The notes beneath the pieces were generated by a model, which worked only from the letters and a program-made list of their open reading frames with translations, was not told the origin of the DNA and did not search any database. Positions 1 through 64,000 of a stretch of DNA of 64,000 bases are shown here, piece after piece. Source of the stretch: a virus. The DNA is taken from positions 62,001-126,000 of the IMG/VR virus record IMGVR_UViG_3300036774_000066. The stretch is one strand, 5' to 3'. The number at the start of each line of letters is the position of its first letter. Within the stretch, counting starts at the first letter, position 1. The translations under genes were made by a program, and so were the position numbers.

Positions 1-112
1 GCCCCACTATCGTCATTACCGCACCACGGCTGATAAAACGATGAATATGTACTTCATCCTCGTCAAACAACTTAGTCTGTAGAAAATCAGACATCCAAGA
101 AGGATAGCCCAT
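1..112 (-). CDS. Unidentified gene, N-terminal part only
   Basis: An open frame begins with ATG at 110-112 and runs off the left edge of the window, giving 37 codons (starts MGYPSWMSDFLQ). Its ATG shares one base with the stop codon of the zinc-ribbon gene upstream (TGATG), so the two are probably translationally coupled. Nothing in the visible 37 residues identifies a family. It is the last visible member of the run that includes the Toprim primase part. Confidence 0.6.
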   Translation of the reverse strand, partial: MGYPSWMSDFLQTKLFDEDEVHIHRFISRGAVMTIVG

Positions 113-285
113 CACTTTTCCCTACTATACAAACCAAACTCTACCTCAGATATTAACCGATAAGAAATTCCTGCTTTTGTCATAACAGGAACAAGAACAG
201 GATTAACTGGAAAACGACATACTTTACACCTACCGTTTAATTCAATCTGAGAAGACTTACACAAAGGACAGGTATCATCGTGCAT
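112..285 (-). CDS. Small zinc-ribbon protein (57 aa)
   Basis: Short frame MHDDTCPLCKSS... with two CxxC pairs (CPLC near residue 6 and CKVC near residue 20), a typical single zinc-ribbon knuckle. A GAGGAG ribosome binding site sits about 10 bases before the ATG, and the start overlaps the end of the Toprim gene by 11 bases. The C-terminal half carries no recognised motif. It may bind nucleic acid or a protein partner. Its place next to the primase part suggests a replication role, but that is inference. Confidence 0.7.
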   Translation of the reverse strand: MHDDTCPLCKSSQIELNGRCKVCRFPVNPVLVPVMTKAGISYRLISEVEFGLYSREK

Positions 286-982
286 ACAACTTGATCTCCT
301 CTATCAGTTGATCTCTCACCATACAGGTATCAGAATCGACCCCGTTTCTTGACACATGCTCAATCCAATCACCAGGGTCTTTATACGGCTGGCCCATACT
401 GGTAACATGACAAGTAACATCATACCTTTTCAAGTTTTTAGTAGAAACTTCTGCTCCCTTACTTCCTGCCTCATCGTTATCCTTGAAGTAAACCACCTTA
501 TTTGTAAACAAGGAAATCAGTTGCGCCTGATAGTCATTTATATGATTCGTCAAACAGGCGTAAGAAAAAGGCCAAACACATGACAAAGACTCTGCATCCA
601 AAACTCCCTCAGAAAAAACCATAATCGTCCCATAAACAAACATCTCCCCCTTCATGGGACTCAGCATTGATCTAAGGGAACTGTATAGGTAAACCGAAGA
701 ATAGGACAGCAGCATGAAATTCTTATCTGCCAACGACCGAAAAGCATACCCAAAAACCACCTGTCCAAAAGTCAACGGATACATCACGCAAGGACCAACA
801 GACCGTATGAAATTTGCAATGTAAGAATCATCGTATTTAACATCAAAAGGAGTGACTACCTTCAGGTGATTCAAGTTAAAGGCTCGCGCCACAACTGCCC
901 ACTTTGCATCAGCATTAAACTGAGACAGTAGCGGCAACCTGTCATAAGCCTCCTCAAAACGCTTTACAATCTCAAAACTCAT
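275..982 (-). CDS. Toprim-domain primase subunit (catalytic part of a split DnaG-like primase)
   Basis: The 235-residue protein has a C-terminal Toprim core: VVYFKDNDEAGSKGA followed by a second acidic cluster in KDPGDW. These match the DxD-type metal-binding loop of DnaG-type primases and phage primase-helicases. There is no zinc-binding CHC2 domain, which bacterial DnaG carries at its N terminus. A separate CHC2 protein is encoded at 45532-45996. The likely role is RNA primer synthesis on the lagging strand together with the DnaB-like helicase. Whether the N-terminal 150 residues are the remainder of the polymerase core I cannot show. Toprim assignment is strong; assembly of the two parts into one primase is inferred. 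Confidence 0.8.
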   Translation of the reverse strand: MSFEIVKRFEEAYDRLPLLSQFNADAKWAVVARAFNLNHLKVVTPFDVKYDDSYIANFIRSVGPCVMYPLTFGQVVFGYAFRSLADKNFMLLSYSSVYLYSSLRSMLSPMKGEMFVYGTIMVFSEGVLDAESLSCVWPFSYACLTNHINDYQAQLISLFTNKVVYFKDNDEAGSKGAEVSTKNLKRYDVTCHVTSMGQPYKDPGDWIEHVSRNGVDSDTCMVRDQLIEEIKLYAR

Positions 983-985
983 AGG

Positions 986-1369
986 CTATTTTGCCATAAT
1001 TGAATCAATAGAGCGAATGAACTTGTCAAGATAGCTTCCAAACTCCCCATACAATTCCATCTCTCGCAAATCAGAAAGAAAAACCCAAGAAAATCCTTTC
1101 GTTTCCATGTTAGGAATAACATTCATCAACTGCTTATCTGGAAAATAGGGAAATATCTTTACACTATGAAACACCCTCGGAGTACCAATCCGTATCCCTA
1201 CCAAGGGTATACCCGTTTCTTCAAAAAATTCTCTCTTTGCACAAGACAAATCATCTTCATTTCCCTGTTTCCCTCCACCAAACAACCCAAAAGACCCGTC
1301 CTTCCTCTCTTGCACCATTATCTTCCCATTGTAAATAGGCACAACAAAGCAACCCTTAATCTTTTCCAT
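986..1369 (-). CDS. Nudix hydrolase
   Basis: The protein contains a Nudix box at about residues 32-54, with GGGKQGNE, seven residues, then REFFEETGI. This matches the family pattern GX5EX7REUXEEXGU, which binds magnesium and hydrolyses nucleoside diphosphates linked to another moiety. Phage Nudix enzymes often clean up damaged or unwanted nucleotides. The substrate cannot be told from sequence. I chose ATG at 1369 (after GAGGTTGACA) over a TTG two codons earlier. The start overlaps the upstream CxxCxGxG gene by 14 bases. Confidence 0.85.
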   Translation of the reverse strand: MEKIKGCFVVPIYNGKIMVQERKDGSFGLFGGGKQGNEDDLSCAKREFFEETGIPLVGIRIGTPRVFHSVKIFPYFPDKQLMNVIPNMETKGFSWVFLSDLREMELYGEFGSYLDKFIRSIDSIMAK

Positions 1370-1598
1370 TGTCAACCTCTTTCTTTTGAGACTTTTTTCT
1401 CAGACTTTGACCCTCAAGGCAGATACAAAAGTTCTTCTTGCCCCAAGGTTTATCGGAGGTATCTAATATTCCACTTCCCCCACAAAGAGTACAACTATCA
1501 ATACCACCATGAGAATAGTACAAATCCCAATACACCCATACAGTAAAGGCATCCCCTCCACTCTTCCTAAACTGCTCTCGTACATCAGAAATAATCAT
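1356..1598 (-). CDS. Small protein with DnaJ-type CxxCxGxG motif
   Basis: The 80-residue protein has CTLCGGSG in the middle and FCIC near the C terminus, a single zinc-binding unit of the kind found in DnaJ zinc centres and in many short phage proteins. The N-terminal part (MIISDVREQF) is not recognised. Ribosome binding site is weak. It lies between a 63-residue protein and the Nudix gene in an overlapping run. No function assigned. Confidence 0.7.
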   Translation of the reverse strand: MIISDVREQFRKSGGDAFTVWVYWDLYYSHGGIDSCTLCGGSGILDTSDKPWGKKNFCICLEGQSLRKKSQKKEVDNGKD

Positions 1599-1602
1599 AT
1601 CT

Positions 1603-1794
1603 TTAAGACTTACTTAACTTGTCAACTTCCACCCATTTTCTATCACCACCAAAAAGTTCTACAATAACGACACTCCCTCTCTCATTGTCAGAAATACCTG
1701 AATTTTCTATCCCTGCAACATGCCCTGTGTAAAGTGTTCCCATTCCATCCCGAAACTCAACAAGAAGACCTACCTTTACTTCTTCTTTTTTCAT
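1603..1794 (-). CDS. Hypothetical small beta-rich protein (63 aa)
   Basis: It starts MKKEEVKVGLLVEFRDG with a GGGGAG ribosome binding site three bases before the ATG, and overlaps the stop of the radical SAM gene. The sequence has short beta-like stretches and glycines that suggest a small SH3/KOW-like barrel, but I do not recognise a family. It is probably co-translated with the radical SAM protein upstream. Confidence 0.65.
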   Translation of the reverse strand: MKKEEVKVGLLVEFRDGMGTLYTGHVAGIENSGISDNERGSVVIVELFGGDRKWVEVDKLSKS

Positions 1795-4586
1795 AATCTC
1801 CCCAATTTCTTGACAATTGCTTTACGGGTGCATAACTCACAAAACCGTGAATCATTCTGCTCATAAACATCAAAGTAGGTATGATTATTACACCCGGCTA
1901 CAGCACAAACTCCCAAACCTTCCCTGAAATACTTAATACGCTGACAAGAAAACTTCGTATAGACATCGAGAAACTTAATCCCGGTCATCGAAGATAGAAA
2001 AACAAAGGGATTCAACTTATTAGGCAAAGAAACCACCAACTCCCCGGTTGTATAACTAAGAAAAATCTCAGGTATTTCTGGCATCAAAACAGGGCTACCC
2101 ACTATCAAGTGAAAATCTGCAAACTTTACGTTCTTAGGATATACAATCCTTCGGTCAAAGTTTCTTGCACTTTCTCTAATAGAAATAACATCAACAGCAT
2201 CAGAAGGCTTAATAACAAGCATCTGCCAATCCTCATACTTTACTCCACGATAACCAACATCCACATACTTCAAGTCTACCATACCTAACGTCTTTACTTC
2301 AGGTGCTACTCTTGTATATGCTGCCTTCACTTCGTCAAGACTTGAGTATTCATTTCTAAGTAACACTTCTACAAGAAAAACTCCCCAAGAGTAATCTGGA
2401 ATATTACCCTTTTTTATCCCGATGAAATAAGAACACCTTCCTATTTCCCGCGTGCTCAAGACATAGTTATCCGGCAATTCCCTCATTATTCTTGACCAAA
2501 GGTATCTGAAATTAGACGCAACATTCAAGTATGAATACTCCGGCTCTCTCCATAACTTCACCAGCAGTTTATTTTGCGCTTGTCCCATCTCATTGAATGA
2601 CAAAACATCATCAACAGTTGTAGAAACATCAAACTCCCTCTCTACCCGAGCCAATCTTTTCTCTGCTGTATCACAATACCCACAAGCTACACACTCTCCT
2701 TTAAGCTGTGCAGGAGTTGACAAACAATGATTGATCTGCTGAAACTGTCGGATACTTCTATTAACCCGTACAAGATACTCTTTGTTCCAATCAATAATAT
2801 CATCGGGAAAGATAAAATCATAAGGCTTTTCATCAAAAACATCCTGTAAATCAATCCCCGCTCTATCAAGTTTCTCAATCAAAACCTTTACCCCGGCACC
2901 GTCACAGTCCTTCTTGTACACCACCAAACTATGATTGATTGACATATCCACAAGGAAAGGGGTAAAGACCCTTCCTAAGTCAATCATCAACTGACTCACA
3001 AAATTAGTCCACGCCCTCGAAGAAAACCTTACCTGCATTCCCATTTCATCAACAAACATCCGCAGCATACCCTCAAACGCTCTCTCCTCTCTCAAAAACA
3101 TCAAGTAAGTATTCCTCTTCTCCCACGCCATCGGAGTATTCGTACAGTAAATCAGGTGAGTAAAAGAAACCTCAAACTTAATACCAGCAGTACGCAAACT
3201 CAAAGCATAATCCCGCATCTCTTGAATAAAAGATACAAACTCCTTTTTGTCTTCCTCTGTCTCTCTACCCGTATAAATGCAGTACAACTTCACACTTTGA
3301 AAATGATGGTCAATACATCTGCGAATAGCTACCTTAAATTCTTCAGTCGAAATATTCTTATTAAGGTAATGCCTCATTCTCTCTGATATACCCTCAAAAC
3401 CATAGGAGATACTTCTCATTCCCAACTTATTAGCAAGTGTAAAGTAATCAGAACGTGCTGCTATTATATCTGCCCTCATAGTCATAAACAGCACACGAGG
3501 ATAAATCTCAAGACCCAATTTCACAAGGTCAAGATACCGAGAATAGTAATTGTTATTGAAACTCAACCAGCCTATCGAATTACACATACCAAACTTACGG
3601 GAACTAATCAAGTCACTCCGAATACGCTCCAATGACTTTTCTCTCCATCCCCCAGAGATATTTCCCTCATGACAAAAGCTACAAGACCCTCCTGAACTGC
3701 ATCCCCAAGAGATAATCACGTCCATTCCATCATCAGCAGGTTCAATTGACGAATATATAATTTTTCTAACGTCTTTCGGACTTGAATCAAAAGACTCTTC
3801 TCTATGATACTTGACTTTATCAGGGGCATCATCAATTACCTTGTTTACTTTGCTAATTCTCCACCTGTCTTTGTACTCGTACTGATACGCAAGAGGATGC
3901 ACAAAGTTTTCAAATCGGAAAAACTTTCGCAGTCTCTCCTCTTTACTTGTGTAAGGCTCTAACAAAGTGTCAATTATCTTAGGAATTACACCCTCACCAT
4001 ACCCAATAAAAGCACCGTCAATCAATGCTGTTTCTTTCCCGTCCTCTGAACTTCCTAAAAATACGTCTACAAAATCAGCAGAGTTTCCACCAACAAAGAA
4101 AAAAGGAATCCGATCTTCCTTCATGCGCTGAGTGTGCCAAATAGGAATAGCCGAATGATGAAGCAACCACGGAAGATTCATCTTTTCAGGAAGAACTGAA
4201 TTAGAAATCAAAACTACATCGAAGTCGAGCACACTCCGATGAGAAGCCACACCATGCCACACAGGAAGTTTATGCTTTTCGTAAAGAGAGAAATTCTGCT
4301 TCTCCGGCATGAATGCTATATCAACATAAACCTGATCCCCCAGGTTTTGCTTTATCAAGCTAATCAAGATACCATCTGCTGACCCTTTACACTTGGACAA
4401 ACCCTTCATCATAAAAGCAAGTAACACTCGTATCCTTGCCTTATCGAAATTATCTGGATTGTCAAGGTTAGAATCATAAACAGAGATAATCCCAGGGTCA
4501 ACGAAAGTCTTAATGTTCTCCTCTAAAACTTTCTGTATATGCTCAGATGTATTTATTATTTCTCTGTCTGCTGACATTCTTGCCAT
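1791..4586 (-). CDS. Very large radical SAM protein, B12-binding type
   Basis: A 931-residue protein. Residues about 110-215 resemble the cobalamin-binding Rossmann part of B12-dependent radical SAM enzymes (FFFVGGNSADF, then GAFIGYGEG). The iron-sulphur site follows at about residues 296-305 as GCSSGGSCSFC, which is spaced Cx5CxxC rather than the usual CxxxCxxC. A typical radical SAM barrel follows, with YGFEGISERMR. A cysteine pair ECVACGYC lies near residue 635. The C-terminal 90 residues carry further cysteines (CAVAGC, then CELC). Such enzymes use S-adenosylmethionine radicals for methylation, sulphur insertion or rearrangement. The substrate is unknown; modified nucleotides, tRNA or proteins are possible. 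It follows the 90-residue gene with a 2-base gap and looks like a complete reading frame. Confidence 0.8.
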   Translation of the reverse strand: MARMSADREIINTSEHIQKVLEENIKTFVDPGIISVYDSNLDNPDNFDKARIRVLLAFMMKGLSKCKGSADGILISLIKQNLGDQVYVDIAFMPEKQNFSLYEKHKLPVWHGVASHRSVLDFDVVLISNSVLPEKMNLPWLLHHSAIPIWHTQRMKEDRIPFFFVGGNSADFVDVFLGSSEDGKETALIDGAFIGYGEGVIPKIIDTLLEPYTSKEERLRKFFRFENFVHPLAYQYEYKDRWRISKVNKVIDDAPDKVKYHREESFDSSPKDVRKIIYSSIEPADDGMDVIISWGCSSGGSCSFCHEGNISGGWREKSLERIRSDLISSRKFGMCNSIGWLSFNNNYYSRYLDLVKLGLEIYPRVLFMTMRADIIAARSDYFTLANKLGMRSISYGFEGISERMRHYLNKNISTEEFKVAIRRCIDHHFQSVKLYCIYTGRETEEDKKEFVSFIQEMRDYALSLRTAGIKFEVSFTHLIYCTNTPMAWEKRNTYLMFLREERAFEGMLRMFVDEMGMQVRFSSRAWTNFVSQLMIDLGRVFTPFLVDMSINHSLVVYKKDCDGAGVKVLIEKLDRAGIDLQDVFDEKPYDFIFPDDIIDWNKEYLVRVNRSIRQFQQINHCLSTPAQLKGECVACGYCDTAEKRLARVEREFDVSTTVDDVLSFNEMGQAQNKLLVKLWREPEYSYLNVASNFRYLWSRIMRELPDNYVLSTREIGRCSYFIGIKKGNIPDYSWGVFLVEVLLRNEYSSLDEVKAAYTRVAPEVKTLGMVDLKYVDVGYRGVKYEDWQMLVIKPSDAVDVISIRESARNFDRRIVYPKNVKFADFHLIVGSPVLMPEIPEIFLSYTTGELVVSLPNKLNPFVFLSSMTGIKFLDVYTKFSCQRIKYFREGLGVCAVAGCNNHTYFDVYEQNDSRFCELCTRKAIVKKLGRL

Positions 4587-4588
4587 AG

Positions 4589-4861
4589 CTACATATCCTC
4601 ACTCAATACTTTTTCAATGCCCAAAAGAATCTCTCCCCGCTGACCCTTATCCTCCGTTGACAAATACCCGCGAACTAACTTGACAATCCCCTCATAACCA
4701 TTGGACACTGCCTGCAAGTCAACGTCTTTCAACACACCCTTAGTTTCCAAAATAGACTTTAGGTATGCTATTCCATGAAGGTCTTTTGCTTCATCAGGTA
4801 ATAGAATACCTTTCTTTACAAGTAAGTGAACAAGAGACAGAAATGCAATATTGTCACTCAT
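4589..4861 (-). CDS. Hypothetical protein (90 aa), helical
   Basis: ATG at 4861 is preceded by GGAGAACT, directly downstream of the U-run of a terminator. An upstream in-frame ATG would lie inside the terminator hairpin, so I rejected it. The product starts MSDNIAFLSLVHLLVK and is predicted mainly helical by eye. No family recognised. It is followed after 2 bases by the radical SAM gene. Confidence 0.65.
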   Translation of the reverse strand: MSDNIAFLSLVHLLVKKGILLPDEAKDLHGIAYLKSILETKGVLKDVDLQAVSNGYEGIVKLVRGYLSTEDKGQRGEILLGIEKVLSEDM

Positions 4862-4867
4862 AGTTCT

Positions 4868-4900
4868 CCAAAAAGAAAGCGGGTTTAAGAACAACCCGCC
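4868..4900 (-). terminator. Intrinsic terminator
   Basis: On the minus strand GCGGGTT, a 7-base loop, AACCCGC, then TTTCTTTTT. It separates the basic 52-residue gene from the 4589-4861 gene. The T-run leads straight into the ribosome binding site of the next gene. Confidence 0.85.
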
Positions 4901-4930
4901 TCACTGCTCACAATGACATAAATCAACCTA

Positions 4931-5089
4931 CTAACTTTCCAACCTTACCCTACGCTTACCTCTCTCCCTATGGCTCAAACTTTTCCAAAAGTCCTTCTTC
5001 CACTTCCTAACTGCACGAGAAGTAAGATGAGAAACCTTTGGATTCTCAGGTACAAGAGTCACAAGATGCTTAACTACCAAACTTCGCAT
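4931..5089 (-). CDS. Small basic protein (52 aa)
   Basis: The frame starts MRSLVVKHLVTLVPE, with a GAGGT ribosome binding site six bases before ATG. The C-terminal half is rich in lysine and arginine (for example VRKWKKDFW and RERGKRRVR), which suggests nucleic-acid binding. It directly follows the sliding-clamp-like gene and ends just before a terminator. No family recognised. Confidence 0.65.
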   Translation of the reverse strand: MRSLVVKHLVTLVPENPKVSHLTSRAVRKWKKDFWKSLSHRERGKRRVRLES

Positions 5090-5098
5090 AACAATACC

Positions 5099-6295
5099 TC
5101 AATTCTTTTTAGTAATGATAACACATTCCTTGTTACCAGCAGAAAACACTACCTTATCGTTGATAAAGGACACACTCACAAAGGCATCCCCCTTGAAAAC
5201 CCTTATGATAACTGCAAGGGTTTTCAAGGACACACCAAAAATTGCCTCCGAAGTAATGCCTTCCACTTTCTCCGAAATTGTAAAGTTAGAAACATCCCCT
5301 CTTCTATTTCTGAATACTCCCTTCAACGAATCTTTCCCAAAAACCAAGTCAACTACACCAGACGATTCAGGTATCCCGCTCAATGTGTTGACCTGTGAAG
5401 TAAGAAACGGCATATTGACAAAGTAACTTCCTGAACCCTTTACAAACGCAGTTTTATACTGTCCCACAAACTGCACATTCGTTTTAGGAAAGACATAGCT
5501 AAACTTATCTGATGTTAGAAAATACTTCTGGTCATAAGCAAAAATTTCCAAGTCAGCATTTCCTATTACAGCCAAGATTGACTGTATGAGAGTTATGTCA
5601 CTCCTTCGGATAATCACCGGAAAATACTCTTGCTTTATCCTTCCTACAACAGTACCATTACATGCGTAAATACCATCAGGTTCAACAAATATATAGTCAA
5701 AGTCTGAAATTTCCACAAAAGAAAGAATTGGGCTAATACTTTGGATAGAAGACAAAAGATCAGGGGTCTTTATTACTCCCTGTGAAGTAGGACTTCCGCT
5801 TACCATCCTTGACGTATAGATATTAGCATCCAGATTGAAAGTAGGTATGTAAATCTCCCCACCAAAAAAGTCCACAAAAACCTCTGGCTTACGGTGAATA
5901 AGATACACTTTCCCCTTATGCACTCTTGCCACTCTGTAAAACGTCTCAGCGTCTATTATCTTATGATTCGGAAAATGGTTATTCCTGCACGGAACAACAC
6001 ATGACATCAAAGAAACACCTTCACACATCTCGAACTTTGCACTTGTATCACTCATCAAGGTAATTCTCAGTGACCGAGAAATCACCATCTTTGTTACAGA
6101 CTTCTTGCTGATAAAAGGAAGAAGATAGGATAACAAAACTGAAGTGTCAAACTCCAAATAGTCAACACTGTCCGGCAACGTAACAGAACCAACATCCTTG
6201 AAATCATCTGACAAAGCCTCTTTACTAACTTCATCGTCAGATATTTCAACTTTACCTTGTAACTTGTCAAGCAAGTCCAACTTACTCTCAGCCAT
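5099..6295 (-). CDS. Sliding-clamp-like protein (DnaN/PCNA fold candidate)
   Basis: 398 residues, close to the length of bacterial beta clamps (about 370). The sequence is rich in alternating beta-strand patterns, with clamp-like stretches such as DSVDYLEFDTSVLL, a middle segment around ISDFDYIFVEPDGIYACNG, and a C-terminal KVVFSAGNKECVII reminiscent of the last strand of clamps. No single diagnostic motif exists for clamps, so this rests on length, texture and context. It has a strong AGGAGG ribosome binding site. It sits next to the Mre11 gene, and a clamp-loader-like gene is present at 18039-18518. It would tether the family A polymerase to DNA. A structural or unrelated role cannot be excluded. 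Confidence 0.5.
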   Translation of the reverse strand: MAESKLDLLDKLQGKVEISDDEVSKEALSDDFKDVGSVTLPDSVDYLEFDTSVLLSYLLPFISKKSVTKMVISRSLRITLMSDTSAKFEMCEGVSLMSCVVPCRNNHFPNHKIIDAETFYRVARVHKGKVYLIHRKPEVFVDFFGGEIYIPTFNLDANIYTSRMVSGSPTSQGVIKTPDLLSSIQSISPILSFVEISDFDYIFVEPDGIYACNGTVVGRIKQEYFPVIIRRSDITLIQSILAVIGNADLEIFAYDQKYFLTSDKFSYVFPKTNVQFVGQYKTAFVKGSGSYFVNMPFLTSQVNTLSGIPESSGVVDLVFGKDSLKGVFRNRRGDVSNFTISEKVEGITSEAIFGVSLKTLAVIIRVFKGDAFVSVSFINDKVVFSAGNKECVIITKKN

Positions 6296-6307
6296 TCAAG
6301 CCTCCTG

Positions 6308-7315
6308 TTATACCGAAATACCAAAATTCGTGAAGTATTGCTTAATAAATGTAAAAAGAGCAGGGTTATCTTTACACAAACGCAACAAACTCTCCCCAAT
6401 CTCAGAAGATATGTCCTGCTTCGACTTATCCTTCATCACCGCAATAAACTCACTCATCTTCTGAGATACTGCTTCCCGTTCAATCCTCACCAGACTGAAA
6501 ATTTGCTCTGCTGGCGCAACGGGAAGTGCCTCTTGCCTTACTTCGGCCTTCAGCCCTTCCCCAACTACCTTCACTGAAACAATGTCAAAGAACACGTCTC
6601 TGACACGGTTAATCGTATGTTTAGTACCACGAGAAAGAGCACCTGGACGAACAATCAACTTACCGTCAAGGTCAACCACGGGATACGGAACATGATCGTG
6701 ACCCATCAACAGACAATCCCACTTTGACGCTTTCACGTCATCCTGTAAAAAAGACTCTTCTTTTGTGATGGAAGTCAAACTATTTATCACAAAGGCATGA
6801 CCACAAAGCATCTTGTAATCAGCCTCCAAAGCTGGCTCTGGCAACGTGGGATTCAACACGTAATCTTGACCTTGCAGTAAAACCGTCTTACCGCCAACAT
6901 TAAAGGTCAGTGCCCCAAGTCTCCGTAAATGTTCCGATGAAAGTAAAACACCTAACGGACTCTTATTGACAGTCTCAGGATTTGCATGGTAAACATCATG
7001 ATTCCCAAATACCGTATACACCGGAACCTTAAACTCAGCAAAAGTATGAATTACTGTCGTCTTGTAAAGATCGGTCTGCGGCTTCTGGTGGTAAATATCC
7101 CCACCAATCAAAACAAAATCACACCCTGTTGCATCCGCTACCTTTGCCATCTTAGAAATCTTATTGAGAATAGTAACGGGGTAATTATCCTGCCGAGACA
7201 TCGGATTTATGTGATTGACATGAGGATCAGTAAAGAACAAAAAACGAAGTTCTTCCCTACGATCAGGAAAACTCTCCACCACCTTGTCAAGAAATTTCAA
7301 GAGAATATCACTCAT
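6308..7315 (-). CDS. Mre11/SbcD-type nuclease
   Basis: The 335-residue protein shows the calcineurin-like metallophosphoesterase motifs in order: TDPHVNH near residue 29, GGDIYH near residue 70, GNHDVYH near residue 102, GHAF in the middle, and GHDHVPY near residue 205. This is the arrangement of SbcD and T4 gp47, the nuclease that works with Rad50/SbcC/gp46 on double-strand ends. Both parts of a split Rad50 lie just upstream at 8453-11201, so the complex is probably complete. It would process DNA ends for recombination-dependent replication. The start overlaps the GNAT gene by 8 bases. Confidence 0.9.
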   Translation of the reverse strand: MSDILLKFLDKVVESFPDRREELRFLFFTDPHVNHINPMSRQDNYPVTILNKISKMAKVADATGCDFVLIGGDIYHQKPQTDLYKTTVIHTFAEFKVPVYTVFGNHDVYHANPETVNKSPLGVLLSSEHLRRLGALTFNVGGKTVLLQGQDYVLNPTLPEPALEADYKMLCGHAFVINSLTSITKEESFLQDDVKASKWDCLLMGHDHVPYPVVDLDGKLIVRPGALSRGTKHTINRVRDVFFDIVSVKVVGEGLKAEVRQEALPVAPAEQIFSLVRIEREAVSQKMSEFIAVMKDKSKQDISSEIGESLLRLCKDNPALFTFIKQYFTNFGISV

Positions 7316-7799
7316 CTTGCCTCAAATCTTTCACTACGGGAACTTCCTTGCACGCCTCAAACTCTGGACAATTGATGCACTCTGTCCAGACTTTCCTTGG
7401 TAAACTATCCCTTGAAACAGCATAAAATCCAGCCCGAAAGAAAAATTCAGGGATGTACGTCAACGCGAATACTCTGACTGCCCCTATTCTAACTGCCTCG
7501 TTTATTGCAAGATTTACAAAGTGTATACCAACACCATCTCTCTGCCATTTAGGGTCAACTACCAATGATCGTATCTCACAAAGAACATCACTACCCTTAC
7601 CACTCCACGTAGGAACTACTGAGACACACCCTATCACACACCCACGAACGCGAGCAACAAAAAAGTTAAACAAACTACTGTATATCTCATTACATGATCT
7701 CGGAAGCAAAACATTTTTCTTAGAGTGTAAAGAAATTAAACCATGAATACCCGATACATCAGAAACAACTGCTTTTCCAATTTCACAATCAAAGGTCAT
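7308..7799 (-). CDS. GNAT acetyltransferase, ArgA/N-acetylglutamate synthase-like
   Basis: The acetyl-CoA binding segment is VDPKWQRDGVGIHFV at about residues 86-100, with a preceding beta strand EIRSLVV. The C-terminal part (FFFRAGF, then KVWTEC and CPEFEAC) closely resembles amino-acid N-acetyltransferases of the short ArgA type, which carry that cysteine-rich tail. In bacteria these acetylate glutamate or other amino acids. In a phage it could modify a host protein or interfere with metabolism. It lies between the acidic 70-residue gene and Mre11, in the same transcription run. Confidence 0.75.
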   Translation of the reverse strand: MTFDCEIGKAVVSDVSGIHGLISLHSKKNVLLPRSCNEIYSSLFNFFVARVRGCVIGCVSVVPTWSGKGSDVLCEIRSLVVDPKWQRDGVGIHFVNLAINEAVRIGAVRVFALTYIPEFFFRAGFYAVSRDSLPRKVWTECINCPEFEACKEVPVVKDLRQDE

Positions 7800-7801
7800 T
7801 G

Positions 7802-8014
7802 TTACTTTTCATCCTCCTCAAGCGGGTCCAAAAGATCAGAGTCACCAGCTTCCATCATTCGATCTTCCAATAATTCTCCGTCTTCTTCATCTCTTGCACT
7901 TGTAAATAAATCAGGATCGGAGTGAGCAACCTTAGACTCTTCTATCAACTCATTATCTGCCTCACCGCTATCCACCGGAAAAATAGAATCTTCTGTATAG
8001 TTCTTACGTGCCAT
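7802..8014 (-). CDS. Small acidic protein (70 aa)
   Basis: Starts MARKNYTEDSIF and is dominated by aspartate and glutamate, with runs such as ARDEEDGELLED and LEEDEK at the end. Such acidic proteins can mimic DNA or bind basic proteins, but no family is recognised. It sits between the 86-residue gene and the GNAT gene with short spacings. Confidence 0.65.
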   Translation of the reverse strand: MARKNYTEDSIFPVDSGEADNELIEESKVAHSDPDLFTSARDEEDGELLEDRMMEAGDSDLLDPLEEDEK

Positions 8015-8026
8015 ATTCCACGCTCC

Positions 8027-8287
8027 TTAATCCATGAACTTTGTCAAGTCAACATCAGACTCTTCAACACCTGTAGGCTTACCAGACTCAGGAGCAATTG
8101 AAGTCTTGATAGGCAAAAGAATACCAGATTTTTCTAAATATTTCTTTACTTCCAACAAGGATGGATATTGTTTTATTAAAGCAACCACCCCTGCATTATC
8201 CTTCCCCTCAGTTACTCCCTTCCACAAGTCAAGAAGAATCTGCTGAGACTCGGACAACCGTACTTCTTCATTGAAAACCATAGCCAT
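8027..8287 (-). CDS. Hypothetical protein (86 aa)
   Basis: Starts MAMVFNEEVRLSES one base after the stop of the upstream zinc protein. The first 60 residues look helical. The C terminus ends ESDVDLTKFMD, an acidic-hydrophobic tail of the kind that can bind clamps or SSB-like partners. That role is only a guess. No family recognised. Confidence 0.65.
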   Translation of the reverse strand: MAMVFNEEVRLSESQQILLDLWKGVTEGKDNAGVVALIKQYPSLLEVKKYLEKSGILLPIKTSIAPESGKPTGVEESDVDLTKFMD

Positions 8288-8288
8288 A

Positions 8289-8453
8289 CTACTCTACCTT
8301 CGATCCTACCTGCTTCTCCCACTCCTCTCGCACACCCGGATGGGACAAGTGACATGGCTTTGATTCACCGTTAGGAAATTTCACAAATCCGGCATCCTCT
8401 GTTGCCTCAATATTCCTACCGCAAATCCCGCAACTAAGTTTCTCTTTTGACAT
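8289..8453 (-). CDS. Small zinc-binding protein (54 aa)
   Basis: Starts MSKEKLSCGICGRNIE; CGIC plus CHLSH further on make a C2/CH zinc site. The ATG overlaps the stop of the Rad50 C-terminal gene (TGATG), so it is probably translated along with it. It could be an accessory of the Rad50-Mre11 complex, based on position only. Confidence 0.7.
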   Translation of the reverse strand: MSKEKLSCGICGRNIEATEDAGFVKFPNGESKPCHLSHPGVREEWEKQVGSKVE

Positions 8454-9100
8454 CACTTCTCCTTTTTCAAGTCACCATGAACCATACGATAAATCGAAGT
8501 CGCATAAGAAGTAAACCGGACATCATGAGTCACCCACAATACAGAAAATCCCAAATCATCGGTACACTGACGAATGAATTTGAACAGTCCCTCCACATAC
8601 ACATCTGACAACTGCGAAAGAGACTCGTCCAAAATCACGAATCTACGCAACCCCAAAACCAACATAAAGTAAACTCTCAAAATAAACGAAACAACTGTCT
8701 GCACACCTCCACCAACCGAATCTCTCAGTTTACATTTACGAATTTCTCCATCCTTCTTTTCTACCAAAAACAACTCCGCAGTCTTCATATCACCCCGATC
8801 CGCAATATCAATCTCTATAGAGTAATCTCTATCATCAAAAATGGTTCTCATACCATAAGTCAAGAGTTCTTGTAATTTTCTGATACTCTTTTCAGAAAGT
8901 TCACCAATAAGAATCTTTGTAACCTCTATTGCTTTCTCAGTAAATTCAAGCTGTAAAACCTTATCGGTATGTTGCTGTTTTACATCAGCAAGAGTAATCT
9001 CAGTGCCGTTTATGGACTCCCGAGTAGCTTGAAGTTTTGCTTGACAGGAAACAAACAAATCTTCAAGTTTACGAGCCTTATCTAACAACACGTCAGACAT
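8453..9100 (-). CDS. Rad50/SbcC-like ATPase, C-terminal half as separate protein
   Basis: The 215-residue protein carries the second half of an SMC/Rad50 ATPase: a coiled-coil N terminus, the ABC signature region SVGGGVQTVVSF near residue 135, the Walker B strand RFVILDESLSQL with its D-loop, and the H-loop VLWVTHD. There is no Walker A motif; that is in the separate gene at 9936-11201. T4 gp46, T5 D13 and bacterial SbcC hold both halves in one chain. The two proteins must meet to form an active site. I chose ATG at 9100 (AGGAGAG about 10 bases before it), overlapping the thymidylate kinase gene by 8 bases. Confidence 0.9.
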   Translation of the reverse strand: MSDVLLDKARKLEDLFVSCQAKLQATRESINGTEITLADVKQQHTDKVLQLEFTEKAIEVTKILIGELSEKSIRKLQELLTYGMRTIFDDRDYSIEIDIADRGDMKTAELFLVEKKDGEIRKCKLRDSVGGGVQTVVSFILRVYFMLVLGLRRFVILDESLSQLSDVYVEGLFKFIRQCTDDLGFSVLWVTHDVRFTSYATSIYRMVHGDLKKEK

Positions 9101-9692
9101 TACTATTTCTCTCCTCATCAAGCATACGAATAATCTGAGTCACTTTCTCTGTAACAACGGACAGAGAATCCTCCGCGTCAACTATCAACCCATCACATTC
9201 TGTCTGGTAATACAAGTGAACTCTCCTCAAGTAATCCTCTCCCCTTGACTCTATGTTATCCCCTCGCCTCACACGGCGAGCCATTGCAACCTCAAAGGGT
9301 AAGTCTAAAATGATGTTAATATCTGGATTACAAACATCAGACATTTCTAACAATCTCTCAACAAAAAAAGCATGACCATAGGCAAACTCTTGATATGCTT
9401 TTGTTGAATAATACCACCTATCAGCAATGACCAACTTCCCCCTATGCAAAGCAGGTTTAACTATCTTATTAGATGCTTCTATCATAGAAGCGACAAACAA
9501 GAAAAGTTCAGTTTGCTTTTCCAACTTCTCCCTTGAGTTAAGAAGTACCCTCTTTAATTCTCCCCCTGTATACGTAGTTCCCGGTTCCCGCACAATAACC
9601 GCATCAGGGTACACCTTTCTCAAGTTCCGAATAACAGACGTAATTCCAGAACCGTTGATTCCCTCAATAGTAATGAATCGACCCTTTTCCAT
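9093..9692 (-). CDS. tmk: Thymidylate kinase-like protein with altered P-loop
   Basis: The 199-residue protein has the order of motifs of dTMP kinase: a P-loop strand FITIEGINGSGITS, then VREPGTTYTGG (the REPG motif), and ADRWYYSTKAYQ (the DR-Y/W motif). The invariant P-loop lysine of GxxGxGK[ST] is isoleucine (codon ATT). Two base changes separate ATT from a lysine codon, so a single error is unlikely. The lid region with RVRRGDNIESRGEDY is intact. The enzyme would make dTDP for phage DNA synthesis, but activity is uncertain without the lysine. It lies between the two halves of Rad50. ATG at 9692 overlaps the previous stop as TGATG. Confidence 0.85.
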   Translation of the reverse strand: MEKGRFITIEGINGSGITSVIRNLRKVYPDAVIVREPGTTYTGGELKRVLLNSREKLEKQTELFLFVASMIEASNKIVKPALHRGKLVIADRWYYSTKAYQEFAYGHAFFVERLLEMSDVCNPDINIILDLPFEVAMARRVRRGDNIESRGEDYLRRVHLYYQTECDGLIVDAEDSLSVVTEKVTQIIRMLDEERNSNV

Positions 9693-9946
9693 CACACTGT
9701 CACCTTTGACAAAATAGTTTCCATTGTAGACAAACTCTGGGTAAGAGAATCCGTCAATGTCTGAAGTTCTGAGGTAAGCTGCTCATAAGAAGTAATACCA
9801 AAATCAGCCTGAAGTTTCAGCAAAATAGCGTTCTTTTGCTCAGTCAAAGCCGTCTGCCTCGCTTGCAACTTCTTCAAGTTATCCTTGATAGTCTCAACCT
9901 TAGAACTGAGAAGGTTAAACCTGTCAACTATCGGATTATTTGCCAT
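9692..9946 (-). CDS. Small coiled-coil protein in the Rad50 cluster (84 aa)
   Basis: ATG at 9946 follows GGAGGAG. It reads MANNPIVDRFNLLSSKV and continues as almost unbroken heptad-like helix (for example VETIKDNLKKLQARQ), with a break at FGITSYEQL. It overlaps the end of the Rad50 N-terminal gene by 11 bases. Position and coiled-coil nature suggest it could pair with, or replace, part of the ascending coiled coil of the split Rad50. This is inference. Confidence 0.75.
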   Translation of the reverse strand: MANNPIVDRFNLLSSKVETIKDNLKKLQARQTALTEQKNAILLKLQADFGITSYEQLTSELQTLTDSLTQSLSTMETILSKVTV

Positions 9947-11201
9947 GCACTCCTCCCTTATGTGAATCCAAAGGTTCTTGACAAAGAGGACAAACACCTA
10001 TCTCGTCCTTGTATTTCTCAAAATCTGCTTCTGCCTCGGTAAGACGTTTCTGCTCCTCCTCAATCTCTCCAGAAACACCAGACATTGAACCAAGTAAAGC
10101 GGAAAATAACCCTCCCATTTCCGAAAGACCCTTAAACCTATCCACCAAAGATTTCTCCGGTGGATTAGCTTGCTCTATAAGAAAAGCTAAAGACTTTTGT
10201 GCTTCTCCACACTGGAAAAGCTGAGAACCAACGTCGAAAAATCTCTGCGCAAAGTCACGTAACTTCTCCTCTTTATCAAGCAAACTCCGGTCGGGAATCT
10301 GAATGCTACTTATTATTGCCTCTCTGCCTTTTACCGCATTATCCGTTGCTATCAATTCAGAATCCAACTTAGAAATAACAGACAATGCCTCCATTAACTT
10401 TTGATAATTCCCAACCTGTGAAGGAACATTGGAGAAAGACAACAAAGGAAGTATCACCTCGTTGTCCAACAAAGTAACTGCACCAGATACTTGTTCTAAC
10501 TGAGGAACAACAGCTTCATACCCTTGCTTAATAGCAACCAACCTCTCATATTTTACCTTCCCTTTTCGCAAGCTAAGAAAGTCCGGCTCTGCCGCTGTAA
10601 TCTGAGCAAGGACAGCCTCTTTATTTTTCAACTGTAACAGGGAATTTTGGTATGCTGCAACCTGACCCTCCAACGCCACAAGTTCAGTCTTTATTTGCTT
10701 TGAGTCAACAACCATCTGCTTCAACACAGGTGTCAACTTCTTATCTTGCATCAACTGAGAAACAAAATCAAAAATGTAAGACGGAGAAGAAAAAACAAGA
10801 AAAGGCTCTTCCATCTGTCTCCAGATAAAAAGCCTCTCTTTATTGTCACGCACAACTATATCTTTTATACCAGCTTTTTCTAAGTCTTCCGGGGCAGTCT
10901 TACCCGTCCTCTTAAACTCCTTCTTGTTAATTACATACTCGGAGCCTCCTGTTCGACCCTTTATCCAAGAAACACTCAATTTTTCCCCATCATCTCCTTG
11001 AGGAAACACAATATCAACTTGACATTTCTCAGCATCATAATGAATAAAGTCACTTCCTTGATTAGAAAACAAGGCTGACTCTATTGCACGGCACAGAGAA
11101 GATTTGCCATGATTGGTAGAACCAACAACCATAGTAATGCCGTCTACATCAATTGCGGCATCACCTATGATCTGAAAAGACCTTACTCGTACACTAACCA
11201 C
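9936..11201 (-). CDS. Rad50/SbcC-like ATPase, N-terminal half ending at the zinc hook
   Basis: The 421-residue protein starts VSVRVRSFQIIGD (GTG start after AGGAGA) and has Walker A GSTNHGKSSL near residue 27 and a Q-loop-like RQMEEPF near residue 124. A long coiled coil follows, and the CPLCQEPL zinc-hook CxxC lies only about 13 residues before the end. No Walker B or signature motif is present; these are in 8453-9100. The chain therefore stops just after the hook apex. With the Mre11 gene at 6308-7315 it should form a double-strand-end processing complex. Confidence 0.9.
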   Translation of the reverse strand: MVSVRVRSFQIIGDAAIDVDGITMVVGSTNHGKSSLCRAIESALFSNQGSDFIHYDAEKCQVDIVFPQGDDGEKLSVSWIKGRTGGSEYVINKKEFKRTGKTAPEDLEKAGIKDIVVRDNKERLFIWRQMEEPFLVFSSPSYIFDFVSQLMQDKKLTPVLKQMVVDSKQIKTELVALEGQVAAYQNSLLQLKNKEAVLAQITAAEPDFLSLRKGKVKYERLVAIKQGYEAVVPQLEQVSGAVTLLDNEVILPLLSFSNVPSQVGNYQKLMEALSVISKLDSELIATDNAVKGREAIISSIQIPDRSLLDKEEKLRDFAQRFFDVGSQLFQCGEAQKSLAFLIEQANPPEKSLVDRFKGLSEMGGLFSALLGSMSGVSGEIEEEQKRLTEAEADFEKYKDEIGVCPLCQEPLDSHKGGVHGK

Positions 11202-11206
11202 AATAA

Positions 11207-11701
11207 TTATCTCCTGTAATCTCGTCGTTCCTTGTCATCCCGCCTGTCATCCCGCCTGTCATCCCTCCTGTCATCACGAAAATGGTAACGATCCCCAAAG
11301 CTATTGCCTCTCTTATTGACATAAATCAAAAAAGCCATGCAAATAGCATGTGCAGGATTAAGACTCTTGGCGACGTGCTTAAAGTAAATTCCTCGTTTTG
11401 CAAAGTCGCTTGGAAAGATACGAAGTTCACACCAGTATTCGTCTTCATCATGATTTCTCGATAAACGAAACCACGAAAATCCAGAGACAATAAACTCAAA
11501 ACAAAGCCCAATATCCCTCGAAAAAGGCCGAGGATTATCCTCGTTTCCTCCCTCTACTGCTTTTTCAATCAACCTGTCTATCTCTTCTCCCTCCCTGAGT
11601 TCATAAATTTCCTCTCTTGTAAGACCATCCCTTATGTCAACCTTCACATCTGCCCTTGTTTCAACCCTATCTTTCTCTTGTGGTTCTCTCTTGAAAAGCA
11701 T
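11207..11701 (-). CDS. Hypothetical protein with arginine-aspartate repeat tail
   Basis: 164 residues. The N-terminal part is charged. The middle holds aromatic beta-like stretches (CFEFIVSGFSWFRL). The C terminus has repeated RDDR units encoded by 12-base tandem repeats. The central domain is not recognised. The charged repeat tail could bind nucleic acid or be a flexible linker. It sits between the RecA and Rad50 N-terminal genes, so a recombination accessory role is possible. Confidence 0.7.
   Translation of the reverse strand: MLFKREPQEKDRVETRADVKVDIRDGLTREEIYELREGEEIDRLIEKAVEGGNEDNPRPFSRDIGLCFEFIVSGFSWFRLSRNHDEDEYWCELRIFPSDFAKRGIYFKHVAKSLNPAHAICMAFLIYVNKRGNSFGDRYHFRDDRRDDRRDDRRDDKERRDYRR
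11233..11275. repeat. 12-bp tandem repeat in coding sequence
   Basis: About 3.5 copies of TGTCATCCCGCC on the plus strand (third copy with one change) encode the RDDR repeats of the 11207-11701 protein. Such in-frame repeats can vary in number between related phages by slippage. Confidence 0.9.
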
Positions 11702-11729
11702 AGAATCTCCTTACATATACAGGTTTTTA

Positions 11730-12935
11730 TTACAGACGTTCTTTGGCTCTGAGAAAGTCAATCACTGCTGCCTCATTCTTAATAACCCACTCCTCCAATG
11801 CCCTCCTACCTTGACAAGAAGTTGTCAGACCATTCATATCTACATAGTAAAAAGCCTTGTTCTGCTTGACAGCACCCTCTTCCTGCAAAAGAAACGTGAA
11901 TGCTCGAATGTTAGAAATTCCCTTTCCGAAAAAGATAGAAATAACTGTCTTGATAAAAGGCATGGTAATCTTGTTCTTTACACATTCAGCAGTTATATCT
12001 GCTCCTATCTTTCTGGTAACTCCATCAACCGTCTCCTCAATCCAACTCGCTAACGAAATGTCAACCCGAATGTCCGGCCAAAACTCCAATGCCAGACCGC
12101 CAGCGGCCTTTACATGAGAAGAACCCCGAAAATCAAACTTTGTCCTTTTTTGATTAACAATAACAAGACTTGAGTTAGCCCGAGCAAAAGCAGCCTTGTA
12201 CTTTCCCAAGAAATTTCCTGTCAACCGAGAATGCCAGCCAGGTTCCGCATCCTCAATTTTAAGATCACCCGAAACTATCTTGTCAAACAGCATTGCAGTA
12301 ATGGAATCAACAACAACCAATTCAGGTACTCTATTACTTACCAGCAGAGAATCTATTATACTCTCTGTCTGCTCAAACGTATCCGGCTTAATAACTATAA
12401 AAGTCTTTTGATAGTAAGGTTCTAACCCAACCCCAAAAATCAAACTCTCATTCAACGCTTTCTCAACGTCAATAAGAATTGCAACACCACCAGATTGACA
12501 AACTCTCAAACACCAGCACAGCACACAGGTAGACTTTCCAAGTCCAGCATCCGAGTGAAGTTCAATAATCCTCCCTCGTGGTATGCCTCCACCAAAAATA
12601 TAATTAAACCCTATAGAACCAGAGTCAATAAAATCCACCTTACTACTCACACGAAACCTTTGTGCAAAATCAGCACATAGCGTATCAAAATCAGTTGACG
12701 GTTTACCAGCCTTTTCTTCTTTCCCTCCCCGTCTACCGCGAATCATCACGGAAGAAATAGAAGGAGGAAGAGAGGTAGCTGGAGGAACTGGAGGAACTGG
12801 AGGAACTGTCTTCGCATCTTCCGGCGTAACAATAGGTACAGTAGCAACAGACTCAGAAACAACAGGTGTAGAAACAACAGGTGCAGGCGCAGGTGCAGAA
12901 ACATTCTTCTTAGACTTTGCAAACTCTATAGGCAT
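11730..12935 (-). CDS. recA: RecA/UvsX-family recombinase
   Basis: 401 residues. The first 90 residues are a low-complexity proline/valine/alanine-rich linker. The RecA core then has Walker A SDAGLGKST near residue 128, Walker B ELVVVDS near residue 207, and an L2-like DNA-binding loop beginning NQKRTKFDFRGSSH, followed by GGLALEFW. These are the features of the strand-exchange ATPase RecA/UvsX, which forms filaments on single-stranded DNA. The disordered N terminus is unusual for RecA. Next to it are a RuvC-like nuclease and the probable ssDNA-binding protein, giving a compact recombination cluster. Confidence 0.92.
   Translation of the reverse strand: MPIEFAKSKKNVSAPAPAPVVSTPVVSESVATVPIVTPEDAKTVPPVPPVPPATSLPPSISSVMIRGRRGGKEEKAGKPSTDFDTLCADFAQRFRVSSKVDFIDSGSIGFNYIFGGGIPRGRIIELHSDAGLGKSTCVLCWCLRVCQSGGVAILIDVEKALNESLIFGVGLEPYYQKTFIVIKPDTFEQTESIIDSLLVSNRVPELVVVDSITAMLFDKIVSGDLKIEDAEPGWHSRLTGNFLGKYKAAFARANSSLVIVNQKRTKFDFRGSSHVKAAGGLALEFWPDIRVDISLASWIEETVDGVTRKIGADITAECVKNKITMPFIKTVISIFFGKGISNIRAFTFLLQEEGAVKQNKAFYYVDMNGLTTSCQGRRALEEWVIKNEAAVIDFLRAKERL
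12781..12807. repeat. 9-bp tandem repeat in RecA linker
   Basis: Three copies of GGAGGAACT encode the Pro-Pro-Val repeats of the RecA N-terminal linker. Probably variable in length between relatives. Confidence 0.85.
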
Positions 12936-12950
12936 ACCACCGCTCCCCTT

Positions 12951-13592
12951 TCAATTGTCAACATACATAACAACCAAACCACGCATTTTCAATGACTCTT
13001 TCTCTGATAATACGGAAAACTTATCCTCCCACTTTAGACTTAATTCCAACGGAATATTCAATTTACGGATAAGATTATGGAAAGCCCACATCACCAACAA
13101 CAAAGCATCCGCACAATCACTCTGAATCTTCACATCACCACTCTTTGTAAACGTCGAAAACTTGAGATTATTCTCTCTTGCTAAGTAAAGTACAAAGTTC
13201 TTTATCTCTGACTTTGTAGACTTTCTTCCCATCAGCATGTGAATCTTGTTTGGATGAGCCAACATCAACTCACAGTTCCTTAACCCCTGCAAAATTATCA
13301 TATAGTCAAGAGCATACATCAAAGGGGAACTTAGATTGTATGGCACCGGATACTCAGAAACAAACAAGACCTCATGCGTTTCAACCTGTTTACTCTTTAG
13401 AAAATTCTCAATATTAGTAATCAGCAAGTCATAAATATCCCCCACACGACTAAGCCACGCATGAAACCGAAAATCCTTCTCCTCTTCCGACTTGAAAAGG
13501 AAAGTTGTAACTTCCAATGTATTGACATCAAGAAAGGATAGACCCAACTTGGCAGGAGCCGGGTCTATCCCACAGACATACTTATACTTCAT
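12951..13592 (-). CDS. RuvC-like Holliday junction resolvase
   Basis: The 213-residue protein begins with the RNase H-fold motif YVCGIDPAPAKLGLSF, the first catalytic aspartate of RuvC-type nucleases. It has a glutamate in LFVSEYPVP near residue 85 and an acidic pair in SDCADALLLVMW near residue 165, the usual D-E-D-D order. These enzymes cut four-way junctions formed in recombination and before packaging. It sits between the RecA and ssDNA-binding genes, which supports the call. Confidence 0.85.
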   Translation of the reverse strand: MKYKYVCGIDPAPAKLGLSFLDVNTLEVTTFLFKSEEEKDFRFHAWLSRVGDIYDLLITNIENFLKSKQVETHEVLFVSEYPVPYNLSSPLMYALDYMIILQGLRNCELMLAHPNKIHMLMGRKSTKSEIKNFVLYLARENNLKFSTFTKSGDVKIQSDCADALLLVMWAFHNLIRKLNIPLELSLKWEDKFSVLSEKESLKMRGLVVMYVDN

Positions 13593-13594
13593 TG

Positions 13595-14668
13595 TTACCT
13601 CAGAAAAGACTTGAGATTGGTTGCCTGTTGCGGCATTGCCTGAGACGCATCAGACTGACCAGAAACGAGCTTCATGAAGGAAGACTCGTTTAACACGCGG
13701 GCAATCACAGTCGGTAGCATGTTTTTCAAGGGAGAAACCCCTAACTGAGGATTACCATTCCACTTTATCATAACCTGCTCGCCCAACTGTGGGTACTGTC
13801 TCCACGTAGCCGGACCAACATTTTGCATGTGTAAAGTCTGAAATTTCTGGTCGGAACAAGTGACAATAAAGTCCAATGTGTCAATAGGGACATTCGCATC
13901 CAAAGCCTTGAGTGCCTTATACTCATCTTCCGCGAGGCTGAGATACATAACATCAAACTTCGCGGAAATAATTTGCCCTGTCATGTCCGTATCGTACAAT
14001 ACGATTGGGACAATGTATCGCACTGACGGGATTCCTAAGTTCTCACAGCACTTCCCCGAAAAGCAGTAGAAATAACCAAAATCGTCCAGCCAATGAGTCT
14101 TCACCACGGCAATCTGTCGGTCGATCATCCCCAACCGATATGTCGGTCCAACACTTGCCTTGAAACGGTTGATCGGGTATCTCTGGACCTCTACCCCGAA
14201 GGAACCCCACATAAACCCTGCTTGCGGAGGAGCCGCTGACGCTGACGCTGTAGGGCTTGGCATCATTGGAGGGGAAAAAGGTACAGGTGCCGGAGGAAAC
14301 ATCATCTGCTGCGGAGGAAACACCATTGCAGGGGCTTGTGGTGCCGGGACAGGTGCCGGGACAGGTGCCGGGACAGGTGCCGGGACAGGTGCCGAAGGCT
14401 GTGCAAAAATAGCAGGATTTACAGGAGGGACCGAAACGGGCTGTGAACTTACTGCTGGTGGAACTGCCTGGGAAGCAGCCAAAGCAGCGGAAATACGCTG
14501 CGCTGCATCGGGTGACTCTATCGCTGTTGCTGGTGTCAAGATAGCAGATGAAGCAACAGGAGCAGCAACGGGCTGCGGAGCCGCCTGTGCTGCTGGAGGA
14601 GTTACTTTACCTCCAAGAATATCATCCAAGCTAACAGAACCCAAAACAGGCTTACCATTCTCAGACAT
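13595..14668 (-). CDS. Probable single-stranded DNA-binding protein with long Pro/Ala linker
   Basis: 357 residues from the ATG at 14668, chosen because GGAGG precedes it by four bases. Residues about 25-155 are low-complexity Ala/Pro/Gln with PAPV repeats. A folded domain follows (GVEVQRYPINRFKASVG, then GYFYCFSGKCCENLG with three cysteines), and the tail ends TNLKSFLR. I do not see a clear OB-fold signature. The ssDNA-binding call rests on position (own terminator and promoter upstream, RuvC-like and RecA genes downstream), the cysteine cluster and the modular design. It could be another recombination mediator. Confidence 0.5.
   Translation of the reverse strand: MSENGKPVLGSVSLDDILGGKVTPPAAQAAPQPVAAPVASSAILTPATAIESPDAAQRISAALAASQAVPPAVSSQPVSVPPVNPAIFAQPSAPVPAPVPAPVPAPVPAPQAPAMVFPPQQMMFPPAPVPFSPPMMPSPTASASAAPPQAGFMWGSFGVEVQRYPINRFKASVGPTYRLGMIDRQIAVVKTHWLDDFGYFYCFSGKCCENLGIPSVRYIVPIVLYDTDMTGQIISAKFDVMYLSLAEDEYKALKALDANVPIDTLDFIVTCSDQKFQTLHMQNVGPATWRQYPQLGEQVMIKWNGNPQLGVSPLKNMLPTVIARVLNESSFMKLVSGQSDASQAMPQQATNLKSFLR
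14340..14394. repeat. 12-bp tandem repeat in coding sequence
   Basis: Four full copies plus a partial copy of GGTGCCGGGACA encode the repeated PAPV linker of the ssDNA-binding candidate. Confidence 0.95.
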
Positions 14669-14723
14669 AAAATCCTCCATTGTTTACTTGACTTGACACT
14701 TACAACATGGATGGGACAACACC

Positions 14724-14760
14724 TTTAATACGCCCCAAAGGACAAAAACCATTAGAGACA
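14724..14760 (-). promoter_or_regulatory. Candidate phage promoter (CGTATTA motif)
   Basis: Minus strand CGTATTAAAGG with a T-rich block upstream (GGTTTTTGTCC), between a terminator and the ssDNA-binding gene. The same CGTATTA core recurs in other intergenic gaps (15420, 30894, 37535, 37793, 53567). It may be the -10 region for the phage sigma factor. This is inference. Confidence 0.4.
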
Positions 14761-14762
14761 AA

Positions 14763-14797
14763 TAAAAAGCCTACGGAAGTAACTCCGTAGGCTTTTA
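14763..14797 (-). terminator. Intrinsic terminator
   Basis: A perfect 13-bp stem (AAAAGCCTACGGA and its complement) with a 6-base loop, followed on the minus strand by TTTTTATTT. It ends the HU-like transcript. Confidence 0.95.
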
Positions 14798-14820
14798 GCA
14801 TCACTCGACCCAAGAAACTC

Positions 14821-15357
14821 CTATGCAATTTCCCCTGTTGGAGGAACCACCTGACCTGTCTCAATCAGACGTTCAACATCAACGTGGTTGATGGTCTGAA
14901 TCAACCACTTGAAATACTTGAACGAGGGCTTCCACCGGAAATGAGGAATCTCACCAAGCTGCGCGTACCGAGAAGTAGGCTTTGTTGCGATCTTGCGTGG
15001 AGGAGACATCTTGATATAAAATCTCCCCACACCAACCAGACTCAGCCGCTTCTTCTCGGACATTGCGGTATGCATGACAATTGAATCAAACGCCTCTTGG
15101 AAAAGTTCATACGCCAGATTTTGCGAAATCTGACCTTGACCTTTACCAATGAGAACCTTTGACAAATTGACTTGCAATAAGGCTTTGAATTTCTCCACTT
15201 CCGTCATGTCCAACTCCAGCTTGCGACGACTCCTTTTCCTTTTCGGAATCGGACCAACCGTTACGGCATCAGCAACGGGAGCAGCATCAGCAGCATCAGC
15301 AACGGGAACAGCAGGAACTTCGGCGGGTGCCGGAGTCGGATTCTGAACATCAGGCAT
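14821..15357 (-). CDS. HU/IHF-like DNA-binding protein with Ala-rich N terminus
   Basis: 178 residues. An Ala/Pro/Val-rich leader of about 35 residues and a basic patch PKRKRSRRKLELD come before an HU-like domain. The domain has an N-terminal helical part and then the beta-arm start RLSLVGVGRFYIKMSPPRK, matching the FGxF region and arm of HU. The rest of the arm is shorter or altered. HU proteins bend and compact DNA. A terminator follows and a promoter-like motif precedes the gene, so it is probably its own transcription unit. Confidence 0.75.
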   Translation of the reverse strand: MPDVQNPTPAPAEVPAVPVADAADAAPVADAVTVGPIPKRKRSRRKLELDMTEVEKFKALLQVNLSKVLIGKGQGQISQNLAYELFQEAFDSIVMHTAMSEKKRLSLVGVGRFYIKMSPPRKIATKPTSRYAQLGEIPHFRWKPSFKYFKWLIQTINHVDVERLIETGQVVPPTGEIA

Positions 15358-15417
15358 ACAACCTCCTCAAGAAGGGTAAAAATTTAACCGCACTCTACAA
15401 CAAAGCACTGCATAGCT

Positions 15418-15453
15418 ACTAATACGACACGACAAACAAAAAACAGAAGACTA
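15418..15453 (-). promoter_or_regulatory. Candidate phage promoter (CGTATTAGTA motif)
   Basis: Minus strand CGTATTAGTAG with GTCT 21 bases upstream and a T-rich block between. The same arrangement and spacing occurs at 53567. It lies in the 118-base gap before the HU-like gene. Confidence 0.45.
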
Positions 15454-15475
15454 TCATCCAAATCATTGAAATTAC

Positions 15476-15739
15476 TTACTTTCGCACATCCCTCCTTTCA
15501 ATAGCCTCACTCACTTTGATTACTCTACCTCCTATCAACTTATCATTCATCTCAGTAATTGCCTTCTTGACAAGTGCTTCATTTTCCATCTCTACAAAGG
15601 CATATCCCTTAGATTTTCCTGTCTCTTTATCTTTGACAATAAAAACACCTACCACTTTCCCACACTCAGAAAAAGCAGCTACCAACTCCTCTTCCGACAT
15701 TCTAAAAGGGATATTTCCAACGTAAACTCTTTTAGGCAC
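15476..15739 (-). CDS. RRM-type RNA-binding protein
   Basis: The 87-residue protein is a single RNA recognition motif: RNP2 is VYVGNI at residues 5-10 and RNP1 is KGYAFVEM at about residues 45-52, with a short basic tail (EAIERRDVRK). Such single-RRM proteins occur in several bacterial groups and bind single-stranded RNA. They are rarely noted in phages. It uses a GTG start after AAGGAGTTTGTT. A role in controlling phage or host mRNA is likely but not shown. Confidence 0.9.
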   Translation of the reverse strand: MPKRVYVGNIPFRMSEEELVAAFSECGKVVGVFIVKDKETGKSKGYAFVEMENEALVKKAITEMNDKLIGGRVIKVSEAIERRDVRK

Positions 15740-15760
15740 AACAAACTCCTTGAGAAATTG

Positions 15761-16279
15761 TTACTCTAAAAAAGATGAAGATGACGACGGTGGACGATCT
15801 GATTTTGGCGCATCATATTTCAACGTCCTTAATGCCCAAATACACTTATCCAACGTCTCTAATTTACTCCTTAGTATATTCTCAATATCTATCAGTCTCG
15901 AAATATAAAAATTCACGTCCTTAGAAAATTGTCGTACTGCACCATCCCCACACTCCCGCTCTGAATTATGGAGAAACACCCGTATCTGGATTTTCTTTGT
16001 TCCCAATTCGTGAAGGGTATTGGCAACCTGAATCAACTCAGACTCATACTCCGCAACCAACCGAGCAACAAATCCCCACTGTAAAATTCCGTTTTTGACA
16101 AGTTCATCAATTGTCGGAAATGTCCTTACCCTTGTACATGCTATTCCTATCGGACCAAACTCAGGGTTATCATTGGCAAGTCCCATCAAGTAATCCTTGA
16201 CAAGTCCCAAAAGTTTTTCTTGGGCAGCTATATTATATGCGGAGCTAACTACCGTAGTCGGTTGATGCAATACAGGCAT
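15761..16279 (-). CDS. Hypothetical protein (172 aa)
   Basis: Starts MPVLHQPTTVVSSAYN. The middle looks helical (FVARLVAEYESELIQVANTL) and the end is a serine-rich tail. I recognise no family. It lies between the uracil-DNA glycosylase and RRM genes, in the same direction and with short gaps. Confidence 0.7.
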   Translation of the reverse strand: MPVLHQPTTVVSSAYNIAAQEKLLGLVKDYLMGLANDNPEFGPIGIACTRVRTFPTIDELVKNGILQWGFVARLVAEYESELIQVANTLHELGTKKIQIRVFLHNSERECGDGAVRQFSKDVNFYISRLIDIENILRSKLETLDKCIWALRTLKYDAPKSDRPPSSSSSFLE

Positions 16280-16295
16280 TATTTACAAATCCTTC

Positions 16296-16991
16296 TCATA
16301 CTATCCATTTTAACTTACCTTCTCTATCTGCCTCAATTATTTCCCTTGCAGCAGATAGATAAGCAAAAGAATCTTGTGCTATTTTTGGGTTTCTCCAAGA
16401 AGCAGCAGGATGAGGAACAGCAAACACCAATAACTGCCTTCCGTGAAATCTTGTTTGGTAAACATCTCCGAATATCCGCATGATTGACATAAACTCATAG
16501 CCCATTGTCTGCTTCAAAGCATCCCCACCAAGGAGAAAGAGATACTTCATATTTGTCAACTTGAGAAATTCCAGATACTTCCAAACGGAACACCAAACAA
16601 GTTCTGTGTCTACGGGTGGACGATCCTTCTTGGTATGACAAAGGAGAGAATTAGTAATGTAGATTTTTGATCGGTCAACACCCACAGCCTCAAGATACTT
16701 CATAAACCACGAACCCGCAGTAGCGGATGGATAAAACGGTTGCCCGTGTACATCCTCTTCCCAACCAGGATTTCTCCCAACAAATACAGTATCAGAACCC
16801 ACATCCCCCTCTGGCAACACTACCTGTCTCGCCTCTTTCCTTGCCTCACATGACACACAAGTAGACATAGTAAATCTAAGGTGGTGGTAATCAAGGCCAG
16901 AAAAACTTGATATTACTGCTCTGTAATACCCCTGAAATTCTGGACGCTCATACACCAATTTTGTAAAGTGAGGCTTTATATATACGGACAT
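16296..16991 (-). CDS. Uracil-DNA glycosylase, family 4-like
   Basis: The 231-residue protein has the UDG motif A region VFVGRNPGWEEDVHGQPF near residue 70 and motif B VPHPAASWR near residue 193. Four cysteines are placed as in iron-sulphur UDGs: CVSC near residue 45, then one in NSLLCHTKK and one in LVWCSVW about 16 residues apart. These enzymes remove uracil from DNA. A phage carrying one probably has normal thymine-containing DNA and protects it from deamination or dUTP incorporation. Confidence 0.85.
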   Translation of the reverse strand: MSVYIKPHFTKLVYERPEFQGYYRAVISSFSGLDYHHLRFTMSTCVSCEARKEARQVVLPEGDVGSDTVFVGRNPGWEEDVHGQPFYPSATAGSWFMKYLEAVGVDRSKIYITNSLLCHTKKDRPPVDTELVWCSVWKYLEFLKLTNMKYLFLLGGDALKQTMGYEFMSIMRIFGDVYQTRFHGRQLLVFAVPHPAASWRNPKIAQDSFAYLSAAREIIEADREGKLKWIV

Positions 16992-17006
16992 TAGAGTTAC
17001 CTACAC

Positions 17007-17134
17007 AAAAAAGGAAAGAACCCCCTGCTCCCGGCGACCATTACCGTGTCTTCCACAACCGTTTGCGAGTTGCGCCTATTAAGTCATCGGTAAAATCGCA
17101 CCTGATAGGACAGGCAAGCATAAGGGTTCTTCCC
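17007..17134 (-). ncRNA. Structured RNA or large terminator closed by an 11-bp stem
   Basis: Minus strand GGGAAGAACCC at 17124-17134 pairs with GGGTTCTTTCC at 17013-17023 with one G-U pair, and TTTTTT follows. The 100-base interior can form smaller hairpins (CCTG/CAGG, CCTAT/ATAGG, ACCG/CGGT). It sits between the 17138-17866 gene and the UDG gene. Either a terminator with a very large loop or a small RNA with its own terminator. Confidence 0.5.
17041..17121 (-). CDS. Possible 26-residue peptide inside the 17007-17134 structure
   Basis: ATG at 17119-17121 opens a frame reading MLACPIRCDFTDDLIG and ending in basic residues. A weak GGGAAGAA lies upstream but is buried in the closing stem. It may be a real small peptide, or only an open frame inside an RNA. 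Confidence 0.25.
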   Translation of the reverse strand: MLACPIRCDFTDDLIGATRKRLWKTR

Positions 17135-17137
17135 GCA

Positions 17138-17866
17138 TCACTTTCTAAGGGTGAGTAAAAAGTAAAGAACTCTACTATCCAATGGCACTTCATTCTTAAT
17201 ACGCAAAGTCTCCACCAAACTAATAGGAATACTCTCTGGTTTCAAGACAGTTTCTAAGTTACCCATAAGCCCCAGATAATAGTCTGAAAATTTCGCTCCC
17301 CTTCGATTTTCCTTTTCTTTGAACTTGAAAAGAAAAGTCAAAACAGAAGAAAAAATCTCCCCTGCCAACATTCTCCTTCTTAACAAAAGGTACTCCTCAA
17401 TCAACTTTTCCTTAGACTCTCGCATTGCCTCAAACAACTCATACATCTTTTCGTGCCTCTCAAACAACTCAGTATACCAACGACCCAAAACAGCGGACAT
17501 CTTGATAAAGTACAAAAACTCATAGGCAGTCAGTAACTTCTTTTTTCCTTTCTCCGCCTCGGGACACGCATACCTCTCTACTGTTTTTGTCAGCTTGAGC
17601 CTCTTGACTTCCGATACATACTTAACAATGTCTGTCTCGTTATCAAACTTCCGATCTACCACATGAGAATCATTGGTTGTGACAATGATATAATCGGTAA
17701 ATCGGTACTGCATATTTCTGTCAACATCAGGTATTCTATCGTTTGGCTTGAGAAAATACATCACCTTACCTTTACAATCACTCCACTCAACGGACTCTAT
17801 ACGCTTATATCCGGGGAACAAAAAGTAAAGCAATTGCAAGGTATCTTTACTAAAGTAGATTTTCAT
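17138..17866 (-). CDS. Hypothetical protein (242 aa)
   Basis: Starts MKIYFSKDTLQLLYFLFPGY. The first 90 residues look mixed alpha/beta; the rest is strongly helical and charged (EKMYELFEAMRESKEKL, RRRMLAGEIF). No motif recognised. Its ATG overlaps the stop of the acidic 59-residue gene (ATGA), so the two are coupled. Confidence 0.75.
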   Translation of the reverse strand: MKIYFSKDTLQLLYFLFPGYKRIESVEWSDCKGKVMYFLKPNDRIPDVDRNMQYRFTDYIIVTTNDSHVVDRKFDNETDIVKYVSEVKRLKLTKTVERYACPEAEKGKKKLLTAYEFLYFIKMSAVLGRWYTELFERHEKMYELFEAMRESKEKLIEEYLLLRRRMLAGEIFSSVLTFLFKFKEKENRRGAKFSDYYLGLMGNLETVLKPESIPISLVETLRIKNEVPLDSRVLYFLLTLRK

Positions 17867-18042
17867 TCCATCCCAACTTCTTGATCCCCAAGACTCAGAT
17901 AGCCAGAATCGTCAAAATACCCTTCCTCCTCTTCATCAAAATCGCTTTCCTGCTCCTCTACTTCCTCCTCAGTAAACGCCTCTTCCTTCCAATACAACTG
18001 CCGCAACTCGTGAGAAGTAAACAGTGGATTTTCTATTGTCAT
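17863..18042 (-). CDS. Small highly acidic protein (59 aa)
   Basis: Starts MTIENPLFTSHELRQLYW, with a central glutamate/aspartate-rich stretch (EEEVEEQESDFDEEEEGYF). It overlaps both neighbours at its start and stop codons, in the order clamp-loader-like gene, this gene, 242-residue gene. Acidic proteins of this type may mimic nucleic acid or bind basic partners. No family is recognised. Confidence 0.7.
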   Translation of the reverse strand: MTIENPLFTSHELRQLYWKEEAFTEEEVEEQESDFDEEEEGYFDDSGYLSLGDQEVGME

Positions 18043-18518
18043 ACGAAAAACTGCCTTATTCTATCCCTCACTGGTAAGTCAGACTTTCCAATAAAATAAT
18101 TCAACGGATAAGAAGAAACTGCATGTCTGACTAATTCCTCGTCTGTTACCGACCCATCAGCAAACGACTCCTTCACAAACCGCAAACTATCTGCCTCTCT
18201 TTTCAACAATGTGGGGTACTTCTTTACAGTCTTAAACCTTGACAGCAAAATAGAGGAAATATTATCCTCAGACGCAAGACAAACAAGGGGAATAGTTGTC
18301 TCCTCTACGAACTTCAGCAACTTGGAATGGTATCTTCTCAATGCAGAAATATTTGACAATGCAACAGGCTCTTTCAATGTTATTCCTGAATATTCCCGTA
18401 TAAAGTCCTGTAATTCCTCCCGGTTAATAACAACATTTACTATAATCCCACAAGACGATATGTTCTGCTGCAAAGACACGATATTAGACGCAATGACTAA
18501 AGCAGGGTACTCGCTCAT
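18039..18518 (-). CDS. Clamp-loader delta-prime-like subunit, degenerate AAA+
   Basis: The 159-residue protein contains a stretch very like the second half of clamp-loader AAA+ modules: PVALSNISALRRYHSKLLKF then VEETTIPLVCLASEDN and ILLSRFKTVKK. This matches the pattern LLK-LEE then strand then LxSR seen in delta-prime and related subunits. There is no Walker A, so it would be a non-ATPase subunit. With the clamp-like protein at 5099-6295 it suggests a phage clamp system. The ATPase subunit is not in this window. Confidence 0.6.
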   Translation of the reverse strand: MSEYPALVIASNIVSLQQNISSCGIIVNVVINREELQDFIREYSGITLKEPVALSNISALRRYHSKLLKFVEETTIPLVCLASEDNISSILLSRFKTVKKYPTLLKREADSLRFVKESFADGSVTDEELVRHAVSSYPLNYFIGKSDLPVRDRIRQFFV

Positions 18519-18877
18519 TCACTTACCTTTTTCTCTTCCTCTATTACCCTGTTCGCTTCTTCGAGTCCGTCCAAAGCATCCTGAAACATCTTCCTGATTC
18601 CCTTATTGTCAAATTCCTCCGCTACCCACTTTGTATACTTCAAATCATTCTCCAATACCCACGGTAAAGTCTTTCCCCTATACTTACCAAAAGGAACAAC
18701 AAATTCCATCCATTTACCCGGCTGTGGTAGAAATTTAATGTACCCACAACCATGACAAAACCAGCCAATGTGCGGACCACACCGCTTGATATATGTCCGT
18801 AATGATTTACACTTTGGGCATGACCTATCATCACACTCCTGAATATGCCCATTCGGAAAATCCGTCAACTTGAGCAT
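18515..18877 (-). CDS. Zinc-ribbon plus DUF3820-type protein
   Basis: Residues about 20-47 form a zinc ribbon (SCPKC then CHGCGYIKF). The C-terminal half holds VPFGKYRGKTLPWVLEND then YTKWVAEEF, the hallmark of the short DUF3820 family also found attached to exonucleases. The function is unknown; the family is suspected to bind DNA or assist nucleases. It overlaps the clamp-loader-like gene by 4 bases. Confidence 0.75.
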   Translation of the reverse strand: MLKLTDFPNGHIQECDDRSCPKCKSLRTYIKRCGPHIGWFCHGCGYIKFLPQPGKWMEFVVPFGKYRGKTLPWVLENDLKYTKWVAEEFDNKGIRKMFQDALDGLEEANRVIEEEKKVSE

Positions 18878-18886
18878 ACCTTACCC

Positions 18887-19432
18887 CTACACAAAGGATA
18901 ATGCCCGGCTCACCCAATTGCTAAGATACTTTACCTGTAAATTGGCAATGGAGAAAACTGACCCGCTCTGAATCTTATCCCCCAAATCTTTCATCACCAA
19001 GTCAATACAAAAGGAAACTCTCTTCTGTACGTAAGACTTTACTACAGTAGAAATATTACAGCTTGCCGCAGTTGCAAGGGTCTTAGGTCCAATCACTCCA
19101 TCCACAAAGACACCCAAAGACTTCTGCAAAAAACATGCTGCCTGAATCGGCCCATACAGCACACACGAATCAAAATGCACTCTATCAATTCTGTCAGGTA
19201 AAACATCGCACTTGCCAACAAGCCAATAGTCTGTTCTGTAAATATCTGCTACTTCTGAAGCAGATATATTCTTGACATCAGCAAAGGGAAGATGCATCCT
19301 GGCTCTATATGCACCATAAGAATTTTGTGTAATCCCAAAGTTCGTAGCCCCTCCATGATCTGTCGGGTCATTAACGTACCCACCCTCAAAAGCCAGCACA
19401 GAAGCCAAAGCAGAGTCAAAGTTCCTATTCAT
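18887..19432 (-). CDS. Endolysin-like protein, glycoside hydrolase 108 type
   Basis: Start chosen at ATG 19432 after GGAGTAACC, giving MNRNFDSALASVLAFEGGYV. The catalytic segment EGGYVNDPTDHGGATNFGIT (residues about 15-34) is the hallmark of GH108 (N-acetylmuramidase) enzymes, with the glutamate acting as catalyst. The C-terminal half with VDGVIGPKTLATA resembles the attached peptidoglycan-binding part. It would cut host cell-wall glycan for lysis. No holin is obvious beside it. Confidence 0.88.
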   Translation of the reverse strand: MNRNFDSALASVLAFEGGYVNDPTDHGGATNFGITQNSYGAYRARMHLPFADVKNISASEVADIYRTDYWLVGKCDVLPDRIDRVHFDSCVLYGPIQAACFLQKSLGVFVDGVIGPKTLATAASCNISTVVKSYVQKRVSFCIDLVMKDLGDKIQSGSVFSIANLQVKYLSNWVSRALSFV

Positions 19433-19458
19433 ACGGTTACTCCATTCTACTAAGTTAT

Positions 19459-20457
19459 TTACATTCCCCAAGGCCATGCGCAATCTGATTCCCAATCGTA
19501 TGTTACTCCCTGTGGAAGATTTTTTATCATGTCTATTCCAATAGAATACCTCTCGTCTTCACTCAACTTGACCTTTACTATTTTGTCAATCTTATCCGTG
19601 TCACGCACCCTGTCAAGACTTACACGAAGTCCGCCCTTCAAAATAGCAACCTCTTTCTCCTTCGGGACATTAACCCACCCGTCAAAATACTCGTCAATAT
19701 CGTCAATCCTCTTGTGTGAAGGAACTACCTCAACTTTATGTAGATTATCCTCTTCATACAGGTTTGTCAACTTTTTCCTGCACTCCGAGATAATCTGACA
19801 AATCCTGTTGGCTGTCACCTTAAAAAAATCCGCTATTGCGAGAGGAGTCCAATCCTGTAAGTAAAGAAAATAGACCCAATAATGACAAAACCACACAGTA
19901 AATATGGGCTTTCTTTGTTCTACCCAATCAGATACAACTTGCCCATCAACCATACCCCACTTTTTGTATCTGTAAACATCAAACAACGGCTTATCCTTAT
20001 CCAAACCCTCATGAGTCCGTAACGTCCGAGAATTTGTAATCCTCTTTTTGGAAAGAACTTCCAACGCCTCCTGCATTATCAACTCACCCAAAACATTGAC
20101 ATTGTAAGGATCAGGAAATACATCATATATAGACATATCCCCATCATCACCGCCTCCAAGTGTAACTATCTTTACTGACCGCGCATTTTTCCTAAGAAGA
20201 TCAATCGCCTGATTTGCCATCCCGGTATACAAATAGCAAAACTTCGGGGCGGGAGGATTAGCGGTCTTTCCATACTCCTGCAAAAAATGGGACCGATGAA
20301 TCTTTTCAAGAAAAAACTCGTCAATAAAATCACCCATCTCCAGAAAGGAAGACATCACCGGAAACCGCTTGAATAACGAACAAGTAATGGGACGAAAAAA
20401 AGGCAGGGCTTCTTCAAACGTAAACGGAGCAGCAACGGCAATGGCGGGTGTATGCAT
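19459..20457 (-). CDS. Sigma factor of the sigma70/ECF type
   Basis: 332 residues. Residues about 13-95 resemble sigma region 2 (EEALPFFRPITCSLFKRFP, then NQAIDLLRKNARSV). Residues about 195-235 resemble region 4, with the helix-turn-helix DWTPLAIADFFKVTANRICQ followed by ISECRKKL. The C-terminal 90 residues are not recognised. It probably directs host RNA polymerase to phage promoters, perhaps the CGTATTA sites seen in several gaps. It lies between the XRE regulator and the endolysin. Confidence 0.7.
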   Translation of the reverse strand: MHTPAIAVAAPFTFEEALPFFRPITCSLFKRFPVMSSFLEMGDFIDEFFLEKIHRSHFLQEYGKTANPPAPKFCYLYTGMANQAIDLLRKNARSVKIVTLGGGDDGDMSIYDVFPDPYNVNVLGELIMQEALEVLSKKRITNSRTLRTHEGLDKDKPLFDVYRYKKWGMVDGQVVSDWVEQRKPIFTVWFCHYWVYFLYLQDWTPLAIADFFKVTANRICQIISECRKKLTNLYEEDNLHKVEVVPSHKRIDDIDEYFDGWVNVPKEKEVAILKGGLRVSLDRVRDTDKIDKIVKVKLSEDERYSIGIDMIKNLPQGVTYDWESDCAWPWGM

Positions 20458-20484
20458 TTACTCCTCCAACAAACTAAAAGGTTG

Positions 20485-20880
20485 TTATTTAGACAAAAGA
20501 TGTTTAAGTTCATCTTCAGATACTCCTAATCCTATAGACAATTTAGCTATAGTTTCGGTATTGACACCTCTGGTAACTCCACGGATAATCTTTGACAGGG
20601 ACATCTGAGAGATACCACAACGGAAAGCCAAGTCATGCTGCGAATACCCCAACTCAATCATCCTACCTTTTATATAGTTACCAAAAGCCGATGAATTTAC
20701 AGAAGAAAATAACTTCTCAAAATCCTGTTGAGGAATCGAGAGTTTTACGTGACTCCCATTTACAGAGGCAGAAACGTGGATACAATTTGCATCTTTGAAT
20801 AGATAATACCACGCCGTTGCATTACACACAAAGGTTTGACTTGATTTATCAGAATCAACTTTAATGCTTAATCGACTCAT
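20485..20880 (-). CDS. XRE/Cro-type transcription regulator
   Basis: The C-terminal half of this 131-residue protein is a classic helix-turn-helix of the Cro/CI kind: LGYSQHDLAFRCGISQMSLS then KIIRGV and IAKLSIGLGVSEDEL. The N-terminal 65 residues are an unrecognised beta-rich domain. It overlaps the DUF4326 gene by 20 bases and precedes the sigma factor gene, so it may take part in timing of expression. Confidence 0.85.
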   Translation of the reverse strand: MSRLSIKVDSDKSSQTFVCNATAWYYLFKDANCIHVSASVNGSHVKLSIPQQDFEKLFSSVNSSAFGNYIKGRMIELGYSQHDLAFRCGISQMSLSKIIRGVTRGVNTETIAKLSIGLGVSEDELKHLLSK

Positions 20881-21238
20881 GCTCTTTTCTCAATTCTTCC
20901 AAGATAAACCATCGAATCACTGACCCATGACAAAACCACCCACCCGGATGTTTGCAATCACACAGTAGAAAAAGATTCCCCTTCCGAGCTATCCCTACCA
21001 AAATATGAAACGCCGCTGCGAACTCCCTGTCCACAGCAAGCATAGATGAAAAATATCTTTTGTAAAGTCCACACGCTACATCCATCCCCCTTATATACAC
21101 AAACCCACAAGGAAGAAGAAATCTCGCCCAAAAAACCCACCACGGCAAAACTACATGCTTCTGCTCAAAAATGGACCCTCGCCCAATCTTGACCTCGTAC
21201 CTCCCCTTCCGATGGGACGATGATAGTATGTAAACCAT
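20861..21238 (-). CDS. DUF4326-family protein
   Basis: The 125-residue protein has YEVKIGRGSIFEQKHV near the start, GLYKRYF in the middle and LCDCKHPGGWFCHGSVI near the end. This is the pattern of DUF4326 (an IGR motif, a short helix and a C-C-x-CHG cluster). The cysteine/histidine cluster may bind metal. Function is unknown; the family is common in phages. Confidence 0.75.
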   Translation of the reverse strand: MVYILSSSHRKGRYEVKIGRGSIFEQKHVVLPWWVFWARFLLPCGFVYIRGMDVACGLYKRYFSSMLAVDREFAAAFHILVGIARKGNLFLLCDCKHPGGWFCHGSVIRWFILEELRKEHESIKH

Positions 21239-21247
21239 GTATCCCTC

Positions 21248-21817
21248 TCACCTAATTACCAACACTCCTTTACGAATCATAATATTTCGCTTAGACAAAA
21301 CTCTCCCGTCTGCTCTAACGGAAGGCCCACGAGATACAGGGGAGACACGATTACTCAAGGAGGGATGCTGCACAACAGCAGTAGGAGAAATACTCGGAAT
21401 AGTCAACTCTCTTGACCAATAGCCACGATTGCCTATACCTACCCATACCCGATAACCCGTATCGGCTCTCACTGTGTCACTAATACACCCAATAAGACAC
21501 GTAACCGTGTCACAAGGAGGACGATTATTTCCACAAGTAGCAAATTCAACAGGAAGAGGAACCGTCAAATAGGAATGAGTCGCATACAGCGTCCATCTAT
21601 TATGTTCAAGTTCAAAAGTAAACATGCTATTCCCATAAAACCTTCCGTAGATAGCAACACCCCTCCCACATTGATATGTAGGAGTAAGTGAGGTAGGACC
21701 AAGAACCTTCACATAAACAGAATCCGTGTCCAGCATAGTAGGATTACCCAAACTATCAAGAACAACAGCACTTGACATACCACATATAACAAGAACAAGT
21801 GAAAGAACCTTACACAT
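21248..21817 (-). CDS. Secreted or envelope protein with signal peptide
   Basis: The N terminus MCKVLSLVLVICGMSSAVV is a likely Sec signal peptide (cleavage perhaps after MSSA). The mature part is beta-rich with paired cysteines (CGNNRPPCDTVTCLIGC). It ends GRVLSKRNIMIRKGVLVIR, which recalls C-terminal type IX secretion sorting tails (GR-hydrophobic, then G-V/I-Y/L-x-I-R). That resemblance is weak. An exported phage protein could change the host surface or block superinfection. ATG follows an AGGAGGTGT ribosome binding site. Confidence 0.7.
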   Translation of the reverse strand: MCKVLSLVLVICGMSSAVVLDSLGNPTMLDTDSVYVKVLGPTSLTPTYQCGRGVAIYGRFYGNSMFTFELEHNRWTLYATHSYLTVPLPVEFATCGNNRPPCDTVTCLIGCISDTVRADTGYRVWVGIGNRGYWSRELTIPSISPTAVVQHPSLSNRVSPVSRGPSVRADGRVLSKRNIMIRKGVLVIR

Positions 21818-21828
21818 GATACACCTCC

Positions 21829-23148
21829 TTAAAAAACCATTTCTTTTAGAAAATTCTCCTGTAACTCACATTGATCCGCGTTCTTGTCTACCCTCCATGC
21901 AATTAAACGACAATGCCTGATCCGCATTGCCCTTGATGAGATATTCTGCCCGTCGATCTCTGCAACCCGGCCTTCCCAATCGGGATGTAACCCACAGACC
22001 TTACCTCCTAACCCATCATCCATGTAAACCGTGATCGACTTCCGAAAATCCAGCGCCAGCCCGGAAACATGCCCAATCTCATGCTGCACACGCTCCCCGT
22101 TAGGCTTCACAAGCCACACGGAGAACTTCAAAGTTCCTACCATGTTCTCGTATGCCTTACCCTTCTCCCCCGGCTCCCACCCGCTCACAAACGCATCCAG
22201 CGTATCATTGAGAGGAGAATCCAGCAAAGACCCTGAAACAGTACGCTTAATCTTGATCCACTGACACCGCGCCCTACTCTCCTGTGCAAGGTATAGGGCA
22301 TTCTTATGCTTTGCAATAACCCCTTCTCCTTTGGCTGCAATTATCATGTCATGGAAAGCCTTCTTACCAACCACATCATAAACAGTCTCAAGAAACTCCA
22401 CATTCAAACCAGCAGATTTTTCAACAGAGGTAACAACACGGGCAACCTTCTCTCTATCACACTGACCCAATGCCCGATTACTTCCCTCTGTCAACCACTC
22501 GTTGTTAAAAAACATACAATCAAAACTGTAAAACTTCAGAGGACAGTTCTCGTTCTTCTGAATGTATAGGGAATCTGTGTCATTCAAACCTAACAAGGCG
22601 GTTACTGCGGACAACTGAGTATCCGTCTCCACTCCTCGTTTCTTCATCACAGTAGAAATAACAGGGTTAGTACAAACCAACTCTGAATCAGCAATGTAAG
22701 AATCAAACTGAGCACCCAATTCCTCAATGTTAAGATTCGGCTGGTATATGTTGGTATACTCTATTGGAAGATAATCCTTGACAGACACACCACGAGAATA
22801 GAAATGAAGCCCCTCACCTCTTACGAAAATTCTTATTAGTCGAACTCCGTCCATCTTCTCCTGAAATCCCCACAGATCAGTCTTCCAAATCTCCTCTTGC
22901 TTTTCGGGAGAGACTGCATTGAAGCGATTAGCCAACATTGGACTATCCATCTGTAAAATCAACTGCAAGTGCTTTGGAACACGACCATCGGGATACCGTA
23001 GCTTCAGGTGGTGATTGCGCAATGCAAGTATGTAATCATCCTTGGAGCACTTCTTCCCTGGTTTACTATTCTTAGTAGGCTCAACATACAAACCATACTG
23101 ACGACACTCTCTGTCCAAGTCTGCAATTGTCCGTACACCAATACCCAT
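21829..23148 (-). CDS. ATP-dependent DNA ligase
   Basis: The 439-residue protein has the ligase adenylation motif I FQEKMDGVRLI near residue 97, with lysine as the AMP acceptor. Motif III-like ADSELVC follows near residue 169, motif IV-like EGVIAKHKNALYL near residue 280, and motif V QWIKIKR near residue 298. These match ATP-dependent ligases of the T4/T7 type. The N-terminal 75 residues are an extra DNA-binding-like part. It would seal nicks in replication and recombination. Confidence 0.9.
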   Translation of the reverse strand: MGIGVRTIADLDRECRQYGLYVEPTKNSKPGKKCSKDDYILALRNHHLKLRYPDGRVPKHLQLILQMDSPMLANRFNAVSPEKQEEIWKTDLWGFQEKMDGVRLIRIFVRGEGLHFYSRGVSVKDYLPIEYTNIYQPNLNIEELGAQFDSYIADSELVCTNPVISTVMKKRGVETDTQLSAVTALLGLNDTDSLYIQKNENCPLKFYSFDCMFFNNEWLTEGSNRALGQCDREKVARVVTSVEKSAGLNVEFLETVYDVVGKKAFHDMIIAAKGEGVIAKHKNALYLAQESRARCQWIKIKRTVSGSLLDSPLNDTLDAFVSGWEPGEKGKAYENMVGTLKFSVWLVKPNGERVQHEIGHVSGLALDFRKSITVYMDDGLGGKVCGLHPDWEGRVAEIDGQNISSRAMRIRHCRLIAWRVDKNADQCELQENFLKEMVF

Positions 23149-23164
23149 GTCAAACTCCTATACG

Positions 23165-23560
23165 TCAATAATCCTGCATCTTTGAAACCTGTTGGCACCA
23201 ATTCAATGCTCGCATATTCCTACCGTCCTCATAGCAGGAATTTCCAGCCTTATCACCAAGTTTACCAATAATCCTTTGCAAAAAGAAAATCATCTCCTGC
23301 TGCACCGACCTATGCTGTGTAACAATCAGCCCGACAATTGCATCCGAGTCCAGCCCCTCAAAATCAAAAGGGATTTTGCTTGCCATGTCAGCAAAATCCC
23401 TTACAAAACCCTTGTATCTGTCAATCTTTTTTCTTACTGATTCCCTACACGCACACGTCTGACAAACGACCTCACCTTTCTGTACAGGTCCAACATTCTC
23501 CACATACAAGGTAGTACCGATAGTCTCTGCTTCTTTACGGCAGATAAAACAGATTGACAA
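23165..23560 (-). CDS. Zinc-binding hypothetical protein (131 aa)
   Basis: CFICRKEAE at the start and CQTCAC near residue 33 form a four-cysteine zinc site. The remainder is helical with two more cysteines near the C terminus. It precedes the DNA ligase gene by 16 bases. No family recognised. Confidence 0.7.
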   Translation of the reverse strand: MSICFICRKEAETIGTTLYVENVGPVQKGEVVCQTCACRESVRKKIDRYKGFVRDFADMASKIPFDFEGLDSDAIVGLIVTQHRSVQQEMIFFLQRIIGKLGDKAGNSCYEDGRNMRALNWCQQVSKMQDY

Positions 23561-23563
23561 AAC

Positions 23564-23797
23564 TCACCCCCGTCGTATGTCATCCCGTATGACCTCGACC
23601 CCGTGCTTTGTCAAAAACTTTATCACAGTATTATGCAGGATAATGTTGGGAACAAGCTGCCTCTTTACACGCACCTTCTTCACATCCCCCTTCTCTGCCC
23701 TTGCAAGCAGATCAATCAACTCAAACTTGCCCAAAGAAGCAAGTTCTGACCAAACAAAGAGCGCAACATCCTTCTCAAAGTCCTTTGCGATATTCAT
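23564..23797 (-). CDS. Hypothetical protein (77 aa)
   Basis: Starts MNIAKDFEKDVALFVWSEL with a good GGGAGG ribosome binding site. The protein is mostly helical with basic patches (KKVRVKRQLV). It is the first gene after the strong sigma70-like promoter at 23819-23847. Unrecognised. Confidence 0.7.
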   Translation of the reverse strand: MNIAKDFEKDVALFVWSELASLGKFELIDLLARAEKGDVKKVRVKRQLVPNIILHNTVIKFLTKHGVEVIRDDIRRG

Positions 23798-23818
23798 AAC
23801 GCGCCTCCCTGATCTCTA

Positions 23819-23847
23819 AATATAGTCTTTGAAAACTATAAAGTCAA
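23819..23847 (-). promoter_or_regulatory. Sigma70-type promoter
   Basis: Minus strand TTGACT, 17-base spacer, TATATT, then TAGAG. The hexamers and spacer length are identical to those of three other promoters in the window (29577, 33275, 39604). Confidence 0.9.
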
Positions 23848-23867
23848 GTCCTCATTTCAAAAACCCA

Positions 23868-24509
23868 TTAACGGTATAACTCTTCTCTCCTTTTCTGGTA
23901 TTCGCAACGCTTTCGACACCATGACGCTTGCCACTTAGACCTTCTTGCATATTTCCGATGTAACTTATGCATCTGAGGAAGATTGTCGGCGCAAATATTA
24001 TCCCAAATATCGTGCCAAACCGCATCAAAACTCAAACCTTCCGGCTTATATTCCAACGCATCAGCATTGATGAAGTGAACCCTGCTATCTTTCTCGAAGA
24101 CAGGCTTCACCAGGGAAAGAACATCAGCAGATTTTTCTACAACAAAAGCCCTCTTGACAAACGGCTCTCCCCTCTCGTCAATCTTGTTAAGAACAACATC
24201 AAGAGTAATCCCTAACCCCAAGCCGTTAATCAAAACAGTCCCTTCTGCTGCGCGGAAAAAGGGGAACTGATCTCTAATCTCGTCAGGGGTATTTGACATT
24301 ACCATTGTTCCACCCCGCTTCAAAGCCGCGTATGTCCCTGCTGGCACATACCTACCTCCCGCAGAGGAAAAGGCTGCACGCATGGCTCCAAACCTCTCAG
24401 CCTCTTCCGAAACTGTAAAGGTACTTACTGACCAATCGCCAGATATTCCATCTGGAACATCAACCGGAATAACTTCGGGCAACTCACCTGTAAAATGCCA
24501 CGGCTTCAT
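23868..24509 (-). CDS. Rossmann-fold methyltransferase-like protein
   Basis: Start chosen at ATG 24509 (GAGGATGTGATT before it). The core has GTVLINGLGLGITLDVVL near residue 90 (nucleotide-binding glycine loop), then AFVVEKSADVLSLVKPVF and VHFINADALEYK, the order of motifs in S-adenosylmethionine methyltransferases and spermidine-synthase-like proteins. The C-terminal tail is short and basic with two cysteines. Substrate unknown. Confidence 0.65.
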   Translation of the reverse strand: MKPWHFTGELPEVIPVDVPDGISGDWSVSTFTVSEEAERFGAMRAAFSSAGGRYVPAGTYAALKRGGTMVMSNTPDEIRDQFPFFRAAEGTVLINGLGLGITLDVVLNKIDERGEPFVKRAFVVEKSADVLSLVKPVFEKDSRVHFINADALEYKPEGLSFDAVWHDIWDNICADNLPQMHKLHRKYARRSKWQASWCRKRCEYQKRREELYR

Positions 24510-24519
24510 AATCACATCC

Positions 24520-24651
24520 TCATAGTTGACAGGAGGAAAAAGGGGGAGGGGTAAACTTGGTTAGATCAACAACAGACTGCCGCTTCAATGCAATCCCTGA
24601 CCTCACGGACAGGATGCCTTGGACTCCACGATCATCTGTCTCCCCTCCCAA
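24520..24651 (-). CDS. Possible small protein with TTG start (43 aa)
   Basis: An open frame from a TTG codon, with AGGGGAGGGG about 11 bases upstream, reads LGGETDDRGVQGILSVRSG and ends PPPFSSCQL. It fills the gap between two genes and has protein-like composition. A competing short frame starts at an ATG inside it. Weak support. Confidence 0.3.
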   Translation of the reverse strand: MGGETDDRGVQGILSVRSGIALKRQSVVDLTKFTPPPFSSCQL

Positions 24652-24673
24652 GTATAGCCGATCCCCTCCCCTG

Positions 24674-24901
24674 TCAATCCAAGATTACTTTCTTTTCCCT
24701 CTTGTATCTTCGGGCTGTTCGCGCTTGCTCAATCTTATGAAGATGTGCCTCGACTCCCACATTGGTAGTCCTATCAAAGACAGAAACAATATGATACTTC
24801 CAAAATGAATACGCCAAAGCCTTGACCTGTCCATAGGTCTTTGCCTTGGTCTGTGAGGAAAGATGCAAGTCTTTGAATCTCTGTACACACTTTTGACACA
24901 T
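24674..24901 (-). CDS. Small basic protein with CxxC (75 aa)
   Basis: Starts MCQKCVQRFKDLHLSSQT and contains many lysines and arginines, ending KREKKVILD. One CxxC at the very start could pair with another chain or bind metal weakly. Ribosome binding site AGGAAA. No family recognised. Confidence 0.55.
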   Translation of the reverse strand: MCQKCVQRFKDLHLSSQTKAKTYGQVKALAYSFWKYHIVSVFDRTTNVGVEAHLHKIEQARTARRYKREKKVILD

Positions 24902-24918
24902 AAAAATTTCCTATCAGA

Positions 24919-25230
24919 TCACTCTAACAACAACTTATACCGCGTCAAAAACGTGATCTTCCAAGCATCAGCAATTGCAGTACCTCTTTTGAACTCGCTC
25001 ATGGCTTCCTGCAATTCTTTCACATGAGTAGAAATTTTCCCGCCCTCGATATTCAGCTTCTTTTGGGCAATGTGAAGCACCTGACGAAAAGCCTCACGTT
25101 GAATAACCTGCTCCCCCAACTCATTCCCGTAAACACCAAAGAAAGCCAACAGCCACGTACAGAACTCCTCATTGTAAATGGGAATCCCAATACTGGTGTA
25201 CAGCGCATCCAACTCCTCTAACTCAGACAT
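24919..25230 (-). CDS. Hypothetical helical protein (103 aa)
   Basis: ATG at 25230 follows AGAGGTTAGT and gives MSELEELDALYTSIG. The protein looks fully helical. It starts two bases before the end of the previous gene. Unrecognised. Confidence 0.65.
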   Translation of the reverse strand: MSELEELDALYTSIGIPIYNEEFCTWLLAFFGVYGNELGEQVIQREAFRQVLHIAQKKLNIEGGKISTHVKELQEAMSEFKRGTAIADAWKITFLTRYKLLLE

Positions 25231-25231
25231 A

Positions 25232-25447
25232 CTAACCTCTTTCCCTTTCTCTAACAATCACCTTCTGTCCTCCCGCCAACGTGTGAATCTTTGTATTACC
25301 CTCACTGCAAGGAACATACCGTATTGACGGATGATACCTCGCGGCATCAATCAACTCCTTCACCACCTCTCTCGGAACAGGGGCAACCATGTATTCCCCG
25401 TCACCCAAACACGCCCTTGCAATATCAACTGCTTCTTGTATTTTCAT
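25232..25447 (-). CDS. Hypothetical protein (71 aa)
   Basis: ATG at 25447 follows GGGAGAATAGCCTG and gives MKIQEAVDIARACLGDGEY. Small mixed fold; ends with a basic stretch KVIVRERERG. Unrecognised. Confidence 0.65.
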   Translation of the reverse strand: MKIQEAVDIARACLGDGEYMVAPVPREVVKELIDAARYHPSIRYVPCSEGNTKIHTLAGGQKVIVRERERG

Positions 25448-25451
25448 CAGG

Positions 25452-25892
25452 CTATTCTCCCATGTACGGAACAATCTTCTCCCCATCCCAATACCGAACA
25501 GGCTTACCGTTATACCGAAGATACTTCACCATACGCTGAAAATGACTTGCAGTAAAATTCTTCACTGCCATGTGAGGAGTGAAATATTTCCCCTGCCTAA
25601 CCAAGTGACTACCACCGCAAGTCTCCTCACCTACGGAATCTCCTACTCCAGTATCCCGACAAGCATACATAATATCAGTCAAGAAATGCTTGTTAAACTT
25701 ACGCCAAGCCACAATGCAGAAGGTTATCCTGTTGTAAACTGCTTTTGGATTATCTACATCCTGCTGAAAAATTACCCATGTCGGCATACTTTCCGGGTCT
25801 GCTTTTCCCTTTTCCTCACAAGCCATAGCAGACTCAGAACTTTCATACTCTTCCCCGCATATCTCACAGGCATACTTAGTTATGATCTTCAC
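25452..25892 (-). CDS. Hypothetical protein with N-terminal zinc motif (146 aa)
   Basis: The N terminus MKIITKYACEICGEEYES and the following SAMACEEK resemble the C2-type zinc knuckle found at the start of many phage proteins. The rest contains YACRDTGVGDSVGEETCGG and aromatic stretches. No catalytic motif identified. Confidence 0.7.
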   Translation of the reverse strand: MKIITKYACEICGEEYESSESAMACEEKGKADPESMPTWVIFQQDVDNPKAVYNRITFCIVAWRKFNKHFLTDIMYACRDTGVGDSVGEETCGGSHLVRQGKYFTPHMAVKNFTASHFQRMVKYLRYNGKPVRYWDGEKIVPYMGE

Positions 25893-25961
25893 TGACCCTC
25901 CTTGTACACGTCAAGCAAGGCATCCAATTCCTGATTACATTTTTTCCAGTTGACTCCAAAG

Positions 25962-26546
25962 TTACAAACTCAGGTGCGTAACTATTCTTTTCACCTGTTC
26001 CTTAAACTCCTCAACAGACATTGTATGCTTCATATAATTGCACCGTTTACAACAAGAAACACAGTTTTCTTTTACATAACCAACAGAGTTATCTAATCTG
26101 TCAATACCATTATGGGTTAAAGCAGCATGTCGAATCGCTTCTTCAGAGTACCTTTTTGAGTGTGCCGGTCCATAGGTAGTAACCATACTTGGGGACGCTC
26201 CGCAATAGAAGCAATCAGAAGTAACTATGCCCCTAATCTCTTCATTGGTCAATTCAAATCTTAACCCTCGCACCTCTGCTCCACGTCTATAATTATCTAC
26301 AAAACGATTAAGACCATGCTCACCTTTTCCCTTTCTTGTCCTTTTACTTATAGATAATCTAAGAATGCATCCACAAGATTTAGTTTCCTCGCCATGTCCT
26401 TTTGTCAAATCTTTTGACCGAATTATCTTTTCTTTTCCACAATCACACGCACATAAAAAACAAACACACTTTCCCTTATTCTCCACTCTTCGGAGAACAA
26501 CTAATTTCCCAATTCTCTGCCCAGTCAACTCTATAAATTTCGGCAT
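25962..26546 (-). CDS. HNH endonuclease, probable free-standing homing type
   Basis: The 194-residue protein has an N-terminal zinc-ribbon-like part (CACDCGKEKIIRSKDL, then KSCGC) seen in phage homing nucleases. Its C-terminal HNH module contains CFYCGASPS, then NGIDRLDNSVGYVKENC and CCKRCNYMKHTMSVEEF. Such enzymes cut DNA and promote their own spread between phage genomes. It interrupts a run of small unknown genes and was probably acquired separately. Confidence 0.9.
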   Translation of the reverse strand: MPKFIELTGQRIGKLVVLRRVENKGKCVCFLCACDCGKEKIIRSKDLTKGHGEETKSCGCILRLSISKRTRKGKGEHGLNRFVDNYRRGAEVRGLRFELTNEEIRGIVTSDCFYCGASPSMVTTYGPAHSKRYSEEAIRHAALTHNGIDRLDNSVGYVKENCVSCCKRCNYMKHTMSVEEFKEQVKRIVTHLSL

Positions 26547-26549
26547 ATC

Positions 26550-26987
26550 CTACTCACACAGCTTGTCACAGTAATAGTCATATTTCTTCCAACTAAAGGA
26601 AAGAAATCCAAAAAATACCTTACAGAATAACCATGAGGCAATGTCCCCAGCAACATGACCACGATGATAAGGACAATTCTTATCATAGCCCGCTTCTTGC
26701 GATTTAGGAATTTGTTTCAAGGTATACATTTCTTCATACTTCCGGTCAAAGTCGTCGCATTCTGGTGTTTTCACTCCCATCCACTCGCATATCAACCATT
26801 CAACAATCTCGTGAATGAAAACACCTGCTTCGTACATCCACGCTTCCTTATTAGACAATTCGGGAAACGCCAACTTGTAATCGGTAATCCTGATCTGCAA
26901 TACCCCATTCTCGTCCTCATACCAATCCCCACAAGTTGTAAATCTGTGCTCTCTGTGTGGTATTGTCTTGACATTGATCTTTAACAT
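26550..26987 (-). CDS. Hypothetical metal-binding protein with HExxE motif (145 aa)
   Basis: Contains VFIHEIVEWLICEWMG near residue 55 and later YHRGHVAGDIAS. The histidine-glutamate cluster suggests a metal site, possibly a hydrolase, but it is not the classic HExxH of zinc proteases. Function unknown. Confidence 0.65.
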   Translation of the reverse strand: MLKINVKTIPHREHRFTTCGDWYEDENGVLQIRITDYKLAFPELSNKEAWMYEAGVFIHEIVEWLICEWMGVKTPECDDFDRKYEEMYTLKQIPKSQEAGYDKNCPYHRGHVAGDIASWLFCKVFFGFLSFSWKKYDYYCDKLCE

Positions 26988-27004
26988 AGCAAGAAATCCT
27001 TTGG

Positions 27005-27268
27005 TTATCCTTTTATGAGAAGAGATACGATCACAACGAGGAGAAAAATCAAAGAGGAGACAAAGCAGACAGACCTATTAGTCAACCGGATATTGTAACT
27101 ATTCCGGTCCTTCCATCCCTCTGCATACCCTATGAAACGGGCATACCTCACCAACGCCTCAAGGTCCGTCTTCTCCTTGTCAAGGTGAAGATGCTGCTTG
27201 TCAACTGCATCTTGAATTATATCAGCCTCAGACATAGCTGAAATAGCAGACTTTCCACCGCCCCTCAT
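27005..27268 (-). CDS. Tail-anchored small membrane protein (87 aa)
   Basis: A charged, soluble first 65 residues (for example HLHLDKEKTDLEALVRYARF) are followed by a single C-terminal hydrophobic segment VCFVSSLIFLLVVIVSLLI and a KG end. This is the layout of a tail-anchored inner-membrane protein. It overlaps the zinc protein upstream by 4 bases. A membrane-level role such as superinfection exclusion is possible but unproven. Confidence 0.7.
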   Translation of the reverse strand: MRGGGKSAISAMSEADIIQDAVDKQHLHLDKEKTDLEALVRYARFIGYAEGWKDRNSYNIRLTNRSVCFVSSLIFLLVVIVSLLIKG

Positions 27269-27582
27269 ACGATGTCCTTGAATTTCACTTCAATTTTATC
27301 AATTACAATATGATTCGCAATAGTTGGAGCTACAATTATGGTTTCCGGCACAACTTCCGACACTTCTACAGAAGCCACAGGAGCCGCCGCAACAACTTCT
27401 GACTCCGTAGTCTTTTCCGACTCCGGCTCCGGCTGCTTGACTTCAACACAGGCAGCACTACGAGGGGCAACCCGACCACATGCAGGGCTTGCACACTGCC
27501 ACGTATGCTCATGCTCCTTGACGTGAGGACAACCTTCCTTACTGACACCGCATGTTGATGCATGAGGACATACGAAATTCAT
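27265..27582 (-). CDS. Cys/His-rich zinc protein with acidic Val/Pro linker (105 aa)
   Basis: The N-terminal 45 residues hold repeated Cys/His pairs (VCPHAS, CPHVKEHEHTW, CASPAC) typical of zinc binding. The C-terminal half is low-complexity Glu/Val/Pro/Ala. Unknown function. Confidence 0.65.
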   Translation of the reverse strand: MNFVCPHASTCGVSKEGCPHVKEHEHTWQCASPACGRVAPRSAACVEVKQPEPESEKTTESEVVAAAPVASVEVSEVVPETIIVAPTIANHIVIDKIEVKFKDIV

Positions 27583-27617
27583 AGACTATCCTTTCTCTTT
27601 ACAGATGTTAAAAACAA

Positions 27618-27830
27618 CTACATTGGAGTCTCCATTGGCCTTCCGCACTTCTGACAAACACGCCCCTCATTTGCACAAGACCTACACGTCACCGCCAAAT
27701 CCTCATGTAAGTCATACGTGCCATGTTCTTTGCACTCAGCAGTTCCTCTCTGCTGAAAAGAAAAAACAGCACGAGAGTAGAGCTTCGTGCAATCATCACA
27801 GAAGATGAAAAAATCTGCTGGCGAGTTCAT
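27618..27830 (-). CDS. Small double zinc-knuckle protein (70 aa)
   Basis: CDDC near residue 11, CKEH near residue 33, CRSC near residue 49 and CQKCGRPM at the end give eight potential zinc ligands in 70 residues. Overlaps the gene upstream by 4 bases. Probably a protein- or nucleic-acid-binding adaptor. Confidence 0.65.
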   Translation of the reverse strand: MNSPADFFIFCDDCTKLYSRAVFSFQQRGTAECKEHGTYDLHEDLAVTCRSCANEGRVCQKCGRPMETPM

Positions 27831-28198
27831 ACGTCCTCCCCGGCCACAGAATCATGATACTCTTGCGGTTCGGAAAAGGGAGAATACTTTTCTCCTGCAT
27901 GAGAAACCGTACCCTTCAATCGCACATTGAGATCACGCAGAGACAGCGACGGAGGAATAGCAGCAACCTTCGCCGCAAAGTCCTCTTGACTCCCACGATT
28001 TACGACACCGGACACATCCTGTACAAGATCGGAGTTCCAAACCGGGCAAGTCCGAAAATTGCACTTGTCAGGCTGAGAAGCCAGGCGATTCTTGCACGAA
28101 ACGTAAAACTTGCCAGGAGTTCCCATGTACCCGAAATGTCGGTCGTCGCAATGCGACTGAAACACATGAAATGGGACAATCTTCTCTGAAACTGACAT
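27827..28198 (-). CDS. Hypothetical protein (123 aa)
   Basis: Starts MSVSEKIVPFHVFQSHCDDR. Several cysteines in the first 55 residues (VSCKNR, KCNFRTCPVW) may bind metal. The C-terminal half is likely flexible. Unrecognised. Confidence 0.65.
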   Translation of the reverse strand: MSVSEKIVPFHVFQSHCDDRHFGYMGTPGKFYVSCKNRLASQPDKCNFRTCPVWNSDLVQDVSGVVNRGSQEDFAAKVAAIPPSLSLRDLNVRLKGTVSHAGEKYSPFSEPQEYHDSVAGEDV

Positions 28199-28213
28199 AC
28201 TCTTCTCCTTTAT

Positions 28214-28420
28214 TTATGCGAAACCTATTGCCATCAACACAACCTCTTCAATCCCATAGACACAACGAGAATCACACTCCTCACACTTGTACTCTCTCGC
28301 ATCCGGCTCTATCCCGGTAACTTTCGCCCCACATGCCAGACAATACCCAACACTCTCTCCAGAACGATATGCCTCTTGCAACTCCTTTACAGGTGGGTAT
28401 TTGTGAGACTCAGAAGTCAT
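28214..28420 (-). CDS. Small zinc-ribbon protein (68 aa)
   Basis: CLACGAKVTG and YKCEECDSRC form a C4 zinc ribbon in the middle of a 68-residue protein. It is the first gene after a terminator. Unknown function. Confidence 0.7.
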   Translation of the reverse strand: MTSESHKYPPVKELQEAYRSGESVGYCLACGAKVTGIEPDAREYKCEECDSRCVYGIEEVVLMAIGFA

Positions 28421-28435
28421 GCTTTAACTCCCGAA

Positions 28436-28470
28436 GATAAAAGAAGTGGCTGGCATTACACCAGCCACGC
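28436..28470 (-). terminator. Intrinsic terminator
   Basis: Minus strand GTGGCTGG, 7-base loop, CCAGCCAC, then TTCTTTTATC. It ends the DUF932 transcript that begins at the 29577 promoter. Confidence 0.9.
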
Positions 28471-28485
28471 TCCCCGCCCCACTGC

Positions 28486-29490
28486 TCAAGGAACTGCAAC
28501 CGCAACAGGCTGATTGACATTTACTGTGTCCAACTTGGCACACAGGTCAAAAGCCTTTTCTTTGATCGTCGCACCTGACCCGAACCAGATATTCTCAAGG
28601 CGCGAACTGGACTTTCCAATTGCCCGGTAGTAGTCCACATACTCCACAACCGAATTGTAAAGACCCCACGCGGTCCCTTTGAACTCAGGCAGGTCCGCAC
28701 CCTTAGCCTTTCCCTCAAAAAGTTCCTTGATCGTGTCCCTGACATTGATTGCACGAGTGGAGTTTCCGGTACTTGACGCGGAGGGAACCACGTACTCAAG
28801 GAAGTAGGCAAGCATCGCAGTATCAACCTGAATGGAAGCCATCTTACCAAAGATACCCTCCACCTTCTTAGCCTGTTCCTTGACAAGCCCCAAAATCCGC
28901 AGTCCCTCTTGCAGTCCGGCATCCATACTCTTCGTGTGCCGGACCTTGATGATCTTTGACGCACCGCCGACTGCCATTGACAAAGTATTCTGGCAAACCA
29001 CACGCACATTGGTCAAGGCAGCAGTCACGGAAGAAGTACCGTCATGGGAGTTTGACAGAAGAAGATACTCCTCAACAAGATCATCCTTGCCGATACGAAT
29101 TGAGTCAGGCAATTTCGCCAAGACCCAAATCCGTTGCCCATTGCCAAGTGCGCCCGCCGTATCATACACAGCGGCTTTCGCACCAACCACCGAGTCAAAA
29201 AATGCAAATGCATCCCGATTCTGCAAGGGAAGGTACTGCTTCCCAACATGCCCCAAAATCCCCGGAATCCCTGCCACGTCATCACGCTTCACGAAGTAAT
29301 GATCCGGGGAGGCATCAGCAAAGGAGCCATCAGGCATCGACAAGAAACACGGAGATTTCACCGCATTCCAATCCAGCCCTGCCGCGTGAATTGCATCCTT
29401 CGCGTTGAGAAGCCCCTGTACAATGGTCCCTTCCCCATGCCACGGTACTTTCCCCTGTCCTGAAAACATTGACTGCACGTTCGCTGGCAT
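28486..29490 (-). CDS. DUF932-family protein
   Basis: The 334-residue protein has the layout of the DUF932/TIGR03299 phage-plasmid family: an N-terminal PWHGEG motif, then HYFVKRDD, SNSHDGTSSVTAALTNVRVV and CQNTLSMAV. Members are widespread in phages and plasmids and their function is not settled. It forms its own unit, between a consensus promoter and a terminator, and so is probably made early and in quantity. Confidence 0.85.
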   Translation of the reverse strand: MPANVQSMFSGQGKVPWHGEGTIVQGLLNAKDAIHAAGLDWNAVKSPCFLSMPDGSFADASPDHYFVKRDDVAGIPGILGHVGKQYLPLQNRDAFAFFDSVVGAKAAVYDTAGALGNGQRIWVLAKLPDSIRIGKDDLVEEYLLLSNSHDGTSSVTAALTNVRVVCQNTLSMAVGGASKIIKVRHTKSMDAGLQEGLRILGLVKEQAKKVEGIFGKMASIQVDTAMLAYFLEYVVPSASSTGNSTRAINVRDTIKELFEGKAKGADLPEFKGTAWGLYNSVVEYVDYYRAIGKSSSRLENIWFGSGATIKEKAFDLCAKLDTVNVNQPVAVAVP

Positions 29491-29576
29491 ACCAACACCC
29501 CTTTCTTAAAAGTTTGTTTGAGACTCTTACATCATCTCTTTGTCTCTCGCTCATTCCCTACACTCCCTACACTCTA

Positions 29577-29605
29577 AATATAACCTATTTCAAAAGAAAA
29601 GTCAA
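29577..29605 (-). promoter_or_regulatory. Sigma70-type promoter
   Basis: Minus strand TTGACT, 17-base spacer, TATATT, then TAGAG, with an A/T-rich element upstream. It lies in the gap before the DUF932 gene, and the conserved upstream block overlaps the end of the 29634-30044 gene. Confidence 0.92.
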
Positions 29606-29633
29606 TAGTTTTTGAATCTTTTTTTCTTCCTCT

Positions 29634-30044
29634 CTAAGTCCTTGATTTTTCATCAGGTACAACAGGCTCGTCCGCTGAATATTTATACAACACTTGTAGG
29701 GCAGTCTTAATCTCCTCGAAATTTTCTCTGGTGATCCTCAGTTTCCCGCTATCCGGCAAGTCCTGATACTTCCTCCTCAAAACCTGTTTCCGATACTGCA
29801 CTTCAATCTCGTCTGTCAACGGCTCGTAGTATGTTCTGCTGTGCATTCTCGTACCATCATCACTGCCCACAAGATACCCGTCAGACTTTCTTACAAATCC
29901 CTTAATTGGACTTTCCTTCGTCCCTGCAACCCGAATAATCCATTTCGCATCTGTCTCCCCAAGGATAGTCTTGATAAGAACCGTACTGCCATAATTGACA
30001 GTACAGTAAATCCTATCCCCTATCTTCAAACCAGACAAATCCAT
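29634..30044 (-). CDS. Hypothetical beta-rich protein (136 aa)
   Basis: Starts MDLSGLKIGDRIYCTVNYGS. Short beta strands and charged turns suggest a small barrel in the first 90 residues. No known motif. Its 3' end overlaps the conserved upstream block of the 29577 promoter. Confidence 0.65.
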   Translation of the reverse strand: MDLSGLKIGDRIYCTVNYGSTVLIKTILGETDAKWIIRVAGTKESPIKGFVRKSDGYLVGSDDGTRMHSRTYYEPLTDEIEVQYRKQVLRRKYQDLPDSGKLRITRENFEEIKTALQVLYKYSADEPVVPDEKSRT

Positions 30045-30052
30045 AGTTCCTC

Positions 30053-30385
30053 CTAAAGAACCGTCTTAATCCAACAAAGCGCATCGGGAGGCCACTTGTC
30101 AAGAGAAACCTTCTGGTCAGCCCAATCATACAAGCGACCGAAGTAAACATCAAACGCATCTTTATCATCATCCTCTTCCTCAACAAACCGTTCAAAGTCA
30201 GCCATGATGTCTGTCAAGATCAATGCGGCATGTGAGGCTTCCCCAAACCTCGCCCGGACCTTCGGAAGAAGCTGCCCTTTTATCTTCTCCACAATGTCCT
30301 TAGACAACTCCAAAACGGTTATTTCGTCTCGCTTTGTCCGTTCCCAAACATCCTGTATGTCAAGCTCAAACAACCAATTCGCCAT
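30053..30385 (-). CDS. Hypothetical helical protein (110 aa)
   Basis: Starts MANWLFELDIQDVWERTKRD. The middle is acidic (FVEEEDDDKDAFDVYFG). Probably all helical. Unrecognised. Confidence 0.65.
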   Translation of the reverse strand: MANWLFELDIQDVWERTKRDEITVLELSKDIVEKIKGQLLPKVRARFGEASHAALILTDIMADFERFVEEEDDDKDAFDVYFGRLYDWADQKVSLDKWPPDALCWIKTVL

Positions 30386-30400
30386 AGCACTTCCCCTTTG

Positions 30401-30877
30401 TTATCTCGTGACTATCAGCCTATTAAACCCCTTATCAAAGTTCTGCGGTTGTTTCCTGTAGTTCCAATTCTCAGTAAATCCTGCCTCTGTGTAAATACCC
30501 ATCGGGTAAACACACATAGCAATAAACTCTGCATCTACCCGGACTTCTCCCCGTACTCTCATGTATGCTTCAACCGTCTCAATCAAAGCAAGTACAGCCC
30601 TTGCAGGCGTATCACAGAATATCAAAACAAGCACCAGTAAAGCACTTGCCTCGAACTTCGGAAGATGAAACACAGCAATTCTCTTTTCCATCAGATCAAT
30701 CAAGTGAGCGTACTTCCGAGTTTCCTCCAACATTCCTTCCAAATCAGCAGTATTCCCTTTGTCCATCAAAGCAATCTTGATAAGCACCGAACTTTCCTCT
30801 TTAGTTAGAGGACGTACCTCATACGGAGTTGTAGCAACCAACGGATAATCAGGGACCATCAAGTTACGCAATGTCAT
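30401..30877 (-). CDS. Hypothetical protein (158 aa)
   Basis: Starts MTLRNLMVPDYPLVATT. A CGTATTAAC motif precedes the ribosome binding site, as in several other gaps. The fold looks helical with one hydrophobic stretch (ASALLVLVLIFC), which is probably a buried helix rather than a membrane span. Unrecognised. Confidence 0.65.
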   Translation of the reverse strand: MTLRNLMVPDYPLVATTPYEVRPLTKEESSVLIKIALMDKGNTADLEGMLEETRKYAHLIDLMEKRIAVFHLPKFEASALLVLVLIFCDTPARAVLALIETVEAYMRVRGEVRVDAEFIAMCVYPMGIYTEAGFTENWNYRKQPQNFDKGFNRLIVTR

Positions 30878-30903
30878 ACGTCACCTCTCCGGTTAATACG
30901 ATT

Positions 30904-31188
30904 TTATCCTACAAACTTCTTAGATAATGAACCAAGAAGATGCTCTCCTATTCGGCAAGGAGTATTACCCCTCTCATACTGCTCATGCGCAAAGCAAGGA
31001 GTCTCATTGTACCAAGGCATAGCATGAACAGCATAAGAATATTCACCGGGCTTACTCCCTTGTAAATGCTTACACGGACCAATGCCCTCATGGAAAACAA
31101 TATTGCCTTCCACCGGACCCTTTACAGGATCGTCAACAATAGGAACACATAAGCGAATGCAGCAGTAACCGCAATGCAAACAAATCAT
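30904..31188 (-). CDS. YkgJ-like cysteine-cluster protein (94 aa)
   Basis: ATG at 31188 after GAGGATAAC gives MICLHCGYCCIRLCV. The CxxCxxCC cluster, later PCKHLQG, CFAH and TPCRIGEHL match the layout of YkgJ/UPF0153 proteins, which are predicted to bind zinc or an iron-sulphur cluster. Its function is unknown. The start overlaps the previous stop. Confidence 0.7.
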   Translation of the reverse strand: MICLHCGYCCIRLCVPIVDDPVKGPVEGNIVFHEGIGPCKHLQGSKPGEYSYAVHAMPWYNETPCFAHEQYERGNTPCRIGEHLLGSLSKKFVG

Positions 31189-31189
31189 G

Positions 31190-31384
31190 TTATCCTCGCT
31201 GTACCATCCAAAACTCGTCACCCCACTCATCCACGTTAGGTACAGGCAAAGCATGACTAAGCATCTCATGAAGTTTCTTATTCTCTTTTTCCAACCTTTC
31301 ATACTCCTCAATGTAAACCCAAACCCCCGCTGGATTTTCCAACATTTCTCGGTTTGCATAACAAGGCAAATACTTCTTAGGCAT
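31190..31384 (-). CDS. Hypothetical coiled-coil protein (64 aa)
   Basis: ATG at 31384 follows AAAGGTCTGGTC and gives MPKKYLPCYANREMLEN. A heptad stretch (YERLEKENKKLHEML) suggests a short coiled coil. The 18 bases around its start are identical to those at 31665-31682. Confidence 0.55.
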   Translation of the reverse strand: MPKKYLPCYANREMLENPAGVWVYIEEYERLEKENKKLHEMLSHALPVPNVDEWGDEFWMVQRG

Positions 31385-31398
31385 GACCAGACCTTTCA
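31381..31398. repeat. 18-bp direct repeat at a translation start, copy 1
   Basis: GCATGACCAGACCTTTCA on the plus strand includes the ribosome binding site and ATG of the 31190-31384 gene. An identical copy lies at 31665-31682. Confidence 0.9.
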
Positions 31399-31413
31399 TA
31401 TCTTAAAAGATAC

Positions 31414-31668
31414 TCAATATCCTATCCTAAAGAAATACTCAATTGCCGAATGCACGAGAATCAGGTGCGTCTTTGTCCTGAAATATTCATACGGATTGTA
31501 AAGATTCAAAGCAAGTTCCCGGTACATATCCGGGTAGAACTTCTTGACCAACGCATTGACCTTACGTTTGCAAGCTCTCTTCGCTCCCTGCATCAGTCGC
31601 TCCCACTCCGCAGAAGTGCAGTCCACACATCTTGTCTCATACTCTATGGTAACGTCACTGTACTGCAT
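31414..31668 (-). CDS. Hypothetical protein (84 aa)
   Basis: ATG at 31668 follows AAAGGTCTGGTC and gives MQYSDVTIEYETRCVDC. A CVDC pair is present. Helical, basic middle part. Overlaps the 31655-31954 gene by 14 bases. Unrecognised. Confidence 0.6.
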   Translation of the reverse strand: MQYSDVTIEYETRCVDCTSAEWERLMQGAKRACKRKVNALVKKFYPDMYRELALNLYNPYEYFRTKTHLILVHSAIEYFFRIGY

Positions 31669-31954
31669 GACCAGACCTTTCAATGTCTCGAAGAAAGTTG
31701 CAGACCTTCAACACGGCAGGATACGGGACACAATACTGCATCCCCACAACCTGCATAGAAATATCACCTTCACGAATCCCCTCTTTGTAAAGCTGCTCGG
31801 CAAGGACCGCGAGCGGATCATTCTCAATGACTGCCTGTATCCTTGCCGCAATCTGCTTTTGTGTAGATAGCACTTTTTTTACCTCACCGTATTTGGCATC
31901 CGGCAGGTACTTTTTCACGCTATCTGTCACTCTCTGGATTGTTTTGTCTCTCAT
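31655..31954 (-). CDS. Hypothetical helical protein (99 aa)
   Basis: ATG at 31954 follows GGAGTATGAA and gives MRDKTIQRVTDSVKKYLPD. Helical with a possible helix-turn-helix-like middle, but no firm match. Overlaps both neighbours. Confidence 0.65.
   Translation of the reverse strand: MRDKTIQRVTDSVKKYLPDAKYGEVKKVLSTQKQIAARIQAVIENDPLAVLAEQLYKEGIREGDISMQVVGMQYCVPYPAVLKVCNFLRDIERSGHAVQ
31665..31682. repeat. 18-bp direct repeat at a translation start, copy 2
   Basis: Identical to 31381-31398, containing the ribosome binding site and ATG of the 31414-31668 gene. Confidence 0.9.
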
Positions 31955-32397
31955 TTCATACTCCACTTTCCGTCAACGATCTTTCCCCTTGGGTAATCTT
32001 TCGGGTCAAGCCCGATGTCCCGAATCGACCCAAGAAGCAGATCATAGTTGTCTTCAATCCGGCTCCCGTGCCGTCGCACATACTCCCCCAACTCGATCTC
32101 TTGTGTGTGACCTACATGGTCAATAATATCCTTGACACACAGAGAAACCTTTGCAGTGACCTCTACCTTGACCCGAACAGCAATAGCCGGAATACTCAGG
32201 CTGTCCACCAAAACCGGGCTTAAAGTCAAGTCCTGCTTAGAAAGGTCTTGTATCGTGTGAATAGCCTCATCGTCGGTCAGGATTACCTTATCCTTGCCAA
32301 CAATAGCCGCGTTGATCTCGGAGAAAGGCAGGTCACATTTCCCGTCCGTCAGACACCGCAATGCAGTTCTCAAATCATAAACCTTGACTTTTGCCAT
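31951..32397 (-). CDS. Hypothetical protein (148 aa)
   Basis: ATG at 32397 preferred over a GTG two codons earlier because GGGGTAGGT precedes it. Starts MAKVKVYDLRTALRCLTDG. Mixed alpha/beta with long beta-like stretches (IAVRVKVEVTAKVSLCV). Unrecognised. Confidence 0.65.
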   Translation of the reverse strand: MAKVKVYDLRTALRCLTDGKCDLPFSEINAAIVGKDKVILTDDEAIHTIQDLSKQDLTLSPVLVDSLSIPAIAVRVKVEVTAKVSLCVKDIIDHVGHTQEIELGEYVRRHGSRIEDNYDLLLGSIRDIGLDPKDYPRGKIVDGKWSMK

Positions 32398-32403
32398 AAA
32401 CAC

Positions 32404-32598
32404 CTACCCCTTTCTTTTAAGATAATTGTGGTATTCCTTCACCATGTCATCTGTATTCTTCCATCCGGCAACCGTCAGAAGGTGATGATCCTGATTGACA
32501 ATCGAAGCAGCACCAGAAATCAAGTCAAGATCATACAACGAGGTAGAAATAGCCTCGTGCTTTTCGTCATACTTTGTAAATGCTCTGTACTTAGGCAC
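32404..32598 (-). CDS. Hypothetical protein (64 aa)
   Basis: Starts MPKYRAFTKYDEKHEAIST. Ends in a basic helix (MVKEYHNYLKRKG). Two bases from the upstream gene. Unrecognised. Confidence 0.6.
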   Translation of the reverse strand: MPKYRAFTKYDEKHEAISTSLYDLDLISGAASIVNQDHHLLTVAGWKNTDDMVKEYHNYLKRKG

Positions 32599-32600
32599 AA

Positions 32601-32795
32601 TTACCTCTTATCAAGCGAGGTAAGGGAATTAGAACACCTCACCCGACTCACCAAAACCCGACTCGTCACAACAGCATCCTTGAAGCACACAACATACTTC
32701 TCCGAATCTGACTCCTCCCGGTCCAACTCCAACCGTATAACAGCATTGGGAGTTCCAGCCGGATAATCCTCGTATCTCTTGACTCTCTTGCTCAT
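32601..32795 (-). CDS. Hypothetical protein (64 aa)
   Basis: Starts MSKRVKRYEDYPAGTPNAV with a GGAGAATAGAGT ribosome binding site. Beta-rich and basic. An AT-rich stretch 20-50 bases upstream (TATATAAG) could be a weak promoter. Unrecognised. Confidence 0.6.
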   Translation of the reverse strand: MSKRVKRYEDYPAGTPNAVIRLELDREESDSEKYVVCFKDAVVTSRVLVSRVRCSNSLTSLDKR

Positions 32796-32866
32796 ACTCT
32801 ATTCTCCTTTCCCATCCACTTATATAAGGCGCAAAATCTATACCTGATATATCAAAGGAAATCCCA

Positions 32867-33250
32867 CTAAACCGCCAAGTCCTTGTCCATAAGGGACATA
32901 AGACGGCTCAAGTCTGTAACGGAGAGAACTTGCTTCCAGTACCTTGTGATTTTTGCCTTGAGTATGGCAAACTGCTTTGCACTCAAGACCCGTCCCGCCT
33001 GAACCTGTCTCGCAAAACTTGACAGGATTTCAGCATCATAGGCACCAAACCCCACCCCATTGTCCTCCACCGTCTTTTCTATCTGCTGTTCTGCTGCTGT
33101 CTGTCGCGCATACACGACCTCCAAAGCCCGGAGTGCCCATCTCGGGTCAGTCCGCAGCTTCCCTTGCACGTACACCGCTATCTGCTTCTTGGTGTACTTC
33201 TTGGCCTTCAAAACAACTTTCTGCGTTCCCGTCTCTACTTGGCTACTCAT
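32867..33250 (-). CDS. Hypothetical basic helical protein (127 aa)
   Basis: ATG at 33250 follows AGAGGAGATCGAAGTT; the longer frame would begin upstream of the transcription start of the 33275 promoter, so I rejected it. Starts MSSQVETGTQKVVLKAKKY. Charged helices with conserved-looking patches (FARQVQAGRVLSAKQF). Probably an early protein. No family recognised. Confidence 0.7.
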   Translation of the reverse strand: MSSQVETGTQKVVLKAKKYTKKQIAVYVQGKLRTDPRWALRALEVVYARQTAAEQQIEKTVEDNGVGFGAYDAEILSSFARQVQAGRVLSAKQFAILKAKITRYWKQVLSVTDLSRLMSLMDKDLAV

Positions 33251-33274
33251 AACTTCGATCTCCTCTCTACTTCT

Positions 33275-33303
33275 AATATACAACGAATCAAGGGAAAAGT
33301 CAA
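33275..33303 (-). promoter_or_regulatory. Sigma70-type promoter
   Basis: Minus strand TTGACT, 17-base spacer, TATATT, then AGAAG, downstream of a terminator and just upstream of the 32867-33250 gene. An A/T-rich element (GTTTTGAAAACTA) precedes the -35. Confidence 0.93.
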
Positions 33304-33351
33304 TAGTTTTCAAAACTTTTTTCTAACCTCTGTAAGTCATTGAAAACAAAT

Positions 33352-33383
33352 AAAAAGGGCAAGAACCTTTCGGCCCATGCCCC
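33352..33383 (-). terminator. Intrinsic terminator
   Basis: Minus strand GGGCA...TGCCC with an inner GGGCC/GGTTC stem and GAAA loop, followed by TTTTTATTTG. It ends the lipase transcript. Confidence 0.85.
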
Positions 33384-33418
33384 ATCACCATTCCACAACA
33401 ACCTTTTAGGAAATAAGG

Positions 33419-34231
33419 CTAAGTCGTACACTCCTTCAAAACTTCCTGCATCGCAGCAACTCCCACAGCATCCCCAGACGATTGACAGTCTGCCATAATT
33501 GACTGAGTATAGCGAGAATGGTAGTGATCCCTAATCAAGTCTTTCTTGCGTGTAAACCACCCTCCAATATGAGGAGGATAGACTACTTCTTTTCCTACTG
33601 CCCGTGCTCCTGTTGAATCCGGGGGAACCTGTGCCACAATATCTCGCCCGTTAATCACACGAGTACAGTCAACAGGAAGCATATTATACTGGTCCCTAAA
33701 GTCCTTCGTCCCTGCCCTTGGACACCCGAAAAAGATTGCTGAGTGTGGTATGTCAAGCTGCTTCCCAACATACCCAGAGCAAAGCGTTCCTAACGCCCCA
33801 CCCCTGGAATGACCTGTAATCAGAAGACTTTTCAGCTTCCAGAACCTCCAAAAACTTCCAGCACTCTTCTTGGTCACATGCTCTACATCTTCCTCACCAA
33901 TAGACTGCTTGATATACTGCAACAAATACTGAGTAACCGAAGGCTCAAAGTATTCCCATGATGTAAAGAATCCCTTATGCACAACATCACTTTCCCATTC
34001 AGACTTTCCAGCCAAAGGCAAAATATCAAAGTTAGACACCCACCCAAGATCATCTGACGTTGGACAAAAGGCAATCACAATTCGATCAGAAAATTCTGCT
34101 ATAAAGGCATAGTCAGTATCGTTCCACATAGGAGTAAAAATCAAACTGTCCGCTACAAGAGGGTGCGACGAATCCTCTGGCTTATGAGAAGCCCTCTCTG
34201 CAAACCGCCATGCATCTGCAATTGCTTTCAT
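33419..34231 (-). CDS. Class 3 lipase-like alpha/beta hydrolase
   Basis: The 270-residue protein has the nucleophile elbow LLITGHSRGGALGTL near residue 137 (GHSxGG), a later aspartate in INGRDIVAQVPP near residue 191, and a histidine in RDHYHSRY near residue 236. This is the Ser-Asp-His order of class 3 lipases. There is no signal peptide, so it should act inside the cell or at lysis, perhaps on membrane lipids. A terminator follows. Substrate not known. Confidence 0.85.
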   Translation of the reverse strand: MKAIADAWRFAERASHKPEDSSHPLVADSLIFTPMWNDTDYAFIAEFSDRIVIAFCPTSDDLGWVSNFDILPLAGKSEWESDVVHKGFFTSWEYFEPSVTQYLLQYIKQSIGEEDVEHVTKKSAGSFWRFWKLKSLLITGHSRGGALGTLCSGYVGKQLDIPHSAIFFGCPRAGTKDFRDQYNMLPVDCTRVINGRDIVAQVPPDSTGARAVGKEVVYPPHIGGWFTRKKDLIRDHYHSRYTQSIMADCQSSGDAVGVAAMQEVLKECTT

Positions 34232-34241
34232 AAATCATCTC

Positions 34242-34919
34242 TTAACATCTGGAAAATCCACACGTACACGAAACACAGCCAGACTCATGCCGTAATTTCG
34301 CTCTACAGTCAGGGCAAAGTCCTTGACTTACCCAAAAATCTTCCCCTCTCCCCTCGTCACCAACAACCCTATGGGGTATAACTCCCAATCGTTCTGCCTT
34401 CTCAACAATTGACTCTTCCTTGTATTTCTGTTCCTCAACTTGATGTATGCGAACTTCTCTTGCCTCAATAGACTTTTCTCTAAGGTCTTCCGTCGCAGAA
34501 AAAATCGCCTTCAGTTCCCCTTGATGCTGTTCAAAAAACTTTTGCGCTTGTAAAGTCTTCTTCATTGCAGACGCTAAAGCCCGCGAACAAGAGGAATTTC
34601 CTGTCTTCTTAAACGCCTCATCCTTTCCGGCACGGTATCGTGCTGTCGGACACACCTCTGACTCCAATTGGTCAATAATCTCCTCAATAGGAGTTCCCCT
34701 CTGTAAGTGCAAAGAGACAAGCCGCCCCGTCATCTTTGTACTTGACGCACACCCACCCTTAGAGGATGATCCACAAAACACCTCTATCAACCGTACCTTA
34801 TCGTGCCAATTAAACTTAATAGAGAAGAATGCGGCACCACAACCTGTTTCTTCTCTGAATGTAAGTCCAATGGTAGGATTATCTCTGTGAACTCTTGACA
34901 GATTTGTAGTGTCATCCAT
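34242..34919 (-). CDS. TSCPD-domain protein with zinc tail
   Basis: Residues about 25-115 match the TSCPD domain found at the end of B12-dependent (class II) ribonucleotide reductases: GCGAAFFSIKFN, FCGSSSKGGCASS, MTGRLVSLHLQRGTPIEEII and VCPTAR then SCSRALASAM. The C-terminal 25 residues have CPDCRAKLRHESGCVSCTCG, like the redox zinc tail of those enzymes. A helical segment of about 70 residues separates the two. There is no reductase catalytic domain. Standalone TSCPD proteins exist but their role is unclear. Confidence 0.75.
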   Translation of the reverse strand: MDDTTNLSRVHRDNPTIGLTFREETGCGAAFFSIKFNWHDKVRLIEVFCGSSSKGGCASSTKMTGRLVSLHLQRGTPIEEIIDQLESEVCPTARYRAGKDEAFKKTGNSSCSRALASAMKKTLQAQKFFEQHQGELKAIFSATEDLREKSIEAREVRIHQVEEQKYKEESIVEKAERLGVIPHRVVGDEGRGEDFWVSQGLCPDCRAKLRHESGCVSCTCGFSRC

Positions 34920-35410
34920 CAGAACTTCTCTCTTTCCTCTGTAAACATTTTATCCGTGACCTCTTTACACTTTAACTCGTCCACATTCGGAAAAATACCC
35001 ATCATGTGCTCGACAAAGCACAGAGTATTCTTTACCATCGCTTGCGGGTCAAGTTTGGTAAGGTCTAACTTGTAAACATCCCCATATCTCCATGTTCCCT
35101 TATTTGCATACTTAGTTCCAAAAAACTCCTTGTGAATCTCAGTCACCGAGTGCATTAACTCAAGCTGCTCCGGCACATCAGGATCAGCACAACACAAAAA
35201 TCCCTGAATCATACAATCGGCAAGGTCACGCATTGTCAAGCCTTTAACTTCAGTCTTTCCACGCTCCCCTTGGTCTGTCCACATCTGACCATTATAGGGA
35301 CGGTCCCTCGAATTGTCATAGTCAGACGATCCAAGAGTTGCAGAAAGTAAATGATCCAACTTCTTTTCAAAAGCTGGATCATCTACATCGACCACCGGAA
35401 CACCCTGCAT
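34919..35410 (-). CDS. Hypothetical protein (163 aa)
   Basis: Starts MQGVPVVDVDDPAFEKKLD. Cysteines in IQGFLCCADPDVPEQLE. No catalytic motif seen. The end overlaps the TSCPD start by one base. Unrecognised. Confidence 0.65.
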   Translation of the reverse strand: MQGVPVVDVDDPAFEKKLDHLLSATLGSSDYDNSRDRPYNGQMWTDQGERGKTEVKGLTMRDLADCMIQGFLCCADPDVPEQLELMHSVTEIHKEFFGTKYANKGTWRYGDVYKLDLTKLDPQAMVKNTLCFVEHMMGIFPNVDELKCKEVTDKMFTEEREKF

Positions 35411-35411
35411 A

Positions 35412-35849
35412 CTATCCCTTTGAAAAATCCGTGAGTTCCCCTACCCTCTTGACAAGTCTATCCTTGATCGTCGGGGCTTTCTTCAGTCGCGGATTCTTGT
35501 CATTGACCTCAATATACCCCTGCCGATTCTCAATGTGCTTCCACACCTCGCATCTTTGCAGATGCATAAGAAACGGCACAATGGCTGTGAATCTGCGAGT
35601 TACCCGGTCTTCCTGCTCTGTAAAGTCCAAGAAGGAAGTTGTACTCCGAAACGTGTACTTCGTAGACCGCATCCAGAAGCCTCCATTGGGCATCCTCTCA
35701 AGCACAAGAGTAATAGGCTTTCCTCCTATGGCTCGAAAAAGATGTATGTCTTCCCCCTTGACTGCGACCTGAAAGTAACCCTCCCCAATCAATCCGGCAA
35801 CTGCCGCCTTCGTTGACATACGCTTAACAACAGACTTAGCAGCACTCAT
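35412..35849 (-). CDS. Hypothetical protein (145 aa)
   Basis: Starts MSAAKSVVKRMSTKAAVAG; basic ends and a beta-rich middle (KPITLVLERMPNGGFWMRS). Unrecognised. Overlaps the upstream gene by 4 bases. Confidence 0.65.
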   Translation of the reverse strand: MSAAKSVVKRMSTKAAVAGLIGEGYFQVAVKGEDIHLFRAIGGKPITLVLERMPNGGFWMRSTKYTFRSTTSFLDFTEQEDRVTRRFTAIVPFLMHLQRCEVWKHIENRQGYIEVNDKNPRLKKAPTIKDRLVKRVGELTDFSKG

Positions 35850-36247
35850 TTTGTCAACCTCCTTACTTCAACACGTTTAGGTTTAATCAACTCCTCCACC
35901 TCAAGATGTATGCTACATGCCTTGTTTACAGCAGATACAAGTTCCTTCACCTGATTGTAACATGCAACATTTTCAGATACCCATATTGACGTATAAACTC
36001 TAATCCTGCTCCTCTTCTCCTTTGTCTCTCCCTCAGACTCCGCTGCATCTCTCTTGGAAAATCCCAATTTCTTTCTCCGTTTGTAAAACAAACTCATGTC
36101 CAACTTGAACTTTGGATGCGCCTCCTCAAACTGTGTAAAAGTAGCAGTAGGATTTTCTCTCAAAAAACGATCTACAAGACCGTAATTGATCTTCCTACGC
36201 TTCTTTACTTCCGATACACCTAACTCAGCCACAGCGTCCGTTTCCAT
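35846..36247 (-). CDS. Basic hypothetical protein, possibly DNA-binding (133 aa)
   Basis: Residues about 20-65 (INYGLVDRFLRENPTATF, then PKFKLDMSLFYKRRKKLGF) resemble a helix-turn-helix with a basic recognition stretch. The C-terminal half is beta/alpha. DNA binding is inferred only from this texture. Confidence 0.6.
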   Translation of the reverse strand: METDAVAELGVSEVKKRRKINYGLVDRFLRENPTATFTQFEEAHPKFKLDMSLFYKRRKKLGFSKRDAAESEGETKEKRSRIRVYTSIWVSENVACYNQVKELVSAVNKACSIHLEVEELIKPKRVEVRRLTK

Positions 36248-36280
36248 AGCAACATCCTTTCTTCTTACAACATCATGAGT

Positions 36281-36356
36281 AAAAAAGGAGTCCTGTATAG
36301 AGGCCCATCCTCACCCTGCAAGGAGCAAACAAGAGAGCAAAGAGGTACAGGACTCC
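36281..36356 (-). terminator. Terminator with long perfect stem and large loop
   Basis: Minus strand GGAGTCCTGTA and TACAGGACTCC form an 11-bp perfect stem around a 48-base loop, then TTTTTT. The loop is pyrimidine-rich first and purine-rich later, so extra pairing is possible. Confidence 0.75.
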
Positions 36357-36362
36357 CACCCG

Positions 36363-36554
36363 TCAAAGCTGTTTCTGAAATGTACTCCCAGAAGGAAAAC
36401 TGTTCGGCAACTTGATGTCATACGTGGTATCAGATATAACCTTCTGACCCGGAGAACAAAAATCACTGGCACTAACAGGGTCACTAAGATCATCAAGGAT
36501 AGAAATACACTCATCGCTCCCCGACTCGTTACTGCAATGGATAATGCGAACCAT
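36363..36554 (-). CDS. Hypothetical acidic protein (63 aa)
   Basis: Starts MVRIIHCSNESGSDECISI with GGGAG ribosome binding site seven bases before ATG. It is directly followed by the large-loop terminator. No recognised motif. Confidence 0.6.
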   Translation of the reverse strand: MVRIIHCSNESGSDECISILDDLSDPVSASDFCSPGQKVISDTTYDIKLPNSFPSGSTFQKQL

Positions 36555-36556
36555 AA

Positions 36557-37141
36557 TTACTCCCTTATGTCAAGAGATTCCGACTCAAACTTCTCAAACG
36601 ACTTCATCCCCTTGATCTTCCCGGCCAACGCCTTACTAACCTTGTTGTACCAGGCAATATCCTTCTGACGCTTCTTGACCGTTTTGTTATACTCAGTCAC
36701 GAAAGCCAGAAACGCAGCATGAAAATCCTTTCGCCTCTTCCGCATATTATTGGTCCCGGTAATCAATCTCTCCCTCACGGCCTGCCGCCACTTGACAAGA
36801 TCATCAACCGTATTATCCTCAACTGCCTTTGCTTCCTGCACACAATGAAGAGCACTTTCCAAGTGAAGATTTAGAAACTCAGTAGAAAAAGACTTGCCAT
36901 GCGTCCATCTCTGACGCAGAAACTCCATCGTTCCTTCCGGGTCAAGTCCGATTCTCGCTCCTTCAGCAAAAATTCCTTCATACAACAACTTACGGTCTTT
37001 CCGAGCATTCTCCTTGACAAAATCATCTGCGATCCTTTTTGCACTATTGTCTATCTCAACAACCCGCTTTACATCATCAACATCAACGGTCTTCCTGACC
37101 TTAGCAACAGGGTTTCTTCTTACAACTTTCGTAGCCATCAT
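36557..37141 (-). CDS. Hypothetical helical protein (194 aa)
   Basis: Starts MMATKVVRRNPVAKVRK; highly charged helices throughout (RKRRKDFHAAFLAF, KKRQKDIAWYNKV). May bind nucleic acid or form a coiled coil. GGAG ribosome binding site. Unrecognised. Confidence 0.7.
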   Translation of the reverse strand: MMATKVVRRNPVAKVRKTVDVDDVKRVVEIDNSAKRIADDFVKENARKDRKLLYEGIFAEGARIGLDPEGTMEFLRQRWTHGKSFSTEFLNLHLESALHCVQEAKAVEDNTVDDLVKWRQAVRERLITGTNNMRKRRKDFHAAFLAFVTEYNKTVKKRQKDIAWYNKVSKALAGKIKGMKSFEKFESESLDIRE

Positions 37142-37153
37142 ACACTCCTTCGG

Positions 37154-37507
37154 TTATCCGTTAATGGGGAAAAACGGCTCGTCACACTGCTCCAAACGTA
37201 CTTCCTCTGAAAGTGACCTCTGATACTTCTTACAAAAGCCAATACACCCTTCCTCAAGTGGAACATCCAAGTAAGTACACCCTTTACACGAAACACTCTC
37301 CACCTTGTAGTATTTGTATCCCCGTGCTATTCGCTTGGAGAAAAACGACCCGACAGAAGGTGCCGCCATCCACTCCTTCACTACCTCTTCCGAAACATCA
37401 TGATACTCATATAACGATCCGTTTTTGAACTTGACCTGAAGAACTTTTTTCGCAGGATTATGTGCGTATGCCTCAATGTTGGAAGAAGTAACCGGACTCA
37501 GCTTCAT
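37154..37507 (-). CDS. KTSC-domain protein with cysteine-rich tail (117 aa)
   Basis: ATG at 37507 after AAAAGGAGAGAAA gives MKLSPVTSSNIEAYAHN. Residues about 5-70 match the KTSC domain (LQVKFKNGSLYEYHDV, then APSVGSFFSKRIARGYKYY). The C-terminal 45 residues add CKGC, CIGFC and a further cysteine, probably a metal site. The KTSC fold is linked to nucleic-acid-related phage and lysyl-tRNA synthetase proteins, but its role is not settled. Confidence 0.75.
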   Translation of the reverse strand: MKLSPVTSSNIEAYAHNPAKKVLQVKFKNGSLYEYHDVSEEVVKEWMAAPSVGSFFSKRIARGYKYYKVESVSCKGCTYLDVPLEEGCIGFCKKYQRSLSEEVRLEQCDEPFFPING

Positions 37508-37531
37508 TTTCTCTCCTTTTATGGGTTCCCT

Positions 37532-37556
37532 TGATAATACGTAAAAACACAAAAAA
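37532..37556 (-). promoter_or_regulatory. Candidate phage promoter (CGTATTAT motif)
   Basis: Minus strand ACGTATTATC right after the U-run of a terminator and before the KTSC gene. Same core as the other CGTATTA sites. Confidence 0.4.
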
Positions 37557-37583
37557 GGGGAAGAGCTTTCACTCCTCCCCTCC
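37551..37583 (-). terminator. Intrinsic terminator
   Basis: Minus strand GGGGAGGAG, 6-base loop, CTCTTCCCC with one G-U pair, then TTTTTT. It ends the structured RNA region downstream of the prepilin-like gene. Confidence 0.9.
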
Positions 37584-37587
37584 GGTC

Positions 37588-37815
37588 AAGCTGCCGTGCG
37601 ACAAAGCCGCTGCTCTACTTTGCCGCGTTACCCCACTACGGGCCTACACTTTTGTTGATAGAGCGTAGTGGCTCCACCCTTTTGTGTGCAGGGGCGAGAT
37701 GTTGGTGCCCTGTAAGTTTCGGCAACTTTCTCTAACGAACCGGGCATCCTTCGGGAAAACCCCGTAAGGCACGCGCTGGTCCGCTCTCTGTTAATACGCT
37801 GACCTCTCCAAAAAT
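37588..37815 (-). ncRNA. Structured non-coding RNA candidate
   Basis: This 230-base stretch between the prepilin-like gene and a strong terminator is visibly more G+C-rich than its surroundings and full of stems on the minus strand. They include 37634-37641 with 37665-37672 (8 bp, perfect), 37599-37607 with 37619-37627 (9 bp, one G-U), 37690-37694 with 37709-37713, 37715-37719 with 37725-37729, and nested stems in 37749-37770. A CGTATTA motif at 37793-37799 could be its promoter. It does not match tRNA, tmRNA, 6S or RNase P features that I can recall. Confidence 0.55.
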
Positions 37816-37817
37816 CA

Positions 37818-38219
37818 TCAGGACTTAGGCTTGTACTTTCGCAACAGACGACCATTACAATACGTCCCGGCTTTGTCCCATTGCCAAGGAGCATACCGAA
37901 ATACTGCTACCTCAACAGAATCCCCCTTCACCACATTGGCAAACTGACGGTCCTCGGAAGAAAAAGTCACGACCTCGTTGCCAATGTCAAGATCAACTGC
38001 AAAGGAAAATGTACCAGAGGGAAGCCCACCACCGGCACTACGCCCGGCAACCACAGACATACTCATGTTGGAACACGCCGTTACCTTTCCGATAAACTCC
38101 TTCCGAGAAAAGAACTTGTACCCCGCAGTATAGATAAGACTCCCGATGATTCCCACGATCACGACCACAACCATCAACTCAATGAGAGTGAAACCACGCA
38201 ACCACTTCTTCTGAAACAC
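37818..38219 (-). CDS. Type IV prepilin/pseudopilin-like protein
   Basis: A GTG at 38219, after GGGAGCCTGTT, gives a short basic leader FQKKWLRG followed by FTLIELMVVVVIVGIIGSLI. This is the class III signal of type IV pilins and type II secretion pseudopilins, cleaved between glycine and phenylalanine, with glutamate at mature position 5. A helical spine and a beta-like domain with two cysteines (VTACSN and GTYCNGRLL) follow. An earlier GTG at 38276 would give a longer leader. Host prepilin peptidase should be able to process it. Confidence 0.8.
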   Translation of the reverse strand: MFQKKWLRGFTLIELMVVVVIVGIIGSLIYTAGYKFFSRKEFIGKVTACSNMSMSVVAGRSAGGGLPSGTFSFAVDLDIGNEVVTFSSEDRQFANVVKGDSVEVAVFRYAPWQWDKAGTYCNGRLLRKYKPKS

Positions 38220-38342
38220 AACAGGCTCCCTTCTGTAAATGTGAAAAGGTACAAGGATAACTGGTTTTCGTGGCACACACCACGCGGGGAATCCCGTAAC
38301 CGCCTATTAGCCCTTCGCTATCCCTGTACCCAAAAATCCTTC

Positions 38343-38561
38343 TTACAACCTGATTCCAAGGTAAGACATACGTACCCGCCACGATTTATGAAAAGCCTGT
38401 AGAAAAGTCTTTGCAAGGAAGGATGACCCGGTAAGCATGTCTATCAATACGTGGGAATCGGGAATATGCTTTAGACCTTCCTGCTTTCCCCTGTACTCAG
38501 ATAGAAGCAAAACGGAAATCACATCCCAACGATGAAGTTTTCTTTTCTTTCGTCTTCTCAT
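38343..38561 (-). CDS. Hypothetical basic protein (72 aa)
   Basis: Starts MRRRKKRKLHRWDVISVLLL. GAGGTAATGA precedes; a second short frame starts four bases earlier at another ATG. A 120-base gap follows before the prepilin start. Unrecognised, moderate support. Confidence 0.5.
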   Translation of the reverse strand: MRRRKKRKLHRWDVISVLLLSEYRGKQEGLKHIPDSHVLIDMLTGSSFLAKTFLQAFHKSWRVRMSYLGIRL

Positions 38562-38569
38562 TCATTACC

Positions 38570-38779
38570 TCAATCAACTATGGCATTCGCAGCATTCTCC
38601 ATCCTCTGTCGCAAAGAACTCTCCCCTGACAACCGAGTCACTCTCTTGACTGCATCGGAATATTCCTCTCCATCTCCAGCAACACGGTCTTTCCAACAAT
38701 CAAGATTCTCCCCACGAACAATCTCCCTGAGTCGGGCATCACACCGCATATTACCACAAGTTGAACATGACTTTTTCAT
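38570..38779 (-). CDS. Small protein with CxxC motif (69 aa)
   Basis: Starts MKKSCSTCGNMRCDARLRE; a cysteine cluster (CSTC, C) at the N terminus and helical remainder. Unknown function. Confidence 0.6.
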   Translation of the reverse strand: MKKSCSTCGNMRCDARLREIVRGENLDCWKDRVAGDGEEYSDAVKRVTRLSGESSLRQRMENAANAIVD

Positions 38780-38788
38780 AGACTTACC

Positions 38789-39334
38789 TCACGACCGCAC
38801 GTTAAGGTCAAAGGTATACTGCAACTCAATTTCCTCTGCCTCTTTGTTAATCTTCTGCATCTCTGCAAGCGCAGCATTCCAGCGATCAACCAAGACGGAA
38901 GCCTTACTTGACTTATCCCCAAACAAGGGATTTTTGGGCTGGATTCCGTACTCCAAACGGTCAGCCGGAAGATCGTTCTGCAAGTACCCCTGATTGCTTT
39001 CAATGATCTTCTTGAGGTTGACAACAGGAGAGGAGTCATACCCAATGAGGAAGCTCAACGTGGGATTCTTGCCGGAGTCCGAAATCCTTACCTCGATGTT
39101 GTACATGCCATAGTTAAATGTATACCGGACAGGCATGGAAGAAAGACCCTCCTTGTCAAGCGAGTCCCGAACCTTTCCCTCAAGCCGTTTCGTGATCTTC
39201 TTGCCGTCTTCCGATTCCAGCCCGGCAATCACGGCACGGCACACCTTGGAACTCAGTCGGTTCCACTCAATACGTTCCTTAGACTCTTCAACAATCTTTT
39301 CCAACACCAGCGGCTTAACAAACCCGATTGACAT
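38789..39334 (-). CDS. Hypothetical protein (181 aa)
   Basis: ATG at 39334 follows GGGAGGCTGAT and gives MSIGFVKPLVLEKIVEESK. The middle looks beta-rich (RYTFNYGMYNIEVRISDSG) and the C terminus is helical. Unrecognised. Second gene downstream of the 39604 promoter. Confidence 0.7.
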   Translation of the reverse strand: MSIGFVKPLVLEKIVEESKERIEWNRLSSKVCRAVIAGLESEDGKKITKRLEGKVRDSLDKEGLSSMPVRYTFNYGMYNIEVRISDSGKNPTLSFLIGYDSSPVVNLKKIIESNQGYLQNDLPADRLEYGIQPKNPLFGDKSSKASVLVDRWNAALAEMQKINKEAEEIELQYTFDLNVRS

Positions 39335-39335
39335 A

Positions 39336-39587
39336 TCAGCCTCCCACCCCAACGGGGTAATAGTATTTAAGATACACCTCTTGGAGAATTTCAAAAGGAA
39401 CTTCCCCGCACTTCGGACAGGCATACTTCGCTGCCTCTGCCCGGAAAGCATCACCCTGTTTAATTGCATTCGCTATCAAAGAACACGCTTGCGCCTCTTC
39501 CTTCTCTCCACACATTTCCCAAAGGGCCGCAGCTTCGGCCCACTGATTCATCCGCTCTTTCTCTCTTGCTTTCTGCCGAATCATCAT
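39336..39587 (-). CDS. Hypothetical protein with CPKC motif (83 aa)
   Basis: ATG at 39587 follows GTGGAGGTCAGT and gives MMIRQKAREKERMNQWAEA. CPKCGEVPF near residue 57 is half of a zinc ribbon. First gene after the strong 39604 promoter, so probably early. Confidence 0.7.
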   Translation of the reverse strand: MMIRQKAREKERMNQWAEAAALWEMCGEKEEAQACSLIANAIKQGDAFRAEAAKYACPKCGEVPFEILQEVYLKYYYPVGVGG

Positions 39588-39603
39588 ACTGACCTCCACT
39601 CTT

Positions 39604-39632
39604 AATATACAACAACTACAAGGAAAAGTCAA
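39604..39632 (-). promoter_or_regulatory. Sigma70-type promoter
   Basis: Minus strand TTGACT, 17-base spacer, TATATT, then AAGAG, with an A/T-rich upstream element. It shares the block GACTTACAAGG further upstream with the 33275 promoter. Confidence 0.93.
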
Positions 39633-39680
39633 CAAAAATATTCAAAAACTTTTAATTCCTTGTAAGTCATTGATTTTCAA

Positions 39681-39752
39681 TCAGTCCTTTGCCCCTGAAA
39701 GTATCCTGAAAAAAGCCATCACCGCGAGGATTATCACAATCAGCGTCAGCAT
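39681..39752 (-). CDS. Hydrophobic mini-protein (23 aa)
   Basis: ATG at 39752 follows AAAGAAAGGGGCTTGT. The frame reads MLTLIVIILAVMAFFRILSG and ends AKD, a single membrane helix. It fills the gap between a terminator and the 39604 promoter. It may be a small membrane peptide that changes host membrane proteins, but direct evidence is lacking. Confidence 0.5.
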   Translation of the reverse strand: MLTLIVIILAVMAFFRILSGAKD

Positions 39753-39815
39753 ACAAGCCCCTTTCTTTTAGTTGTTTCTCTGTCTCCAATATATAATATC
39801 GCAAATCTCATGCCC

Positions 39816-39856
39816 CAAAAAGAAAACCCTCAAAACAAGCTAATTTTGAGGGTTTC
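39816..39856 (-). terminator. Intrinsic terminator
   Basis: Minus strand AAACCCTCAAAA and TTTTGAGGGTTT form a 12-bp stem with an 8-base loop, followed by TCTTTTTGG. It ends the papain-like protease transcript. Confidence 0.92.
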
Positions 39857-39915
39857 CTTAAAACCTGTAGACTTATCTCACATAACCCCCACAGAAGGAG
39901 AAAAGAACTCTCTCG

Positions 39916-40692
39916 TCACTCGCTCAATGTTTTGTGGATCGTCCAAAAGTCATCTGACAAATTCCGATCTGCGAGATAGTCATACGGAATTGTAAAATGC
40001 CCTGTCATTCCCCACGTCGCACCCCACGAGTTACGGACCAAAAACCGCTTCTGAGTATCATCATAGCCTACACACAGCACGGCATGACCTCCAAGAACCT
40101 GCTCACCAGACTTAGGCATATCCACAATACCCGTCTGTGCAACATACGAACCCTCAAAACTCTCATACACGGTAAACCCAAAAACAAAAGGATACCCCAA
40201 GGATAACTGAGTTCGCATGTCGTCAACTGTATTAAGACGGGTATAACTTAACGAATCAGCAATCTTATGTGGGGAAGCTGCTGCATAGCAAGACAATGAA
40301 GGCTTCTTTGTAAACCTTGAAATAATATACGGCCACATACTCTCAGGGCACACCCCCAAAGAAAACAAAGTCTTCACCCCGTCTCGTATCGCAGCACCGG
40401 AGTCATACCTGACAGTACCTTCAAGTTTCCTTTCGTTATAGTAGATAAAAAGACGACTGAACATTATTGGAGTCTTCTTATCCTTCAAGTCAAGAAACTC
40501 GATTGCAGCAGAAAGGGCATTGGCAGTACATGATCCCAACTGTCCCTGATCGTAAACAGGAGGACAAAAAGTTCTCAAATCTACCACAGGGGGAAGGGAA
40601 GGAATACTCTTTTTGTAAACATGGTCGCGTCTGTCAGGTAAATCCGGCTTCCATCCGTATCTACTCATCTCAGGCTTTGAAAAAATCCACAT
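39916..40692 (-). CDS. Papain-like (C1A) cysteine protease
   Basis: ATG at 40692 follows GAGGAGGAGTT. The 258-residue product has YDQGQLGSCTANALSAAIEF near residue 50 with the oxyanion glutamine and catalytic cysteine. Later come GGHAVLCVGYDD near residue 202 with the catalytic histidine and VRNSWGATWG with the asparagine. These are the three hallmarks of C1A proteases. No signal peptide is seen, so it should act in the host cytoplasm, on host or phage proteins. It lies downstream of the GroES-like gene and ends in a terminator. Confidence 0.9.
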   Translation of the reverse strand: MWIFSKPEMSRYGWKPDLPDRRDHVYKKSIPSLPPVVDLRTFCPPVYDQGQLGSCTANALSAAIEFLDLKDKKTPIMFSRLFIYYNERKLEGTVRYDSGAAIRDGVKTLFSLGVCPESMWPYIISRFTKKPSLSCYAAASPHKIADSLSYTRLNTVDDMRTQLSLGYPFVFGFTVYESFEGSYVAQTGIVDMPKSGEQVLGGHAVLCVGYDDTQKRFLVRNSWGATWGMTGHFTIPYDYLADRNLSDDFWTIHKTLSE

Positions 40693-40718
40693 AACTCCTC
40701 CTCTGTTAAAGTATAGAG

Positions 40719-41216
40719 TCAAGCTGGCTGAACTGAGTCCAACGAATCCACCCGAAATTCAGCATCGTCATAATGGATCAAAAAATATCGGTTACACCCG
40801 GCATTGACCTCCCTAACCGCGAGATTCTGAAACATCACAATATCCCCCACATTTACGTCAGGACGGCTGTAATTCCGACCCTTGGGAACATCAATCACCT
40901 GTTGACCAAAGCTGTTCCTACGCCCTCCCCCGGATGACCAATACACCGATTTCTCTCCAAGCCGCACAACCTTACCTATCCTCCACACACGCCAACACGT
41001 CGCCGGAATAATCAATCCAACTTTAGACTTTACTTCCTGCACAAGTGGCTCGACCATGATATAAGGCCCGATGATCGTCAACATATCGGCAACAATCAAC
41101 TCTCGACCACAACCCATACATCTACGACTCTCCCGTGCCTCTAAGACTTTTCCCTCGTCAACATCTTTCCATTCCCGTGTCTTGAGACAAAATTGGCAAG
41201 CATACGGCTCACTCAT
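40719..41216 (-). CDS. GroES-like co-chaperonin with N-terminal zinc finger
   Basis: Residues about 6-40 hold CQFC and CMGC, a zinc knuckle. The C-terminal 120 residues follow the GroES pattern: a first strand YIMVEPLVQE, then VGLIIPATCW, GKVVRLG, a long loop, VNVGDIVMFQNLAVREVN and a final strand FLIHYDDAEFRV. T4 uses gp31 in place of host GroES to fold its capsid protein. This protein could play a similar part, but the zinc finger and longer insertion are unusual. Similarity is by pattern only. Confidence 0.6.
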   Translation of the reverse strand: MSEPYACQFCLKTREWKDVDEGKVLEARESRRCMGCGRELIVADMLTIIGPYIMVEPLVQEVKSKVGLIIPATCWRVWRIGKVVRLGEKSVYWSSGGGRRNSFGQQVIDVPKGRNYSRPDVNVGDIVMFQNLAVREVNAGCNRYFLIHYDDAEFRVDSLDSVQPA

Positions 41217-41419
41217 TCCCGTAACTCCTTTACAACAGGGGATGCTTCACAAACTACAAACTGATTAGACTGTCCTGCCATTACCTCATGTCTAAAAATA
41301 TCATTGTAAACAGGCTCTCCGTCCCGAAACTCCAAAACAAACGTCGGACGTGTAATAGCCGCTACACACTTCACAGGACGACCTTCAAGGATATATCTCT
41401 TTCCTACTTGTAAAGTCAT
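41213..41419 (-). CDS. Hypothetical beta-rich protein (68 aa)
   Basis: Starts MTLQVGKRYILEGRPVKCV; looks like a small beta barrel. Overlaps both neighbours by 4 bases in a tight run. Unrecognised. Confidence 0.65.
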   Translation of the reverse strand: MTLQVGKRYILEGRPVKCVAAITRPTFVLEFRDGEPVYNDIFRHEVMAGQSNQFVVCEASPVVKELRE

Positions 41420-41685
41420 AGCTCAGTTTCTTCTTTCTCATCAAATTCAAGTGCAAAGGAAATAAAACTCTCCTCTTGCTTATCATCTCTCAACACAACA
41501 GAAAATCCTAAAAATGTGTGCTCTACCCTCACCCTCACTTCAAACCCAAACTCTTCCCTGACCAAAACCTCTGTATAAGCAATCAACTCACGTAAAGATA
41601 TTTCCGAAGGAGAAATAAAGTATCTCTTCACCGGAACGCGAAGTCTATCCACCAAATCCTGAAGTAAAGCAGTGTCAAGCATCAA
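41416..41685 (-). CDS. Hypothetical protein (89 aa)
   Basis: Starts MMLDTALLQDLVDRLRVPV; helical start and beta-rich end with an acidic tail (EFDEKEETEL). Unrecognised. Confidence 0.65.
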   Translation of the reverse strand: MMLDTALLQDLVDRLRVPVKRYFISPSEISLRELIAYTEVLVREEFGFEVRVRVEHTFLGFSVVLRDDKQEESFISFALEFDEKEETEL

Positions 41686-41942
41686 AGATACCCATTTCCA
41701 TTACAACGATCACAAGAAACCTCAACCCCTATACCAAGTTCTCTCTTTCCTCGACCCCAACAAGTCATACAAGCATCCCGTAAATCTTTCAACATAACAG
41801 AAACAGTAGGATTATCTAAGTTTCTCCCGAAGCGAACAAAAACCATGTCCTCCTTTTGATTACACAACTCCGCATTATCAACAACGCAACTTCCTAAAGT
41901 TACGTGATGTACTGTAGTACCAATTGCAGGCTTTTCTATCAT
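41682..41942 (-). CDS. DnaJ-type zinc-centre protein (86 aa)
   Basis: CMTCWGRGKREL and CDRCNGNGYL near the end are two CxxCxGxG repeats, the zinc centre of DnaJ. The N-terminal part is a small beta domain. Probably binds zinc and an unfolded or partner protein. Near the GroES-like gene. Confidence 0.7.
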   Translation of the reverse strand: MIEKPAIGTTVHHVTLGSCVVDNAELCNQKEDMVFVRFGRNLDNPTVSVMLKDLRDACMTCWGRGKRELGIGVEVSCDRCNGNGYL

Positions 41943-42391
41943 ACTTTACTGCTCCCGTCGTTCACAGGCTCCTCATCGGGATAAGGATTATTGACAAAAT
42001 TCAATGCAACATCAGCCTGCAACATCTTCAAAATAGTACACTCCGCACAAACCTTAGTAAGAATATCTGCATGTTCTTTACTTTTAGTGGTACATATTAT
42101 ATCTACAACCCAATCAACATCATCCTCACCTTCTTTTTGCATGTTTTCTACAATGTCAATGGCAATATCTCCAAAACCCTTAACATTATCAGAAAAACAA
42201 GCACGATTATCCCTCCTAAGAAGATGCGCAGTTATTCCTCTCCCTATGCACACCCCAACCGCCGTCTCCACAAAGTCAAGAGCAGAGGGATTCTTCTTGC
42301 CAGAACTTCCGACAAAGGTTACTCGACCACCTACCCCTTCCCAAGTCACCTCTACCGCTTCACAAGTACGTATGTCCAGTTTAACCGCCAT
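41939..42391 (-). CDS. OsmC/Ohr-like protein
   Basis: ATG at 42391 (TGATG with the previous stop, GGAGAG before it) gives MAVKLDIRTCEAVEVTWEGV. The pattern NPSALDFVETAVGVCIGRGI near residue 37, a mid beta sheet, and AECTILKMLQADVAL near residue 122 match OsmC-family peroxiredoxins, with the two cysteines at the usual places. These reduce organic peroxides. A phage copy is uncommon. Similarity is moderate, and catalytic arginine and glutamate positions cannot be assigned with certainty. Confidence 0.55.
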   Translation of the reverse strand: MAVKLDIRTCEAVEVTWEGVGGRVTFVGSSGKKNPSALDFVETAVGVCIGRGITAHLLRRDNRACFSDNVKGFGDIAIDIVENMQKEGEDDVDWVVDIICTTKSKEHADILTKVCAECTILKMLQADVALNFVNNPYPDEEPVNDGSSKV

Positions 42392-42708
42392 CACTCTCCT
42401 CCCGAACAATGAAAAAATCCACTGTACTTACACTGGTAAACTTGGTTATGCCCATACGTATAGGCATAAAAACATGCAGACTCTTCTGAAAAGTGGTTCA
42501 ACTTTCCACAGACACAATACCTTGACAAGGTATGCCTAACCTTCTCAAAGCAAGAAGGACACAACCACTCTTTAGCCTCTTTACTAAATGCAAGTCCTTT
42601 CGCAAACCACTTCTTCTTTAAGCCATCCTCTATCTCACGCCCTACCCTAACTATTAGTTTCTCACTAAAACACACAGAGCAAGGATATTCATACAATTCC
42701 CTGCTCAA
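42391..42708 (-). CDS. Cysteine-rich zinc protein (105 aa)
   Basis: CSVC near residue 10, WLCPSCFEKV near residue 50, then YCVCGK and a late CKYSGFFHC give several zinc sites. Overlaps both neighbours. Unrecognised. Confidence 0.65.
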   Translation of the reverse strand: MSRELYEYPCSVCFSEKLIVRVGREIEDGLKKKWFAKGLAFSKEAKEWLCPSCFEKVRHTLSRYCVCGKLNHFSEESACFYAYTYGHNQVYQCKYSGFFHCSGGE

Positions 42709-42926
42709 TTGGGCAACTTCCTTATCTCAGGTTCAACTCCAAAAGTAGTACGGACATACTCAGCCCCATACCCAGGGGTAGTCTCAAACTGCATATTCAT
42801 TCCACCCTGCTCACGCATCCCCATAGCATAAACCATAGGATTAGAATACTGAGTGAAAAATACCACAGTATCATTATACCCCTCTCGGGTAAAAACAAAA
42901 ACTTTGTCAACCTGTACCTGAAACAT
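42705..42926 (-). CDS. Hypothetical protein (73 aa)
   Basis: ATG at 42926 overlaps the upstream stop as TGATG and follows GGAGAGA; a TTG further upstream would overlap a whole zinc gene, so I rejected it. Starts MFQVQVDKVFVFTREGYND. Beta-rich. Unrecognised. Confidence 0.65.
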   Translation of the reverse strand: MFQVQVDKVFVFTREGYNDTVVFFTQYSNPMVYAMGMREQGGMNMQFETTPGYGAEYVRTTFGVEPEIRKLPN

Positions 42927-43078
42927 CACTTCTCTCCCAACAATCTCAAAATTCTCTTTTGTCGTTTCTTCTTTGCACAAGTAACGCAAAAAGAGGGGTT
43001 CTTGAGTTTACACGCAACACATGGGTCTTTTGTGATCCTATCCATATCCTCATCAGAAATTTCATCTTCTTGCTTCAT
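42926..43078 (-). CDS. Small zinc-knuckle protein (50 aa)
   Basis: Starts MKQEDEISDEDMDRITKDP; CVACKLKNPSFCVTC is a compact C4 zinc knuckle, and a basic helix follows (KKKRQKRILRLL). Its ATG directly follows the upstream stop. Possible nucleic-acid binder. Confidence 0.7.
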   Translation of the reverse strand: MKQEDEISDEDMDRITKDPCVACKLKNPSFCVTCAKKKRQKRILRLLGEK

Positions 43079-43348
43079 CTATACGCATGTCCTAAACATC
43101 AACCGAGAAGAAAATTTCTTTCCCCTTGACTCATCAAAATATGAAAAGCGCACCACACAAGACTCGCAAGCAATATCCCCCGAAGTCAAGGTAACTGAAA
43201 TAACATCTTCTTTAATAGAAATTGTCCTATTTACAGAGACAGAATCTCCTCCGTCCTTGGACAATAACAGGTTGACATACTTCTTGTAAACATCTTCTTT
43301 CCAAGGCACCTTAAAAGACAAAACCGGAGGACTTGTTACTATCATCAT
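43079..43348 (-). CDS. Hypothetical protein (89 aa)
   Basis: Starts MMIVTSPPVLSFKVPWKED; beta-rich with two cysteines (IACESCVVRF). Follows the polymerase gene. Unrecognised. Confidence 0.65.
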   Translation of the reverse strand: MMIVTSPPVLSFKVPWKEDVYKKYVNLLLSKDGGDSVSVNRTISIKEDVISVTLTSGDIACESCVVRFSYFDESRGKKFSSRLMFRTCV

Positions 43349-43351
43349 AGA

Positions 43352-45532
43352 CTATCCTTTCGGAACCCACATATTATTTTTATAGACAAAAGGAAACAGC
43401 GTTCCCCATGTCCTACCTATCGAAATCTCTGCCAACATCGGAACTTTCCACTCAGTAATTTTGATTTCCATGATATTCTGCAACATCAAGACCATTTCTG
43501 TAAACTTCGCCGGATTTCTTGCGTCTATCGAGAAGTTTATCTCATCGTGAATGGATGACTTGAGATAAATCCCATCATCTCTACCAATCCAATTTCGACA
43601 CTTGTTGTATATGTTAATCAAAGAAATTCGCATCATGTCTGCTGCGCAACCCTGAACAGGGTGATTCGTACAAGTCCTATCTGCATATCCAGACATTCTT
43701 CTGCTGCCAAGCGAATACCAATGTCTAAGTCTGCGCTTACGCCCAAAATAAGTGGAAATATACCCGTTACGTCTCCCAAAATTCATCACACCGTCACACC
43801 AACTCCGAATACCAATAAGACCTTCCCACCACCTGTCAAGTAAAACCTGTGCCTCTATTTCAGATATTCCAAGCTGACGTGAAAATGTCTTAGACCCACC
43901 TTGGTATAATGCTCCAAAGTTTAACGCTTTTGCAGCCTTCCTTTTTTCCTTGTCATATAAGGATTCGTCATTGTTACATATACACATCAAAGCAGTAGAC
44001 TTATGCACATCTTTATTGTTTGTAAAAGCATCTATCCAAACAGGCTCGTTCGCTAAATTTGCTGGAATCCGTAACTCCTGTGCTGCATAATCAATTGACA
44101 CCCACAGATGATATGGGTAATTTGGCTTGTATGCAGCACGTATGTTCTCGTCAAGTGAAAAACCCTCAATCCCGTCCTTACCATCAACCTTCTCAAAACG
44201 GTAATTCAGGAAGGAAAATATATCTGGTGAGTCTACAGAAACAGGTTCTTCTATTGCCTTGTAATATGCAGGGTGCGGCTTTGGAATCGCTTGACCGTTA
44301 ATCTTGCAAAAATACTTATTCTTTGCATCAGAACCAGAGGCGAAACGCCCCGTGGGTACAGCGTTATGTTTGTAGGCAAATCTGACGCCTCCTCCCAAAT
44401 CCTCTCTCCATTCATTCAAAAACGGCTTACAATATGTCGTCTCAAACTTCTTCAGCTTCTTATACCTGACCAACAAAGGTATAACCGGATGCTGACCTAT
44501 TAACTCCTCCAATGCCTCTTCATCCGTAGAGATACTCTTTCCTGATTTTGTCATCTTCTTAGGCTGTATTCCAAGCCTCTGTAAAGCAATCAGTAATTGC
44601 TTCGTTGATCCTAACCCAAAACTATACCCAAAATGAGCGAAAATCTCCATTGACAAATTAGCCAACTTATCTGTAACTTCTGAATCCAGCTTCTTAACCA
44701 AATCTCTGTCAATTTTAACAGGGTCATCTTCCATTACCATTAAAGGCACCAGAACTTGATTGTCAATATCGCATACAAATTTCATCTCTTCATATACATG
44801 ATACAAGACAAAAATCAAATTGTACGGGGCAAGCACGTCATCACACGCATACGCAAAGCAGTCATTCGGGTCATTGTATGCAAAGTTCGTTACCTCCTCC
44901 CGTTCACTCCCTACGCTATCCCCCGCCTCTCCATCCCCTTCGGAACCTCCCTCCCCATCCTGACTACCCTTCTCCCCTTCCGGTCCTTCCATGACCTCCT
45001 CGAAGGTCTTCATCTTCCACCCAAGAAAGTGCAAAGCTGACCATTTCAAGTTAGGCATTCGGACATTCGTATCTGCGTTGAATGTAACCACGGATAAGTC
45101 AAAGTAAGGCATCTGGTCAATATCCATAAACTTTCCGAGTCCGGCCTTCTTTAATACTCTATAATCAAACCGATAATTGTAGAATAATGCACGCTTCGCA
45201 TATTTACAAAAAGCAGCAACTACCCGTAAAGCCAAATCAAGAGGTACATTCTTTCCAACATGGTGTCCTACAGGCATGTAAAAGGCTTGTGTTTTACTTA
45301 TAGCAATAGAAATTCCAACAAGATTTTCCTTCTCTGTGTTCAACCCTGTCGTCTCTGTGTCAATCGAAATTAGTTCTGGCTGAAAAGCATGTGCAGCAGC
45401 AATCAGATTATTCAACTGATCTTCTGTTGTAATCAAACGCCTATCTTGACCTGAAGGATAATTCGGGTCCGGCTGTGCAGCACTGTACCAATGCTTATAT
45501 CCCTTTTGACGGGCATCTTTCCCAATTGGCAT
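43352..45532 (-). CDS. polA: Family A DNA polymerase
   Basis: 726 residues with a 3'-5' exonuclease domain (SIDTETTGLNT near residue 58, then FYNYRFD) and a family A polymerase domain. Motif A is SIDYAAQELRIPANL near residue 478, motif B is RKAAKALNFGALYQG near residue 530, and motif C is SSIHDEINFSID near residue 660. Motif B keeps a phenylalanine at the position that excludes dideoxynucleotides. A Glu/Gly/Ser-rich insertion near residues 175-215 is unusual. There is no 5'-3' exonuclease domain; that activity is encoded separately at 51976-52941. Its ATG overlaps the primase stop. Confidence 0.97.
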   Translation of the reverse strand: MPIGKDARQKGYKHWYSAAQPDPNYPSGQDRRLITTEDQLNNLIAAAHAFQPELISIDTETTGLNTEKENLVGISIAISKTQAFYMPVGHHVGKNVPLDLALRVVAAFCKYAKRALFYNYRFDYRVLKKAGLGKFMDIDQMPYFDLSVVTFNADTNVRMPNLKWSALHFLGWKMKTFEEVMEGPEGEKGSQDGEGGSEGDGEAGDSVGSEREEVTNFAYNDPNDCFAYACDDVLAPYNLIFVLYHVYEEMKFVCDIDNQVLVPLMVMEDDPVKIDRDLVKKLDSEVTDKLANLSMEIFAHFGYSFGLGSTKQLLIALQRLGIQPKKMTKSGKSISTDEEALEELIGQHPVIPLLVRYKKLKKFETTYCKPFLNEWREDLGGGVRFAYKHNAVPTGRFASGSDAKNKYFCKINGQAIPKPHPAYYKAIEEPVSVDSPDIFSFLNYRFEKVDGKDGIEGFSLDENIRAAYKPNYPYHLWVSIDYAAQELRIPANLANEPVWIDAFTNNKDVHKSTALMCICNNDESLYDKEKRKAAKALNFGALYQGGSKTFSRQLGISEIEAQVLLDRWWEGLIGIRSWCDGVMNFGRRNGYISTYFGRKRRLRHWYSLGSRRMSGYADRTCTNHPVQGCAADMMRISLINIYNKCRNWIGRDDGIYLKSSIHDEINFSIDARNPAKFTEMVLMLQNIMEIKITEWKVPMLAEISIGRTWGTLFPFVYKNNMWVPKG

Positions 45533-45996
45533 CAGACTTTCCTATTCAATAACGTATTCATAAAAGACAAACAAACCATATTCGCATAACTCAAAAAGTC
45601 TACTCTCTGTGCAATGAATTTCGATCTCTCAAAAAGCAAGTTGCCCCTCAAGTCAATCCTCTCAATGTCCGCGTACCCATGCAAAATCTCGTCTGGGACA
45701 TCCCCCCGAGAACGTAAAGTTCTTTCTATATCAACATCGGTATACCCAAGAAACACCAACACATCATAAGGCCGATACTGTTTAGCCTCTGAAAAGCAAT
45801 GCAGACAATCCTTAAATATCTTTCCTGACCTTCTTCCTCCTGCTTCATCGTCATGGAAGGGACAGAAACAAAGCTGCCCAACATAAGGGTCTTCCAATCC
45901 TACCTGTTCAAGTAAAGGCAGGATTTTGAAGTCCTTGTTCGCCCACCGTATCAATACTCCTCTTGACAAAGGCATAGGCTCATTTTTTCTCCCCAC
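45532..45996 (-). CDS. CHC2 zinc-finger subunit of a split primase
   Basis: The 154-residue protein has LCFCPFHDDEAGGRRSGKIF followed by DCLHCFSE. This matches the CHC2 zinc-binding domain that DnaG primases use to recognise template DNA. No RNA polymerase/Toprim part is present; that lies at 275-982. GTG start at 45996 is likely; an ATG at 45975 is an alternative. It sits between DnaB-like helicase and polymerase genes, a proper replisome position. Confidence 0.85.
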   Translation of the reverse strand: MGRKNEPMPLSRGVLIRWANKDFKILPLLEQVGLEDPYVGQLCFCPFHDDEAGGRRSGKIFKDCLHCFSEAKQYRPYDVLVFLGYTDVDIERTLRSRGDVPDEILHGYADIERIDLRGNLLFERSKFIAQRVDFLSYANMVCLSFMNTLLNRKV

Positions 45997-46138
45997 TAAC
46001 CAAGGGGTTTCCCAAGGAAGAAAGAGACGAAATAGCTATATCAACCGAAACCACAAAGCCACTTAGCAGAAACATAATAGACAAAATAAGAAAAATTCCT
46101 GTAATACCGTGTCTCTGAACCACTGAAAAAATCGGCAT
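45980..46138 (-). CDS. Small single-span membrane protein (52 aa)
   Basis: ATG at 46138 opens MPIFSVVQRHGITGIFLILS; the segment GIFLILSIMFLLSGFVVSV is one clear membrane helix. Overlaps the primase zinc gene by 17 bases. Located between helicase and primase genes. Possibly a membrane anchor for the replisome or a host-directed peptide; unproven. Confidence 0.6.
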   Translation of the reverse strand: MPIFSVVQRHGITGIFLILSIMFLLSGFVVSVDIAISSLSSLGNPLVSGEKK

Positions 46139-46139
46139 A

Positions 46140-47531
46140 CTACCCTCCAAATCCAGGTAAGGTATTCGTTACCAGTAATTGTGTAAAGTCAACAGGAGCA
46201 GAAACTCCTCCCGTTCCTTTTTCATCTCCGACAACACAATATTCAGGGTCAAAAAAGACAGTAACAGGACTTTCAAAGGTAGTCACATATCTATTCTTTG
46301 GTAAATTTATCAATATCTCCTTTCTTTGCTTCAGGGAATCCGAAGTATAAACAAACGACACGTATGTTGAATCTCTCTCCAATGCGTTTATCTCAGCCAA
46401 CGCAGTAAGAGGGTATGCTCCCTCTACCCCTCCCCTCGTTGGCTTTCTGACAATATCATACCACGTCCTATTTGTCTGAGATAACATCATCAGGGAAAAT
46501 GAAGTCCCGTGAAAGTCCATACAAAGATTGTTGAAAAAAGCAACGTACCTATTCGCTGGCTCTTCCATATCATGTGGAGCAAGAAACTTGAACTTCTGCG
46601 CGTAATCCACAACCATGTAATGAATCGGAAAATTCAGCCTTGACAAGCGAGACAAAATACCAGAAAATGACGTATTTGAAAAGTCAGAAATATCAAGTAT
46701 TTCCAACTTGCCATGCTCAGAGTTATTCAACAAGTCATCGCTTACTTCATCGAGTATATGGCTCTGCTCCTCTGGATTCATAGTTGCAAAAATTATCTTT
46801 TCCTTCGGAACCGGACGAAAGATACTCCTGAATTTTTCGTGTTTGGAATGCCTTGACAAAAAGTAAGACATCAACAAGTGCTTCGGCATCTCAAACGACA
46901 AATACACACCATTCAAACCACATCTAACAGAATTTCCATACGCCGCCGACAACCCCAACGTGGTCTTTCCTTGACCTGCAAACCCTCCCACTGAGTACAT
47001 AGTCCCGAATGCAATCCCTCTCAGATGCTCGTCCAACTCCTTTACAAACGTCAACATTCCTACAGGCGCAGACTTCCTCTTCAGATACGCTTCTTTGAAA
47101 CTAAGTTGCTTCTGCTCAGTTACAGAAGAAACTTTCTCCAATACCTTAGAAATCTGCGAAAGAAGCTGGTCCTTAGATAACTTACTTATGCCCTTTGAAA
47201 TCTCCAATAACGACCTTGACAACTCGCCTTTTTGAACAGCATCTTGATGTATCTCAATGTACCCAAGAAATTCCGCAATGTTAATATCATCTTTCAATGC
47301 TGGAACTGACCCTGTATACCCCATGTTCCCTATGATAAAATCAAGGGAAGGAATTTCCTTAGACTTTACAACAAGTCCAGAAATACGATTCAACAGCGGA
47401 TCATCCAATACAGGAAGTACCGCCTGAAGCAATGCACACTTCTTCTCAAACGGTTGACCACCGAGAAGGTAGCCAATCATGTAATCAACAGGAGTGTAGT
47501 TGATATATGTAGTATTACTTTGTTCCGACAT
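46140..47531 (-). CDS. DnaB-like replicative helicase
   Basis: 463 residues. A helical N-terminal domain and linker are followed by a RecA-like motor. Walker A is GGFAGQGKTTLG near residue 181, then GVYLSFEMPKHLL, Walker B MVVDYAQKF near residue 304, and LMMLSQTNR. The last motif region contains RGGVEGAYPLTALAEI. These match DnaB and phage replicative helicases, which form hexamers that unwind DNA at the fork and recruit primase. Confidence 0.92.
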   Translation of the reverse strand: MSEQSNTTYINYTPVDYMIGYLLGGQPFEKKCALLQAVLPVLDDPLLNRISGLVVKSKEIPSLDFIIGNMGYTGSVPALKDDINIAEFLGYIEIHQDAVQKGELSRSLLEISKGISKLSKDQLLSQISKVLEKVSSVTEQKQLSFKEAYLKRKSAPVGMLTFVKELDEHLRGIAFGTMYSVGGFAGQGKTTLGLSAAYGNSVRCGLNGVYLSFEMPKHLLMSYFLSRHSKHEKFRSIFRPVPKEKIIFATMNPEEQSHILDEVSDDLLNNSEHGKLEILDISDFSNTSFSGILSRLSRLNFPIHYMVVDYAQKFKFLAPHDMEEPANRYVAFFNNLCMDFHGTSFSLMMLSQTNRTWYDIVRKPTRGGVEGAYPLTALAEINALERDSTYVSFVYTSDSLKQRKEILINLPKNRYVTTFESPVTVFFDPEYCVVGDEKGTGGVSAPVDFTQLLVTNTLPGFGG

Positions 47532-47880
47532 TCTTTTTCTTCTTTGCTATTCTCCTGTGATAAAAAAGAATCATAGCCCTCACGCACTTCTCCAACTCCG
47601 AAGGCTTTGTAGGGTATGCCAACTCAGCCACAGCACCCAAGTAAAACCTCTTCGCTATTGGTGTTGACAAAGAAGGAACATCCCTCACAACAACATACAC
47701 AATCCCGCTCAATCTTAAATAGATGTATCTCCAAACTGTAAACTTAGCATTAGAGATAAAAAGGTACTTGGTTTTAACCGACAAAATTCCCTTGACAGAC
47801 TCATACTCGTATCCACACTGCCCAAGCACGAGTGTCAAAATATCCGCAGATTCTTTATCAAGAAACACTGAAACTTTCAC
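47515..47880 (-). CDS. Hypothetical replication-region protein (121 aa)
   Basis: GTG at 47880 with AGGAGAAAAAA before it gives VKVSVFLDKESADILTLVL; the longer ATG-started frame would overlap the upstream gene more deeply. Mixed alpha/beta with a basic C terminus (YHRRIAKKKKNVGTK). Overlaps DnaB by 17 bases. Possibly a helicase accessory. Confidence 0.6.
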   Translation of the reverse strand: MKVSVFLDKESADILTLVLGQCGYEYESVKGILSVKTKYLFISNAKFTVWRYIYLRLSGIVYVVVRDVPSLSTPIAKRFYLGAVAELAYPTKPSELEKCVRAMILFYHRRIAKKKKNVGTK

Positions 47881-48745
47881 TCTTTTTTCTCCTTTTCTTA
47901 GGTTCTTCTTCTCTCGGAAGTGGCTCAACTCCTCTTCCCGCCCTCCCTGGATCACTTGCCGCATACGTTATCTTTTTCTCCGCGACGGAAGAAGAGGGTG
48001 GAGGTGGAATCTTCTTTTCAGGCTCAGGCTTCTTTACCGGGGGAGAAACAGAAGGGGCTGGCTGCGGCTTTACTGCTGGTTTTGACAAAACAGGCTGCGG
48101 CTTCGGTAAAACGTCTCTCACACCTGTAGTATTTCCCTCGTATCGAAGTGTATGAAACCCCACAGACCCTAAAAAATCAGCTATGTCAACATTCCCAACT
48201 GTTTCTCCTTGCAACCTCTCTCCGTTCTTGTAGTAATATCTACTGTAAACCGGAAACGCCTTGCCCTTCACAAACACCCATGTATATCTTCTACGCATCT
48301 GCCTATGCTCAATCAAGTTCGCAAAGAGATTAGGCAGACTATTGTTTACATGCTCATGGAACCCCGCATATATCGCAAGAAATTCATAACACGCCAAATC
48401 TGCTAACCCACGGCACGGCTCAATCTCAGGCGTACTTTGCACAAAAATCTTGATAATATCATCCGTCTCTATTTTCCTGAACGAGTTTGAAAATCCCGCC
48501 CTCGCCCAAAAATAAGCTGCTGCCCAATTCACAATTCGAGGGTCAGTCACATTGACATAGTAGACAATATCACGCGCAAGGTTCTCGTTCTTCAACTGTT
48601 CCGCTATCCTCGCATCCCCTGTAATCTCTCCAATAGCCAAATCAATCACCCTCTGCATTGAGTCATACTGAAAGCAACCACATGGCACCCAAAGCCCTTC
48701 TGCGTTCTTATAGTACCTGTTCCCATCACAAACACTACAAGCCAT
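47858..48745 (-). CDS. Zinc-finger replication protein, possible helicase-loader N domain
   Basis: The first 25 residues hold CSVCDGNRYYKNAEGLWVPC then GC, the CxxC...CxC zinc site seen at the start of DnaC/DnaI-type helicase loaders. About 170 helical residues follow. The last 100 residues are a proline/lysine-rich disordered tail. There is no Walker A, so it is not a full loader ATPase. Its place between the SNF2 helicase and DnaB genes supports a helicase-interaction role. Confidence 0.55.
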   Translation of the reverse strand: MACSVCDGNRYYKNAEGLWVPCGCFQYDSMQRVIDLAIGEITGDARIAEQLKNENLARDIVYYVNVTDPRIVNWAAAYFWARAGFSNSFRKIETDDIIKIFVQSTPEIEPCRGLADLACYEFLAIYAGFHEHVNNSLPNLFANLIEHRQMRRRYTWVFVKGKAFPVYSRYYYKNGERLQGETVGNVDIADFLGSVGFHTLRYEGNTTGVRDVLPKPQPVLSKPAVKPQPAPSVSPPVKKPEPEKKIPPPPSSSVAEKKITYAASDPGRAGRGVEPLPREEEPKKRRKKSESFSVS

Positions 48746-48766
48746 AAACCCTCCACACTCAATACG

Positions 48767-50305
48767 TCAAACTGCCCTTATTCCATCAGGCTGTTGTAAA
48801 ATAAACGCTCTGTCCTCCGCAGACATCTTGCCTATCTCTTTCTTCCTCCACAACAAATCCTTCCGCATCTTGACAATGTAGCCTTTAGAAACTTCAGCAC
48901 CAATCTCCGGCAAATTCGGGTTCTTTGAAACAACCTTCGTGATCTTGTCTGCGTTGTGCTCCAACATCAACCTCTTGTACGAGTCAATTGTTCCCTCTGC
49001 CACTATGATATACACTTCCATAAACTCATGCTCAGTGTTCATGCGCACCACACGCCCGACCACCTGTATAAACTCACCAATAGAAAATGTCAAGTTGAAA
49101 AAGATAACTGTATTCGATACCTGCAAGTTCAGACTTTCCCCGCCCGCGCCCGTCATAAGTATGATTGACCTCGGGGCAAACTCATTAACGATCTGCTCCC
49201 TCTTGGCAAGCGTCGTGCTTCCTGTGACTACATGCAAGTCTACTCCACAGAACCTACCTCCTATCAGGTACTTCAGCCTGTCAAGTGACTCCCTCAATGA
49301 AGAGTACACAATCACTGCCTTTCCTTCTGCCAACTTCTTCTCAATCAACTCCAAACACTTCGCTTCCTTAGATGTATACAAACAACTTGACTGAGTTGGA
49401 ATAGAAAAATCACTGCCCCTCAAACAAGTGTCCACGGCTATCTGTAAATCCGGCAACCTCGCCGCAAAATCCTTGTACGTCCCTCCCAAAATACCCATAG
49501 CTGCACGTAAATAGATCAGATTTTCCTGCCTTGACAAAACCACAGGCTCATAGCTAAACCGTACATCAAAATCCCTAAATCTTGACATAACATACGGCTT
49601 AATCAACTCCCGCAGGATTTCCAAGTTCCTGTATCCGACTATATCAAATATCGTCCGTAAACCTAACTTCCTCATCTTTCTAATAGTAAACTGCATCATA
49701 AACTGAGTCTTTGTTCCTAACACACCAGGAAACATGAAGTTGACCAACACGTATAGGTCTTCTATGTGATTCAGCAATGGCGTAGCCGTCAACCCCCAAC
49801 AAACTAAACTATGCTGCTTCAACACTTTACATAATCCATACCAAGTAATGCCCTTCTTCTTGTCATTCTCTCGGTAAAACTGACCCTTCTTGATTTTATG
49901 CATTTCGTCCAATACCAACACAACGCTCTGCCCTCTCAAGTATAGCTTCTCCAAGTAGAGTTTTGCATCCTCCAACTGATGATACGTGACTATCGTTATG
50001 TCCTCTTCCCCCGGTGTCAAAGGTGCATACTCCGTCATCGACCACTCAGGGCGACAAAGGAAATACTTGTAATGAGTCTCACCCTCAATCTCTTTCAACC
50101 AAGTAACCGTAGCTGACTTTGTACACACAACAAGTAAATGGAATTTTTTGTCAGGGTTCTTTCTGCGTAAAGCCTCAAAGGAAACCAAAGCCGCGTATGT
50201 CTTCCCCAAACCTGTCCCAAAAGCAAGTATATGATCGGACGGCTTCGACAAGACCTGTAAAGCCTCAACCTGTTCGGGAGCTAATAGCATGTCAAAGTGA
50301 CCCAT
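48767..50305 (-). CDS. SNF2-family DNA helicase
   Basis: The 512-residue protein has Walker A AFGTGLGKTYAAL near residue 29, a DEAD-like box VLVLDEMHKIKK near residue 129, motif III LTATPLLNHIEDLY, and C-terminal motifs LMTGAGGESLNLQ and FIQVVGRVVRMNT. This is the arrangement of SNF2/Swi2-like superfamily 2 translocases, as in phage UvsW-like and SNF2 helicases. It may remodel forks or clear proteins from DNA. Confidence 0.9.
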   Translation of the reverse strand: MGHFDMLLAPEQVEALQVLSKPSDHILAFGTGLGKTYAALVSFEALRRKNPDKKFHLLVVCTKSATVTWLKEIEGETHYKYFLCRPEWSMTEYAPLTPGEEDITIVTYHQLEDAKLYLEKLYLRGQSVVLVLDEMHKIKKGQFYRENDKKKGITWYGLCKVLKQHSLVCWGLTATPLLNHIEDLYVLVNFMFPGVLGTKTQFMMQFTIRKMRKLGLRTIFDIVGYRNLEILRELIKPYVMSRFRDFDVRFSYEPVVLSRQENLIYLRAAMGILGGTYKDFAARLPDLQIAVDTCLRGSDFSIPTQSSCLYTSKEAKCLELIEKKLAEGKAVIVYSSLRESLDRLKYLIGGRFCGVDLHVVTGSTTLAKREQIVNEFAPRSIILMTGAGGESLNLQVSNTVIFFNLTFSIGEFIQVVGRVVRMNTEHEFMEVYIIVAEGTIDSYKRLMLEHNADKITKVVSKNPNLPEIGAEVSKGYIVKMRKDLLWRKKEIGKMSAEDRAFILQQPDGIRAV

Positions 50306-50359
50306 TGCTTAATCCTACTCCTATCCTTAATCCAAATAGACTAATAACCCACAAAATCA

Positions 50360-50393
50360 AACAGGAGAAGAAATTTCATTTCCCTCTCCTGTT
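50360..50393 (-). terminator. Intrinsic terminator
   Basis: Minus strand AACAGGAGA and CTCCTGTT close a hairpin with an inner AAAT/ATTT part, followed by TGATTTTG. It lies downstream of the HAD phosphatase gene. The 210-base gap 50306-50515 otherwise shows only a short open frame without a good start. Confidence 0.7.
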
Positions 50394-50515
50394 CTTTCTG
50401 AAACATTGGTATTTGTTATATGAGCAATGTCCTCTTCCCCTATTGGTTTTTATGCCGTAAGGTTCGGAGTCCAAGACTCTCAAAGTGTTAGAAAATGCAC
50501 GATGTTTGTCCTATT

Positions 50516-50899
50516 CTATCCGTTTCTCTTTTTACCTTCCCAACTCTTAAAACCCTTTATCTCATTATACGCTTTTTCCCAATTTCCCCGGAAGGTTATT
50601 CCCATATCGTCCAAATACACGTCAGCAAAAATTTTCCTTGAGTCATGAGTTTGATCTGGATTCTCGTTCACATGGTCATACGGTATTCTATTAGCGTCAA
50701 GGTACTTTTTCAACAACCCTTCTTCTTCTCTCGCTGTCCAAATAATAATCATCCACCCCTCATCGTGGAGTTTCTGAAGATACTCCGCAGCACCCTCAAT
50801 AGGAGAACCAAAGACACCCTTACCCTTATCTCCCTCAGAATAATCTGCAATAACTCCGTCAAAGTCAACTGCGAGAGTTTTTCTTCTTTTCTCTGCCAT
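50516..50899 (-). CDS. HAD-superfamily phosphatase
   Basis: The 127-residue protein has motif I AVDFDGVIADYSEG near residue 9 (DxDGV), motif II IIWTAREEEG near residue 52, and a final acidic motif DVYLDDMGI. These small HAD proteins dephosphorylate nucleotides or DNA ends. T4 has a related phosphatase in its polynucleotide kinase. GGAAGAACAGT precedes the ATG. Overlaps the acetyltransferase by 35 bases. Confidence 0.85.
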   Translation of the reverse strand: MAEKRRKTLAVDFDGVIADYSEGDKGKGVFGSPIEGAAEYLQKLHDEGWMIIIWTAREEEGLLKKYLDANRIPYDHVNENPDQTHDSRKIFADVYLDDMGITFRGNWEKAYNEIKGFKSWEGKKRNG

Positions 50900-51533
50900 A
50901 CTGTTCTTCCTCTGCCTTGTCTAAAAACTTGTTTACATCTGGACTAAGCATCAACGGTAGAAACTTCTTTACTTTTGAGTCAGGCCAATTCCACCACTGT
51001 AAACGAAGGAATCTCTTGATAGTCTTTGAATCAAAACGCACCTTAATAACTTTAGCAGGATTTCCACCAACAACAGTGTAGGGAGGAACATCTTTTGTGA
51101 CAACAGAGTGAGTCGCTACACAAGCCCCATCCCCAACGGTAACTCCATGAAGAATCGTTGCGTCGTTCGCTATCCAAACATCATTTCCGATAACAACCGG
51201 ACCTTTCGACTTCGGGTGTCCTTTTATCCTCCACGCAGCCTCACAAAAAATGGTAAAGGGATACGTTGTAGCCCAATCCATTCTGTGATCTCCGTTAATG
51301 AAAATAACCGAATTGGCAATAGAACAATATGATCCTATTGTCAAGTTTCCTCCATACTCACGCCGCCCACAAACCTGCACCTGTCCAATATAAGTGTGTT
51401 TTCCAACAAAAACCCACGGATAAGTCTCAAGAAATCTCTGCGTCATCAAAGCAGAGCTATTTGTGATATATGTATTTACAGCACGAAGATACTGCTCCTC
51501 AGACATTCCTTCATGAAAGTCAACATCAGGCAT
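50865..51533 (-). CDS. Hexapeptide-repeat acetyltransferase (xenobiotic/CatB type)
   Basis: ATG at 51533 after GGAGAGCCTAT gives MPDVDFHEGMSEEQYLRAV. The left-handed beta-helix repeats are clear: NLTIGSYCSIANSVIFING, GPVVIGNDVWIANDATIL, VTVGDGACVATHSVV and PPYTVVGGNPAKVI, with the usual catalytic histidine in GDHRMDW. This is the layout of the chloramphenicol/streptogramin type of acetyltransferases. In a phage it more likely modifies a surface sugar or other small molecule. Its place in the replication cluster is unusual. Confidence 0.88.
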   Translation of the reverse strand: MPDVDFHEGMSEEQYLRAVNTYITNSSALMTQRFLETYPWVFVGKHTYIGQVQVCGRREYGGNLTIGSYCSIANSVIFINGDHRMDWATTYPFTIFCEAAWRIKGHPKSKGPVVIGNDVWIANDATILHGVTVGDGACVATHSVVTKDVPPYTVVGGNPAKVIKVRFDSKTIKRFLRLQWWNWPDSKVKKFLPLMLSPDVNKFLDKAEEEQYGREKKKNSRS

Positions 51534-51972
51534 ATAGGCTCTCCAAAGAAATACCACAATAGGCACAAATCAAGCTAACCAAAATATCTTCTTTTTTCAA
51601 AACCCCATTTACAAGTAAAAGCAAGAGCAAATTCCGTAGCACAGAAACAGTTTCCCCAGATAACTCAGGGATATGCGTTGTACACTCCGAAAAAAGAACA
51701 TGCTTGCACTTGTAAACATTAGAACAAACTCTACATTTACTCTGAACAAACCTCTCATGAAAATCCCTACCATGCTTCTCAATCCATTGCAACCCGAAAT
51801 CATCTCCGGGGTCTTTATGTATCCTTTCCCCTTCCACCCACTTCTCAAGTTCCATCATGTGAGTTTCAGCGATTTGTTTCCTCTTGTAAACACTACTCCC
51901 CACTAATACCTGTAGATTTTTCTTAATCTCTCTACTCTTTTTTCTCCCAAGAAGCCAACGTAAAAAGTGCAT
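51526..51972 (-). CDS. Hypothetical cysteine-containing protein (148 aa)
   Basis: Starts MHFLRWLLGRKKSREIKKN; a basic N terminus, then KCRVCSNVYKCKHVLFSEC near residue 79, a possible zinc site, and a C-terminal hydrophobic helix (RNLLLLLLVNGVL). Function unknown. Follows the exonuclease gene. Confidence 0.65.
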   Translation of the reverse strand: MHFLRWLLGRKKSREIKKNLQVLVGSSVYKRKQIAETHMMELEKWVEGERIHKDPGDDFGLQWIEKHGRDFHERFVQSKCRVCSNVYKCKHVLFSECTTHIPELSGETVSVLRNLLLLLLVNGVLKKEDILVSLICAYCGISLESLYA

Positions 51973-51975
51973 AAA

Positions 51976-52941
51976 TCACCCCGCAATTGGCAATTTCACA
52001 GGCACATACTCCTTGTTTGAAAACGGTAGAAACCTCACAAAATCCCCTTTAACCTGACTTAGCTTGTACTGCTCAATAAAATCCCACGTACTGTTGCACC
52101 GATAAACAGGAAGACCTTCAATAAAGCGTGCCTTCATCAGACTAAAAAGAGAAATCATTGAATCTGGACTCTCTCGCAGCATCTCAACCCACTTCGCATC
52201 TTTCTTCTCATCCCCTCGATAGTCCGACTGCAAAAATCTCTCTGGACTACCAAACAAATTTGCGATCCTTGCCCCTAAACTCCTCGGGAAACGTGGATAA
52301 CCCGGCCCAAGGGAGTCACTACTATCCCCTCCACATACAGACCTAAAGAATGGCACGTTCTCAGGCTCACAACCCTTGAAAGTCTCCCTAACCTCTGGTA
52401 TCCCCCGTTCAATGAATTTACTTCCATCGCACTTATTCCATAAGACACACCTATCGTTTACACACTGCATCAAATCTTTATCATAGCCATAAATCAAAAT
52501 CTTACTTGCACTACCGGATAGTTTCTTAGACAAAGTATAAATAATATCATCACCCTCATACCCGTCATAGGCTGACAAATAAACATTAGGAAATAGTGAG
52601 GCTGACTGAATTATCTCAAACAGTTTCTTCCAAATATCCGGCCTATACTCTCTCTTGGATTTATACTCTGGATGTTCCTTCTTTCTGAGATTATTTCTTG
52701 AATCAAGACAAAGAATAATAGGAGAATCAGGACTTCTCCGTATCATCATAAGTAAACCCATCAAAAACCCATGAATATCCCCTGTGGAAGTCATTATTCC
52801 CGAATGGTCATCTATCACGCTAAAATCTGTGTACCCATAGAAAGACTTATGCAAAAGCCACGAGCTATCCACAAGGAAAATCTTGTTTACAAATCCATAA
52901 AGCGGACGCAACTCTGACTGTTCTGTGACATGCGCTTCCAT
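51976..52941 (-). CDS. 5'-3' exonuclease / flap endonuclease (T5 D15 / T4 RNase H type)
   Basis: 321 residues. The metal-site motifs appear in order: IFLVDSSWLLHKSF near residue 21, ILCLDSRNN and YKSKREYRPD near residue 95, DGYEGDDIIYTLS near residue 125, YGYDKDLM near residue 150, and VCGGDSSDSLGPGYPRF near residue 205, an H3TH-like turn. Removes RNA primers and flaps during lagging-strand synthesis, making up for the missing domain of the phage polymerase. Confidence 0.92.
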   Translation of the reverse strand: MEAHVTEQSELRPLYGFVNKIFLVDSSWLLHKSFYGYTDFSVIDDHSGIMTSTGDIHGFLMGLLMMIRRSPDSPIILCLDSRNNLRKKEHPEYKSKREYRPDIWKKLFEIIQSASLFPNVYLSAYDGYEGDDIIYTLSKKLSGSASKILIYGYDKDLMQCVNDRCVLWNKCDGSKFIERGIPEVRETFKGCEPENVPFFRSVCGGDSSDSLGPGYPRFPRSLGARIANLFGSPERFLQSDYRGDEKKDAKWVEMLRESPDSMISLFSLMKARFIEGLPVYRCNSTWDFIEQYKLSQVKGDFVRFLPFSNKEYVPVKLPIAG

Positions 52942-52962
52942 GAGATACTATACGTTTTCTCC

Positions 52963-52997
52963 TGAAAAAAGAAACCCCGCAAGCAATCTCGCGGGGC
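52963..52997 (-). terminator. Intrinsic terminator
   Basis: Minus strand CCCCGCGAG, 4-base loop, CTTGCGGGG with one G-U pair, then TTTCTTTTTT. Separates the 53017-53544 gene from the exonuclease gene. Confidence 0.93.
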
Positions 52998-53016
52998 CAC
53001 AATCCAAAAATACAAA

Positions 53017-53544
53017 TTAAGCTGAAATAGGTGGAGAATCTTGAGGAGACTCAGAAGAATCTTCTTTACTCTGCACCGGAAAAGGTAATTCCTTTTCAGA
53101 CTTTTCAGGATCACCTATGTAACCCTCCGTTGCCTTTCTCGTCTCCCTTCGTACAATATCCAACTTCTCCACAACACTGTCAATTGCCTTGACAATGCCA
53201 GGATTATCTATCTCTCCGCTCAAAATTGTATCCCCAACTTCTCCAACGATCAAGTCACACCCTGCATCGGAAAGAGCCTTGCACAGCATCTTAAATTCAA
53301 TGCTGAATCTCTCCTTCTCAGGATTATCCGTAGGATTATCGTTCTTAAAAAGCTGCTGTCGCAAAAAGACCTTCACAGCCTGACCAACAGCACAAGTAAA
53401 CCGCATCTCACCAATGACCTTCGTTCCCTCCGGCAAAACCGGAGCCTCCTGTGGAGAAGGCTGAAAAAACCGAATGCGATGAAACACAGTGTGCTTGGTG
53501 ACAGCACGCTCAAACTCAGAAAACTTCACATACGAATGAATCAT
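53017..53544 (-). CDS. Hypothetical protein (175 aa)
   Basis: Starts MIHSYVKFSEFERAVTKHT with an AGGAGG ribosome binding site. Alpha/beta core followed by an acidic, serine/proline-rich tail (SKEDSSESPQDSPPIS). It stands as its own unit between a CGTATTAGTA motif and a terminator, so may be strongly expressed. Unrecognised. Confidence 0.75.
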   Translation of the reverse strand: MIHSYVKFSEFERAVTKHTVFHRIRFFQPSPQEAPVLPEGTKVIGEMRFTCAVGQAVKVFLRQQLFKNDNPTDNPEKERFSIEFKMLCKALSDAGCDLIVGEVGDTILSGEIDNPGIVKAIDSVVEKLDIVRRETRKATEGYIGDPEKSEKELPFPVQSKEDSSESPQDSPPISA

Positions 53545-53563
53545 GAAAATTCCTCCTGTTTCT

Positions 53564-53600
53564 TACTAATACGACCAAAGCTAAAAAATCACACAGACTA
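53564..53600 (-). promoter_or_regulatory. Candidate phage promoter (CGTATTAGTA motif)
   Basis: Minus strand CGTATTAGTAAG with GTCT 21 bases upstream and a T-rich block between, as at 15418-15453. Between the structural gene and the 53017-53544 unit. Confidence 0.45.
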
Positions 53601-54764
53601 CCCAATGGACTTTGTGAACCGCACAACGAAACTGGAAATAATTGTTGAATAAGTCGGCAAGTCCACATACTCATCACCAACCAATTGCAGTATCTTCAAT
53701 GACCCATCAGTCCGTACCAAGACAGCCCCGTTCACATACTGACTATTATTAACAAAAGCAAAGGGAAGAAGAACTTCCTGTGACGGCAGGTAGTCAGATG
53801 CAAGAAAAACGTCCGTATAAACCGGACCCGTAACAAGACCGCCAAATCCCTGAAATACCATTTCCACAACAACACCGTTAGTAGCAGGATTTGAGGTAAA
53901 CCTACTCACAAACACCTTCGGGTGTGTAGGAGAAATACCTCCAGAACATCCATTAACTGTTATACTATACAAGTGGGAAAGATCAGGAAGTAAAGGATCA
54001 AGCTCGTTATACAACTCGTCAAGGGACTGCTTAACTGTTCTTACCGTTGCTCCAGTAGCAACATTGTAAAACACCTCGTCAGCCATCACATCCCGCTTAG
54101 GAATATAAGGCAGCCCCTCGTAGCCTCCAATAGCAAAGCTACAATTTCCAGCTTCAAACAAAGTAAGAGAACCGCCAGACATTGTATATGGGGTAAACCC
54201 ACCACACTCAATTTTCAAAACCAACCGAGAAAAGTAGGCTGCGTCGGCACAAAGAGTAGAAACCCACAATCTATGTAAACGCCCGTCACCCGGATGCTTA
54301 TAGTCACCCCGAACATTGGCAAACTCCGTAAACGTACCACCTGTAGCATTGATAGACCCAATACGAATACGAACATTCGGTAAAGAAGTAGCAACATCGC
54401 ATGAAAAAGTAACCACCCTGTCCACACAAACATCTTTAGGAATAAACTGAAGTATAGTATGTGGAGAGGACACTAAACCTAAATCCAAAATATTCCCAAC
54501 AACAAACTTCACCCCTCCCCTAAAGGAGGACTGATCTATTGTAACAACTTCATGACTACTTATATCAAAAGTAGTAAATCCTGAATCAAGGTAACTATCC
54601 GCTATGTCAACCCACCACTTATCACAAAATTCCTGCGGATTAGCTACCACACGAGGAAAGGTATTAAGCCGATTAAGAAACTGCGGGTTATAGCACCGAC
54701 TCACCATGTTCTGTAACAAGGGGGAAAACCCGGCAACACTTCCCTCACTATTAGTCATATTCAT
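53598..54764 (-). CDS. Structural protein, probable tail/baseplate appendage
   Basis: ATG at 54764 after GGAGTAGAGGT gives MNMTNSEGSVAGFSPLLQN. 388 residues, beta-rich with glycine and serine repeats typical of virion surface proteins, and a helical linker near residue 265 (TVKQSLDELYNELDPLLPD) between two beta parts. No specific family. Immediately downstream of the adsorption protein gene. Confidence 0.65.
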   Translation of the reverse strand: MNMTNSEGSVAGFSPLLQNMVSRCYNPQFLNRLNTFPRVVANPQEFCDKWWVDIADSYLDSGFTTFDISSHEVVTIDQSSFRGGVKFVVGNILDLGLVSSPHTILQFIPKDVCVDRVVTFSCDVATSLPNVRIRIGSINATGGTFTEFANVRGDYKHPGDGRLHRLWVSTLCADAAYFSRLVLKIECGGFTPYTMSGGSLTLFEAGNCSFAIGGYEGLPYIPKRDVMADEVFYNVATGATVRTVKQSLDELYNELDPLLPDLSHLYSITVNGCSGGISPTHPKVFVSRFTSNPATNGVVVEMVFQGFGGLVTGPVYTDVFLASDYLPSQEVLLPFAFVNNSQYVNGAVLVRTDGSLKILQLVGDEYVDLPTYSTIISSFVVRFTKSIG

Positions 54765-54793
54765 ACCTCTACTCCATTCGTGTAAATAATGAC

Positions 54794-57700
54794 TTATTTC
54801 ATCTTTGCCAAGTAACGTCCACAAGGAACCATTGCAGATAGAAAAGCATCACAAGAGTACGACCTATAGGTAGGTAAACTATCCCCAAAAGAAAGCATAA
54901 TTGCAATTTGTCCACCACTCATCTTAGAAACTGAGAACAAAGCAGCAAACACACTATCCCCAAACCCAAGGGGAAAGTAAGTCTCAAAGTCTACCGCTTC
55001 AGAGTGGATATGTTGACCAATAGCAGTATTATTTGATTCAAAAATACCTTGTTGAAGAACAAGATACTCAAAAGAGAAAGCAATAGCATGACGAATATCA
55101 TAGTTAAAATGACCTGAATAAAAATATTCCAGAAGAGAACCTCTGTCCTTGTACACATCACACGGCATTGCTCGCACAAACTGAACAGCACTCCCTAAAG
55201 AATACTCATGTGAAGGAAATGCTGCTGAAACCGCTCTTCCGTCAAAAGGAATAACAGCCCGTGCAATGTAGTTATGTAAAGGATGGTTAAACATTCCGTT
55301 AAGCTGGTCCAGCAGGTTTATTACGCCTCTCGATGGTATCACCCGCATATTCTTATACCCAGAGCCAAGAGTGGAAACTAACACAGGGTTCTCCGGTACG
55401 TAAACTACCTTACTCTCACTTACCCACGGACCACCTACCAAAGTAAAACAAGCACCTCCAGCATGGACTCTTGGTGCATACTCTGTATAAAAAACAAGAG
55501 TATCATCCGGCAAATTCCCTATGGCGTCATCATACCGAAGAGCATGGTCCATCGCACCACGACCCTGATACATCGCATTCTGTGATGTACCACTTCCGTT
55601 TCTATCAACCATTCCCAATACTATCTTACAAAGTAAAGAGGTCACTACGGTACTCGATCCAAAGTTACCCAGATAACTCTTAATACCATACGTCCTATAC
55701 ACCTTATCGTCCTTAAAGATATTACATATTGTCAAAAAATATGGATGATTAACAGTTTCATCAGAATTTTCAAGGTATGGACAAGCAGAATCAGGAATAT
55801 CCTTTCTCCAATACTGAGAGTAATGCAAATCTTCTGACCATCTTGGAATATCCGACATCATCCAGTATATTCCAGTAGTAGAAAATCCATAAAGAACTTT
55901 CAAGTGATCTTTTGGTCCATAACCCCTACTTCCATCATAATCCTCAGAAACGGTAAGCCAAACCTTGTATGTACCAAACCCACACTCTGCTTCCATAATC
56001 ACAGAAATCTCCGTAGGTAAATCACTGCCTGTCAATATATCCGTATCTGTAACAGGGGTCAGCGCAATGTTATCCCACACAACCCCATCAGCAGATTCCG
56101 CATACGTCACTATAGCGTCAGAATCGTTAATAAACCACATCTTAAACCGAGGTGTAGGAAGTGAAGTACCTGCACCCGTGTCAAACATCACACATGCTTT
56201 TATGATATTAGTTCCATGTCCAGTCAATCCAGTGCAAAGTGTAGGACCAGTCCAATTAACTCCGTCTGTTGACACATACATATTCAACTGGTGCAAAAGA
56301 TTAGTGGCAAAAAGATAATACTTCATTGTCACAACAGCAGCCTTTACAACAGATATACCATTCACGTTATTCATATCTCCACAATCAGGCAAACCTGCAC
56401 AAGGAACAGGGGAAGAAAAACTATTAAGGTCAGTTGACGAATACAGGTCAAATCCTCCTGTAGCAGTATTAGCAACCCAAACTTTGTACTTTCCGTCAGA
56501 ATCTCTCATACAACTACCGAAGGGGCGAAATTCTGACTGAGGAAGGGTAACAGGGGTAGTAGGATTTCCGTCAAGTGCAATTTGATCTGATATAAAAGCA
56601 AAGGTATGAATCCTTCTCGTTTGTTCATCAAAACCAAGAGGCTCATACTGGTTATATCCAAACGCCTCCATCAAAGGAGTCCCATTCGAGGTCATGCTGA
56701 AGTTTCTTGCCTTCCCCCAAACGGGAGTCCTGTCAAGAAAAGAAGACCCACGAGAAAACTTAATGTAAACCTCACCTACCATTCCATCATGTGAATGTAC
56801 TGAGTATCCTTCATAACTTCCAATATTTCCAGACTGCACATACCCTTGTATTGCTGCACCTGTCAAAGAAGTCCAAGACATATTTACAGTTGCGCCATTA
56901 CTCGCCCAACGAAATTTAGGAACCATACCAGTAAATACCACATGATCTCCAGCACCACCATTCCATGAAGGAAGCATCTGTAAATCAGCCTTCACCCAAT
57001 GCCCAATTTGGTTGTACTCAAAAAATCCAGTAGGAATACACAGATTACCCGGATCGTCAATATCGGAAATAAAACAAATTGCAGCCTGACTCTCCTCTGC
57101 GTCTGACCAAACTTGACGTATTCCATCAGGGGCAGCAGGTATGCCATTATTTGTAATAATTTTATACTTCAACTGTGTTCCAGCAAGAGTTGAATTGCGA
57201 ATACCCATACCCTCAAAATGCCTATTCCCATAAATATCCAACTGTGTAGAAACAACTCCATCAGGTAGGCTATATTGAGAATACCAGTTGGTACTTAATG
57301 ACCCTCCCATAAGTTTCTTCATCGTCTTTTGATAAACTTCTTCCCAATCAAAAGTCCCAAGAGTAACGGTATGCCGCATATCCATTACATCCCGCTCCGC
57401 AATAATAGGAAAGGAAAGAAGATCAGGACGTGAAGAACCTCCATTGATATTTGCTTCACTGAAGGCAGCTTGATTTCTCCGATGCACAAAACAAATAGGA
57501 ATACACCAAGCTAACCCGCCAACTCCCAAAGATGTATCCCCCGAAGCAGCAAATAAGCCATAGTCAGAAGAAACAATTACAAAGTTAGCGGTTGAAGAAT
57601 CAGAGCTTCTCTTTCCCTGTGCGAAAAGGGCAGCATTCGTCAATATATTCTTAGGAATAACAGAGTTAGTTGTGGAGTCCTCAAAATCAAGAGAGAAAAC

Positions 57701-58543
57701 CCGTATCCTATATCTCACCTGAATGTACTTTCCTGTTACTCTGTCAACATAGATAGTTCCAACCACAGAAGGATGTGTCGGGTCAAGAGTCCCGTAAACA
57801 GTTCCACTCACGTAAGGATAGTCTACATTGGTAATTGTTGTCGGAGCAGTATCATCCGGTAAATTACTTGCAGGTCCATACTGAGTATTTCCGTAGTAGA
57901 AAAACTTGGAAGTTGACAAATCTATTCTCTCCCGCCACACTTCCAAAAATGCCATATCCTGTCTTTTACCAAACACAGGAGCATCAGGAAATCTAATAGT
58001 AATATCCGGCCTACTCCCATCAAAAGAATTAGAAGTCAAGACAAGCTGATACCCGTTCACAAGAACAACAACATCTGTACCATTTGACTTAATGCGAACA
58101 CTATTATCTACCAAACCTCCCTTATCACAAACAAGATCACCAGGGGATAGCATACTCTCCAAGTCAGTTCCTACAGTAAATTCCTTTACATCCCCAGTAT
58201 TTCCAGAAAGAAATCCAGAGGCAGCAATACTTCTTCTGTAAAGAGCATCCCTCTCAATAGAAGAAAGACCTCCAAAACTATAATCCACTGTGTCAAGATA
58301 CCCAAGTATGTCATCCACCTTCTTAGCAACAAAAGAGTCACGAGCACCAAGACTCTGAAATACGGGCTTCTCCGCAGGCGCGTACACGGGAGTCGTCGTA
58401 TTCCAATACGATATGTCAAACACCGCATCAGGCTTAAAAGAATCCCCCCAATTCAAGTAAGAATTTGGGTCAGGAGGATTATTCAAGTTGTTCCACGAAG
58501 GAAATCCCAAGTCATCACGAATTTTAGTGATTCCAGTAGCCAT
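54794..58543 (-). CDS. Large adsorption/tail-fibre protein with beta-propeller (1249 aa)
   Basis: The N-terminal 300 residues resemble baseplate-attached adapter parts. Residues about 675-895 contain at least four propeller-like blades built on YKVWVANT...DLYSSTD, YYLFATN...MYVSTDGVNWTG, FKMWFIND...ESADGVVWDN and YKVWLTVSE...GFSTTGIYW. These resemble five-bladed glycosidase (GH32/43-like) or sialidase repeats. Such a protein may recognise or cut host surface sugars. No catalytic triad could be assigned. It is one continuous reading frame. Confidence 0.7.
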   Translation of the reverse strand: MATGITKIRDDLGFPSWNNLNNPPDPNSYLNWGDSFKPDAVFDISYWNTTTPVYAPAEKPVFQSLGARDSFVAKKVDDILGYLDTVDYSFGGLSSIERDALYRRSIAASGFLSGNTGDVKEFTVGTDLESMLSPGDLVCDKGGLVDNSVRIKSNGTDVVVLVNGYQLVLTSNSFDGSRPDITIRFPDAPVFGKRQDMAFLEVWRERIDLSTSKFFYYGNTQYGPASNLPDDTAPTTITNVDYPYVSGTVYGTLDPTHPSVVGTIYVDRVTGKYIQVRYRIRVFSLDFEDSTTNSVIPKNILTNAALFAQGKRSSDSSTANFVIVSSDYGLFAASGDTSLGVGGLAWCIPICFVHRRNQAAFSEANINGGSSRPDLLSFPIIAERDVMDMRHTVTLGTFDWEEVYQKTMKKLMGGSLSTNWYSQYSLPDGVVSTQLDIYGNRHFEGMGIRNSTLAGTQLKYKIITNNGIPAAPDGIRQVWSDAEESQAAICFISDIDDPGNLCIPTGFFEYNQIGHWVKADLQMLPSWNGGAGDHVVFTGMVPKFRWASNGATVNMSWTSLTGAAIQGYVQSGNIGSYEGYSVHSHDGMVGEVYIKFSRGSSFLDRTPVWGKARNFSMTSNGTPLMEAFGYNQYEPLGFDEQTRRIHTFAFISDQIALDGNPTTPVTLPQSEFRPFGSCMRDSDGKYKVWVANTATGGFDLYSSTDLNSFSSPVPCAGLPDCGDMNNVNGISVVKAAVVTMKYYLFATNLLHQLNMYVSTDGVNWTGPTLCTGLTGHGTNIIKACVMFDTGAGTSLPTPRFKMWFINDSDAIVTYAESADGVVWDNIALTPVTDTDILTGSDLPTEISVIMEAECGFGTYKVWLTVSEDYDGSRGYGPKDHLKVLYGFSTTGIYWMMSDIPRWSEDLHYSQYWRKDIPDSACPYLENSDETVNHPYFLTICNIFKDDKVYRTYGIKSYLGNFGSSTVVTSLLCKIVLGMVDRNGSGTSQNAMYQGRGAMDHALRYDDAIGNLPDDTLVFYTEYAPRVHAGGACFTLVGGPWVSESKVVYVPENPVLVSTLGSGYKNMRVIPSRGVINLLDQLNGMFNHPLHNYIARAVIPFDGRAVSAAFPSHEYSLGSAVQFVRAMPCDVYKDRGSLLEYFYSGHFNYDIRHAIAFSFEYLVLQQGIFESNNTAIGQHIHSEAVDFETYFPLGFGDSVFAALFSVSKMSGGQIAIMLSFGDSLPTYRSYSCDAFLSAMVPCGRYLAKMK

Positions 58544-58554
58544 CGGAAAACTCC

Positions 58555-59127
58555 TTATGTATTAGAACCAAAACGAATCTGATGCCAAATGTCAAGGACC
58601 ATCGAATGATTCACAGGGAGAGGGGTTGTCAGCCTCTTGTAAGCCATAATCTCATTTTCTTTACCCTCATACACTGTATCTCGCCAAGCAACAGTAGGAA
58701 ATAAACCTTCCTCTGTAATAACTATACTGGCAGGAGGAACAAACCCCGTTACTTTATACGTTATGAAAGAATCAGGATAGGAAGGCAAAGGAGAAGTATC
58801 TACTGCGGGAAACCCCAACGTAAGACCAGAATACAGCACTTGACCAGCCGGATATAAACCAACAGAAGGAGATTCAAGGTGAGTTCTATTCGGGTCCAAA
58901 GGTTCTGAAGAAAGAGGAGGTAACTTAATTCCAAGACACATGGTACTTATACGTCTTGACGCATAAGTAATAGGATCAGTTGCCATCAAAGCAACATGCC
59001 TTCTCCCACAAAGAGGAATAAAATTCTTCTCTTCAAACAGAAGAGTAGGAGTACCCCGAAAGTCCTTTCTCTCCCACTGAAAAATTCTCAAAAATCCCTC
59101 TATCACACAAAAATCTTCTTGATACAT
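58555..59127 (-). CDS. Hypothetical structural protein (190 aa)
   Basis: ATG at 59127 follows GGGAGCGGCT and gives MYQEDFCVIEGFLRIFQWE; a longer frame overlaps the upstream gene and was rejected. Beta-rich and proline-rich, consistent with a small virion component. It sits between tail protein I-like and fibre genes. Unrecognised. Confidence 0.65.
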   Translation of the reverse strand: MYQEDFCVIEGFLRIFQWERKDFRGTPTLLFEEKNFIPLCGRRHVALMATDPITYASRRISTMCLGIKLPPLSSEPLDPNRTHLESPSVGLYPAGQVLYSGLTLGFPAVDTSPLPSYPDSFITYKVTGFVPPASIVITEEGLFPTVAWRDTVYEGKENEIMAYKRLTTPLPVNHSMVLDIWHQIRFGSNT

Positions 59128-59143
59128 AGCCGCTCCCAGATAA

Positions 59144-61147
59144 TCAATAAGGATAGCCCATGCTCTCGTAAAGTGGCACGGAATGGTCATTATGATCGTA
59201 TATCCACAGTTTATCGGTTTGACAATCGTTGTTATGAAGAACAGACCCACCACCAGCTAAATTAAACCCTGAACCCGCTTGCAACTGAAACTTGCTAAAT
59301 GAGTAACTCTTATCAGGGGCAAGATGATATTCCCCATAAGTATCAACATTCGCAGCACTATTAACTATATGAGAATCAGGAAAAGCATTCCATCCAGACC
59401 CATCATTGTAATATCCTGTTACAACATTACCAACCCTTTTGATTCTTAACTGTACTTCCTTGTAAGGTGTCCAAGTAAACGTAGCAAAAAGAGCGTTTGT
59501 ATTTGTAACCCAAACAAAAACATTCTGTCCAGGGGTAGTATGGCTACCTACACCAACAACAACCCAATCTATGCCAAGTAAATCTATCAATCTCAAAAAG
59601 ATTCCATTGCCAGCAAGAACATTCTGGAAAGCAGACATTTTTATATTGAAGTCAAGTTGAATATCCCCATTGATATTAGAAAAAAGTCTCCAATATACTC
59701 CGTGGTCAACGGCATTTCCAAGAGTAGCACAATAATCACTACTCAAAGGAGGACGTACATCTAACACATACTTACTCAGAAATTCCACATCCCAACCCGA
59801 GTCAATAACACCTCCGTCAAAATCATCCATTTCATACGTTTCCAAGTAAACCCAAGAAGGAGAAGCAGCATGATTATGAAAAGCACACCACCCTCGATGA
59901 GGATAATCCCCTAAACAATCAGGAGGCCAACTGGAACAATAGCTATGGTCATAGTAAGCATCTCTATAAATATCCCATTCAGCAGATGTATGTGTGATAG
60001 AATCACTATGAGTATCAATCGCTAAATGATCGTGCTTCGGAGGAGGACAACACGTACTCCCATGAGTCAAGCAATCTGAAGGCTTCCAAGGAAAGGATTC
60101 TGTAAAGGGACTCGGCTTAATACCCAACGGATCAGTCAAAATATGCAAATAGAATTTTGTAAAATCCTCAGTAATTGGAAAAATATCTCCACACTGGTCC
60201 TTATCACAATCAGGTCCAATAAACTTAACCGCTGCATAAATCTCATACAATATATGCGCCGGAATCACCTCATCAATTCTCTTTACAATATCGTCAAATG
60301 CAGCAGGTATTAAACTGATAAAAAAGGAAAAGTCAGGCTGAATCCTTATCATTGAATCAGGAAAATATACCCACTCATTCACTGGCTTGTGCTTACCAAA
60401 AATATCCTTATTCTCTGCGGGAATATCCCTTGTCCTAACATCTATGTACCTACGATCATTCCTATCATTCTTATTTGACCAGACAAACAGAACAGTAACA
60501 TCTCTTCCAATAGACTCAAAAAGAACCTCATACCCTCGCGGAACACCCTTCAAACGATACCACTGTGTCGCCCATTTTAACTCATTTCTGCGAATACTCT
60601 CAGAGGAAAGAGGAGGAAACACTATCCACGAAGGAGGATCAGTAACAGTTGTAGGAACTATGTGCTTATTCCCATTTATCTGACTCTTATATGTCTCTCC
60701 ATCATAGTAAACCAAACTGTTATAGTGATACTCCGTGTCTTTATCCCATGCACCACCAACAGGAGAAGGAAGTATCAAGTTATCAAAAATAAACTCATAT
60801 CCAATAGTCCTTGCTAAGTAAGTGAGAAAAGAAACAGGTACTTCATCCGGGTCCATCAAAGAAGATAGTCTCTTAATCTCATTTCTCAAACTCTCTACTG
60901 CGTCAACTGTCTGACCATTAGAATCAACAAAGGAAGAAGTACCCTCTAAGAATATCTTTTGTACCAAGAAAAGAATATACCGAATAATACCTCTACCATT
61001 CGGGTCTTCCTTTGGAAAAACAGCAAGAGGATTCATCGGATCAGACGGATTATTTACATCTCCGTCAATATGACGATCTTTTGGCACAGGGGAATCAGCC
61101 CAATCCCCCTGTCCAAAACGCCAAAAATTTCTTCGCGTCCAATCCAT
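59144..61147 (-). CDS. Tail protein I-like baseplate protein with carbohydrate-binding parts (667 aa)
   Basis: Residues about 75-330 resemble P2 gpI-type tail proteins (PVSFLTYLARTIGYEF, then RRNELKWATQWYRLKGVPRG and RIDEVIPAHILYEIY). An insertion near residues 135-175 (YNSLVYYDGETYKSQ, then PSWIV) resembles a CBM5/12-type chitin/sugar-binding module. The C-terminal 240 residues resemble a concanavalin/lectin-like sandwich (DIQLDFNIKMSAFQ, then GNGIFLRLIDLLGID, VVTGYYNDGSGW). It probably links the baseplate to fibres and binds host glycans. Confidence 0.75.
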   Translation of the reverse strand: MDWTRRNFWRFGQGDWADSPVPKDRHIDGDVNNPSDPMNPLAVFPKEDPNGRGIIRYILFLVQKIFLEGTSSFVDSNGQTVDAVESLRNEIKRLSSLMDPDEVPVSFLTYLARTIGYEFIFDNLILPSPVGGAWDKDTEYHYNSLVYYDGETYKSQINGNKHIVPTTVTDPPSWIVFPPLSSESIRRNELKWATQWYRLKGVPRGYEVLFESIGRDVTVLFVWSNKNDRNDRRYIDVRTRDIPAENKDIFGKHKPVNEWVYFPDSMIRIQPDFSFFISLIPAAFDDIVKRIDEVIPAHILYEIYAAVKFIGPDCDKDQCGDIFPITEDFTKFYLHILTDPLGIKPSPFTESFPWKPSDCLTHGSTCCPPPKHDHLAIDTHSDSITHTSAEWDIYRDAYYDHSYCSSWPPDCLGDYPHRGWCAFHNHAASPSWVYLETYEMDDFDGGVIDSGWDVEFLSKYVLDVRPPLSSDYCATLGNAVDHGVYWRLFSNINGDIQLDFNIKMSAFQNVLAGNGIFLRLIDLLGIDWVVVGVGSHTTPGQNVFVWVTNTNALFATFTWTPYKEVQLRIKRVGNVVTGYYNDGSGWNAFPDSHIVNSAANVDTYGEYHLAPDKSYSFSKFQLQAGSGFNLAGGGSVLHNNDCQTDKLWIYDHNDHSVPLYESMGYPY

Positions 61148-61150
61148 AAG

Positions 61151-63187
61151 CTACTCTTGTATGTCAACAGACTTAACGGTCAAAAGTTGATACGCCGCAA
61201 CAGGAACCTCATCTCCATAAGCAATAGAAGGTATAACTCCTGCCCAAAGAGTAAAAGAAATTACTCCGGTAGTTTGACCAATAGCAGTGTAAAGCAAGTG
61301 TTTGTGAAAAGAAAGTCCAGGTACAAAGGTTGCAAACAAGGTATATATCGCTTTTCTTATGTTGTTCTTAACAGTGACACGATCAAACTTCAAATCAACT
61401 ATCAAATTGGAAATAATAATATCAATATAAGAAGGTTGCCCATCCAAAACTTCTGTCTGCACAACAGACATTCCAACATCCCCTTGATACTGTGATCCTA
61501 TGAGATTTCCAGCATTCAAGTAATCTCTCAAGTCATCTAAAAGATTCGGCTTAGACGCATCCGTCGCGGATACATACTGCACCGAGTCAACAATCCCATC
61601 TCCATCTGTATCAAGTTCAACAGGACACCAAATATACACAAGCATCACGTTAGCCATGTACGAAGGATAATAGGTATTCAATAGAAAATCGTATGTTCCT
61701 GCAACAGGAACTCCCCCTGAAACATTCCCAAGAGCATAATGCCCACCTCCCAAATCCTTGAGAGGGACAGTCAAGGGAATCTGGTGATTCAAGTTGTCTG
61801 CGTCATTCTGTGGCCGAATTACAGCAGCCTTACCCGCAGAACCCCAAGAAGGAGAAACGTACTTCAAAGCTAAAGTCAAGATGTCATTCTTTGTGATTGC
61901 CCTCTCTGTAGTCTTAAACCACCCCGGAGCCAGATAACGAATATGATCCAAACTCTCCTTGTCAACACCACCAAAACCTCCTGATGTATTTACATTGTTC
62001 ACTGTGAAAGGAGTTTCAATGGTATTCACATACCCCACCACATTTCCCGAAGCAACTCCTTTAATAACATGATTTCCTGCTACTCCTCCACCTGTGCGAT
62101 AAAACAGAACTACGTCAACAGTAGGTATTGCTCCATGTGTCAATCCATCCCCAAAAGCAATCTTGAGATTCCCCTTTTCCGTAAACTGTATTACGTAAAC
62201 TTGATCTGTCGGCGTAGCAAGATTCAAGGTATTTTTTGATTGCTGTTCCCATCTCGCACCATTCACAAATACAACCCATGAATCTTCAATCACACTCCCC
62301 TGTGAAGAAACAAACTTCTGAAAATCCCCTCCCGGCTCGGGCGTAAAAACATCTGCCTGTGAAGTACCCTCAAGTAAAGCAAGACCGTACACATTCTGAG
62401 CAGAGTCAACAACCCACCAAGGATCACCAACCACATTCGTCGGCTGATGACCTATATTTCCATCTTGTAAACTTCGATAAGTCCCGCCATTGAAAAAACA
62501 AATCTCTCCTGCATGAAAAGTCACACTGGATGTCCAATATAACGGATATTCACCAAGAAAATCACGCAATACCCAATTAAGGTCTTCCGAAACTATGTAC
62601 AAACCACCAACCTGAGTAATAGAAATCTTCTTAGGAACTGTCAAACTTGAATACGGCGCATCACCAGGATTAGGAAAATCCAACAAATTTATAGCAGCAA
62701 ATTTTCCAGTAGAAATTTCTTTCTTTGCAAAGTAAGCCAACTCAAGATTCAGATTATCCACAACAAAACTGGAAGGAGGAACAACAGCATGAGTTGTTGT
62801 GTCAAAATAAGCTCCCCGTAATTCCAAAACTTGACCAGAAGGAATCACAGGAACTCCACGTACAGGTACTCTTGCTGCCACAGGAGCAGTTGGTGTATAT
62901 CCAAGCAAATTCGTAATATGAAGCATCCCACGGTAACGCTCCACTACGTCAATAAAGCTATTATTCGCAACCTTATCCATGTTAAAGGAAAGAACGTCAG
63001 ACAAATAAGAAATCAAATCCATATAAGCAACACCAATATTCGATTCAAACAAATCATTCCAAAAAGGAGTGTCATGCGCCTGTACCCATGTACGCAATGC
63101 CTCTTTCATCAAGGAGAAATCCCTTGACGAATAACGCACCTCTTCCAAAGGCTTAAATATCTCTTGGACTAAAGGAGAAATTGCCAT
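61151..63187 (-). CDS. Baseplate J / gp6-like wedge protein
   Basis: 678 residues. The N-terminal stretch (YMDLISYLSDVLSFNMDKV, then GYTPTAPVAARVPVRG) and the middle part (ITKNDILTLALKYVSP) are typical of baseplate J/gp6 proteins, which form the wedge of contractile tails. An insertion near residues 218-262 with VTFHAGEICFFNGGTYRS and PWWVVD resembles a CBM5/12-type module. It follows the gp25-like gene, the usual order in myoviruses. Confidence 0.88.
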   Translation of the reverse strand: MAISPLVQEIFKPLEEVRYSSRDFSLMKEALRTWVQAHDTPFWNDLFESNIGVAYMDLISYLSDVLSFNMDKVANNSFIDVVERYRGMLHITNLLGYTPTAPVAARVPVRGVPVIPSGQVLELRGAYFDTTTHAVVPPSSFVVDNLNLELAYFAKKEISTGKFAAINLLDFPNPGDAPYSSLTVPKKISITQVGGLYIVSEDLNWVLRDFLGEYPLYWTSSVTFHAGEICFFNGGTYRSLQDGNIGHQPTNVVGDPWWVVDSAQNVYGLALLEGTSQADVFTPEPGGDFQKFVSSQGSVIEDSWVVFVNGARWEQQSKNTLNLATPTDQVYVIQFTEKGNLKIAFGDGLTHGAIPTVDVVLFYRTGGGVAGNHVIKGVASGNVVGYVNTIETPFTVNNVNTSGGFGGVDKESLDHIRYLAPGWFKTTERAITKNDILTLALKYVSPSWGSAGKAAVIRPQNDADNLNHQIPLTVPLKDLGGGHYALGNVSGGVPVAGTYDFLLNTYYPSYMANVMLVYIWCPVELDTDGDGIVDSVQYVSATDASKPNLLDDLRDYLNAGNLIGSQYQGDVGMSVVQTEVLDGQPSYIDIIISNLIVDLKFDRVTVKNNIRKAIYTLFATFVPGLSFHKHLLYTAIGQTTGVISFTLWAGVIPSIAYGDEVPVAAYQLLTVKSVDIQE

Positions 63188-63191
63188 AGTA

Positions 63192-63725
63192 TCATCCTAC
63201 GTTTGAAACAATCCTCAATGACCCAACCGCCGCTTTTTGTGCCTGTAAATACAAATCAACTGGCAAACCTGATTCTATAATAGTGTAGTTATGGTGTATC
63301 GCAACATCAGACCCACTTGAAAAAACATTGATAGACAACAGGTTAATCCGTGGTTCCCATGTCCGTATCGCATCTGTCATGTAAACAACAATCTCTGCCC
63401 TTAGTACAGCGTCGTTAGGCTCAAAGAGAATATCTAAGAAATGTGATCCAAAGAGAGGCTGCATCAACCTTCCACCTACTCTCGTCGTGTAAATCATCAA
63501 AATGGAAGCCTTGACAAGTTCATTCGTACACTTCACACCAAGGCGACCGTCTTTTCTTGGAGCGGTAGGAACTGCGGCACCCTTCCACCTACACCCAAAC
63601 TGCTGTAACACAGGAGGAGGAGCATACCCTTGTATCTCTTTCGGAATAGCAGGATTAGCTGTCCACGCATGAGGATCAGTAAGTTGCGTCTGGTAAAGTT
63701 CTGTCTCAAAAGGAATGTTAGCCAT
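63192..63725 (-). CDS. gp25/GpW-like baseplate wedge protein
   Basis: The 177-residue protein has the gp25 core: ILMIYTTRVGGRLMQPLFGS near residue 75, LDILFEPND, and AIRTWEPRINLLSINVF near residue 120. These proteins are lysozyme-like-fold baseplate wedge parts conserved from phage P2 and T4 to type VI secretion systems. The call marks the phage as one with a contractile tail. Confidence 0.92.
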   Translation of the reverse strand: MANIPFETELYQTQLTDPHAWTANPAIPKEIQGYAPPPVLQQFGCRWKGAAVPTAPRKDGRLGVKCTNELVKASILMIYTTRVGGRLMQPLFGSHFLDILFEPNDAVLRAEIVVYMTDAIRTWEPRINLLSINVFSSGSDVAIHHNYTIIESGLPVDLYLQAQKAAVGSLRIVSNVG

Positions 63726-63739
63726 AACATTAAGTCTAT

Positions 63740-64000
63740 CTATGCAATCGGAATTTCTCTTGCCCCTTCTTGCTTCTTAACAGAGGAAAGCATCGGCGGA
63801 GGTTTATCATATACCCATGTCCATCCGTAAATATCCGTTGCAGGTAATCCCTGTCCACCACTACCGCTTCCTTTGTCAAGATGCTTCTTTGAGTTAAACT
63901 CCATCAATAAATTCTGATACTTAGTCACAGTTGGGTCTTGTGAAGTGGATGCCTGCCTCTTATCATCCTCCGATTGCCCGGAAAGACTGTATGCAAAATA
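63740..64000 (-). CDS. Structural protein, C-terminal 86 residues only
   Basis: The frame is open from the right edge of the window to the stop at 63740. The visible part contains YFAYSLSGQSEDDKRQA and a glycine-rich GSGSGGQGLPATDIYGWTW, ending REIPIA. A GTG at 63928 is internal and not the real start. Probably a baseplate or spike component by position. Unrecognised. Confidence 0.6.
   Translation of the reverse strand, partial: YFAYSLSGQSEDDKRQASTSQDPTVTKYQNLLMEFNSKKHLDKGSGSGGQGLPATDIYGWTWVYDKPPPMLSSVKKQEGAREIPIA

What the first reader, a model, noticed from the sequence alone, without database searches (positions are those of the whole stretch)
8453..11201. Rad50/SbcC homologue split into two genes at the zinc hook, with thymidylate kinase and a coiled-coil gene between
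Walker A and coiled coil end at a CPLC hook in one gene (9936-11201). Signature motif, Walker B and H-loop are in another (8453-9100). T4 gp46, T5 D13 and bacterial SbcC are single chains. The intervening 84-residue coiled-coil protein may supply part of the returning coil. Seen: motif positions and stop codons. Inference: the parts assemble.
Basis: partly seen in the sequence, partly recalled or inferred. Interest (0 to 1): 0.75.

Follow-up and report, generated by a model that had tools for sequence, protein, structure and literature searches.

The report
Naturally split three-piece phage Rad50
This phage, and more than 70 distinct distant relatives, makes the DNA-end-repair ATPase Rad50 as two separate proteins cut exactly at the zinc hook, accompanied by a small helical protein that looks like a previously unnoticed third subunit.

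Summary
The N-half (9936-11201, minus strand) carries Rad50 lobe I and a coiled coil and ends 14 residues after a CPLC hook. The C-half (8453-9100) is a short coil plus Rad50 lobe II. An 84-residue coil gene (S, 9692-9946) and tmk lie between, in one overlapping gene run with Mre11 downstream.

It is not a sequencing break. A sister genome has the same arrangement. Metagenome-virus scans gave 78 distinct N-halves; 74 of 75 complete ones end 7-25 residues after a CxxC (1.4% of control ORFs do). C-halves are separate proteins of about 205-240 residues. Profile searches identify both halves as Rad50, including the zinc hook. Split and intact Rad50s separate cleanly in a tree.

S is a conserved family, one copy per locus. 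It is absent (E<=0.001) from nine phage genomes with intact Rad50. S plus C-half equals the post-hook length of intact phage Rad50, suggesting a three-piece Rad50. But S shows no detectable homology to the return coil and does not track N-half length, so its place in the complex, and assembly itself, are inferred.

No published description was found. New variant of a known kind.

The parts
9936..11201 (-). Rad50 N-half: lobe I (Walker A), outgoing coil, zinc hook at the C-terminus; 421 aa, GTG start
   Evidence: Pfam AAA_23 4.2e-9; PHROG 16465 3.7e-13; family profile matches Rad50 N-lobe 1e-10 and Rad50 zinc-hook structures 1l8d/6zff about 1e-3; AF2 model matches Rad50 chain 1f2u 8e-6
11100..11123 (-). 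Walker A, GSTNHGKS (residues 27-34)
   Evidence: sequence; G27, G32, K33 invariant in 31-35 relatives
9981..9992 (-). zinc-hook motif CPLC (residues 404-407), 14 residues before the stop
   Evidence: sequence; C404 and C407 invariant in A7; same place in 74 of 75 distinct N-halves
9692..9946 (-). S: 84-aa helix-break-helix protein, conserved third component
   Evidence: family alignment A6; 115 hits, one per locus, among 15,022 ORFs; AF2 helices 5-49 and 54-81, mean pLDDT 86
9093..9695 (-). thymidylate kinase, interposed gene, not part of the conserved set
   Evidence: Pfam PF02223 1.2e-30; shared only with the sister genome
8453..9100 (-). Rad50 C-half: about 75-aa returning coil plus lobe II; 215 aa from ATG 9100
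   Evidence: PHROG 15167 1.6e-15; family profile best matches Rad50 C-lobe 3qkr_B 6e-15 and 1ii8_B 2e-14
8702..8722 (-). ABC signature region, SVGGGVQ (about residues 127-133)
   Evidence: sequence; G130 and G131 over 90% conserved in 45 C-halves
8624..8638 (-). Walker B, VILDE (residues 155-159)
   Evidence: sequence; D158 and E159 invariant in 45 C-halves
8525..8527 (-). H-loop histidine 192
   Evidence: invariant in 45 C-halves
6308..7315 (-). Mre11/SbcD nuclease, 335 aa, expected partner
   Evidence: Pfam Metallophos 2.8e-11; PHROG 100 SbcD-like 3.5e-10
5099..6295 (-). probable sliding clamp (context only)
   Evidence: no hit itself; sister protein matches PHROG 947 processivity factor 4.5e-4
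11730..12935 (-). UvsX/RecA-like recombinase (context)
   Evidence: Pfam RecA 2.8e-38; PHROG 97 7.8e-43

Best explanation
This is a naturally split Rad50. The N-half and C-half fold together without a peptide bond into one ABC head: lobe I with Walker A from one chain, lobe II with signature, Walker B and H-loop from the other. The C-half's roughly 75-residue N-terminal helix packs antiparallel on the base of the N-half coil. The N-half coil ends in a CxxC that pairs with a second complex through zinc. With the phage Mre11 this makes an ATP-gated complex that processes DNA ends for recombination-dependent replication. The small protein S is a dedicated third subunit that most likely packs on the coil arm of the N-half and supplies the missing hook-side part of the return strand. 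Shown: identity of the halves, conserved split point, conserved co-occurrence with S and Mre11, separation from intact Rad50 in a tree. Inferred: assembly, zinc pairing, DNA-end processing, and the position of S.
For: Identity: C-half profile hits Rad50 C-lobes at 6e-15; N-half profile hits Rad50 N-lobes at 1e-10 and the solved Rad50 hook at its last 58 positions; Foldseek best hit of the N-half model is 1f2u, a Rad50 structure solved as separate N- and C-lobe chains (1f2t/1f2u A and B chains). Conservation: 78 distinct N-halves, 74 of 75 complete ones ending 7-25 aa after CxxC, control rate 1.4%; the separate C-half in every locus. Linkage: N, Mre11, S and C all present in 56 of 78 loci, many of the rest cut by contig ends; S in 12 split records at E<=0.001 and in none of nine intact-Rad50 phage records. 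Length: S (84) + C-half (215) = 299 aa against 258-333 aa after the hook in nine intact phage Rad50s. Tree: 63 split sets and 10 intact proteins separate with support 1.0.
Against: No complex could be predicted. S does not match the return coil of intact Rad50 by profile. N-half hook position varies (SD 51 aa) while S (SD 6) and the C-half coil (SD 6) do not, and they do not correlate (Spearman about 0), so S plus C cannot pair with the whole N-half coil. AF2 of the N-half coil is poor (pLDDT 37-75, pTM 0.36). In Tunturi_5 and Magritte the two halves are encoded about 100 kb apart.
Confidence: 0.8

Rival explanations
1. Three-piece assembly is wrong for S: the two halves make a Rad50, but S is a separate accessory factor, for example a partner of the PD-(D/E)XK nuclease, the sliding clamp or Mre11.
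For: In the large clade S lies between a PD-(D/E)XK nuclease gene and the clamp gene (L003), and in Magritte S is next to the PD-(D/E)XK nuclease gene. No sequence match to the Rad50 return coil; no length tracking.
Against: In the window, Tunturi_5, vB_BboS-125, Mvi-JY20 and L065 S is next to a Rad50 half or Mre11 with no such nuclease or clamp beside it. S follows the split Rad50 across its deepest branches.
Confidence: 0.4
2. Assembly or sequencing break, or a decaying pseudogene of an intact Rad50.
For: None beyond the split itself.
Against: Same architecture in a sister genome and in more than 70 distinct contigs; conserved motifs in both halves; whole genes in between; control rate 1.4%.
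Confidence: 0.01
3. The halves are rejoined after transcription or translation (split intein or trans-splicing).
For: Some phages split genes with split inteins or introns (general knowledge).
Against: N-halves end only 7-25 aa after the hook, leaving no room for an intein fragment, and C-halves start directly with coil. The halves are 100 kb apart in two phages.
Confidence: 0.01
4. The N- and C-halves act in separate complexes and never form a composite ATPase.
For: They are unlinked in Tunturi_5 and Magritte.
Against: Each has only half of an ABC site; Walker A on one and signature, Walker B and H-loop on the other are all conserved. All split records with near-complete data hold both.
Confidence: 0.05

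Closest known systems
Phage T4 gp46/gp47 (Rad50/Mre11)
   Same: Rad50 lobes, CxxC hook, Mre11 partner; in T4 also near clamp and clamp-loader genes
   Different: gp46 is one 560-aa chain with the hook in the middle; no S gene in the T4 record
Phage T5-type D13 (Salmonella phage S130 homologue) and bacterial SbcC
   Same: same domains and hook
   Different: single chains of 598 and 1048 aa with central hooks
Pyrococcus furiosus Rad50 two-chain crystal constructs (1f2t, 1f2u, 1ii8)
   Same: N-lobe and C-lobe as separate polypeptides forming one ABC head
   Different: laboratory constructs lacking the hook; the phage split is natural and at the hook
PHROG 16465 (exonuclease) and PHROG 15167 (ATPase)
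   Same: the N-half and C-half families as already catalogued: 35 of 35 and 45 of 45 members match
   Different: listed as unrelated families, with no note that they are halves of one protein or that S belongs
Split DNA polymerase III alpha of jumbo phages (PMC7824862)
   Same: a phage enzyme encoded as two stand-alone halves expected to reconstitute
   Different: a different enzyme; that paper describes SbcC as near-universal in jumbo phages and does not describe a split SbcC

Membership tests
Rad50/SbcC | ABC lobe I with Walker A | tested here: met
   AAA_23 4.2e-9; profile to Rad50 N-lobes 1e-10; GSTNHGKS
Rad50/SbcC | ABC lobe II with signature, Walker B and H-loop | tested here: met
   profile to Rad50 C-lobe 6e-15; D158, E159 and H192 invariant
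Rad50/SbcC | coiled coil ending in a CxxC zinc hook | tested here: met
   CxxC plus weak profile match to solved hooks 1l8d and 6zff (about 1e-3)
Rad50/SbcC | both lobes in one chain with the hook in the middle | tested here: not met
   two genes with the hook at the C-terminus of the first; T4, T5-like and E. coli proteins meet it. It is a split variant, not a canonical member
Rad50/SbcC | Mre11/SbcD partner encoded nearby | tested here: met
   6308-7315 Metallophos 2.8e-11; Mre11 in nearly all loci
Rad50/SbcC | ATP-dependent head dimerisation and zinc-mediated hook pairing | not testable with these tools
   needs protein biochemistry
SMC / RecN / RecF | better match to SMC, RecN or RecF heads and no CxxC hook | tested here: not met
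   Rad50 chains rank first for both halves; SMC, RecN and RecF score lower; hook present
S as the return coil of Rad50 | sequence homology to the post-hook coil of intact Rad50 | tested here: inconclusive
   no profile signal, but coiled coils rarely give one; length sum fits

The most novel reading that the evidence does not exclude
Rad50 in this phage group is an obligate three-subunit machine (N-half, S, C-half) whose coiled-coil arm is assembled from separate chains, so that the arm can open or exchange parts, which a single-chain Rad50 cannot do.
Probability: 0.35. Interest if true: 0.8.

Novelty: new variant of a known kind. Interest (0 to 1): 0.64.

Why it matters
Rad50 is treated as one chain whose continuous coil passes signals between the DNA-binding head and the zinc hook. 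A natural, deeply conserved version broken exactly at the hook would show that covalent continuity through the hook is not required. It would give a small system to test what the coil and hook do, and it exposes a conserved small partner without annotation. It also corrects annotation: two PHROG families and many 'exonuclease', 'ATPase' or 'hypothetical' genes are halves of one protein.

Tried and rejected
Sequencing break or pseudogene: rejected. Split intein or intron: rejected on lengths and gene distances. Fused relatives: none among 146 fetched loci; the longer C-half and S ORFs (L060, L059, L062, L050) look like spurious upstream extensions in open GC-rich frames. Intact second Rad50 in the same genome: none in the 156.6 kb held, though the record may be a fragment. 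Cellular homologues: one pattern scan of genome contigs found none, a narrow test. An extra His or Cys just after the hook (64 of 78 tails, 23% expected) looked like a new zinc ligand, but several intact phage hooks show His there too, so it is not specific to the split form. Fold search of S: no useful match. HHalign of S to the post-hook coil: no signal.

Full report
Observation. On the minus strand of the window, genes run N-half (11201-9936), S (9946-9692), thymidylate kinase (9695-9093), C-half (9100-8453), several small genes, a GNAT gene, Mre11 (7315-6308) and a probable clamp (6295-5099), with a RecA/UvsX gene upstream. Start and stop codons of the first four overlap by 4-11 nt and each has a purine-rich site in front. 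The N-half has Walker A at residues 27-34 and CPLC at 404-407 of 421. The C-half has the signature, Walker B and H-loop motifs.

The split is real and old. A sister record of 167,660 bp has the same genes in the same order at 60% (N), 73% (S) and 77% (C) identity. Named phages carry the same set: the 485-kb uncultured phage LR745208, Tunturiibacter phage Tunturi_5, Bacillus phage vB_BboS-125, Microcystis phage Mvi-JY20 and Microbacterium phage Magritte. Two scans of viral contigs gave 50 C-half and 80 N-half loci. After removing sequences 90% alike, 78 N-halves remain. Of 75 not cut by a contig end, 74 end 7-25 residues (median 13) after a CxxC; the exception is Magritte. In the same loci 10 of 710 other ORFs of 300 aa or more have a CxxC in their last 30 residues. 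C-halves are separate proteins; a few longer ORFs are explained by spurious upstream extension. No fused form was seen.

Identity. The C-half family profile finds Rad50 C-lobes first among solved structures (3qkr_B 6e-15, 1ii8_B 2e-14). The N-half profile finds Rad50 N-lobes (1e-10) and, with its last 58 positions, the solved Rad50 zinc hook (1l8d and 6zff, about 1e-3). The AF2 model of the N-half has a good lobe I (pLDDT about 80-90) and a weakly predicted coil in four helices, 156-242, 263-299, 311-344 and 350-401. Its best PDB match is 1f2u, a Rad50 solved as separate N- and C-lobe chains. That lobes I and II of Rad50 can associate without a covalent link is established for that archaeal construct; here it is inferred.

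Evolution. In a tree of concatenated lobes, 63 split sets and 10 intact proteins (nine phage Rad50s and E. coli SbcC) form a clean two-way division with support 1.0. This fits one ancient split, or one ancient fusion, rather than repeated breaks. Intact Rad50 is far commoner among cultured phages: 3,825 records match T4 gp46, against the handful of records found with the split form.

The small protein S. S is a 78-106-residue family: helix of about 45 residues, a conserved break (LDPD-type or GI/GV-type), then a helix of about 28 residues. Its profile hit 115 of 15,022 ORFs, exactly one per locus where found. Whole-record searches found it at E<=0.001 in 12 of the split records, in Magritte at 9e-4, and in none of nine intact-Rad50 phage records (the two hits at 0.003-0.005 are stretches of large unrelated frames or of the Rad50 coil itself). 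Split records that first seemed to lack it mostly have a diverged S-like ORF in place: L065 8610-8867 between Mre11 and C-half, Magritte gp245, and ORFs in L043, L062 and G008 (by eye and weak scores). No S-like ORF was found for G005, a 64-kb contig. Gene order in loci holding all four is N-Mre11-S-C in 54 and N-S-C-Mre11 in 2. No PHROG or Pfam family covers S in general.

What S might do. For: S (84) plus C-half (215) is 299 residues, within the 258-333 residues that follow the hook in nine intact phage Rad50s, so the two together could supply the returning half. Against: N-half hook position varies widely (SD 51) while S and C-half coil are constant (SD about 6) with no correlation; S has no profile similarity to the return coil. 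The simplest reading is that the C-half helix pairs with the base of the N-half coil, S binds a fixed site on the arm, probably near the hook, and the extra length of the N-half folds on itself. This is inference. An accessory role with the neighbouring PD-(D/E)XK nuclease or the clamp is not excluded.

Likely function. Together with Mre11 and a UvsX-like recombinase in the same gene run, the complex most likely processes DNA ends for recombination-dependent replication, as T4 gp46/47 do (established for T4; inferred here).

Literature. Searches of 5.39 million open papers found no mention of a split SbcC or Rad50. Papers on three of the isolates do not discuss it, and the jumbo-phage survey PMC7824862 treats SbcC as near-universal without describing a split. 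Subscription papers and preprints were not searchable, so novelty is provisional.

Verdict. Observation confirmed; interpretation partly supported and extended; new variant of a known kind; assembly and the role of S remain to be shown.

Noticed in passing
L059 2539-4866; L076 10236-12470; L099 10233-12335: Mre11 ORFs of 700-775 aa contain a LAGLIDADG-like insertion that looks like an intein inside the nuclease (Pfam LAGLIDADG_3).
   Followed up: partly
11207-11300: The 164-aa gene upstream of the N-half ends in a DDRRDDRRDD repeat encoded by a short DNA tandem repeat; the sister genome has a similar but different RD-rich tail.
   Followed up: no
L003 11382-12392; L178 1863-2720: A PD-(D/E)XK (RecB/Cas4-like) nuclease gene lies directly beside S in LR745208 and Magritte.
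   Followed up: partly
5099-6295: A 398-aa protein without family hits is probably a diverged sliding clamp, judging from its sister's weak PHROG 947 match.
   Followed up: partly
NC_048735.1 gp33 (L015 8032-8604): In Bacillus phage vB_BboS-125 an AP2-domain gene sits between the N-half and S, possibly a mobile insertion.
   Followed up: no
13595-14680: Proline/alanine-rich 361-aa protein between the RuvC-like position and the RecA gene, without family hits; the position suggests a single-strand binding protein.
   Followed up: no

Follow-up and report, generated by a model that had tools for sequence, protein, structure and literature searches.

An orphan class III prepilin gene in the accessory DNA of a contractile-tailed phage

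The open reading frame at positions 37818–38219 (minus strand) of the DNA analysed here is almost certainly a true gene of the phage, accessory in nature and encoding an orphan class III prepilin, and it joins a known but unstudied kind of gene that many unrelated phages carry. The window, meaning the whole 64,000-nucleotide stretch that was analysed, comprises bases 62001–126000 of a 156,609-base virus record. The record is that of a contractile-tailed phage: its portal, major capsid, head protease and tail sheath matched PHROGs and its baseplate J was similar to phage baseplate wedge proteins; the window carries DNA polymerase A, ligase and further replication genes, and nearly all of its genes lie on the minus strand. 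A profile search of the record for a tyrosine integrase (PF00589) found none, which would be compatible with the label “lytic” that the first-pass annotation had given to the phage.

The prepilin gene and its signal

The features of the gene and of the DNA on either side of it are as follows.

37818..38219, minus strand: prepilin-type gene, 133 aa, GTG start (N_methyl and TIGR02532 matches)
38193..38219, minus strand: class III leader MFQKKWLRG, with a predicted prepilin peptidase cut after Gly9 (from the sequence)
38100..38192, minus strand: N-terminal hydrophobic helix with F+1 and E+5, residues about 10–40 (AlphaFold2 model)
37818..38099, minus strand: orphan head domain, ~95 aa, two Cys (no family match beyond residue 42 bar a weak phmmer tail)
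38225..38231, minus strand: ribosome-binding-like site AAGGGAG
37554..37817, minus strand: folded non-coding stretch with a terminator-like hairpin at its end (z = -4.73; terminator 37583–37554)

The reading frame starts at the GTG at 38219, giving the 133-aa product; the DNA upstream reads AGAAGGGAGCCTGTT-GTG, with the GGGAG site 6 nt ahead of the GTG, and a second in-frame GTG further upstream (38276) would make the leader unusually long. Three residues of the short leader are basic and Gly stands at -1, and the mature sequence begins FTLIELMVVVVIVGIIGSLI; this start (FTLIELMVVVV), with Phe at +1, Glu at +5 and a hydrophobic stretch, fits a class III prepilin signal. The match to Pfam PF07963 N_methyl scored 30.6 bits against a cut-off of 21.2 (E = 2.2e-7 in a whole-library search) and was unique within the whole record, and the match to NCBIfam TIGR02532 scored 32.5 bits against a cut-off of 16.3; judged by these scores, the signal stands far above chance. 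The first-pass annotation had read a class III prepilin signal from the basic leader, the Gly at -1 and the Glu at +5; both the signal and its setting in the genome of a tailed phage were borne out. The two models share with the 133-aa protein the leader, Gly-1, Phe+1, Glu+5 and the hydrophobic helix, but they describe the signal alone and not a function.

Head domain and homology

All family and PDB matches of the 133-aa protein lay on the leader and first helix. The best PDB match was 1oqw PilA (residues 10–71, E = 0.0015), and a weak phmmer tail reached 1oqw and other pilins. AlphaFold2, run with no alignment, predicted a helix over residues 12–40, confident to about residue 30; the mean pLDDT by block was 61 (residues 1–10), 90 (11–20), 91 (21–30) and 52 (31–40), the values were below 50 from residue 36 onward (head range 34–47), and the head modelled alone had a mean of 34. 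The head was also compared with the DUF2500-like “CQHG” domain of the phage sequences L030 and L041 described below, and this candidate was rejected, the hhalign score of 12.5 falling inside the range of shuffled sequences.

Against the named pilin equivalogs (GspH, GspG, PilA, ComGC and others) the protein fell below every curated cut-off, reaching 30 of the 80 bits needed for the minor pseudopilin GspH; the first helix is common to GspH, GspG, PilA and the 133-aa protein, but the match is confined to the leader and that helix and there is no head homology. The protein has no Pro at +22 in the comparison with minor pseudopilin GspH, major GspG and type IVa PilA; lack of this residue is common in minor pilins and pseudopilins. 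A profile search against pilin and pseudopilin families, proposed in the first-pass annotation, matched the signal and first helix but reached no named family. The outcome was similarly divided for the opposing view set out there, that of a plain membrane anchor with no homologue: tblastn found no full-length or head homologue in phages (its low-complexity filter probably masked the leader), and exact 8-residue patterns found none in IMG/VR or GTDB genomes, but the signal is more specific than a plain anchor. PADLOC gave no match for the prepilin gene or its neighbours.

Comparison with related phages

A relative of the phage (L045) was identified by its major capsid protein, which is 94% identical. 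The two are colinear before and after the gene (as far as 34.9 kb and again from 40.8 kb in the window), at about 65–75% identity in DNA, and phage-family genes lie to either side of the prepilin gene; the gene is therefore not a chimera with host DNA at a contig end. The corresponding 6 kb of the relative holds other genes and no prepilin. Presence in related phages had been put forward as a check, and the result went the other way: an N_methyl domain was found in 0 of 21 records with related capsids (L045 and 20 more distant ones, some of them fragments), while 19 of 19 phage and viral records used as positive controls each gave exactly one match. The prepilin gene is thus accessory cargo. 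The G001 gene in the slot had an SPFH-like label that was weak (15.2 bits, below the cut-off) and had no Pfam match.

That the gene is a recently captured bacterial pilin-like gene, functionless and passing through, would accord with its absence from these 21 records, with its GC content of 49% compared to about 42% in core genes, and with its codon use (z = -3.2 against the phage core genes). The frame, ribosome site and signal are nevertheless all intact, some accessory neighbours deviate in GC or codon use as much or more, and prepilins recur across phages; we regard such a passing capture as improbable.

Prepilins in other phages

A query with the prepilin leader matched 173 of 50,697 GenBank phage records, a number which is at the upper end for true phages since a few records filed as phage resemble bacterial contigs or prophages. 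The matches include phages of Synechococcus, Pseudomonas, Vibrio, Aeromonas, Acinetobacter, Xanthomonas and Delftia; some already carry labels such as “pilin”, “PilE-like” or “similar to N-terminal part of fimbrial protein”, and PHROG 3433 is named “pilin”. The earlier impression that few phage examples exist was accordingly wrong. Pseudomonas, Aeromonas, Vibrio, Acinetobacter, Xanthomonas and Synechococcus hosts are often piliated. A strict codon pattern for GFTLIELMVVV found 33 stretches in IMG/VR.

In a panel of 19 records each held one prepilin, with sizes of 28, 31, 44, 59, 66, 67, 75, 99, 107, 127, 157 and 210 aa (GomatiRiver_11 and S-CAM7 are omitted from the sizes, their annotated starts looking wrong). 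The prepilin peptidase PF01478 was found in 0 of 16 records tested, this phage included, and neither PF06750 nor PF01478 was found in this phage record; with one prepilin per record and no peptidase in the 16, maturation would have to rely on the host. Several of the panel prepilins are headless: Aeh1 gp44 (28 aa), PX29 (31), PhiW-14 gp119 (44), PAK_P3 (59), the KVP40-like proteins (66–67) and Aes508 (75). These mini-prepilins resemble the protein studied here in being an orphan signal, one per phage, with no peptidase, but they lack a head, whereas the 133-aa protein has one of about 95 aa. The phage class III prepilin of PHROG 3433 (Synechococcus phage ACG-2014f and relatives) is close in length, 127 aa vs 133 aa, but its match is limited to residues 7–28 and the head is unrelated. 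What is conserved among phage prepilins is therefore the sorting signal and the presumed docking helix. The orphan and headless phage prepilins, as a wider pattern, are the more interesting part of these results; no literature was found on “phage-encoded pilin”.

Prepilin–SPFH pairs

In four lineages a prepilin gene adjoins an SPFH (band 7) gene: L030 and G002; L023 and G019, where the two reading frames overlap; the Xanthomonas phage PhiXhv-16; and the Aeromonas phages Aes508 and GomatiRiver_11. The pairs lie as follows.

L030:3874-5331, prepilin–SPFH pair
L023:1719-2719, prepilin–SPFH pair
L064:2501-4298, prepilin–SPFH pair
L061:1506-2719, prepilin–SPFH pair
L060:1303-2734, prepilin–SPFH pair

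Both genes are present but apart in three further lineages. Four adjacencies in seven lineages would be very unlikely to arise by chance in genomes of tens to hundreds of genes (a rough estimate of about 1e-6 to 1e-5). The same phage domain, marked by the motif VVFxCQHGxF and weakly DUF2500-like, occurs at L030:3874-4371 (minus strand) and L041:6007-6531 (plus strand); it follows a prepilin leader in L030, and in the 735-kb phage LR756501 a lipoprotein signal takes the place of that leader (the two copies are 41% identical in a MAFFT alignment), so the anchors are exchangeable.

The exchangeable anchors and the four SPFH adjacencies are the ground for the main rival to a role in pili, namely that the class III signal serves for membrane anchoring and sorting only and the head acts alone in the envelope, perhaps with an SPFH (band 7) protein. 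The pairing in those four other lineages suggests a role in a membrane complex and not one in pili. The gene at 37818–38219, however, is not beside an SPFH gene and its head is unlike the L030 domain; among 24 further viral contigs with a prepilin, many of which are short, none held Band_7; and in the 28-aa Aeh1 gp44 there is no head that could be anchored. For the present gene we consider an anchor unrelated to pili unlikely, although a serious contender.

Proposed role in the host

The first-pass annotation had proposed a pilin-like minor subunit which could enter the host pilus or type II secretion machine, and as a hypothesis we follow it in part. The product would be inserted into the host inner membrane during infection, where the host prepilin peptidase would remove the 9-residue leader and methylate Phe1; we think this processing quite probable, and ascribe it to the host enzyme because no such peptidase was found in the phage record. 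Once matured, the 124-aa protein could use its conserved N-terminal helix to slot in beside the pilins or pseudopilins of the host, its own unrelated head being predicted to face the periplasm, and so cap or poison the assembly of type IV pili or type II secretion filaments in the host, with less pilus-dependent adsorption of competing phages as the result. Of the effects considered, this block is the most likely, and we put it forward tentatively. Sequence evidence would support it: the signal is intact and above cut-offs, with start and ribosome site in place; the phages examined have a single prepilin each and, in the 16 records tested, no peptidase; and many unrelated phages keep a prepilin, in some pared to a leader and helix of 28–75 aa, the part expected to dock into a filament. 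Against it count the head, which gave neither a confident model nor a homologue, and the pairing with SPFH genes in the four other lineages.

A working minor pilin, which would join host pili and alter adhesion or the binding of DNA or phage (a gain of function and not a block), is compatible with the ~95-aa head and its two cysteines, and Synechococcus phages have full-length proteins annotated as “pilin”. The head, however, is without homology to minor pilin families, for which the GspH, GspG and PilA models cover the leader and first helix only, and an advantage to a host-killing phage is not evident; we give this possibility little weight.

To return to a block of assembly, type IV pili are a main phage entry route and serve motility, DNA uptake and virulence, and phage proteins that block them, such as the Pf phage protein and the PilB inhibitors, are an established strategy (PMC8764522, PMC11436027). 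The outcome reported for those proteins, lost pilus-dependent superinfection, is the one proposed here for the 133-aa prepilin; their targets, however, are the assembly machinery or the expression of pilin, and none was reported in these papers as a pilin mimic. Host-matured decoy prepilins, if real, would block pili in a way that differs from the motor inhibitors already known, and the idea lends itself directly to testing with the headless forms of 28–75 aa from cultivated phages of Aeromonas, Vibrio, Delftia and Pseudomonas. More broadly, and with considerable doubt, unrelated phage lineages may independently keep one orphan prepilin, often reduced to leader and helix, in some cases in an operon with SPFH, as a general device that takes over the host's prepilin peptidase and its type IV filament machinery, the present gene being one such case with a new head.

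Other features of the record

The folded stretch at 37554–37817 (minus strand) lies just past the prepilin stop codon; it is 55% GC and folds much more strongly than shuffled sequences, with a folding energy of -114 kcal/mol. It matched nothing in Rfam, even at E<5, was absent from the relative L045, and had no exact 25-mer in IMG/VR; phage matches covered only 33 bases at the terminator end. It may be just the end of the prepilin transcript or a separate RNA, possibly a new structured one.

The accessory region is flanked by genes for a papain-family cysteine protease and a class 3 lipase (39916–40722 and 33419–34231 of the window, minus strand). Elsewhere in the window are a 931-aa radical SAM protein with a Radical_SAM_N2 domain (1791–4586, minus strand), which is unusual for a phage, and a stand-alone 87-aa RNA-binding protein of the RRM type (15476–15739, minus strand; 82.6 bits). 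Close to the portal gene, at about 14–22 kb of the record (minus strand), eight otherwise different reading frames (L004:14259-19771 and L005:1756-2289), one of them with a weak WGR match, share a short start motif (MSLLQEMYE, MGLLSKIYE, LFLDEA) which is absent elsewhere in the record and resembles the T4-type capsid-targeting propeptide of internal or ejected proteins.
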